IMG/VR virus record: IMGVR_UViG_3300021559_000022
Coordinates: 1 to 27,770 of that record
Strand: one strand, 5' to 3'
From: a virus
DNA length: 27,770 bases
Position numbers and translations under genes: made by a program. Position 1 is the first letter of the stretch. Every line of letters starts with the position of its first letter. The notes below the pieces were generated by a model. That model was not told the DNA's origin. It was given only the letters and a program-made list of their open reading frames with translations, and did no database searches. Of this stretch, positions 1 through 27,770 are shown piece after piece.

Positions 1-551
1 GCCGCCGTGGCAAGGCCAGCGCGCACGCTGCTCGGAACCGTGACCTCCTGGCCTTCCAGGTAGAACGGATGCTCCGGCGAGCCGGCCTCCTGTACTGCCT
101 CGCCGATCTTGCCTGCGGCCGCACCGATCCATTGGCCTGGCTTGGACAGGATCGCCGCGACGTCTTTGCCTTCCTGCGTCTTCGGCTCGTAGGTATAGTC
201 GTTCTGGGCCGCGTGAATCGCGTTCACCGCGTCGTCCAGCGATGATCCGGTGGCGAGCATTCCGGCGCCCTTGAAGCCGCCGTAGACATTCGCCGCTGCG
301 CCGGTCGCCAACTTGGCGAAGCCTTCCCAGCCGCCCCCGCCGAATGCGCTTTTCGATGCAGGTTCGACCGGTGCGGCGGCCGGCGGCTTTTTCGGCGCGG
401 CCTCGTCATTTGCTGCCGTCGCATCCCGCGCCATTTGACTGCTTAGCGACGCACCGACGTCCTGCGCCATGCTGGCGCTGAGCGATTGCGGCGGTTGCTG
501 CGGTACCGCAGATGCGCCCGCGTCAGCCGCCATCTGCTCTGCCAGGCTCAC
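1..551 (-). CDS. Probable virion ejection or internal protein, N-terminal part (runs off window)
   Basis: An open frame starts with GTG at 551, in a GTGA overlap with the stop of the preceding gene, and stays open to base 1, giving at least 183 residues of a longer protein. The N-terminus is rich in Ala, Gln and Ser and carries a loose internal repeat: SLAEQMAADAGAS, then SASMAQDVGAS, then SSQMARD. A Lys/Pro/Ala-rich stretch follows (AAPKKPPAAAPVEP), then a Gly-rich segment with GGGGWEGFAKLATGAAANVYGG. I do not recognise a family. Its place directly after two gp7/gp20-like genes is where P22-type phages encode the largest ejection protein (gp16), so an injected protein is the most likely role. 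That rests on position only. The real length and any catalytic domain lie outside the window. Confidence 0.6.
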   Translation of the reverse strand, partial: MSLAEQMAADAGASAVPQQPPQSLSASMAQDVGASLSSQMARDATAANDEAAPKKPPAAAPVEPASKSAFGGGGWEGFAKLATGAAANVYGGFKGAGMLATGSSLDDAVNAIHAAQNDYTYEPKTQEGKDVAAILSKPGQWIGAAAGKIGEAVQEAGSPEHPFYLEGQEVTVPSSVRAGLATA

Positions 552-2068
552 CGAAAAAATCCCATCTGCTCGAGCGCGCCGGCCTTGCGCACCAAGTCGG
601 CCTTGTCAGGCTGTCGCGCGATAAAGGCGCGGGCCGCCGCCGGATTGCTCTTGGCAAGGTCCTGGTATTGCCAGATGCGCGGGTCAGCGCTGGCCTCGAA
701 CTGTTGCCGCCCTTCCTGATAGGCCTGCGGATCGCCCGCGCCGCGGTTCGACAGGCGCGTGGTCTGCAGGAAGTTGCGCTCCGCTTGGTTCATCATGACC
801 TGACCGCGCAGTGTCCCGGCAGCCTCTTTGATGGCATCCGGATCCATGTGCGAGTTCGGCTGCCCAGCTTCGACCAGCGCGCGCGCGGCGTCCGTGCCGG
901 CTGGCGTGGAAATGTTCAACTGCGCCATCGCCTTGTTCAACAGATTCGTATCGGTCTGCGCGTCGCCGGTCGCATTGATGTGGAAGCCCCGCAGGATGCC
1001 CGCCATGTACTGCTTCTTGTCGCCGCCCGGTCCGGTGAAAGCTGAAGGCGCCAGGCCCTCGATTGTCTTGGTCAGACCCGTCACGAGCGGCAGACTCTGC
1101 GCGCTGGCGTTCAGGCCCGTGAAATGGTCCGACATGTCCTTTGCCACTCCGCTTTGGGCTTGGACACCGGCCGGAGTCGGCCACGGCGAAGGAGCTGCAC
1201 CACCCGCTGCCCCACCACCCAAGCCAGCGGCGCCACCGATATAGTGCGGCTGGCCCTGCAGGTCCATAACAATGCCGGGCGCTACGCCTGTCTTCACCTC
1301 AGGCCCAGTCGCACCCATCGGCAGCGGTGACAGCGGATTGAGCTGCACCGGCTGCGCGCCCCCGCCCGGCCCGGTGACGCTGCCGATCGCGGGCGCCTGC
1401 GTGCCAGCGACAGCGGCTGTCGGCTCGAACTGCTGGGCCAGATGCAGCAGGGAAGACTTGGTTTTCGCATCCGGAACGTGATCGCCCAGGTTTTGCAGCA
1501 GCGACTTCGAATAGCTCGCAGCCTGTGTGAGAGCGGCCGGTGCATTCGGCCCCTGCTGCTGCACGTATGCATCGATCTTCGACTGGATGACGCCAGGCGC
1601 GTCCGCAGGCGTGTTCTGATCGCCCATCGATGACCGGATGATGCCGGCCAGGTCGTTTTTATAGTTCTGGCCGAGCTGCCGCGCGCTGTCGGCGAGCTTG
1701 AGCCGCGTGTCCTGCGTCTTCACGATGTTCTGCACAACGTCCTGCCCGGTCATCGGCAGATATTTAGTTGCGAACTTCGTCAACGCAACCGGATCGGCGT
1801 CGCCATTCGCGCCCACCAGCGGATTGCCGTCTGGATCCTTGCCGTTCTGCATGGACGATTGCAGCAATTGCCGCTCGCCCATCGCCTGCTGATTCTGCTG
1901 AGCCTGGGCTTGCGCGCTCGCCTGAAGGGCTTGCCCGGTTTGAAGTGTCTGCTTCGCCTGTTGGATGCCGATCTGCTTCTGTTGCAACCCCATCAGATCC
2001 GATAGGGTCTGGACTCCCTTGCCCGTATCGACGTTCGTTGCTACTGGCGCCCCGCCGAAATCAGGCAT
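548..2068 (-). CDS. Probable DNA ejection protein (P22 gp20-like position and composition)
   Basis: This 506-aa protein starts with ATG immediately after the stop of the 235-aa gene and ends in a GTGA overlap with the next gene. Residues about 25-75 form a Gln/Ala-rich, probably helical segment (QQKQIGIQQAKQTLQTGQ, then ASAQAQAQQNQQA). A Gly/Pro/Ala-rich low-complexity region lies near 225-300, and the C-terminal 200 residues look globular and helical. There is no signal peptide or obvious membrane segment. Podovirus ejection proteins typically show this mix of helical Gln-rich and low-complexity sequence, and the gene lies at the end of the virion module. Family membership is inferred from context and composition, not from a catalytic motif. 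Confidence 0.6.
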   Translation of the reverse strand: MPDFGGAPVATNVDTGKGVQTLSDLMGLQQKQIGIQQAKQTLQTGQALQASAQAQAQQNQQAMGERQLLQSSMQNGKDPDGNPLVGANGDADPVALTKFATKYLPMTGQDVVQNIVKTQDTRLKLADSARQLGQNYKNDLAGIIRSSMGDQNTPADAPGVIQSKIDAYVQQQGPNAPAALTQAASYSKSLLQNLGDHVPDAKTKSSLLHLAQQFEPTAAVAGTQAPAIGSVTGPGGGAQPVQLNPLSPLPMGATGPEVKTGVAPGIVMDLQGQPHYIGGAAGLGGGAAGGAAPSPWPTPAGVQAQSGVAKDMSDHFTGLNASAQSLPLVTGLTKTIEGLAPSAFTGPGGDKKQYMAGILRGFHINATGDAQTDTNLLNKAMAQLNISTPAGTDAARALVEAGQPNSHMDPDAIKEAAGTLRGQVMMNQAERNFLQTTRLSNRGAGDPQAYQEGRQQFEASADPRIWQYQDLAKSNPAAARAFIARQPDKADLVRKAGALEQMGFFR

Positions 2069-2776
2069 CTAAGCTCCCGCGCCTGCGCCTGCGCTGAAAG
2101 CGGAAGAATCGATCGTCGGCGTGTTCAAGTAGCTCGGCGTTTGACCCTGGCCGCTCAGAAGATATGCGAGTGGCACGCCCGATTGGCCGATCGCATTGGT
2201 CCCGCCGACGATGCCACCAGCAGTCGATGCGGCCGCGCCGGCCTGCGATTGCGCGATCCCGGTGCCGAGCTGAGTGCCGGATGTTCCGACCTGTGTGGCT
2301 GCATTCTGACCGAGCCCGGCGATGCCGGAGAGGCGCGAGAAGATTGCATTGTTCTGCGTCTGAAAGCGATTGAACGCGTTCTGATAGCCGGTCGCCGCCA
2401 TGTTCTGATTGAACGACATCAGATCCTTCAGCGCCGGCCCCGATAGAGCCCCGATCCCAGGCGTATCGGCATTGCGCAGCGCTTGGCCTCCAGTTTGCAG
2501 CTGGAATTGATAGCCGGGGTCGAGGTTGTTCAGGAAGTCCTGCGGTGAGAAGCTTCGATTGAGTTGCCCGCCCGGTGCGAGCATGCTGTTCAGTTGCGAG
2601 GTTGCGCCATAGCCGGCCTGGATGAACGGCTGCTCTTGGGCGTTGATCGTGTTGAACATGCCGAGCTGCGTGTTCGCAGCCTTAACTTGACCTCCGGCCT
2701 GTGTATTGGCGGCCATGTTAGAGCCGATAGCGCCGACGAGAGCAGCGCCACCGATGGCAACAGCAACAGCACTCAT
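2069..2776 (-). CDS. Probable DNA transfer/ejection protein (P22 gp7-like)
   Basis: This 235-aa protein begins with a small hydrophobic Ala/Gly helix (SAVAVAIGGAALVGAIGSN) followed by residues rich in Ala, Gln and Asn. The middle holds QPFIQAGYGATSQLNSML and DFLNNLDPGYQFQLQTGGQA, a pattern I associate with small phage virion proteins annotated as DNA transfer or ejection proteins. The C-terminal third is Gly/Ala/Gln-rich. The hydrophobic, glycine-zipper-like N-terminus would suit a protein that enters or crosses a membrane during DNA delivery. It overlaps the cupin-SET gene by four bases (ATGA) and abuts the 506-aa gene, so the three ejection-type genes look cotranslated. Confidence 0.6.
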   Translation of the reverse strand: MSAVAVAIGGAALVGAIGSNMAANTQAGGQVKAANTQLGMFNTINAQEQPFIQAGYGATSQLNSMLAPGGQLNRSFSPQDFLNNLDPGYQFQLQTGGQALRNADTPGIGALSGPALKDLMSFNQNMAATGYQNAFNRFQTQNNAIFSRLSGIAGLGQNAATQVGTSGTQLGTGIAQSQAGAAASTAGGIVGGTNAIGQSGVPLAYLLSGQGQTPSYLNTPTIDSSAFSAGAGAGA

Positions 2777-3627
2777 GCCGCCCTCTTAATCTGCAATTCT
2801 AGTGAGCGACAATAATCGATCGTGATTTCCTCGCCGTCATCACCGCCAACGCAACCGCGAATGTTGCGCAGGGCAACCAGATCGATATCACCATTGGCCC
2901 GCAAGACCATCAGCGCATTCGGATCTTTGGCGTGGTTGGTGTAGCGTCCCGCTGGTGTACGCTTTCCATCGACGCGTGCCGGCATGATCAACTCTCCTAT
3001 CTCGATAGGTGCCGTGGCGATCAGCCCTCGGCCTTCGATGCAGGATGCGCCGACCTTGCACTTGTATCCGCCCAGCGGGATCTGATCGGATTCGTCTTCG
3101 CTCTGGGCTCGCGCTGTCTCGCCCGAAATGCCGAATTCCTTGAACACGACAAAGTAATCGGCGCGGTCTTCTTCCCGTTGCAATATCCTGCTCTGACGCG
3201 TGATGGCAGCGCGCTCTTCCCATCCGATGCTCTTATCCAGGAACATTGCCTCCAAGCGCTCTACGTCGTTCTCCTCAGTCGGATAGACATTGAGCCACAC
3301 CATATCTTCATGGACCCAACCGACCTTACGGCCTGGCTTACCCGTGAAGATCATCGGCGCTATGAGCTCGGTCACGCTGCCGTTCTCATTGATGATCGAT
3401 ACGCGCCCGCGCAGGAAAATGTTCAGATGCTCGGCCCTTTGCCGATGCCCGATCGCGAGCGTTCCGGCCGGAATATGCACTTCTCGGATGTAGATTCCCG
3501 GGCTGAAGCGGTGGATCACCGGGCAATCGATTTGCGGCAGTTGCAGCATGCCGACCTCTGCGCGCTCCAGATTCGCCCAGACAGCCGCCAGTACGCCGTG
3601 AACGGCAGTAGCAAAAAGCTCGCTCAT
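2773..3627 (-). CDS. Cupin-like plus SET-domain fusion protein (putative protein lysine methyltransferase)
   Basis: The 284-aa product has two recognisable parts. Residues about 36-130 look like a cupin beta-barrel: IYIREVHIPAGTLAIGHRQ, then HLNIFLRGRVSIINENG, then VWLNVYPTEEN. Residues about 188-275 match a SET domain: the SAM-side EGRGLIATAPIEIGELI (198-214), the RYTNHAKDPNA segment (229-239) corresponding to the NHS/C-x-PN motif, and GEEITIDY (265-272) with the expected catalytic Tyr272. SET enzymes transfer a methyl group from SAM to protein lysines. A helical, charged linker (130-187) joins the halves. There is no Cys cluster resembling pre- or post-SET zinc sites. The gene overlaps both neighbours by four bases inside the virion module, so a virion protein or an early host target delivered with the DNA are both possible. 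The domain call is strong; the substrate is unknown. Confidence 0.8.
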   Translation of the reverse strand: MSELFATAVHGVLAAVWANLERAEVGMLQLPQIDCPVIHRFSPGIYIREVHIPAGTLAIGHRQRAEHLNIFLRGRVSIINENGSVTELIAPMIFTGKPGRKVGWVHEDMVWLNVYPTEENDVERLEAMFLDKSIGWEERAAITRQSRILQREEDRADYFVVFKEFGISGETARAQSEDESDQIPLGGYKCKVGASCIEGRGLIATAPIEIGELIMPARVDGKRTPAGRYTNHAKDPNALMVLRANGDIDLVALRNIRGCVGGDDGEEITIDYCRSLELQIKRAA

Positions 3628-3962
3628 TGGATCAGCAACCCGGAGGCGGTGAACGTGATCGCCGCGGCGGCGGCGGCAAAGGCGTGGATCTGATGGCCGG
3701 CCGGCAGGACCTGGCCGGACAGCTCGGGCGAGACGTAGGACTCGCCCGGTGCGATGGTTCTGGCTGAAATCAAGGTCGTTCCCGGTCCGAGCGCTCCACC
3801 GGGAGTGATCCCGGCAGTTATCTGAATTGCGCCCGCCGTGGTGTTGGTGAACACCGCGCGGCCGACCTTGGCCGTAGTCTGCGTGGGGGCAGTATAGATC
3901 GCAACATCGGCGCTGCCAAGCTGCGCCGGAGCGACCAGAAGAACCTGCAGTACGGTGGTCAC
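3624..3962 (-). CDS. Small beta-rich virion protein, paralogue of the gene at 4824-5153
   Basis: This 112-aa protein is rich in Ala, Thr, Gly and Ile and has almost no charged residues, which is typical of beta-sandwich decoration or fibre-base proteins. It aligns end to end with the 109-aa product at 4824-5153. Both have an N-terminal strand with a (Q)LGSADVAIYTAPTQ / (Q)GAVGVAQTVIYTVPTN segment, then FTNTTAGAIQITAGI versus ISNTALVPVSVTVWAG, then a GTTLISARTIAPGES / STQLIPGVSIPATS segment. It overlaps the cupin-SET gene and the 211-aa gene by four bases each. I infer a virion role from position and composition only. Confidence 0.65.
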   Translation of the reverse strand: MTTVLQVLLVAPAQLGSADVAIYTAPTQTTAKVGRAVFTNTTAGAIQITAGITPGGALGPGTTLISARTIAPGESYVSPELSGQVLPAGHQIHAFAAAAAAITFTASGLLIQ

Positions 3963-4594
3963 ACTGGCAGCTCAGCCCATATCATTCCGAGATTGACCGC
4001 AGAAGCAGCCGAGGCGCCCCCCAGAGCGACGAAGGTAATGATGCCGCCCGGAGGCACCACCACCGAGCCCTCGAAGTCCTCGTAGAAGCCAAGATCTTCG
4101 CCGGTGGTCGCGATGGCCGCCGTGTTATGCATCACATCGAACATCGCCACCGGGGCCACCGCAACGGTCGCCACGGTGTACGCGATGCCCGCACCGGCCG
4201 CGCCTCCGAAATAATTGTTGCCATAGGATGAGGCTGCGGTAATGCTCGTCGGGGCCGTCGATTGCGCGATGCCGCGCGCCAGCGCGATCCCAGTCAGGCT
4301 GGCCGATGTGACGGCCACATTGCCGGACACTTTCAGAAGGTGCAGATCAACGCCATTGATGCCGCTCGAGCTGCTCGAATTCCAAACAATCAGCCCAGTC
4401 ATGGCGGTTCCGGCCGCCGATAGCGTCTGCAATGCGCCCCGTGCCGTGTAGACGAATCCGGATTTCGCCATCGCCGAATAGCGCGGCATGACCTCGGAGA
4501 CGCCGAATTCGCCCAACCACAACTGAAGGGCGTTCTGTGTACCGGTCAGTCGCGCTTTTGTGAGGGCTACAACTGTTTGACCTTGAACTAGCAT
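3959..4594 (-). CDS. Beta-rich virion protein, related to the gene at 10254-10823
   Basis: The 211-aa product starts MLVQGQTVVALTKARLTGTQ and is dominated by Ala, Gly, Ser, Thr and Val. Its central and C-terminal parts resemble the 189-aa product at 10254-10823: both have a RGALQTLSAAGTAMTG / TAALTGMTAFGTAAATG segment followed by an (I/L)(V/L)WN motif, a QSTAPTSI / QTSAPTST segment, and end in nearly the same string (MIWAELPV versus LVWAELTFK). It is probably a beta-sheet surface or tail-tip component. It starts nine bases downstream of the stop of the 72-aa gene. Confidence 0.65.
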   Translation of the reverse strand: MLVQGQTVVALTKARLTGTQNALQLWLGEFGVSEVMPRYSAMAKSGFVYTARGALQTLSAAGTAMTGLIVWNSSSSSGINGVDLHLLKVSGNVAVTSASLTGIALARGIAQSTAPTSITAASSYGNNYFGGAAGAGIAYTVATVAVAPVAMFDVMHNTAAIATTGEDLGFYEDFEGSVVVPPGGIITFVALGGASAASAVNLGMIWAELPV

Positions 4595-4603
4595 GTCATC
4601 TCC

Positions 4604-4822
4604 TCACTGGGTTGAGAGATTCTCGTCCGCGCGAATATCTTCCGGATCTATCTCTGGATCGTTCAATAGCGCAATCGACGTGCTGATCACCTTGAGTTCA
4701 TGCAGCGACGCCGCCATCAGATCGGCGATCTTCTGAAGCTGCCCGTTCATTTCCTGCGCAGCGTTCGGCGGCAGCACTGGCGTGGCGGCAGATTGGATCG
4801 GCGGAAAAATGGTGATCGGCAT
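4604..4822 (-). CDS. Small hypothetical virion-module protein with a short coiled coil
   Basis: The 72-aa product has a Pro-rich N-terminus (MPITIFPPIQSAATPVLPP), a helical middle with heptad-like spacing (NGQLQKIADLMAASLHELK) and an acidic tail (DPEIDPEDIRADENL). I do not recognise it. The gene lies one base downstream of the stop of the 109-aa gene and is spaced nine bases from the next, so it belongs to the same transcript. A small adaptor or assembly protein is plausible but not shown. Confidence 0.55.
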   Translation of the reverse strand: MPITIFPPIQSAATPVLPPNAAQEMNGQLQKIADLMAASLHELKVISTSIALLNDPEIDPEDIRADENLSTQ

Positions 4823-4823
4823 G

Positions 4824-5153
4824 TCAGACCGCCTGCGCTCCGCTCACGAAAATATTGCATCCCGCCGCGCTGGCCTGCGCCGCAATCGTGTCGCCTGCAT
4901 TCAGGATCTGCGTGCCGGTCCATTGAAAGATGCTCGTCGCCGGAATCGATACGCCAGGGATCAATTGCGTCGATGCGCTAAGGCCAACGCCGGCCCACAC
5001 GGTAACGGATACGGGAACCAGTGCGGTGTTCGAAATGTCGATGTCCTTCAGATACGCAACCATGTTGGTCGGCACCGTGTAAATCACGGTCTGCGCCACG
5101 CCGACCGCACCCTGCGCGAGCTTGGTGGGTGTGACGATCTGAAAGGCGGCCAT
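4824..5153 (-). CDS. Small beta-rich virion protein, paralogue of the gene at 3624-3962
   Basis: The 109-aa protein is uncharged and beta-prone, with the segments TKLAQGAVGVAQTVIYTVP, DIDISNTALVPVSVTVWAG and TSIFQWTGTQILNAGDTIA. It is collinear with the 112-aa product at 3624-3962, so the two look like a duplicated gene separated by two unrelated ones. The ILNAGDTIAAQAS segment is a pattern common in small phage structural proteins. Its start codon overlaps the previous stop by one base (TGATG). Confidence 0.65.
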   Translation of the reverse strand: MAAFQIVTPTKLAQGAVGVAQTVIYTVPTNMVAYLKDIDISNTALVPVSVTVWAGVGLSASTQLIPGVSIPATSIFQWTGTQILNAGDTIAAQASAAGCNIFVSGAQAV

Positions 5154-5416
5154 CAGACATCCAGCCAGATCAGCGTGTTCGGCGTCACCGGATTCGGCGG
5201 CACGGTGTCATCCTCTGGAATCGAGAGGAACACGGCCGGCGGCACGATGATCGGCGTGCCGGGCCCGCTCAGAGTCTGCTTGCCGATGTTGTACAGGAAC
5301 AGGTACCAGTTGACGCCAATGATGATCTTGCCGGTTGGCTTACCGGTTTGCGCGTCCATCTCAGCCACGCCGAACGGTTCGGTCTGAGGCGGGATGGTCT
5401 GAGGCAAGAGGCTCAT
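5153..5416 (-). CDS. Small hypothetical virion-module protein
   Basis: The 87-aa product is Pro-rich with one compact central segment (KIIIGVNWYLFLYNIGKQTL) and otherwise extended sequence. I do not recognise a family. Its ATG overlaps the stop of the gp10-like gene by four bases, suggesting translational coupling to that plug protein, so a partner or tail-tip accessory role is possible. No signal peptide is visible; the aromatic IIIGVNWYLFLYNI stretch is too short and polar to call a membrane segment. Confidence 0.55.
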   Translation of the reverse strand: MSLLPQTIPPQTEPFGVAEMDAQTGKPTGKIIIGVNWYLFLYNIGKQTLSGPGTPIIVPPAVFLSIPEDDTVPPNPVTPNTLIWLDV

Positions 5417-7665
5417 GCGCTGAACGCCCGCAGAGTCACGCCGATCAGATCGCGCTTGACCGGATCGATCACTTCCAGATCCACAACGTTGTCACGTCCG
5501 AATGCGAGCTTGCGCCACATCGTGCGCGTTTTGTACTGGCCGATCTGCCCGATGGGGGCGGACCAGCGCTGCCCGAAGGTCTTGCCGCCGTCGCGCGAAA
5601 TCGCAATGCTCGCCTGCGGATTCGAGCCGAGGCCGCTCGCATTGCCAACGCCAGGAACGAAATCGAGTTGCAGGTTCGCCATGAAGACGCGACCGCGCTG
5701 CCCTTTATCCCAGATGTGCGGCGAGCGGCGCTTGGCAAGGATCGGCCAGCCGGAATCGGTAAAGGCATTGCGCGTTAGCTGATAGATCGAACCGCATTGA
5801 TAGTCCCCAACGATGCGCATGCCCTGAAAATTCATGAAGCAGTTAGAGCGGTGCCGGTGAAACTTTGCCAGATACGGATCGTAGGACAGGCGCTTGTGCA
5901 GAAGCTGAGACTGCGAGTCATAGCACCAAGTCACGTCCGCCGTCGGGAACGTGAGCACGTAGAACTCGTGCGTGTCCTCCTGGTAGGTGTAGCCGATCGC
6001 ATCCGAGGTGATCGGATATTGCGCGAGCTCCGTGCTGAAAGCCGGAGTGGACACCACATTGACGCTGAACCCGCTCGACAGAAGGATCACATTTTCGCCG
6101 CGCTCAGAGCGGCCGAACCAGATCAAGCCTTCCGTGCCGAACCGTGCGACGGAGTGCTTTGCCTTGCAGCCGGCCTGAATCGGCGTGCCGACCAACCTCT
6201 GGAACGCGAAATATTGGCCGCCCGCGTCGTACCAGATTTCGGTCGTCTTGTCGCCGATGAGCCAGAGCTGCTCCTTGTTTTCCATGACCGCGACCAGATT
6301 GTCGGCCGAGCTGTCCTTGAGCGCGAAGTTGGTCGCGTTGAATGTGATCCCGTACTGCACGCCGTTCGTGTAGAAGGTCTGCGTCCCCGGCTGATTGAAG
6401 ATCCACCAGCCATCGATGAAAGCAACGGTGTCGGCTCCAAGAAAGGCCGGATCAGTAATTTGCGAAAAAGCTTGCGTTGAGATGTTGTAGAGGTACCCGT
6501 ATGGCCCATCGACGATCACCGCATAGCCACCGATGTTGTTGTCGCGGATGTGGACTGGCCCTAGATTGGTCAACAGTGTGCCGACCGATGTCAAGGCCAA
6601 CGTCGGAAAAGACGTGGCAGTCGCCGGTGTCGCAACCGTCACCAGATAGCAGGTATTGCCGATCACCGCGAGGGCGGTCTGATCGTTCGGCAATTCCCAC
6701 AGCCCGCGCACTGGCAAATTTAGCACCGAAGACGGCAGTGGCCATGTCGTAGCAACCGGCGATGAGAACGGCTGTGTTGGAGGCGTGAAATTGCTTGTGT
6801 ATTGAGCGACGTTGCTGATCCGAATCTCGTCGATATATCCATCAAACTGTTGACCGAAGGCTTGTCCTATTGCACCGATTGCCAATCCTTGGGAATTATC
6901 GAGGGTACCAGACAAAGTGCCACTGCCGAATGAGACGCCATCGTAATAGCACGTGATCGTGCTGCCGCTACGAACCATTGCAAGGTGGTGCCAGATACCA
7001 GTCGAAACCACTGAACTACTGGTTACATGGAATCCATAGGTACCAGCAACCACACTGGCATAAAAGTCCAAGTGCCCTGACGCATCAAGTTGAAATAAGA
7101 CCCACTTAGGCGCGACTGCTCCAGAGCCAACAAAAGCAGAATCTCCGAAACTAGTGGAAAGATTGTTCCAATATGCGAATAACTCAACCGTGAAATCTCC
7201 GGTAAACGCCCATTGAGTGGCAAATGGTGTCGTGATGTAGTGTGTAAGTTGAGTATCGAGCGATGCATTACCGAACTTGAAATGCGAAGTAGTCAGCGTC
7301 GCGCTGTTGACAGGGCTCCAAGTGCTGCCGCCCAAATCCGTGAAAACATTCGATCCATTGGGTCCGTCCAGATGCAGCAAAGCCAGCACGCCAGCAGATC
7401 CTCCGCCGCCTCCCCCACCGCTTCCGCCACCACCAGTGCCTCCGCTTACTGTTCCACCTGGGCTGCCACCGCCAGGCGCCGCCGCAAGTTGGAAAAGGCC
7501 AGGACAGCCAAGCAGCCCTACGACTTCCTTCGCGTTCTGCTTGTCGACCTCCACATACCAATTAATGCAGGTCTGATTGTTTTGCAGAGGGTTCGGAGCG
7601 GTGTCCTCGCCACCGACGAATCCAAAATCTCCGAAGAGCTGAAGAGGTGCAGACTCGCCGGCCAT
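5413..7665 (-). CDS. P22 gp10-like packaged-DNA stabilisation (tail hub/plug) protein with an inserted LamG domain
   Basis: The 750-aa product opens with residues about 1-62 that match the start of P22 gp10-type proteins (NNQTCINWYVEVDKQNAKE, then GLLGCPGLFQL), and the matching beta-propeller-like body resumes after residue 312 (LPVRGLWELPNDQTALAVIG, later YDPYLAKFHRHRSNCF and QRWSAPIGQIGQYKTRTMWR). P22 gp10 is about 470 residues. The extra length here is a Gly-rich linker (about 65-91) and a LamG/concanavalin-like lectin domain (about 92-300: LALLHLDG, TGDFTVELFAYW, IWHHLAMVRSG, DGYIDEIRISNVAQYTSNFTPP). gp10 closes the portal channel after packaging. The insert adds a probable sugar- or surface-binding module. 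The neighbouring gene encodes a free-standing copy of the same domain. Confidence 0.8.
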   Translation of the reverse strand: MAGESAPLQLFGDFGFVGGEDTAPNPLQNNQTCINWYVEVDKQNAKEVVGLLGCPGLFQLAAAPGGGSPGGTVSGGTGGGGSGGGGGGGSAGVLALLHLDGPNGSNVFTDLGGSTWSPVNSATLTTSHFKFGNASLDTQLTHYITTPFATQWAFTGDFTVELFAYWNNLSTSFGDSAFVGSGAVAPKWVLFQLDASGHLDFYASVVAGTYGFHVTSSSVVSTGIWHHLAMVRSGSTITCYYDGVSFGSGTLSGTLDNSQGLAIGAIGQAFGQQFDGYIDEIRISNVAQYTSNFTPPTQPFSSPVATTWPLPSSVLNLPVRGLWELPNDQTALAVIGNTCYLVTVATPATATSFPTLALTSVGTLLTNLGPVHIRDNNIGGYAVIVDGPYGYLYNISTQAFSQITDPAFLGADTVAFIDGWWIFNQPGTQTFYTNGVQYGITFNATNFALKDSSADNLVAVMENKEQLWLIGDKTTEIWYDAGGQYFAFQRLVGTPIQAGCKAKHSVARFGTEGLIWFGRSERGENVILLSSGFSVNVVSTPAFSTELAQYPITSDAIGYTYQEDTHEFYVLTFPTADVTWCYDSQSQLLHKRLSYDPYLAKFHRHRSNCFMNFQGMRIVGDYQCGSIYQLTRNAFTDSGWPILAKRRSPHIWDKGQRGRVFMANLQLDFVPGVGNASGLGSNPQASIAISRDGGKTFGQRWSAPIGQIGQYKTRTMWRKLAFGRDNVVDLEVIDPVKRDLIGVTLRAFSA

Positions 7666-8342
7666 CAGAAGGTGAACGCCGACGATGGTGGCGTGAAGTT
7701 GGATGTATAGCGCGCCACGTTACTGATGCGAATCTCATCGACGTAACCATCGATGGCTTGGCCGTTGCCAGCAGCATCGCCACCGATGCTGAGAGCGCTG
7801 CTACTGTCAGTAGAAAGTGTCCCGGAAAGCGATGCGGTGCCAAATGACGTGCCATCCAGATATCCGGTACCAACGCCGCTAGATCGAACGAGTGCAAGAT
7901 GATGCCATGCGCCGGTCGTGATAGCGGTTGCCTCGCTGATACTGAAACCCCAAGTGCCTCCAGAGGTTGAGTAGAGCATTGCAATGCCACCGGTCGTATT
8001 CAATTGAAAAAGAATCCAATGCGTGCTAAGGGCTCCCTTGGAGATGAGAGCATTGAAACCGCCCGTGGGATTTGTATTGAGATATAGCTGAAGCTCAACC
8101 GTGAAATCTCCCGTGAAATTCCAATTAGCGGCTTCCGGAGTCGTGATGTGCTTGTTGTTCGTGGTGGCAAGCGATGCCGTACCAAATTTGGCTTGGGTAG
8201 TGGATAGCACGGCGCTGTTCACGGCGCTCCACGTGTTGCCGTAGACGTCGGTAAACGTGCTCGATCCGTTCGTGCCATCAAGATGCAGCAGCGCGAGCGA
8301 TGCCACGCCCCCAGCGCGATGCTTGGTTAGAGCCGATCTCAC
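7665..8342 (-). CDS. Free-standing LamG/concanavalin-like lectin-domain virion protein
   Basis: The 225-aa product is essentially one LamG jelly-roll domain (about residues 15-222) with the marks SLALLHLDGTNG, NFTGDFTVELQLYL, AWHHLALVRSSG, GYLDGTSFG and DGYVDEIRISNVARYTSNF. These domains usually bind carbohydrates or other surface ligands. It is clearly related to the insert in the adjacent gp10-like protein, sharing nearly the same ends (YVDEIRISNVARYTSNFTPP versus YIDEIRISNVAQYTSNFTPP). The start is GTG at 8342 in a GTGA overlap with the upstream fibre-like gene; the stop overlaps the gp10-like start (TGATG). It has no signal peptide, so it is a virion component rather than a secreted protein. 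Confidence 0.8.
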   Translation of the reverse strand: MRSALTKHRAGGVASLALLHLDGTNGSSTFTDVYGNTWSAVNSAVLSTTQAKFGTASLATTNNKHITTPEAANWNFTGDFTVELQLYLNTNPTGGFNALISKGALSTHWILFQLNTTGGIAMLYSTSGGTWGFSISEATAITTGAWHHLALVRSSGVGTGYLDGTSFGTASLSGTLSTDSSSALSIGGDAAGNGQAIDGYVDEIRISNVARYTSNFTPPSSAFTF

Positions 8343-8956
8343 GTCATGTCCCCGCCCAGAACCCAGGTGGTGGTCGCAATCTTCTGCAGCACCAGGGTGG
8401 AGTTTTGCGCGCGCGCCGTGACCGAGCTTGGGTTCAACAGCGTATCGGTCGTGATCGCGATGGTGGTCTGTCCTGCGCCAAGCTGGATCACGGAGACGGT
8501 TGTTCCGACCGGAAAGGCAACGGTCGCATTGGCCGGAATCGTCAGCGTGTTGGCCGATGCATTGTTCATGGTCACGATGCCCTGATTCGCCGATGAGGCT
8601 GGCGCATCGGTCAGAGCGAGCGTATAAGTCGTGCCGGTCTGCGGATTAACGGGCGGAGGCGAGCTGCCACCGCTGGCCGCTGCCCACACGGGCACGCCAC
8701 CAGATACCGTCAATACCTGCGTGGAGGTGCCGATCGCAAGGCGCTGCTCGACGCCCGCCGTACCGCCGATGATGATGTCGCCGGCCGTGGTCATCGGATT
8801 GACCGGCAACGCTATCGGGATACCACCGGCCCCGTATGCCTGAGCCAGAGTCCCGTCGGCGTTGAACGTGGCAAGAATCGGTATCGGAGTCGATGGCGTC
8901 TCGCTCGCAGGCCCGGGAGTCGAGCCGCTGCTTACATTTGGATTCGGGTAGGCCAT
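8339..8956 (-). CDS. Head- or tail-fibre-like protein
   Basis: I chose the ATG at 8956, which has GGAG seven bases upstream, over an in-frame TTG at 8962; this gives 205 residues. After a Pro/Ser-rich N-terminus, the segment TTAGDIIIGGTAGVEQRLAI, followed by GTSTQVLTVSGGVPVWAA, is the repeat seen in many phage fibre proteins (the T-x-GD-(L/I)(I/L)-x-G ... L-x-x-GT-x-x-x-VL pattern). The C-terminal half is a Thr/Ala/Val-rich beta-sheet sequence. It probably forms a short trimeric fibre or collar appendage. The gene sits between the gp4-like and LamG genes, in keeping with an appendage at the portal vertex. Confidence 0.65.
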   Translation of the reverse strand: MAYPNPNVSSGSTPGPASETPSTPIPILATFNADGTLAQAYGAGGIPIALPVNPMTTAGDIIIGGTAGVEQRLAIGTSTQVLTVSGGVPVWAAASGGSSPPPVNPQTGTTYTLALTDAPASSANQGIVTMNNASANTLTIPANATVAFPVGTTVSVIQLGAGQTTIAITTDTLLNPSSVTARAQNSTLVLQKIATTTWVLGGDMT

Positions 8957-8984
8957 TGTCAATCTCCGGTATTACATAAGCGGC

Positions 8985-9977
8985 TCATCTGTAGCCACCG
9001 TGGGTCACCCAACCTCCGTCCGGTCTGTTGCCGCGCACGAGCTCACGATCGTATCGGGCGACATTCGCCGGCTTCGCGTTGAGCGCCTTGACAAAGCTCA
9101 ATGCCTCTTGAGCATTGATCTTGATCGCCTCCGAAAGCGGGAAACCGTATTCCGCGCACAATTCCTTCGCCAGCAGCCACTTGAGCATCCGCGAATAGCC
9201 CTGCGGCATGACGAGAACCTGATTCAACGTCAGGCTCGACAGGATCGTGTCGGTGAAAAGATGCAGCTCCGCATTGTTGCCGGGTGTCTGATACGCGTTG
9301 AGCAGTCCGTACGGGAACTGATTGTTGTACCACGCGACCGTCGGCCACGGACCCGGCTGCGCCTTGTACAGCAATTCCGTGTATTGCGATTCGGTATAGG
9401 CCACGTCGAGCGTGAAGTCGAGCGCATTAAAGCGTGTAAAGCCGTGCGTGATCCGCAGCGGTCGCGGGATCGGAAAATCCCCCGGCACCGTGTACGAGAA
9501 GCTGTCGGCACTGTTGGAATTCGCGGTCGCATTGGCCGACATGGTGACGGTGGTCGAACCGATCGCCAGGACCGTCGTGAGCGCCGGGATCAACCCCTGT
9601 ACGTCCGTCAGGATCGAGCCGGAACCGCACACGTAGGCAGCGGCAGCGCCCGCGACCAGATTGGCCGGCATGTTCGTGATCGCGGTGATCGTGGGCGAGC
9701 CGCTCGTCAGCGTTCCGGTGAATGGACCGGAGCCCAGCAGCGTCATGATCGGATTGCCGACCGAGTACAAGCGCTTGCCTGCGGTCCAGGTCAGAATGTT
9801 CTCGTTGGAGCCGAACACGTACTGCTTGTCGATCGAGAGCGAATCGAGCAGATCGTTAAGGGTATCGAGGCAATCCGCCTCGTCGGGCGCGGCGATCTGC
9901 TCGCCCGACTGGTAGGAGTTGATCCGGCGCAGTGCACCCTGTATGAGGTTAAGGGCTGTGGTAACACCAATCGTCAT
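8985..9977 (-). CDS. Tail accessory / head-completion protein (P22 gp4-like)
   Basis: The 330-aa product has an N-terminal helical segment (ALNLIQGALRRINSYQSGEQ, then ADCLDTLNDLLDSLS) that resembles P22 gp4-type proteins, which bind below the portal and extend the channel. P22 gp4 is about 166 residues. The excess here includes a Gly/Ser/Thr-rich beta segment (about 85-155: FTGTLTSGSPTITAITNMPA, SGSILTDVQGLIPALTTVLA) that looks like an inserted virion domain, then a C-terminal part with SRMLKWLLAKELCAEYGFPL. It overlaps the PASTA gene by four bases. The family call rests on the N-terminal pattern and on the gene order portal-scaffold-coat-gp4-gp10. Confidence 0.65.
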   Translation of the reverse strand: MTIGVTTALNLIQGALRRINSYQSGEQIAAPDEADCLDTLNDLLDSLSIDKQYVFGSNENILTWTAGKRLYSVGNPIMTLLGSGPFTGTLTSGSPTITAITNMPANLVAGAAAAYVCGSGSILTDVQGLIPALTTVLAIGSTTVTMSANATANSNSADSFSYTVPGDFPIPRPLRITHGFTRFNALDFTLDVAYTESQYTELLYKAQPGPWPTVAWYNNQFPYGLLNAYQTPGNNAELHLFTDTILSSLTLNQVLVMPQGYSRMLKWLLAKELCAEYGFPLSEAIKINAQEALSFVKALNAKPANVARYDRELVRGNRPDGGWVTHGGYR

Positions 9978-10246
9978 GTGTTTCCTCCGCCCGCCGGATA
10001 GGCGACTCCGACCGGCAAGTTTGACACGGTCAGGGTCATCGGGGAATTGGCGAGCACGCCGGTCGTGCCACTGGCGGGCGACTGCGCTGTAACGAAGTTC
10101 GGCTTAGCCGCTGTCGTCTGCACCCAAATGATCGACACTGGATCGGCCTGAAAGTAGCCCAGCGGCAGCACGCGCACGCCAGCGGCTACGAGCGCGGTCA
10201 GAGCGGCCGGATATTCGAGCCCGACGACGTTTGGCATCGTAGGCAT
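9974..10246 (-). CDS. Single PASTA-domain small protein
   Basis: The 90-aa product contains the two halves of a PASTA domain: MPNVVGLEYPAALTALVAAG (the vP-x-x-x-G-x-x-x-x-x-A-x-x-x-L-x-x-x-G pattern) near residues 4-23, and VTAQSPASGTTGVLANSPMT (the Q-x-P-x-x-G-x-x-x-x-x-x-x-x-V-x-l-t pattern) near 52-71. A longer than usual loop separates them. PASTA domains bind peptidoglycan or beta-lactam-like ligands in bacterial Ser/Thr kinases and penicillin-binding proteins, usually outside the cell. Here the protein has no signal peptide or membrane anchor and is encoded between virion genes. A wall-binding virion accessory is a reasonable inference. It overlaps the gp4-like gene by four bases. Confidence 0.7.
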   Translation of the reverse strand: MPTMPNVVGLEYPAALTALVAAGVRVLPLGYFQADPVSIIWVQTTAAKPNFVTAQSPASGTTGVLANSPMTLTVSNLPVGVAYPAGGGNT

Positions 10247-10253
10247 CGGCGCA

Positions 10254-10823
10254 TCATTTGAAAGTCAGCTCAGCCCAGACCAGCGAAATGTCCGCGACCA
10301 TCGTCGAAATCGTCGCCCCCGCCGCGACCGATACCCAATCGCCCGGGCTCGCGATGATCAAGCCATCCAGCGGCTCGATCAGGCCCCCGGTAATGCCAGC
10401 GGTCGCTGTCGCATCGACCTCGTGCGTCGCTAGGAACGCGACGCCGGCATTCGCAACGGTGCCCTTGTTGTAGACGTTGCAGGCCGGCGTCTGATTGAAT
10501 CCGGGGCGCGTGCAGCCGACTCCGGTGATCGTGGTTGTAGAGGTCGGGGCCGATGTCTGCCCGGTTCCCCAGGTGATTCCGACCACGCCGGCCGCCCCTG
10601 GTGCCGTCGTCCAACCGAGCGAGACGCCCAGGATGATCGCCAAGACCTTACTGGTACCGCCGGCAGCTTGGCCGGTGTTATTCCACAGCAGTGGGCCGCC
10701 TGTGGCTGCTGCGGTACCGAAGGCCGTCATGCCGGTCAGGGCGGCGGTAGCGACGAACACCTGCCCGGCGCGCGCGAGCTGGTAGTAGCTGTCGGCCTCC
10801 GAGGAGTTGCGGCTGATGATCAC
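10254..10823 (-). CDS. Beta-rich virion protein, related to the gene at 3959-4594
   Basis: I chose a GTG start at 10823 because it sits in a GTGA overlap with the upstream stop and gives a 189-aa product whose composition is uniform. The frame stays open further upstream, but that extension lies over two well-supported genes and has an unlikely Arg/His-rich composition. The protein resembles the 211-aa product at 3959-4594 along most of its length and ends LVWAELTFK versus MIWAELPV. It includes GVGCTRPGFNQTPACNVYNK, with two Cys that could pair. A decoration or tail-tip role is inferred. Confidence 0.65.
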   Translation of the reverse strand: MIISRNSSEADSYYQLARAGQVFVATAALTGMTAFGTAAATGGPLLWNNTGQAAGGTSKVLAIILGVSLGWTTAPGAAGVVGITWGTGQTSAPTSTTTITGVGCTRPGFNQTPACNVYNKGTVANAGVAFLATHEVDATATAGITGGLIEPLDGLIIASPGDWVSVAAGATISTMVADISLVWAELTFK

Positions 10824-11164
10824 GAGACGATCTGCGACAGAGCCGAATTGTTCGAGACCAGGTTTTCCGGGCGCGAGACCTCGATGTAGTACACCTCGTT
10901 CGCGGTGGGCGTGATGGTGGCGGCGGTGGCGTTGATGAAGGCGATAGCGAGCGTATTCGATGCCGAGACGCGCGTGTTGACGATGCCCAGGCCCGTCTGC
11001 GTGGTCGGCTTGCTGATGTCCACCATGTCGCCCAGCAGCAGCCCGTTGACGGTGAAGGTCTGCTCCACGGTCGTGTTTGGCGCCACCGAGGAAGGCGAGA
11101 TCGTGATCGCCAGCACCCATTGCGCCTTGATGTTGCCGTAGGAGATCGTGCTCGGATTTGGCAT
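10820..11164 (-). CDS. Small beta-rich virion protein, close paralogue of the gene at 11827-12237
   Basis: The 114-aa product carries VAPNTTVEQTFTVNGLLLGD, then MVDISKPTTQTGLGIVNTRV and SASNTLAIAFINATAATITP, a pattern seen in many small phage structural proteins annotated as hypothetical. It is highly similar to the C-terminal 90 residues of the 136-aa product at 11827-12237. A clear ribosome site (GAGGGA) precedes the ATG. The two paralogues flank the glycosyltransferase gene. A capsid or tail decoration protein is likely. Confidence 0.7.
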   Translation of the reverse strand: MPNPSTISYGNIKAQWVLAITISPSSVAPNTTVEQTFTVNGLLLGDMVDISKPTTQTGLGIVNTRVSASNTLAIAFINATAATITPTANEVYYIEVSRPENLVSNNSALSQIVS

Positions 11165-11173
11165 GGCTTTCCC

Positions 11174-11824
11174 TCACGCCGCCTTTTGCAGCAGCCCGCT
11201 TGCGACGCAGTGATCGTAGAAGTTGCCGCGCCAGGCGCGCGAGCCGCGATGGGTGAAGCCGACATCGGCATCGACCCACAGGAAATTGCCGGTCTCGCAC
11301 CAGCGCCGGCAAAACCAGATGTCCTCGCCATAGGCGCTCTCGTCCGCCTCGAGCCGGAAATAGGGCTTGGCGAGCTTCGCGAATGCCGAGCGCTTGATGC
11401 GCAGGAAGGCGGTCGGGATTTCGAGCGCCTGGAAAAGCCCGTCCTCGATGACGCCGGTCAGCGCGCCCTGGTGGTACTCGCTATTGCTCTCGGCGCTGCG
11501 CTTGGGCACGAGGCCGCCCACGACCTCCTGCCGATGCGACAGGATGCGCGGCAGCACGCGCGCATCGAAGCCGACATCGGCATCGACGAAAATCAGATCG
11601 TCGGCATCGCTCGCCAGGAAGGCATCGACGATCGTGTTGCGGATCCGGCCGAGACACGCGCCGGCGCCCGCATTGACGTTGCGCTGCAGGCGCACGCCCA
11701 GCCGCGTGAGGAGGATGGCGGCCTCTACCATCGAATGATCGTGATCGATAGAGACCGCCATGTCGAAGCACGGCGTGCCGAAGAATACCGTCTTCGGCAA
11801 CGCCGGGGCGGCGAGTTCGGCCAT
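11174..11824 (-). CDS. GT-A-fold glycosyltransferase-like protein
   Basis: From the ATG at 11824 (an in-frame TTG lies nine bases upstream) the product has 216 residues. It shows the family marks of phage GT-A glycosyltransferases: TVFFGTPCFD near the N-terminus, RIRNTIVDAFLASDADDLIF then VDADVGFD with the metal-binding DxD (about residues 81-83), YGEDIWFCRRW (GED about 166-168), and a late His (FTHRG) of the kind that completes the metal site. Such enzymes move a sugar from a nucleotide donor onto a protein or glycan. The gene lies between two near-duplicate virion genes and is spaced two bases from the upstream stop, so a virion protein is a plausible acceptor. The acceptor and donor cannot be read from the sequence. 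Confidence 0.75.
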   Translation of the reverse strand: MAELAAPALPKTVFFGTPCFDMAVSIDHDHSMVEAAILLTRLGVRLQRNVNAGAGACLGRIRNTIVDAFLASDADDLIFVDADVGFDARVLPRILSHRQEVVGGLVPKRSAESNSEYHQGALTGVIEDGLFQALEIPTAFLRIKRSAFAKLAKPYFRLEADESAYGEDIWFCRRWCETGNFLWVDADVGFTHRGSRAWRGNFYDHCVASGLLQKAA

Positions 11825-11826
11825 GC

Positions 11827-12237
11827 TTACCAATCGATCTGGTTACCAGAGGCCGGAGCCGACCAGTTCGGCTGCACGCGCAGCACCGTCACCACGTAGA
11901 CCTGGGCGGAGGTAGGCGTGATGGTCGCTGCCGTCACGTTGGCGAAGTTGATCGCCAGCGTATCGGCTGCGGAGACGCGCGTGCCGCCGATCACCAGGCC
12001 GGCCTGAGTGGTGGGCTTCTGCACCAACACGACATCGGTCGTCAGCAGACCGATCCCGGTGGTGGCGAAGGTCTGCTCAGCCGAGGTCGCGCCAGACACG
12101 GATGCGGGCGAGAGCGTGAGGTTGAAGATGCCGACCTTCCAGACATTGCCGACCGGCATCTGGACGGTATCGGGCAGGCTCGCACTTTGCGGGCCCGGGT
12201 TGGAGCCATCGACGTTGGTAACTGCGGGGAAGGCCAT
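11827..12237 (-). CDS. Small beta-rich virion protein, close paralogue of the gene at 10820-11164
   Basis: The 136-aa product has an N-terminal extension (MAFPAVTNVDGSNPGPQSA) and then the same domain as the 114-aa gene: VSGATSAEQTFATTGIGLLT, VLVQKPTTQAGLVIGGTRVS, ADTLAINFANVTAATITPTS. A strong ribosome site (AAGGAG) lies just upstream of the ATG and between it and the coat gene, suggesting high expression. Its place right after the major coat gene fits a decoration or head-stabilising protein. Confidence 0.7.
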   Translation of the reverse strand: MAFPAVTNVDGSNPGPQSASLPDTVQMPVGNVWKVGIFNLTLSPASVSGATSAEQTFATTGIGLLTTDVVLVQKPTTQAGLVIGGTRVSAADTLAINFANVTAATITPTSAQVYVVTVLRVQPNWSAPASGNQIDW

Positions 12238-12246
12238 CGTCGCTCC

Positions 12247-13605
12247 TTAGCCCGAGACCCGCACGCCGAGCGGACGGTACAGGCTGGAGAACCCATACGC
12301 AATGTCCATCCGGGTCGGCTCGGCATCGTTGTTGATGGTGTACTGCGTGGCGATCCGGATCGAGATTCCGAGATCCTCGTCGTACGCGCGTGAGGCTTCC
12401 ACCGCGGTTCTGGGGAGAGGGAGATCAACGAACGCAAGTGCGTACGCGTCGCGGTGGAAGTACAGGTTTTCGGTCGAAGCCGTGGCCGAAGCCGCGCCAC
12501 CGTTGACCGTGATCGTGTAGGGCGACACCGGCGCCGCAGATGAGTTCTGGAACTGGCCGCCGGAGATCAGGCACTCGCCCACCGTCACCGTCAGCAGGCC
12601 GCCGGCCGTGCAGGTATACAGGCCCGTTGCTGCATTGAAGGTGCCGTGGTTGAGCGTAGCGGTGGCGAACTGCGGGCCGCCCGGGCCTGCCGTGCCGGTC
12701 ATCTGCGCATAGCCGCCCGGCGGCAGCACCACGAACTGCTTCAGCGTGTTGCCGTACCGGCCGCGGTTCTGCGGGTTCACCGGGTACACACCCTTGACCT
12801 GGAGCGTATCGCCGACATAGACCTGGGCGGTCGCGTTGCCGAGCCCGGAAATCTCGAACGTGCCGGTCTGCGCCCAGCCGGAGGTCAGCAGCGCCGTCCC
12901 GCCCGTGGGCGAGGTGGCCCCGGCCAGCACCGGCGTTCCATCCAGCGTGCCGGTCGTGTAGTTGGCGATGTTGGCGTCTTCGAACCAGTCGGCGCCGGCC
13001 GTCTTGGCCGCGACCATGCCGGTTTCGAAGAGGTCGCTGATCTTCGCCTGCGGGTTGAAGAGGCCCTTCAAACTGTCCGCCATGCTCGAGGACGCCAGCG
13101 GGTGCAGCACCGCGGTCGGCATCATCCCCTTCGGCATGCCCTCGGAGACCAGAATCGCGCGCGCATCCGAGAACGACTTGAAGGCCGTCGGCGTCGTGCC
13201 GGGCGTGCCGAGCCGGTTTGCGGTGTTCTGCAGCGCGAAATAGGCCCCGTCGTTATCGACCCGGTTCGCCGTGGCGATGCAGGCCGGGTGGATGAAGCGC
13301 TCCTCGAACTCATCGATGTCGAGCAGCATGTTGATCGTGTTGAACTGGATATCGACGTGGAACTGGTACAGGATGTTCACCGGCACATAGTTTTCCGTGC
13401 TCGGCTCCACGTTCAGCGCCGGGCCGAAGGTGCCCAGGTACCGAGGCGGCAGGCGGACGTTGCAGGTCGCGCCGATCTTGCGGCCTTTCTGCCCGAATTC
13501 CTTGTCGTATTGCCGGTTGAACTTGTCGGTGAGCACGCACATGTTCGCGAGCACCGGCAATGCCCGGTTCGTGATCATGCTGATCGTCAGGAGCTGGTTT
13601 GCCAC
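12247..13605 (-). CDS. Major capsid protein (P22 coat-like HK97 fold)
   Basis: The 452-aa product starts with GTG at 13605 behind GAGGTG at a suitable distance. Its N-terminus (LLTISMITNRALPVLANMCV, then QYDKEFGQKGRKIGATCNVR) and the helical stretch around 95-150 (LLDIDEFEERFIHPACIATA) match P22-type coat proteins, which are about 430 residues. The middle (about 215-385) is Gly/Thr-rich with DTLQVKGVYPVNPQNRG and LTVTVGECLISGGQF, consistent with the extra inserted domain of this group. The C-terminus returns to SIRIATQYTINNDAEPTRMD and a final YRPLGVRVSG, as in the family. The scaffold gene lies immediately upstream. Confidence 0.85.
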   Translation of the reverse strand: MANQLLTISMITNRALPVLANMCVLTDKFNRQYDKEFGQKGRKIGATCNVRLPPRYLGTFGPALNVEPSTENYVPVNILYQFHVDIQFNTINMLLDIDEFEERFIHPACIATANRVDNDGAYFALQNTANRLGTPGTTPTAFKSFSDARAILVSEGMPKGMMPTAVLHPLASSSMADSLKGLFNPQAKISDLFETGMVAAKTAGADWFEDANIANYTTGTLDGTPVLAGATSPTGGTALLTSGWAQTGTFEISGLGNATAQVYVGDTLQVKGVYPVNPQNRGRYGNTLKQFVVLPPGGYAQMTGTAGPGGPQFATATLNHGTFNAATGLYTCTAGGLLTVTVGECLISGGQFQNSSAAPVSPYTITVNGGAASATASTENLYFHRDAYALAFVDLPLPRTAVEASRAYDEDLGISIRIATQYTINNDAEPTRMDIAYGFSSLYRPLGVRVSG

Positions 13606-13659
13606 GAGCGATGCACCTCAGCGCCCACGCAGGGCGCGAACGGAAACGAAATCCGCGAA

Positions 13660-14748
13660 TCAGTGTCGCTTGCGTAGGGCCAGATTGGCGTGATTGCGCC
13701 GCTCGTAGTCTCGGATCGTCTCGCGGATGTTCATATCTTCCGGAGCGACCTCTGAGGGAGAGGCACCACTGCCGTTCAATGGCCTGATCACAGGCGCCGT
13801 ATCGCGGGCCCGGCCCGGGACAATGCCCGTCTCGTCTTCGCTCGGTGCGGCTTTGGGCCGCGTGCCGTTGGTGCTTGGTTTGCTGCTCGGCGTTGCGCCG
13901 TCTTCATCCTTCGATGCCGGCTTTTTGGCCTCGAATGGTTTAAGGGTACTCTCGATTTTGCCGATTGTCACCAGTTGCTCATCCGGCGGCAGTTTGGCGA
14001 TCTTGGTGAGCAGTTCCGGATGCTTCGCCAGGTGGTAGCCGAGTTCGGCGAACATCTCTGATTTCTGCATGTAGCCGGCCACCACCGGGGGCACCTCGAC
14101 ATCGACGGCGCCGGTTACCTCGGCGTAGTCAGGCACCAGCTCGATCGCCTTGGCGATGCGCCCCCTGGCTGTTTCCAAGACCTCAGCCTGACGCCGCTCG
14201 TTGTCCGCCGCTGCGCGTTCTGCCTCATTCGCGCGCAGTTTCTCGTCCACCCGCCAGTCGGTCATCGCCTCCCAATAGGCGACCTCGCCCGCCGCGTCGG
14301 CCGGGAATTTGTCGCGCTGAGGCTTGCCAGCATCCGGCTTAGCGGCGGTCTCCACTGGTTGCGCCTTGGCTTTCAGATCGGCCAGCTCGCGTTCTGCTGC
14401 GGCCGCGCGCGACTCCGCCAGCCTGCGTTCGCTGTACTGCGCGGCCGCGAACTCCTCGGCCGCCTTGCGCTGGGCGACCCGCTTGCCGATGACACGTTTG
14501 ACCGAATCGGGCAACTCTTTGCGGCCCACCGCCAGCAGATCGTGGCGCTCGCGCGAGGTCAGGCCATCCTCGCCCTCGGTCTCTTCGGTGTCTTCGGCTG
14601 CAACTTCGCCGGCCGGTTTCGCCGCTGCTTCATCGGTCGGCGCCGCTTTGGACTCCGGGATCTTGCCATCCTGGAGCGCCTGGGCCACGTCCAGATCGGC
14701 TCGGATCTGCTCCAGTTCGGCTTTGCTGTCGATCGTGACTACGGCCAT
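13660..14748 (-). CDS. Capsid scaffolding protein
   Basis: The 362-aa product is highly charged and mostly helical, with long Ala/Glu/Lys/Arg runs (RVAQRKAAEEFAAAQYSERR, ESRAAAAERELADLKAKAQP, EAERAAADNERRQAEVLETA) and disordered acidic ends. A Pro/Lys-rich C-terminal part contains a basic end (DYERRNHANLALRKRH), like the coat-binding helix-turn-helix of P22-type scaffolds. Its place between portal and coat is the usual one. The start overlaps the portal stop by one base (TGATG). No protease motif is visible, so I favour a scaffold over a protease fusion. Confidence 0.75.
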   Translation of the reverse strand: MAVVTIDSKAELEQIRADLDVAQALQDGKIPESKAAPTDEAAAKPAGEVAAEDTEETEGEDGLTSRERHDLLAVGRKELPDSVKRVIGKRVAQRKAAEEFAAAQYSERRLAESRAAAAERELADLKAKAQPVETAAKPDAGKPQRDKFPADAAGEVAYWEAMTDWRVDEKLRANEAERAAADNERRQAEVLETARGRIAKAIELVPDYAEVTGAVDVEVPPVVAGYMQKSEMFAELGYHLAKHPELLTKIAKLPPDEQLVTIGKIESTLKPFEAKKPASKDEDGATPSSKPSTNGTRPKAAPSEDETGIVPGRARDTAPVIRPLNGSGASPSEVAPEDMNIRETIRDYERRNHANLALRKRH

Positions 14749-16946
14749 CAGATACCCCCGTTTGGTTTGTTCTCGGCGCTCAGCCCGGCCTGCACCATTC
14801 GATCGGCAGCAGCCGCGTCGTGCCCGGCTTGGGCGTGTGTGTCCAGGATCTTTCCGCCGGCGCGGATCTCTTCGACCGCCAAAGCGGTATGTGCGCGCGT
14901 CTCGGTGTCGTGGATTTTGGCCTGCGCCATGACATTGGTGTCGTGCGCCTTCACGGTCGCGGCCAGATGCGCCTTGGTGATGCCGGCCTTCGCGTCCTGC
15001 TGCGCAGCCTGCAATTGCTGCTGCAGCGATTGCACTTGGTTGGCGAGCGACTGCACGATGCTGCGGGCGCGGCTCGATAGTCCTTCCATGATCTTCTGCA
15101 GCCCTTCCGGGTTGGCCGCCATGAGGCGATCGGCCAGCTCCTGCATGTACGGGTGGTCAATCGAGCGGAACACCAAGTCCGCGCCCTGCTTGGCGATAAC
15201 CTCGGCCAGCGGGCCGACCTTCAGCAGATCCACCAGATTCTCGGCGCCTTCCTCGCGTTTGGTCTCGTAGCCCGGCCCGGTGTCCATTACCACGTCGTAG
15301 CGGCCAACCGATAGATCATTTTTGATGCGCTCGATCGCCTGGCCGTCCGCTCCTTGCTCCTGCGTCTTCTCGTTGAGCTTCACCATCGTGGGCGTGGAGT
15401 CCTCCCCGATGATGCGCTGCATCCGGCCCGGCTCCGGGAAATAGAACGGGATCCACTCGACCATCACGCGCCAAAGCTGGGCGATGCCGAGCGTCAGGTT
15501 GTCGTAGTACTGGAAATGCGACTGATCGGAGAGCCACTGCCGGCGCTTGATCGCGCGGCCTGAGACAACAACGCCCTTTTCATCCTGCCCCGGCTCGTTC
15601 GGCATGCCCGCCACGGCCATGAGATTCGAGCGCATGCCCTGCACGAACTCGGCAAAGCCCTGCTCGATCCCGGCGGGTGGCTGGCGCGTCGGCAGCGGAA
15701 GCAGTTGATCGCCCTGCGCGGTCGGGATGACGACGGCTTTGCCGACCAGGATCGAATAGCTCTTCTGATTCGCATCATCCCATTCCGGATGGCCGTCGGT
15801 GACGCCTTCATAGGCGGTCCACGGCGCTTTCGGGGCGAGGCCAAGCCGCTTGATCTTGGCAACCTCGCCGTAGTTCACCATGCGCTGCGCGTCCATCATG
15901 GCCTCGACCATGCCACGGCGGCGCACCTTGCCGTCGATGTCGCGCACATTGCCTTCGACGCGGAAGATCGGGATGTACTGGCCCGGGATCTGCTGGCGGT
16001 CGATCACGATCAGGCCGTTCAGGCGGAACCACTCGACTTGCCGCTTGACCGAATCGCGCGAGCCTTCGATGCGGGCGCCGGCTTTCTTGAAGCGTTCGGC
16101 CACGTCGTCCAGATCGACGATCATCGCGCCGTCGCTCTCCCGCCTGCGGCGCGGCAGCTCGGAGCGATAGCGCGTCATCTCGGAGCCGTCAGCGGCGCGG
16201 ATCGAATAGAGCTTTTCTTCGCGATCGCGGATGCGGAAATACTCGGCGAGGCGCAGGTCTTCCTTGTCTTCCCAGTTCGTGCGCTCCTCGTCGCGCCCGA
16301 TGTCGGTCCATTGGATGTTTCGAGCGTTCGGATAGCGGCGCTTGTACTCCTGCCGCTTCATCTTCATCGAGACGAGGCACCACGTCTGATCTGCGCCGCT
16401 GGGCATGATGGCGCTTGGATCCATCGCCACCGTGAAGGTGTTGCGGATCGGCAGGATGCGCAGGTCCTTCTGAAACGAGCGCGCATCGATGTACTCGGCG
16501 ATCAACCGGAAGTAGCCCACGCCCCCGGTGATCGCGCAATCGGCCGCCGTGTCGTAAGCCACCGACGCCTCGGAACGCGTTTCAATGTGTCGGCCGATGC
16601 CGTTGTAAATCTCGGCGATCTCGATGTCGGCGCCTTCGCCCACTGGGTGACACCGTCCCCGCGGGCGCTGCTGCTTGATATTGTTGAGCACGCGCGTCAC
16701 CATCGCGCCGGTCAGGTTGATGGTGAGCTCCGGCTCATCCTGTGAGGCCGTCGTCGTGACATCGTGATCCCACTGATCGCCTTCGACGAAAAGGGCTGCG
16801 GCTTTGGCGCGCTTGTGGTTGTCGCTCTCGTGCTCGTTGAAGATGTTCAGGCGGTCTTTGGCCTCAGACCATATATCTGCGTCTGATATGGCGGCAAATT
16901 CCCTGTCTTCTTCGGTTCGTGCCGCAGCTGTGTATGGGTCGCTCAT
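14748..16946 (-). CDS. Portal protein (P22 gp1-like)
   Basis: The 732-aa length is close to P22 gp1 (725). Family patterns are clear near the N-terminus: ALFVEGDQWDHDV, ELTINLTGAMVTRVLNNIKQ, QQRPRGRCHPVGEGAD, IYNGIGRHIETRSEASVAYD and AITGGVGYFRLIAEYID. DPSAIMPSGADQTWCLVSMK follows around residue 175. The C-terminal 130 residues form a long coiled coil (SLANQVQSLQQQLQAAQQDA) like the barrel seen in this family. The portal forms the dodecameric DNA channel. Its ATG overlaps the stop of a 28-codon gene (ATGA), with GAAAGG upstream. Confidence 0.88.
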   Translation of the reverse strand: MSDPYTAAARTEEDREFAAISDADIWSEAKDRLNIFNEHESDNHKRAKAAALFVEGDQWDHDVTTTASQDEPELTINLTGAMVTRVLNNIKQQRPRGRCHPVGEGADIEIAEIYNGIGRHIETRSEASVAYDTAADCAITGGVGYFRLIAEYIDARSFQKDLRILPIRNTFTVAMDPSAIMPSGADQTWCLVSMKMKRQEYKRRYPNARNIQWTDIGRDEERTNWEDKEDLRLAEYFRIRDREEKLYSIRAADGSEMTRYRSELPRRRRESDGAMIVDLDDVAERFKKAGARIEGSRDSVKRQVEWFRLNGLIVIDRQQIPGQYIPIFRVEGNVRDIDGKVRRRGMVEAMMDAQRMVNYGEVAKIKRLGLAPKAPWTAYEGVTDGHPEWDDANQKSYSILVGKAVVIPTAQGDQLLPLPTRQPPAGIEQGFAEFVQGMRSNLMAVAGMPNEPGQDEKGVVVSGRAIKRRQWLSDQSHFQYYDNLTLGIAQLWRVMVEWIPFYFPEPGRMQRIIGEDSTPTMVKLNEKTQEQGADGQAIERIKNDLSVGRYDVVMDTGPGYETKREEGAENLVDLLKVGPLAEVIAKQGADLVFRSIDHPYMQELADRLMAANPEGLQKIMEGLSSRARSIVQSLANQVQSLQQQLQAAQQDAKAGITKAHLAATVKAHDTNVMAQAKIHDTETRAHTALAVEEIRAGGKILDTHAQAGHDAAAADRMVQAGLSAENKPNGGI

Positions 16947-17029
16947 GCGGCGCGCCTTTCTTTACTGCGACGCCCAGCCTCTGCTCGACAAATCTTACAG
17001 CCCCTCCAGATGTTGTCGATAGTGAGCAT
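16943..17029 (-). CDS. Very small possible gene bridging terminase and portal
   Basis: A 28-aa frame (MLTIDNIWRGCKICRAEAGR plus SKERRAA) starts inside the TerL stop (TGATG) and stops inside the portal start (ATGA), exactly filling the only gap between the two genes. It has one CxxC pair and a basic tail. Either it is a real microprotein or it exists mainly to carry ribosomes from TerL to the portal start. The fit at both ends argues against chance, but the length is too short for family recognition. Confidence 0.45.
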   Translation of the reverse strand: MLTIDNIWRGCKICRAEAGRRSKERRAA

Positions 17030-18477
17030 CAGACTGTTTTCATCCAAGCATTCGGACCGCGCGTCCGGTTGATATGCACGCCGTTCGTGTTCGCCTGCGG
17101 CAGCTTCGGCGCATTGGCGAACTCAAGTCCGCGGCCGATCAAGCTCAACACATCCACGCCATCGTCGTACTTGCCGGCCGGAAAGCGCATGAGCTGCGAA
17201 AAAAGGTCCGCCTTCCACGGCGCCGACTTCGGCAGATAGACCTTGCCCATCGCACAGCGGGCCTGGATCGCTCGAGCCCGCACCACCTTGTCGGAGATGC
17301 TCGGCAACCACTCAAGCCGGCACAGCGTCTCGCGCTCCTGCATGCGCTTGCGCAGGAAGGGCTCAATGGCCCGCTTGATCGGCCCGGACTCGCCGAACCA
17401 GATGAGCGGTTTATAGCGCGCGATCAGGTCGCATTGCCGCTCAATCCAGACATCGCTCTTGGCTTGCTCGCGCCACCAGTCGATCGCGTACAGGTCGCCG
17501 TTGAAGTCGAGTCCGAAAATGCCATGCTCGGTGAAGTCGCCCTCGCCTTCGCTCACGGCGTAGTCCGAGGCGCCGTAATAATGCAGCTGCTTTGGCAACT
17601 CAAGATAATCGTTGAAGTCGTCGCGCTGGAAAAAGTCGCCCTCTTCCGGCGCCGGGTCCTGCTGATACAGCGCATTCCACGCGCGCGGGTCGAGCTTGGC
17701 CTGCTCGACCATTTCCTCGGTGAACCATTCTGGCCATAACCGCTCGCCGGGGGCGCGGTCAAGGGGATCGGAGGCGCGCGCGACCATGGGCAGCTTCACA
17801 ATAGTCCAGCGAGCGGCTTCCCGGTCCAGGATCCGCCCCCCAAGATCGTCTTCGTGCCATCGAGTTTGTATGAGGATCTGGCGCGCGCCAGGCTTGAGCC
17901 GGGGCAGGAAGTCGTTGACGTACCAGTCCCACTGCTTCTGCCGGAACCGATCGCTGTCGGCTTCCTCGCGCGACTTGACCGGATCATCGATCAGTCCCAG
18001 GTCAGCACGCCGGCCTGCGATGCCGGTACCGACGCCCGCAGCGAAGAACTCGGCTCCGGAGCCGGTTTCCCAGTTGCTGGAGGATTGCGCGAACTCCGAC
18101 AGGCCAAAGCCGAAGACGTTGCGGTATCGCTGGCTGTCAACGATGTTGCGGGCCCGCCGGCTGAAGCGCTCGGCCAGGTCCGACGTGTTGGAACAACCGA
18201 GCACCGCGGCTTGCGGCTCGCATCCGAGGAACCAGGGCGGAAACAGTACAGAAGCATACGTGCTCTTGGCGCTGCCCGGCGGCATCAGCACCATCAACCT
18301 TTCAATGTCGCCGCGCTCAACCGCCTCCAGGTGCTCGATCAACAGCAGATGATGCTTGGCCGGCGCGAATCCAAGGTCAAGATACTCAATGAAGCTCGTG
18401 AGGCTCCGCTTCGCCTGCCTGCGCGCCATCAGCTCCGCGGCTGCTTGGGCCGGTGATAATGCTGACGAGCTCCCCAT
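17029..18477 (-). CDS. Terminase large subunit
   Basis: The 482-aa protein has an ATPase half with Walker A MPPGSAKST (65-73), Walker B GLIDD (161-165) and a coupling-type QTRWHEDD (204-211), and an RNase-H-like nuclease half with acidic residues at SDYA (Asp305), GESG (Glu363) and DDGVD (Asp438-442). It cuts concatemeric DNA and pumps it through the portal. The start at 18477 overlaps the small-subunit gene by 92 bases; an internal Met at residue 17 would shorten that overlap to 44. I keep the longer start because the N-terminal residues continue a plausible helix. The MPPGSAKST loop is of the classic A-loop variant type seen in many phage TerL proteins. Confidence 0.92.
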   Translation of the reverse strand: MGSSSALSPAQAAAELMARRQAKRSLTSFIEYLDLGFAPAKHHLLLIEHLEAVERGDIERLMVLMPPGSAKSTYASVLFPPWFLGCEPQAAVLGCSNTSDLAERFSRRARNIVDSQRYRNVFGFGLSEFAQSSSNWETGSGAEFFAAGVGTGIAGRRADLGLIDDPVKSREEADSDRFRQKQWDWYVNDFLPRLKPGARQILIQTRWHEDDLGGRILDREAARWTIVKLPMVARASDPLDRAPGERLWPEWFTEEMVEQAKLDPRAWNALYQQDPAPEEGDFFQRDDFNDYLELPKQLHYYGASDYAVSEGEGDFTEHGIFGLDFNGDLYAIDWWREQAKSDVWIERQCDLIARYKPLIWFGESGPIKRAIEPFLRKRMQERETLCRLEWLPSISDKVVRARAIQARCAMGKVYLPKSAPWKADLFSQLMRFPAGKYDDGVDVLSLIGRGLEFANAPKLPQANTNGVHINRTRGPNAWMKTV

Positions 18478-18736
18478 CGGTTAACTCGCTTGCGTCTCGG
18501 ACATTAACGGTCGCCTGCACATAGTTCGGGATCAGGCGCGCGTACAGCTTGTAGAACTCGCCCTTGTTGCGGCGCGCCCAGGTCGCCATCGCCTTGATGC
18601 CACCGATGGCATCGAAGACGGCAATGATGTTCTCCTTGCATTGGCGACCGATCTTGTCTTTCGAGCCTTTCGGACGGCCCGGGCCAGGCTTGGCAGGTGG
18701 CGGCGCTCGACCGCCTGAATTCCAGTTGCCGGCCAT
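18386..18736 (-). CDS. Probable terminase small subunit
   Basis: I start this 116-aa protein at the ATG at 18736, which overlaps the upstream stop by one base (TGATG); the frame is open further upstream but runs over another gene. The N-terminus is basic and Pro-rich with GPGRPKGSKDKIGRQ, a pattern common in small-terminase and packaging proteins. A helical segment follows (AIGGIKAMATWARRNKGEFY), then KLYARLIPNYVQATVNV. Small subunits bind the packaging site and load the large subunit. The order directly before TerL supports this call. Confidence 0.7.
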   Translation of the reverse strand: MAGNWNSGGRAPPPAKPGPGRPKGSKDKIGRQCKENIIAVFDAIGGIKAMATWARRNKGEFYKLYARLIPNYVQATVNVRDASELTDGELVSIITGPSSRGADGAQAGEAEPHELH

Positions 18737-19083
18737 CAGCGCGCCCTCGGATCGTGCGACTCGCGGGCGTACCAGCGCGAAATGAAGTCTTGGCACAGCG
18801 GCGTATTGGTGAACCGCAGCGCCCCGCTCGGCGCTGGCTTCAATGGCGGCTCGTCTTCCTCGCCCAGCAGCGTCAGCACGTAGAACTCGCCACGGTTGCG
18901 CACGTTCAGAAGCTGACCCTTTGTCCAGGACGGAGGGACAACCGGGACGGAGGGATCTTGGATTGCGATCCACGACTCCGAACCATTTTCCTCAATGATC
19001 CGCACCGCACGCTGCGGCTCGGTCGCGGCCGGTATCGGCAGCACGACAGCATTCTTGGAGCGCAGGCCGATAGTGCCGTTCAT
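18736..19083 (-). CDS. Hypothetical protein upstream of the terminase
   Basis: The 115-aa product is unrecognised. It is beta-prone in the first 90 residues (NAVVLPIPAATEPQRAVRII, SVPVVPPSWTKGQLLNVRNR, GEFYVLTLLGEEDEPPLKP) and ends with a basic, Trp-containing segment (CQDFISRWYARESHDPRAR). No catalytic motif or membrane segment is visible. It overlaps the GroES-like gene by four bases (ATGA) and the small terminase by one base, so it is cotranslated with the packaging genes. Confidence 0.6.
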   Translation of the reverse strand: MNGTIGLRSKNAVVLPIPAATEPQRAVRIIEENGSESWIAIQDPSVPVVPPSWTKGQLLNVRNRGEFYVLTLLGEEDEPPLKPAPSGALRFTNTPLCQDFISRWYARESHDPRAR

Positions 19084-19562
19084 GCGCGAACCTCTGCAGG
19101 CTCATCGAACCGGGCCAGATCCGGTGCATCCAGCACCTCCGTGTCGTCCTCGTCAGGATCGACCACACCAGACACGTCCAGTTCCCGGCAGATCAGATGC
19201 AGCACGTCGCCCCACAGGAACGTCTGAAACGCATACCCGTCGTACTCATAGCCGCCCAGCTCCACGACATCGCCGACCTTGACCTGCGTCGGCAAGAAAG
19301 TCTTGCTGTCCCAGGTCTTGGTGCGCCGGTGCTTGTCCGGGTGGTCGTAGCGCTTCGGATAGCAGCCTGGCCCGACCGCCTTCACGATCCCGCGCAGCGG
19401 CTTGGTGTGCTCGATGACCTCGAAACTGACGCGGTGATCCACTTTCAGCGGCTCGACGATCAGGTAGTCGCGCCGGCAGCGGATCGCGTAATCGGCCGGG
19501 ATGCGCGTGACCGAATCCCAGGACAGCTCTGCGGAACGCCCTCCGCTCGACTTGACAGTCAC
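19080..19562 (-). CDS. GroES-like (Cpn10) co-chaperonin, phage-type
   Basis: From a GTG at 19562 in a GTGA overlap, the product has 160 residues. Residues about 32-135 follow the GroES barrel order: RDYLIVEPLKVDHRVSFEVI (strand with the V/I-x-P-L motif), RGIVKAVGPG (the G-x-V-x-A-V-G-x-G roof motif, 58-66), an insert of about 25 charged residues, then QVKVGDVVELGGYEYDGYAF and VLHLICRELDVSGVV (the classic I-x-x-x-D-I-x-G-V ending). GroES caps GroEL. Phage versions such as T4 gp31 do this for capsid folding. The usual mobile loop (about 42-56) is present in length, but I cannot recognise a GroEL-contact tripeptide. An acidic tail (DPDEDDTEVLDAPD) follows. Position next to terminase and head genes fits a head-assembly role. 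Confidence 0.75.
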   Translation of the reverse strand: MTVKSSGGRSAELSWDSVTRIPADYAIRCRRDYLIVEPLKVDHRVSFEVIEHTKPLRGIVKAVGPGCYPKRYDHPDKHRRTKTWDSKTFLPTQVKVGDVVELGGYEYDGYAFQTFLWGDVLHLICRELDVSGVVDPDEDDTEVLDAPDLARFDEPAEVRA

Positions 19563-19756
19563 TTGCGTCGGTCTCCCATCGAAGCGCGAAACTCGCCCTC
19601 GATCTTCGTATCCAAGGCAGCAGCCTCCTGCGCGGCCGGGGCCGCTTCCAGGGCGAAGCGCAGTTTCTCCCATGCGGCGGTGCAGCGAGCGCAATGGTGG
19701 TTCAGGTGCTCTCCGTAGCTGTCGCAGAATGCTTCGGCTGCCGCTCGCAGGTCCAT
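19559..19756 (-). CDS. Small hypothetical protein
   Basis: The 65-aa product is helical and carries a C-x-x-C with nearby His residues (LNHHCARCTAAWEKL), which could bind a metal. I do not recognise it. Its stop is inside the GTGA start of the GroES-like gene, and its start follows the membrane-protein stop by only three bases on the other side, so it belongs to the tight chain of small genes. Confidence 0.5.
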   Translation of the reverse strand: MDLRAAAEAFCDSYGEHLNHHCARCTAAWEKLRFALEAAPAAQEAAALDTKIEGEFRASMGDRRK

Positions 19757-19759
19757 GGC

Positions 19760-19954
19760 TCATCCCAAGTGCGGTTTGTAGTGCAGCGCACCAGTGCCGA
19801 TGCCGAGAAAGGACAGCAGGCACAAGATCACCACCACCGCAAACGCCACGGTCAGCGCGGTCTTTCCGGCCGGCGGCATCGGAACATGGTGGCTGATCAC
19901 GTACCAGACCGCACCCATGACGCAAATGACGATGATCAGTTGCAGGAGGTCCAT
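19760..19954 (-). CDS. Small two-helix membrane protein
   Basis: I chose the ATG at 19954 (64 aa) over an in-frame TTG further upstream because the shorter form starts directly in a membrane segment. It has two hydrophobic helices, about residues 3-20 (LLQLIIVICVMGAVWYVI) and 33-55 (ALTVAFAVVVILCLLSF), with HHVPMPP between them. It resembles small phage membrane proteins of the Thivi_2564 type that start MDLL-x-hydrophobic and carry P-M near the first helix end. Its function is unknown. The gene starts five bases after the stop of the 52-aa gene. Confidence 0.65.
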   Translation of the reverse strand: MDLLQLIIVICVMGAVWYVISHHVPMPPAGKTALTVAFAVVVILCLLSFLGIGTGALHYKPHLG

Positions 19955-19959
19955 CGGTG

Positions 19960-20118
19960 TCAGAACCTGCTCGTTCGTCCCCAAGTGATTGAAATATCGT
20001 GCGTTCTCCGAAGGTGCGGACGGCGCTGTGAAACGCAAAGTTTCACAAGGGCCAAGACCTCGCGGACCTCAGCTGGCTTCAGTGCGCGCTTCGGCTTGCG
20101 GAAGGCGACGGCCATCAT
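19960..20118 (-). CDS. Possible very small gene (52 codons)
   Basis: An ATG at 20118 lies in an ATGA overlap with the upstream stop, and a 52-aa frame follows to a TGA at 19960, five bases before the next start. The N-terminus is basic and helical (AFRKPKRALKPAEVREVLAL); the rest is Arg/His-rich and unremarkable. A second ATG at 20115 is also possible. The fit at both ends, with no other frame filling the gap, is the main support. No family is recognised. Confidence 0.45.
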   Translation of the reverse strand: MMAVAFRKPKRALKPAEVREVLALVKLCVSQRRPHLRRTHDISITWGRTSRF

Positions 20119-20306
20119 TCGGTCCACTCGAATTCGGTATCGGAAGAAATGTCGTAGCTCCTATCCCCCGGCTTCGCCTGCAGAACCGCGATAAACCCCC
20201 TGAGAACCAGCACTTGATCGGCTGGTGATTTGGCCCAGAAGCTGCCATCCGGCGCAAGACGCGTGGCGTACAGCTTTCGCACTTCGGCAATCGATGTGAT
20301 CGCCAT
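20115..20306 (-). CDS. Small hypothetical protein
   Basis: The 63-aa product has a helical N-terminus (ITSIAEVRKLYATRLAPDGS) followed by WAKSPADQVLVLRGFIAVLQ and an acidic end (SSDTEFEWTE). Its composition is that of a folded soluble protein. It overlaps both neighbours: start in TGATG with the 50-aa gene, stop in ATGA with the 52-aa gene. I do not recognise it. Confidence 0.55.
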   Translation of the reverse strand: MAITSIAEVRKLYATRLAPDGSFWAKSPADQVLVLRGFIAVLQAKPGDRSYDISSDTEFEWTE

Positions 20307-20458
20307 CAGTCCAGCTCCCCAATGCCCAGGAATGCCACGCAGAGCCTTCCCTGGGCGGTTTTTAGCCGCGATCGCCGCGAGTCGATGTCTGGAGTCATTC
20401 CTTCTGCGTCCCCGGTTTTAAACGCTTCTGGGACGGCTTTAATGCCGTTTCCGGCCAT
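20306..20458 (-). CDS. Possible very small gene (50 codons)
   Basis: The 50-aa frame starts with ATG at 20458, inside the end of the preceding gene by 20 bases, and ends in a TGATG overlap with the next start. A second in-frame ATG sits at codon 21. It has a central basic helix (DSRRSRLKTAQGRLCVAF). It is included because it fills the gap in the chain precisely, with no family evidence. Confidence 0.4.
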   Translation of the reverse strand: MAGNGIKAVPEAFKTGDAEGMTPDIDSRRSRLKTAQGRLCVAFLGIGELD

Positions 20459-20705
20459 AACTCGCGCCGGCCTTCTCCGTCACCTTACCAGCGCTTTCCG
20501 TCTTTCCGCTGCCGGCTTGGTCCTCGGATTTCATCCAATCGGCCTTGTGGGTAAGGCCCAGGTGCTTCTCGATCGTGTCCAGCCGGTCGCGGTGCTCGGA
20601 GCAGTGCGGGCAATGGGCGGCGGTCGCCGTCGAATCCGGGGCCACCTTGCCGGCGGCCGGCAACTTGACAGTTTCCTGCGGCCGGCCGGCCTGATCGCGA
20701 GCCAT
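20439..20705 (-). CDS. Small protein with a CxxC zinc-type motif
   Basis: The 88-aa product contains AAHCPHCSEHRDRLDTIEKH, in which CPHC plus the His residues could form a metal site, followed by a hydrophilic, disordered C-terminus. The start overlaps the upstream stop by one base (TGATG). Its function is unknown. Confidence 0.5.
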   Translation of the reverse strand: MARDQAGRPQETVKLPAAGKVAPDSTATAAHCPHCSEHRDRLDTIEKHLGLTHKADWMKSEDQAGSGKTESAGKVTEKAGASYGRKRH

Positions 20706-20890
20706 CAGCTTTTCTCCTTCGGCATGGACGATTCGCCGCCTTCTGGCCGCGGGCCTTGGTAGGCATCAGGGGAGCGCCGCACGCAGCCGGTTTGCGCCCC
20801 TTCGCTCAGGCCGTCCGAGTCGAAGTGGCCTTTCGGCAACCGCTGGTTCGGCTGGGCGCGCGACTCGCCGCGCTCGTCACGCTTGCTCAT
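20705..20890 (-). CDS. Small hydrophilic hypothetical protein
   Basis: I start this at the ATG at 20890, in an ATGA overlap with the stop of the 51-aa gene. The 61-aa product is polar and probably disordered (SKRDERGESRAQPNQRLPKG), with a single Cys. The frame is open upstream but runs across the neighbouring gene with a poor composition. There is no family evidence. Confidence 0.45.
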   Translation of the reverse strand: MSKRDERGESRAQPNQRLPKGHFDSDGLSEGAQTGCVRRSPDAYQGPRPEGGESSMPKEKS

Positions 20891-21042
20891 GCTCGACGCT
20901 CCTTCTTCGCTGCACTGCGGGCCTCGCTGTAGCCGACCGCGAGGCGCTGCTTGATATCGGGGAACTGCTTGCGCTCGCGCTTGCTGCCGACAAAGCGGCC
21001 GATGAACTTCGAAAGCGGTTCGCCCCGATGACGTTCTGGCAT
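20887..21042 (-). CDS. Small basic phage protein
   Basis: A 51-aa frame starts with ATG at 21042 and ends in an ATGA overlap with the next gene. It is strongly basic and helical: EPLSKFIGRFVGSKRERKQF, then PDIKQRLAVGYSEARSAAKK. The last part (K-Q-R-x-A-x-x-Y-S-E-A-R) resembles short basic proteins found in many phage genomes, and could bind nucleic acid. I can give no named family. Confidence 0.6.
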   Translation of the reverse strand: MPERHRGEPLSKFIGRFVGSKRERKQFPDIKQRLAVGYSEARSAAKKERRA

Positions 21043-21108
21043 TTGGCTTAAGGAAAATTTCAGCGGTAGGCGCGAAGCCTATGCCCAATGGCTCGGACGC
21101 GCAAGTGG

Positions 21109-21246
21109 TCACTCTTCGTCGTCGTCATGTTCCCAGATCCGGCGAAGGAATGGCGGCAGCCAGATCGCAACGAGCACGATGACGGCGATGCCGAACACGG
21201 CGATGGCCCCGACCGTGAGGGCGATGACGATCTCATCGGCTGCCAT
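21109..21246 (-). CDS. Small single-pass membrane protein
   Basis: The 45-aa frame has one long hydrophobic helix (residues about 5-32: EIVIALTVGAIAVFGIAVIV, then LVAIWLPP), a short basic turn (FLRRIW) and a charged end of HDDDEE. The positive turn right after the helix suggests the C-terminus faces the cytoplasm. It overlaps the upstream gene by 14 bases. Small membrane proteins of this kind occur in lysis and superinfection-exclusion regions, but nothing here shows which. Confidence 0.6.
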   Translation of the reverse strand: MAADEIVIALTVGAIAVFGIAVIVLVAIWLPPFLRRIWEHDDDEE

Positions 21247-21430
21247 TGCGCGGTCGCATGCGCCAGGCGTGGTTGCCGGGCGTCTGGTTCATGCCGAGGG
21301 CGCGCATTTCCTCGGGGGTGCGGCAGCGCTTCGGTGCATCGCGCTCCGGTCGGCGCTTGCCGGTGGCGTGCAGGTCGAAGGCTTCGCCGGATGCGAAGTG
21401 CTCGCCGCAGCCGATGCAGCGCAGGCTCAT
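21233..21430 (-). CDS. Small zinc-finger-like protein
   Basis: The 65-aa product has LRCIGCGEHFASGEAFDLHA, with Cys5, Cys8 and His21, and a further Cys36 (KRCRTPEEM), a spacing that could hold one zinc ion. The F-D-x-H segment recalls the small phage zinc proteins named for an FDxHR motif. It ends with a basic tail (AWRMRPRNGSR). A nucleic-acid-binding role is plausible. Start and upstream stop overlap by one base. Confidence 0.65.
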   Translation of the reverse strand: MSLRCIGCGEHFASGEAFDLHATGKRRPERDAPKRCRTPEEMRALGMNQTPGNHAWRMRPRNGSR

Positions 21431-21690
21431 CAGGGCTCGCGGTAGGTGAAAAGCAGCGACTTGCGCCGCGGCCCGCGCAGCAGGAACTCGGCGATCTGGC
21501 GCTCTGTCATGTCGGCGATTTCGGCGTCGAGGATTTCGATGCGGTAGACCTTGACCAGGGAGCTGTCCTTGGACGGCGTGCGGACGCGGAAGATGAATTC
21601 GCGCGAGGAGAACGGCCTGTGTGTCGTGGTGTGGTCGATGATGACAGCGATTTCGCCGAACGTGTGCAGCGGGGCCGGTGGCGCAGTCAC
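21430..21690 (-). CDS. Hypothetical protein
   Basis: With a GTG start at 21690, 25 bases below the stop of the nuclease gene, the product has 86 residues. An in-frame start further upstream would give 110 residues but would run over the nuclease gene. The sequence is an ordinary alternation of strands and a helix (LHTFGEIAVIIDHTTTHRPF, VKVYRIEILDAEIADMTERQ). It is not recognised. The start is uncertain. Confidence 0.5.
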   Translation of the reverse strand: MTAPPAPLHTFGEIAVIIDHTTTHRPFSSREFIFRVRTPSKDSSLVKVYRIEILDAEIADMTERQIAEFLLRGPRRKSLLFTYREP

Positions 21691-21715
21691 GGGCGGAAAT
21701 GATACCGCCTGTGCG

Positions 21716-21997
21716 TTACGGCTTCGGCGATTTCGCCAGGCCGACGGCGGTGAAGGCCTCATCGACGGATCGCACGACGTGCACTTTCGCGTTCCAGGCG
21801 TTGATCCATGCGATTTGGGATGCGGCCAGCTCGCTGTCGGCTTTGAGCTCGAGGAGCCACATTTGCCCGGCGCGGGCTACGAGCAGGTCCGGGCAGCCGT
21901 TGCCGATGGTCGTGAGCGACTGCGTGGTGCAGCCGGCGCGCTGCAGGGCCTCCACGATGACGGCTTGGTTGGCGTCGATGCGGTGGGTATGCCTCAC
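21716..21997 (-). CDS. VRR-NUC-type endonuclease (PD-(D/E)xK fold)
   Basis: The 93-aa product is a minimal VRR-NUC domain: an N-terminal helix (DANQAVIVEALQRAG), then IGNGCPDLLVARAGQMWLLE and LKADSELAASQIAWINAWNA. The catalytic set is Asp37 in G-x-PDLLV and Glu50/Lys52 in LLELK, with a Gln61 after it, as in the family. These small phage nucleases act on branched or structured DNA. It overlaps the upstream gene by four bases (ATGA), placing it with replication genes. Confidence 0.8.
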   Translation of the reverse strand: MRHTHRIDANQAVIVEALQRAGCTTQSLTTIGNGCPDLLVARAGQMWLLELKADSELAASQIAWINAWNAKVHVVRSVDEAFTAVGLAKSPKP

Positions 21998-22443
21998 GGG
22001 CCGGCTTCGGCCTGGATGGCTTCGCGCTCAAGGCGGGCTTCGACATCGGGTGGGGTCCAGTCGGCGGGTCGGCCGGCGTTGACCCACGCTTGCGTGACCA
22101 TGGTTTGCTGGATCAGCAGCAACCGCTCGCCGTCGCGCCACCGAGCAATGAGCCGATGCCACCAATCATCGGACGGTGGCTCCAAGTCGATCTTTCCGGT
22201 TTCGATGAATCGCTTCACGGCAGCTTTTGCCGCGGCGATTTGCTCGTCGGTGTACGGGCCTGGGCTCGGTTCCCAGCGCGGCTGCGGCTCGGGCAGGCCA
22301 GCGTGCCTGCGGCAATACCACGTCGGGCCATGCACCATCGGGGACCACACGCCGATCTCGTTGCAATCGGCCACGGCGCAGGCGTACTGCGAATCGGGTT
22401 TGATGAACGGGTTGTGCGGAGTCTGCCGTTTGCGCGTGGTCAT
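21994..22443 (-). CDS. Zinc-ribbon-like hypothetical protein
   Basis: The 149-aa product starts with a basic tail and then YACAVADCNEIGVWSPMVHG, followed by TWYCRRHAGL, in which Cys-x5-Cys and Cys-x2-His could bind zinc. The C-terminal part is helical with several Trp residues (DDWWHRLIARWRDGERLLLI). I do not recognise it. It sits between the initiator and the nuclease with four-base overlaps on both sides, so a replication or recombination helper is a reasonable guess. Confidence 0.55.
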   Translation of the reverse strand: MTTRKRQTPHNPFIKPDSQYACAVADCNEIGVWSPMVHGPTWYCRRHAGLPEPQPRWEPSPGPYTDEQIAAAKAAVKRFIETGKIDLEPPSDDWWHRLIARWRDGERLLLIQQTMVTQAWVNAGRPADWTPPDVEARLEREAIQAEAGP

Positions 22444-23297
22444 GCGTACTTTCCCTCGGCGATTTGATCGAGCTGCTGTTCGCTGCGAAACACGGTGTCG
22501 ATGCCGATCCGGAAGGGCCGTCCGTCACGGCCGGGCACTTTGCCGGTGCAGAACTTCGAAGCGGCCACATGATCGCGAAACAGCGCCTCGAACCACGCCA
22601 GGCCCTCCTCGACCGATTCCGGGCCGACCTCGCGCCAGCGCCGCACGATGAGTTCGCGCCGGGCCTTGGACAAGTTCATGGCTGTTTGTCCGCCGGCGGC
22701 TGCGACGATCGAGTTCCACAGGCCCCGAATCTTTTCGACTGGGCAGGCGGCCCCGACGCTTGGCGTCGGAACTGTATCCACGGAGGAAGATGATGAAGAG
22801 ATCTCCTTCTTTTTCCCTTCTTCCCTATTCCCTTCTTCCTTACTCCCTTCGTGACCCAGGTCATCCCTGGGTACACCCTGGGGTATTCCTTTTATATCCA
22901 AGTGTCTGAGTAATAAGGAAGCTGCTTCTCTGACCCGCTGATTTTTGAAGCCATAAGGCATACGAATATGGCCTAAACCGAAGCTCGGAATCGGGTGCTT
23001 AGGCTTGACAGAACGCATGAAACACTGCCATTTGTCCACTGCACAGTAACTTTTCGCATGGACACGATATGGAAGTAAGACCTCACTATCGAACATTTCC
23101 CCGAGCATCTTTTGGACCTCTTCCGGACTCCAGCGGGTCAACGGCGCAGCGCGGGAAATCTCGCCGAAACCGGTGTCGACCAGGCCGTAATCGTCGGCTG
23201 CATTGATCAGGCAGACGTACAAGCGGAAAGTCTTGTCGTGCAACCGGCCGATCGGTTCCGACGTCCACAGGTCATCGCGCAGGACGCGGCTGCTCAC
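22440..23297 (-). CDS. Replication-initiator-like protein (lambda O type layout)
   Basis: From GTG at 23297, in a GTGA overlap, the product has 285 residues. The N-terminal 130 residues look like a winged-helix DNA-binding domain (IGRLHDKTFRLYVCLINAAD, WSPEEVQKMLGEMFDSEVLL). A low-complexity linker follows (about 135-185: EGSKEEGNREEGKKKE, then SSSSSS). The C-terminal domain ends with FCTGKVPGRDGRPFRIGIDT and VFRSEQQLDQIAEGKY, the pattern that closes many phage replication proteins (a loading domain for helicase or its loader). The layout matches lambda O, where the origin lies in the linker-coding DNA; similar repeats are found here. Confidence 0.7.
   Translation of the reverse strand: MSSRVLRDDLWTSEPIGRLHDKTFRLYVCLINAADDYGLVDTGFGEISRAAPLTRWSPEEVQKMLGEMFDSEVLLPYRVHAKSYCAVDKWQCFMRSVKPKHPIPSFGLGHIRMPYGFKNQRVREAASLLLRHLDIKGIPQGVPRDDLGHEGSKEEGNREEGKKKEISSSSSSVDTVPTPSVGAACPVEKIRGLWNSIVAAAGGQTAMNLSKARRELIVRRWREVGPESVEEGLAWFEALFRDHVAASKFCTGKVPGRDGRPFRIGIDTVFRSEQQLDQIAEGKYA
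22854..22921 (-). other. Candidate replication origin inside the initiator gene
   Basis: Within the linker-coding part of the initiator gene, three copies of a CCCTGGG core lie within 30 bases: ACCCAGG (22854-22860, inverted), CCCTGGGT (22865-22872) and CCCTGGGG (22876-22883). The first two form an inverted repeat with a short loop. An AT-rich stretch follows at once (22884-22921) and a 45-base polypyrimidine tract precedes it (about 22804-22850). Iterons next to an AT-rich element inside the initiator gene are the design of lambdoid origins. The copies are short, so this is a proposal. Confidence 0.4.
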
Positions 23298-23482
23298 TCC
23301 GCCACTCCGAGCCGCTGCGCCATTCTCGCCCGCACGTTGGCCCGCTGGCGCAGCCCCGCGGCAGGATGGGCGTCGTCCCACAGGAACATCGCCACGCGCA
23401 GCAGGTGCCGCGCCCGGGCCCGATCGCACGGCATCGTGTACGGCCGGCCTGGAATGAAAACCGGGAGGGAAAGGTTGCCCAT
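23294..23482 (-). CDS. Small hypothetical protein, first gene of the replication transcript
   Basis: The 62-aa product has a hydrophobic start (MGNLSLPVFIPGRPYTMPCD) and a basic helical remainder (RARARHLLRVAMFLWDDAHP, RQRANVRARMAQRLGVAE). An AGGGGGT ribosome site lies five bases before the ATG. It overlaps the initiator by four bases (GTGA). It is the first gene after the promoter at 23588-23617. No family is recognised. Confidence 0.55.
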   Translation of the reverse strand: MGNLSLPVFIPGRPYTMPCDRARARHLLRVAMFLWDDAHPAAGLRQRANVRARMAQRLGVAE

Positions 23483-23587
23483 CTGCGACCCCCTGAAAGT
23501 CGAAAGGCAGCGGTGAAGCAGGTAAGGACCGTTCAGGGCAGTCCGACGGCGGCCGGCCGGATGTCCCTGCGTTCCCCGCTACCCGGG

Positions 23588-23617
23588 ATTATGCGCGGTA
23601 AGTGTCCGCCTTGACAA
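23588..23617 (-). promoter_or_regulatory. Sigma70-type promoter for the replication genes
   Basis: Reading leftward, TTGTCA (23617-23612) and CATAAT (23593-23588) are separated by 18 bases; each matches five of six consensus bases. The gap 23483-23635 is otherwise free of genes, and the first gene downstream starts at 23482, leaving a leader of about 100 bases. TTGAC at 23611-23615 and GTCAA at 23626-23630 form an inverted pair, with the first copy over the -35 box, and may be an operator related to that at 26151-26164. Confidence 0.6.
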
Positions 23618-23635
23618 CGGGGACAGTCAACCGGT

Positions 23636-24616
23636 TTACGCTACGCGCTCGCTTTCCAGATCGAAAAGCTCCTGCATGGCGTCGGCCTTGCCCTCATAGG
23701 CGATCTGCACGTTCTTCACAGCCTGGCGGTAGTACGATGCCTTGAGTTCGACCCCGAACGCCTTGCGCCCGGCCACCACGGCACCATAGACCTCGGAGCC
23801 GACGCCCATGAACGGCGTCAGCACCGTTTCGCCGGGATTGCTCCACAGCGTCAAAATGCGATCGATCACGTCGAGTTGCAGCGGATGGACATGCTTTTCG
23901 TCCTCTGTATCGCGCGCCTGCCGAAAAGGCAGCACGCGGTTCATGCGCACGTCGTCCCAAAACGCGCTTGCGTACTGTCTCCAAATCCAATGCGAATAGC
24001 GATTCTCCGTCTGCTTGCCGGTCCAGCCTCGGTACTTGAGTACATCAACCGGAGGGCGCCGCTCGCCCGCGTACTCAAGCAGTCCGTGCGGATGGGTGAT
24101 CGGGCGCTTATTTTCGCCTGCGCGCCGGAATACCAGCAGGTAATCGGCATTGGCGACGCTGCAGCGCGATGAGTCATCGACAATCGTCTTGTGCGCCAAG
24201 CTCTTTTGCAGCGTGCGATTGCGCACCGCGAGCGGCTCTTTCCACACGGCATAGCGCGCCACATACGCGAAGCCTTCCTTCTGGTGCAGACGAATGATAT
24301 CGCCTGGGAAATCTACTAGCGCATCGACGCCGCTGTTGCCGGTCGGAACGTCCATGCAATGCACGGCCGTCATACGGCCTGGCATGGTCAAGCGCGCGAT
24401 TTCTTGCACGACGAACGCATAGTGATCGAAAAATTCCGCATAGCTGCCCGCGTTGGACAGGTCGCGGTCGTTCGAACTGTAGTGGTACAAGCCACCGAAC
24501 GGTGGAGAATAGATCGACAGCGCAATCGATTCGGCCGGCAGCGACTGCATGACCTCGATGCAATCCGCTTGATAGATAGCGAACCGATCGGTAATCAACT
24601 GTTCGTTGACAGCCAT
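23636..24616 (-). CDS. DNA adenine/cytosine-N4 methyltransferase (phage type)
   Basis: From the ATG at 24616 the product has 326 residues; a longer open frame upstream lies over the helicase gene and has a shadow-like composition. The order of motifs is that of the beta group: motif IV SPPFGG (37-42) near the N-terminus and the SAM-binding motif TPFMGVGSEVYGAVVAGRKA (267-286) with FGVELKASYYRQAVKNV near the C-terminus. The usual Asp of DPF is Thr here, as in a set of phage enzymes with S/T-PFMG-x-GS. It methylates the exocyclic amino group of A or C. Its start lies 22 bases inside the helicase end, so the two are cotranslated. Roles in DNA protection or gene control are possible. Confidence 0.85.
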   Translation of the reverse strand: MAVNEQLITDRFAIYQADCIEVMQSLPAESIALSIYSPPFGGLYHYSSNDRDLSNAGSYAEFFDHYAFVVQEIARLTMPGRMTAVHCMDVPTGNSGVDALVDFPGDIIRLHQKEGFAYVARYAVWKEPLAVRNRTLQKSLAHKTIVDDSSRCSVANADYLLVFRRAGENKRPITHPHGLLEYAGERRPPVDVLKYRGWTGKQTENRYSHWIWRQYASAFWDDVRMNRVLPFRQARDTEDEKHVHPLQLDVIDRILTLWSNPGETVLTPFMGVGSEVYGAVVAGRKAFGVELKASYYRQAVKNVQIAYEGKADAMQELFDLESERVA

Positions 24617-25974
24617 GCGGGCATCTCCTGCTGCTTTTCGAATGTGGTTGAGCGGCCGATATGCATGGCGCCGTTCATTTCGGCGACCAGATGTGAAAAC
24701 ATCCGATCGGCCTGGGCGGCCTTGCGCTGCAGATTCTTGAGCACGCCGATCTCGCCCTCGGTGGTCACGATATCGACCGTGACCTCGTTCACTTGACCGA
24801 AACGCCAGCAGCGCCGCACCGCCTGGTAATACTGCTCGAACGAATGCGACGGGAACACCGTCACCCGATGGCAGCGCTGAAAGTTCAGGCCCCAGGCGGC
24901 GATTTTTGGCTTTGTCACGAGTACGCGCGCCTGCCCATACGCGAAGGCCATGAGCTTGGCCTCCTTCTCGTCGTCCCGATCGTCGCCCGCGACCTGCAGG
25001 CAATCCGGGATGGCCTCCTGCAGCGCATCGCCCTCATCATTCAAGTGGCACCACACGAGCGCTTGGGCGGGCTTGCCGTTGACCAGCTCGGCGACTTTCG
25101 CCACGCGATCGTCGATCGTGCGACGCCGCTCCTCGCGCTGCTCCTTCAGCCCTACTGCTGGCAGCGCGAACAGCATCCCGTCGGCCAGTGTGCTCGCCTC
25201 CACCAGATGTTCCCGTTCAGTGAGCGGCGGCAGAATGAAATCCTCATCCGAGAATCCGAGGTCAGACGGCCGGCGCATGGCGCGCGCCCAGGAGCACACC
25301 CAGCGCCAGAACGGCAATTCGGCGTGTCCCTTGAAGCGCCATTTCACGACCTCGCCGCGCGTGCGCCCGGTCGCGCTATTGTTCAGGTCGTTCTTAAAGA
25401 ACCGATTCAGCATATCCATGTGGCCCAAGTAGCCGAGGGCCTCACTCGAAGTGCCCAGCTCGATGTAATCGTTCGGCGCCGCAGTCGCAGTCGCCAGCAG
25501 GCGATACGGGATCTTGCGCAGGAACACCGTGACGGCGCCACGCGTAGCGCCGTCGAATGACTTCAGGATCGAGGATTCGTCGCAGATGACGCCAGCGAAA
25601 TCCTCCGGCCTAAACTTGTGGAGCTGCTCGTAATTTGAAATGTTGATGCCAGGCCGCACCGAACCGTCGCGCGAGCGGTGAATCTGAATGCCGAACTTAT
25701 CGGCCTCTAGGACCATCTGAGCGCCTACCGCTGGCGGGGTCAGCAGGAGCACCCTGCCCGTCGTCTTACGGACCACGTTCTCGGCCCACACAAGCTCCAT
25801 CGGTGTTTTGCCTAGGCCGCAATCGGCAAAGATGGCCGCCCGCCCCTTGCGCAGCGACCAATCGACGAGCTCGCCCTGAAAATCGAACAGGAATTCAGGC
25901 AGCCAGAGTGGCGCGAAACCGAACGAATTGTCCGAATGCGCCTTACGGTGCAGGAATTCCTCGTAAGCGGTCAC
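24595..25974 (-). CDS. SNF2-like DEAD/DEAH-box helicase
   Basis: I place the start at a GTG at 25974, in a GTGA overlap with the helix-turn-helix gene, giving 459 residues. Motifs in order: ADCGLGKT (Walker A, 50-57), LLLTPPAVGAQ (Ia), ICDESSIL (DExx box, 131-134 for the CDES part), ATATAAPND (III), LVTKPKIAAWGLNFQRCHRV (V) and QAVRRCWRFGQ (VI, ending at 394), the last being typical of SNF2 enzymes. It is a compact translocase with no fused nuclease. Similar helicases are paired with DNA methyltransferases in many phages, as here. It may act in replication, recombination or removal of bound proteins. Confidence 0.85.
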   Translation of the reverse strand: MTAYEEFLHRKAHSDNSFGFAPLWLPEFLFDFQGELVDWSLRKGRAAIFADCGLGKTPMELVWAENVVRKTTGRVLLLTPPAVGAQMVLEADKFGIQIHRSRDGSVRPGINISNYEQLHKFRPEDFAGVICDESSILKSFDGATRGAVTVFLRKIPYRLLATATAAPNDYIELGTSSEALGYLGHMDMLNRFFKNDLNNSATGRTRGEVVKWRFKGHAELPFWRWVCSWARAMRRPSDLGFSDEDFILPPLTEREHLVEASTLADGMLFALPAVGLKEQREERRRTIDDRVAKVAELVNGKPAQALVWCHLNDEGDALQEAIPDCLQVAGDDRDDEKEAKLMAFAYGQARVLVTKPKIAAWGLNFQRCHRVTVFPSHSFEQYYQAVRRCWRFGQVNEVTVDIVTTEGEIGVLKNLQRKAAQADRMFSHLVAEMNGAMHIGRSTTFEKQQEMPAWLSTNS

Positions 25975-26120
25975 TTCGGCCGCCCGTTCTTCCTGCCGAG
26001 CGCCTGCCCGACCCACTCTCGGCTCTTGCCGACGCGCCGGGCGATCTCGGCGTCGGATATGCCAAGCTCTCGCCAGCGCAGCATTTTTCGCTTAAGGTCC
26101 TCGGTCATCTTCAGTGCCAT
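25971..26120 (-). CDS. Small helix-turn-helix protein, first gene of the leftward operon
   Basis: A 49-aa frame starts with ATG at 26120 and ends in a GTGA overlap with the helicase. It is basic, with a clear helix-turn-helix (ISDAEIARRVGKSREWVGQA, residues 21-40). It is the first product of the minus promoter, whose predicted start point lies only about one to three bases before the ATG, and no ribosome site is present. That suggests a leaderless message, as for some phage repressors. It could be a Cro-like regulator of the palindromic operator, or a replication or packaging helper. Internal ATGs at codons 5 and 13 are alternative starts. Confidence 0.65.
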   Translation of the reverse strand: MALKMTEDLKRKMLRWRELGISDAEIARRVGKSREWVGQALGRKNGRPK

Positions 26121-26128
26121 AGGCTGAA

Positions 26129-26157
26129 ATGGTAGGCAATCATTCGACAATTGTCAA
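26129..26157 (-). promoter_or_regulatory. Leftward promoter of the divergent pair
   Basis: Reading leftward, TTGACA (26157-26152) is a perfect -35 box and TACCAT (26134-26129) a four-of-six -10 box, with an ideal 17-base gap. The predicted start point is near 26121-26123, directly at the ATG of the 49-aa gene. It would drive the helix-turn-helix, helicase and methyltransferase genes. Confidence 0.65.
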
Positions 26158-26164
26158 TTGACAA
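26151..26164. promoter_or_regulatory. Palindromic candidate operator shared by both promoters
   Basis: TTGTCAATTGACAA is a perfect 14-base palindrome that contains the -35 boxes of both divergent promoters. The flank extends the pattern with further half-sites: ACAATTGT (26147-26154) and CGTCAA (26166-26171). A protein bound here would cover both -35 boxes at once. The neighbouring helix-turn-helix protein is the obvious candidate binder. Confidence 0.5.
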
Positions 26165-26186
26165 ACGTCAAGTCTGCGGATAGGAT
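26158..26186 (+). promoter_or_regulatory. Rightward promoter of the divergent pair
   Basis: TTGACA (26158-26163) and TAGGAT (26181-26186) are separated by 17 bases; the -35 is perfect and the -10 matches four of six. The start point near 26193 leaves a leader of about 30 bases with AGGAG at 26211-26215, eight bases before the first ATG. Confidence 0.65.
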
Positions 26187-26223
26187 GCCGAAACAGTAGC
26201 AGGACCACACAGGAGAAGCCGCC

Positions 26224-26361
26224 ATGACCCTCTATCAGATCGTCTCCCTCGCCCGCAGCATGATGACCACGCTGCGCAACGGCTGCACTCGAGCGATCCA
26301 CTACCTGCGCAGCCTCGGTCACGGCACCGAGTTCATTCGCTGGGCGCTGCTGGGGCGGTGA
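26224..26361 (+). CDS. Small hypothetical protein, first gene of the rightward operon
   Basis: A 45-aa frame starts with ATG behind AGGAG. The sequence is basic and helical with hydrophobic faces (TLYQIVSLARSMMTTLRNGC, AIHYLRSLGHGTEFIRWALL), possibly amphipathic. It is the first product of the rightward promoter, so it is likely made early and well. No family is recognised. Confidence 0.6.
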   Translation: MTLYQIVSLARSMMTTLRNGCTRAIHYLRSLGHGTEFIRWALLGR

Positions 26362-26363
26362 GC

Positions 26364-26552
26364 ATGACAACGCTCAACGCGTGGAAAGCCGAAGTACTCC
26401 GCCGATTCCCGAAAGCGGAGTTCATCGAAGAGTGCGACGGGATGACGGCGCGCTGCGATGATGCTGACTGCGGTTGGTGGCTCGCCAGTTCGTACGACAG
26501 CTCGGAGCCCGATTGCTGGGTTGCCAGATCTCATGCGGAGACGCTGTCGTGA
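26364..26552 (+). CDS. Small acidic hypothetical protein
   Basis: The ATG at 26364 gives 62 residues. A GTG two codons upstream, in a GTGA overlap with the previous stop, is equally possible. The product has a helical start (TLNAWKAEVLRRFPKAEFIE) and a Cys/Trp-rich rest (CDDADCGWWLASSYDSSEPD, CWVARSH), suggesting a compact fold, perhaps metal-bound. It is unrecognised. Confidence 0.6.
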   Translation: MTTLNAWKAEVLRRFPKAEFIEECDGMTARCDDADCGWWLASSYDSSEPDCWVARSHAETLS

Positions 26553-26734
26553 GCCCAGAGTCCGGTTCTCCCGAGGGCTTCCAATATCCACCCTCCCCGA
26601 TGCACGCAAGCGCACCTCCCGGACACAAATGCGCTGACTGCGAAATGGAGAAAGAGCCATGTCCAACTTGCTATCACGCGTGGTGGACGAAGCGTCACCC
26701 GAATACCGTGCTTGTGGGCGGATGGCAGCCATGA
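26549..26734 (+). CDS. Small zinc-ribbon-like protein
   Basis: I choose GTG at 26549 in a GTGA overlap; the frame is open upstream, but only over the previous gene. The 61-aa product has a Pro/Ser-rich start, then HKCADCEMEKEPCPTCYHAW, in which two CxxC pairs could form a zinc ribbon, and a basic Trp-containing end ([17 protein letters not shown]). A nucleic-acid or protein adaptor role is possible. Confidence 0.6.
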   Translation: MSPESGSPEGFQYPPSPMHASAPPGHKCADCEMEKEPCPTCYHAWWTKRHPNTVLVGGWQP

Positions 26735-27072
26735 CCCCCGCCCTCATCGCCGACGGCTCAATCGTCCAGCACGAAGGACATGCGTACAAGGTCCGCCTGC
26801 ACACGACGCTGCCCGACTGGTCGGCCCGCGTTCAAGTCGAAGTCACTGTCACCGCGCTCGATGACGACGGCTCAGACCTCGGCTACTTCGATGACGGCCA
26901 CGCCGACGACTACCCGGAAGCCATCGAGGACCGCACATGGACGCTCATCTTCGACCTCGCCGCGAAGTGCTGGCCCGAGCACGAACGGCTTGAGCGCGAG
27001 CGGGCGGAGGTAAGGCTACAGCGGGAGATCAATCGCGGGCTGGACTATTCCGATTTCGATCTGAGAAGGTGA
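26731..27072 (+). CDS. Acidic hypothetical protein
   Basis: The ATG at 26731 lies in an ATGA overlap with the previous stop and gives 113 residues; an in-frame ATG at 26659 would overlap that gene by 76 bases. Residues 1-60 form strands ([40 protein letters not shown]), then an acidic stretch, then a charged helix ([20 protein letters not shown]). It is not recognised. Confidence 0.6.
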
Positions 27073-27076
27073 GCGC

Positions 27077-27770
27077 ATGAAATTCGAGATCAAGAACCGA
27101 TTCACGGGTGCCGTTCAGTTGACAGCCGAGATTGACTGCGCCGAGGACGAGAGCGTTTCGATCAAGCTCGGGCTGGCGGTCAAATGGGCGATCAGCGCTG
27201 ACGCCAACCTCGCTGGCGCCAACCTCGCTGGCGCCAACCTCGCTGGCGCCGACCTCGCTGGCGCCAACCTCGCTGACGCCAACCTCGCTGGCGCCGACCT
27301 CGCTGGCGCCGACCTCGCTGGCGCCAACCTCGCTGGCGCCAACCTCGCTGGCGCCTACCTCGCTCGCGCCTACCTCGCTGGCGCCAACCTCGCTGACGCC
27401 AACCTCGCTGGCGCCTACCTCGCTGGCGCCTACCTCGCTGACGCCAACCTCGCTGGCGCCAACCTCGCTGGCGCCGACCTCGCTGGCGCCAACCTCGCTG
27501 ACGCCGACCTCGCTGGCGCCGACCTCGCTGGCGCCTTGAAAATCGATCCGAGCGAGATCCCGGTCATTCCCAACATCGACGACACGATTCTGGCCGCGAT
27601 CGAATCCGGCGGCGTGCTCGACATGAGCGCTTGGCACGGCGATGGCGGATGGTGTGGCACGACCCACTGCCGCGCCGGCTGGGCGATCCATTTTGGCGGC
27701 GAGAAGGGCAAGGCGCTACAGGATAAGCTCGGGCCGAATGTGGCCGGCACGCTGATCTATGAGGCATCCC
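27077..27770 (+). CDS. Pentapeptide-repeat protein (C-terminus outside window)
   Basis: An ATG at 27077 opens a frame that continues past the window end, at least 231 residues. An N-terminal domain of about 40 residues ([20 protein letters not shown]) is followed by 22 tandem pentapeptides of the type A-(G/D/R)-A-(N/D/Y)-L (residues 41-150), which should fold as a right-handed square beta-helix. The C-terminal part has a conserved-looking segment: [20 protein letters not shown], then MSAWHG, then [20 protein letters not shown], with two Cys and two His that could bind metal. I associate this tail with pentapeptide proteins found in phages. Some pentapeptide proteins mimic DNA and bind gyrase, but no such function is shown here. 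Confidence 0.85.
27197..27526 (+). repeat. 22 tandem 15-bp units encoding pentapeptides
   Basis: The unit is GCTGGCGCCAACCTC. All 22 copies are in frame and differ only at codon 2 (GGC, GAC or CGC) and codon 4 (AAC, GAC or TAC). The other three codons never change, not even at silent positions, which points to recent expansion or conversion. A partial copy follows (27527-27535). Confidence 0.95.

Follow-up and report, generated by a model that had tools for sequence, protein, structure and literature searches.

The stretch of DNA analysed here, referred to below as the window, is a virus record of 27,770 bases from a short-tailed phage. On its minus strand, positions 2773-3627 encode a protein of 284 residues in which a cupin domain is fused to a SET domain. 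The cupin domain, an RmlC-like jelly roll of approximately residues 32-130 (3238-3534), is assigned from a structural match to TM1459 and from the phage protein families phrog_12032 and phrog_24280. It is followed by a helical segment (approximately residues 131-185; 3073-3237), which is delimited by the secondary structure of the AlphaFold2 model and by the alignment, and the later part of which accompanies the SET where this is a separate gene. The SET domain, approximately residues 186-284 (2776-3072), is assigned from Pfam and from a model of residues 150-284 compared with the vSET structure 3kma. The three marks on which the original prediction was built, GRG, NH-x-x-x-PN and GEEITIDY, are readily located as G199-R200-G201 (3025-3033), N231-H232-x-x-x-P236-N237, which begins within the motif R228-Y-T-N231-H232 (2932-2946), and G265-E-E-I-T-I-D-Y272, which contains the motif E266-E267-I-T-I-D271-Y272 (2812-2832) with the presumed catalytic tyrosine. 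Over its full length, the protein matches phrog_34170 (2.6e-84 against PHROGs), a family whose function is not annotated.

The gene overlaps both of its neighbours by four bases, with an ATGA at each junction, as had been noted before. The gene that follows (2069-2776, minus strand) encodes a gp7-like DNA-ejection protein (phrog_598, 5.8e-18), and the next one (548-2068, minus strand; 506 residues) is by its position the second gene of a putative ejection cassette, comparable to P22 gp20. No family in PHROGs or Pfam matches this second gene, and its relatives occupy the equivalent place in the loci L011-L015 and L033-L035. Directly upstream lies a small gene (3624-3962, minus strand), whose relatives stand ahead of the cupin gene in many loci but not in all. 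Further upstream, a P22 gp10-like head-closure (Hc3) gene (5413-7665, minus strand; phrog_578, 2.2e-80) carries a LamG (concanavalin A-like) domain inserted near its N-terminus (Laminin_G_3, 1.2e-19), and the adjacent gene (7665-8342, minus strand) encodes a second LamG protein. The description of the cupin-SET gene as encoded between virion genes is therefore right as to the virion operon, but too general as to the neighbours, which are specifically an ejection cassette.

Elsewhere in the window, an open reading frame among the head genes (11174-11833, minus strand; phrog_1574) looks glycosyltransferase-like by eye (FVDADVGF) and has no Pfam match. Positions 23636-26016 (minus strand) hold overlapping genes for a DNA N6/N4 methyltransferase and a helicase, both of which are matched by phrog_16, and the pair resembles a split phage helicase-methylase. 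At 27196-27535, a 15-base repeat occurs in an array of 22.7 copies, which translate in frame on the minus strand into (ASEVG)n-like pentapeptides.

The Pfam SET family (PF00856) matches residues 226-272 with 29.8 bits, against a curated cut-off of 22.4. An AlphaFold2 model of the full-length protein, built from 39 aligned sequences, has a mean pLDDT of 90.8 and a pTM of 0.86, and shows a cupin barrel at the N-terminus and a SET at the C-terminus, so that both folds of the proposed fusion are predicted in one chain. When compared with the PDB by Foldseek, the SET part of this model matches MLL1 (E 1.8e-4) and SETD8 (1.9e-4). Residues 150-284 modelled alone (pLDDT 83.3) find PBCV-1 vSET (3kma) as the best solved match, with an E-value of 7.6e-6 and a TM-score of 0.64 on the target, followed by MLL1 (1.6e-5) and also SETD8, and nothing but SETs is found among the best 50 Foldseek matches listed. 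A SET fold for residues 188-275 had been named as a point on which the original prediction would stand or fall, and on the evidence of these models the window protein contains a genuine one. In the profile alignment, the stretch from the GxG block to the NHS block is about 8 residues long in the phage SET vs about 43 in MLL1, and a canonical SET-I insert is accordingly missing from the window SET. The domain is unusually small for a SET, and with SET-I almost gone it can be called minimal. The SET-I region is variable within the SET family and is not strictly required.

Conservation of the catalytic residues was followed in an alignment of 82 sequences, three rows of which are cupin fragments and not SETs, which leaves approximately 79 distinct intact SETs. 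Apparent motif losses in these three rows (L005, L012 and L120) were rejected, as the fragments had been caught by the SET profile. Among the intact SETs, G199, G201, N231, H232, E267 and Y272 are invariant, with the qualification that in one locus (L028) the contig ends before the position of Y272; Tyr272 and the Asn231-His232 pair, the loss of which would have spoken against the prediction, are thus conserved. The remaining substitutions are few: D271 is replaced by Asn in two sequences, N237 by Ser in two, and R228 once, in L098. Median dN/dS values are 0.11 for the SET and 0.10 for the cupin, and the cupin-SET protein is under purifying selection. Since the catalytic residues are kept and dN/dS is about 0.1, the SET enzyme of the window is very probably active, and a chance resemblance is excluded because hundreds of homologues keep the catalytic residues.

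The N-terminal half of the protein matches phrog_12032 (2.1e-32) and phrog_24280 (1.8e-26), and no Pfam cupin family matches the window protein at E-values up to 1. In the full-length model it has the double-stranded beta-helix fold, with TM1459 among the Foldseek matches (E 1.8e-5). The conserved two-motif metal site of cupins is not found across the 39 cupin-SET proteins, in which H67 and N69 are kept, the motif-2 histidine (H106) is present in only 21, and the motif-1 glutamate is not conserved. As a cupin without a conserved metal site, the domain seems more likely to have a structural or adaptor role than an enzymatic cupin chemistry. It belongs to a widespread type of phage protein, common in podoviruses and mostly without a SET, and no solved phage structure that contains this phage cupin was found.

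Relatives of the window protein are encoded on at least 574 stretches in IMG/VR, and the best 80 of these are all cupin-SET proteins. In records of cultured phages, the cupin is present in 61, most of them without a SET, and eight records cover most of the query: Rhodoferax phage P26218 (twice), zth2-2, three Manatee Spring podoviruses and PH1 (twice). Cupin-only forms account for 50 of 173 loci, three of which are truncated by contig ends and were omitted from the tree. A separate SET elsewhere in the genome was found in none of 34 records of cupin-only phages by a search that recovered 13 of 14 known fusions. Annotations of SET domains in phage genomes already exist: MW202744.1 labels its own SET copy as a PBCV-1 H3K27 methyltransferase structure, and BFVD includes phage entries labelled "SET domain containing proteins". 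In the open-licence literature, no paper on a phage SET of the cupin-linked type was found, nor any description of the function, the cupin partnership or the ejection linkage of a phage SET, in agreement with the earlier remark that the combination has no described function in phages.

The linkage between the two domains was examined at loci sought with the SET motifs and confirmed with the SET-only sequence, some of the contigs having been seen already. Of the 77 loci from this SET-only search, 74 are cupin fusions, two have adjacent SET and cupin genes and one is cut by a contig end, so that a cupin is present in every intact locus. Four arrangements occur: fusions with the cupin first or with the SET first, and separate neighbouring genes, again with either one leading. 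The reversed fusion, SET-cupin, is found in four loci (L170, L195, L203 and L229) and requires at least two origins on well-supported branches of the SET tree. In the cupin tree, most fusions fall in a single clade of 36 rows (100/98), and L170 groups with a cupin-only row (99/97); in neither tree are the deep branches well resolved. Several rearrangements of the physical link between SET and cupin have thus taken place, and they speak for a partnership in function.

Two integrase-bearing elements show further contexts. In Paraburkholderia ferrariae (L096, 5665-7112), the cupin and then the SET are encoded by separate genes with an ATGA overlap, next to a TerS-like gene; the surrounding element has integrase and replication genes, no structural genes were seen in it, and it is possibly a phage satellite. 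The gene after the SET resembles window positions 18736-19083. In a Comamonadaceae contig (L095, 5860-7504), a SET without a detected cupin lies upstream of a gene that looks gp7-like, judged by its N-terminus only, and no capsid genes were recognised by eye.

A search for homologues and their gene neighbourhoods, as had been suggested, recovers cupin-SET relatives with a near-constant gp7-like neighbour. A gp7-like profile recognises the gene behind the cupin or SET in 214 of 238 loci; as 69 such genes went into building the profile, this count is partly circular. The DNA-ejection family phrog_598, which is independent of this profile, matches the neighbours in L216, L170, L203 and L229, whose architectures are outliers, and in L191, L194 and L228, and has no match in the records of BPP-1, zth2-2, L045, PH1, L195, L095 and L096. 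In L096, the SET and the cupin are present and a gp7-like gene is not detectable, which counts against the model preferred below. The cassette of L216 and L218 consists of the SET, the cupin, the gp7-like gene and two further large genes followed by a TerS-like gene; it is preceded by replication-type genes and has no head-closure gene alongside. To judge from this gene order, it is the ejection genes, and not the head genes, that the cassette seems to accompany when it moves.

For the activity, substrate and timing of the enzyme, and for the cupin as a virion or assembly protein, we infer a model that is preferred tentatively, at somewhat below an even chance: a late lysine methyltransferase, docked through its cupin to the ejection-protein module, that modifies virion proteins during assembly. 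In this model, the cupin-SET protein, expressed late, would act as a protein-lysine N-methyltransferase whose minimal SET sits on a phage-specific cupin. The docking site of the cupin would be either the ejection-protein module, with the gp7-like protein and its partners, or the portal-proximal core, and the SAM-loaded SET would thereby be presented, during assembly, to lysines on ejection-module or portal-proximal proteins, possibly on the cupin itself. Methylation may then tune the packing, stability or refolding of the modified proteins on DNA delivery. A coat or tail protein had originally been suggested as the target, which is not the most specific guess, because the gp7-like ejection gene is the neighbour that stays constant. 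The gp7-like protein itself is not supported as an obvious substrate: a comparison of SET-bearing with cupin-only phages revealed no lysine that is kept in the former yet missing in the latter, the equivalent of K117 being present in 55% vs 59%, and in one SET phage the gp7-like protein has just one lysine. Many podoviruses carry the cupin without a SET, and methylation is therefore not needed for ejection in general.

Instead of acting during assembly, the protein might be a putative virion-packaged effector, loaded with the ejection proteins, which would accompany the DNA into the cell and methylate host proteins early in infection, for example nucleoid proteins or RNA polymerase. The model for such a role is the closest solved SET, PBCV-1 vSET, which is packaged in the virion and trimethylates host histone H3 at K27 (PMC7019647). 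The position of the cupin-SET gene beside the ejection-protein genes is consistent with this idea, as is the restriction of the SET to some cupin lineages, which would be expected of an accessory effector. The reduced SET-I substrate wall also agrees with it, and has the consequence that the choice of substrate cannot be read from known SETs. However, the SET motifs and the gp7-like link stay constant while phage sources and backbones vary, and the stable tether to a usually SET-free cupin points to a structural site more than to free diffusion in the cell. Packaging as an effector, the main rival of the assembly model, is regarded as unlikely, though worth keeping in view. The fuller version, in which environmental podoviruses package a SET on a cupin carrier in the ejection apparatus, deliver it into the cell and methylate host proteins, is a shade more doubtful; if true, such a packaged and delivered SET would be the bacteriophage counterpart of chlorovirus vSET.

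The SET might also be directed at the cupin or at small adjacent virion proteins and stabilise the particle, the ejection link reflecting operon position only. The fusions and split pairs always involve the cupin, and K101 of the cupin is retained in 38 of the 39 cupin-SET proteins; however, the equivalent lysine is retained in 20 of 24 cupin-only relatives and is thus not SET-specific, and L095 seems to have a SET without a cupin, which makes this explanation improbable. It is slightly less probable again that the enzyme modifies host proteins late in infection, such as translation or nucleoid proteins, with no relation to the virion beyond expression from the late operon: among the SETs of bacteria and archaea whose targets are known, some do modify DNA-associated proteins (reviewed in PMC10117894), but the cupin linkage in four arrangements and the near-constant ejection neighbour would be left unexplained. 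Least probable of all is a catalytically dead SET fold serving as a structural or SAM-binding module, which the near absence of the SET-I region might suggest, and against which stand catalytic residues, including Y272 and N231-H232, that are invariant over deep divergence, together with a dN/dS of about 0.1.

To our knowledge, work on SET methyltransferases has been confined almost wholly to eukaryotes and to bacterial effectors directed against them. In the present case, hundreds of phages of bacteria conserve a minimal SET, to all appearance active, as a repeatedly re-linked part of their DNA-ejection cassette, and lysine methylation would be an addition to what is known of the chemistry of phage virions or of the early stage of infection. 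With the cultured carrier Rhodoferax phage P26218, the question comes within reach of mass spectrometry.

Among known systems, the nearest is the protein's own family, phrog_34170, which is unstudied and in which gene 30 of Rhodoferax phage P26218 likewise has both the cupin and the SET domain; gene 29 of P26218 is gp7-like. The N-terminal domain is homologous to phrog_12032 ("short tail fiber protein") and phrog_24280 ("tail fiber adhesin"), with Bbp23 of BPP-1 and BA3_0007 of a Thalassomonas phage as examples, which lack the SET; the fibre names are annotations for which no structural or experimental support was found. In P22-like phages, these cupins occupy the same slot between the head-closure and gp7-like genes. 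P22 itself has in the slot directly before gene 7 the little-studied gp14 (DUF2824; L254, 8911-9366), which was rejected both as a cupin homologue (hhalign probability 0.3%) and as an acetyltransferase (GNAT) of the BPP-1 type (0.65%). In BPP-1-type phages, a GNAT acetyltransferase gene lies next to or near the cupin (L008, 5480-5944; L003, 9093-9581; L045, 7184-7630), so that two types of group-transfer enzyme, GNAT and SET, are found beside the phage cupin. They were rejected as interchangeable modifiers, as zth2-2 and L045 carry both and the GNAT is a lineage trait; the other virus records yielded a GNAT in just L111, L155 and, as a weak match, L135, with adjacency to the cupin established in none.

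On the SET side, the domain of MLL1/KMT2A is the best sequence-profile match in the PDB (4.6e-9) and has collinear motifs, and it differs in its far longer stretch between the GxG and NHS blocks. PBCV-1 vSET (A612L; 3kma, 1n3j) is likewise a minimal viral SET and the best structural match, with a significant profile match (1.7e-6) over the half from N-H to DY. This packaged protein of 119 residues comes from an algal virus and acts on H3K27 (PMC7019647), whereas the phage protein has a cupin as its fusion partner or as the product of a neighbouring gene, is encoded in a podovirus late operon and comes from a virus that infects bacteria.
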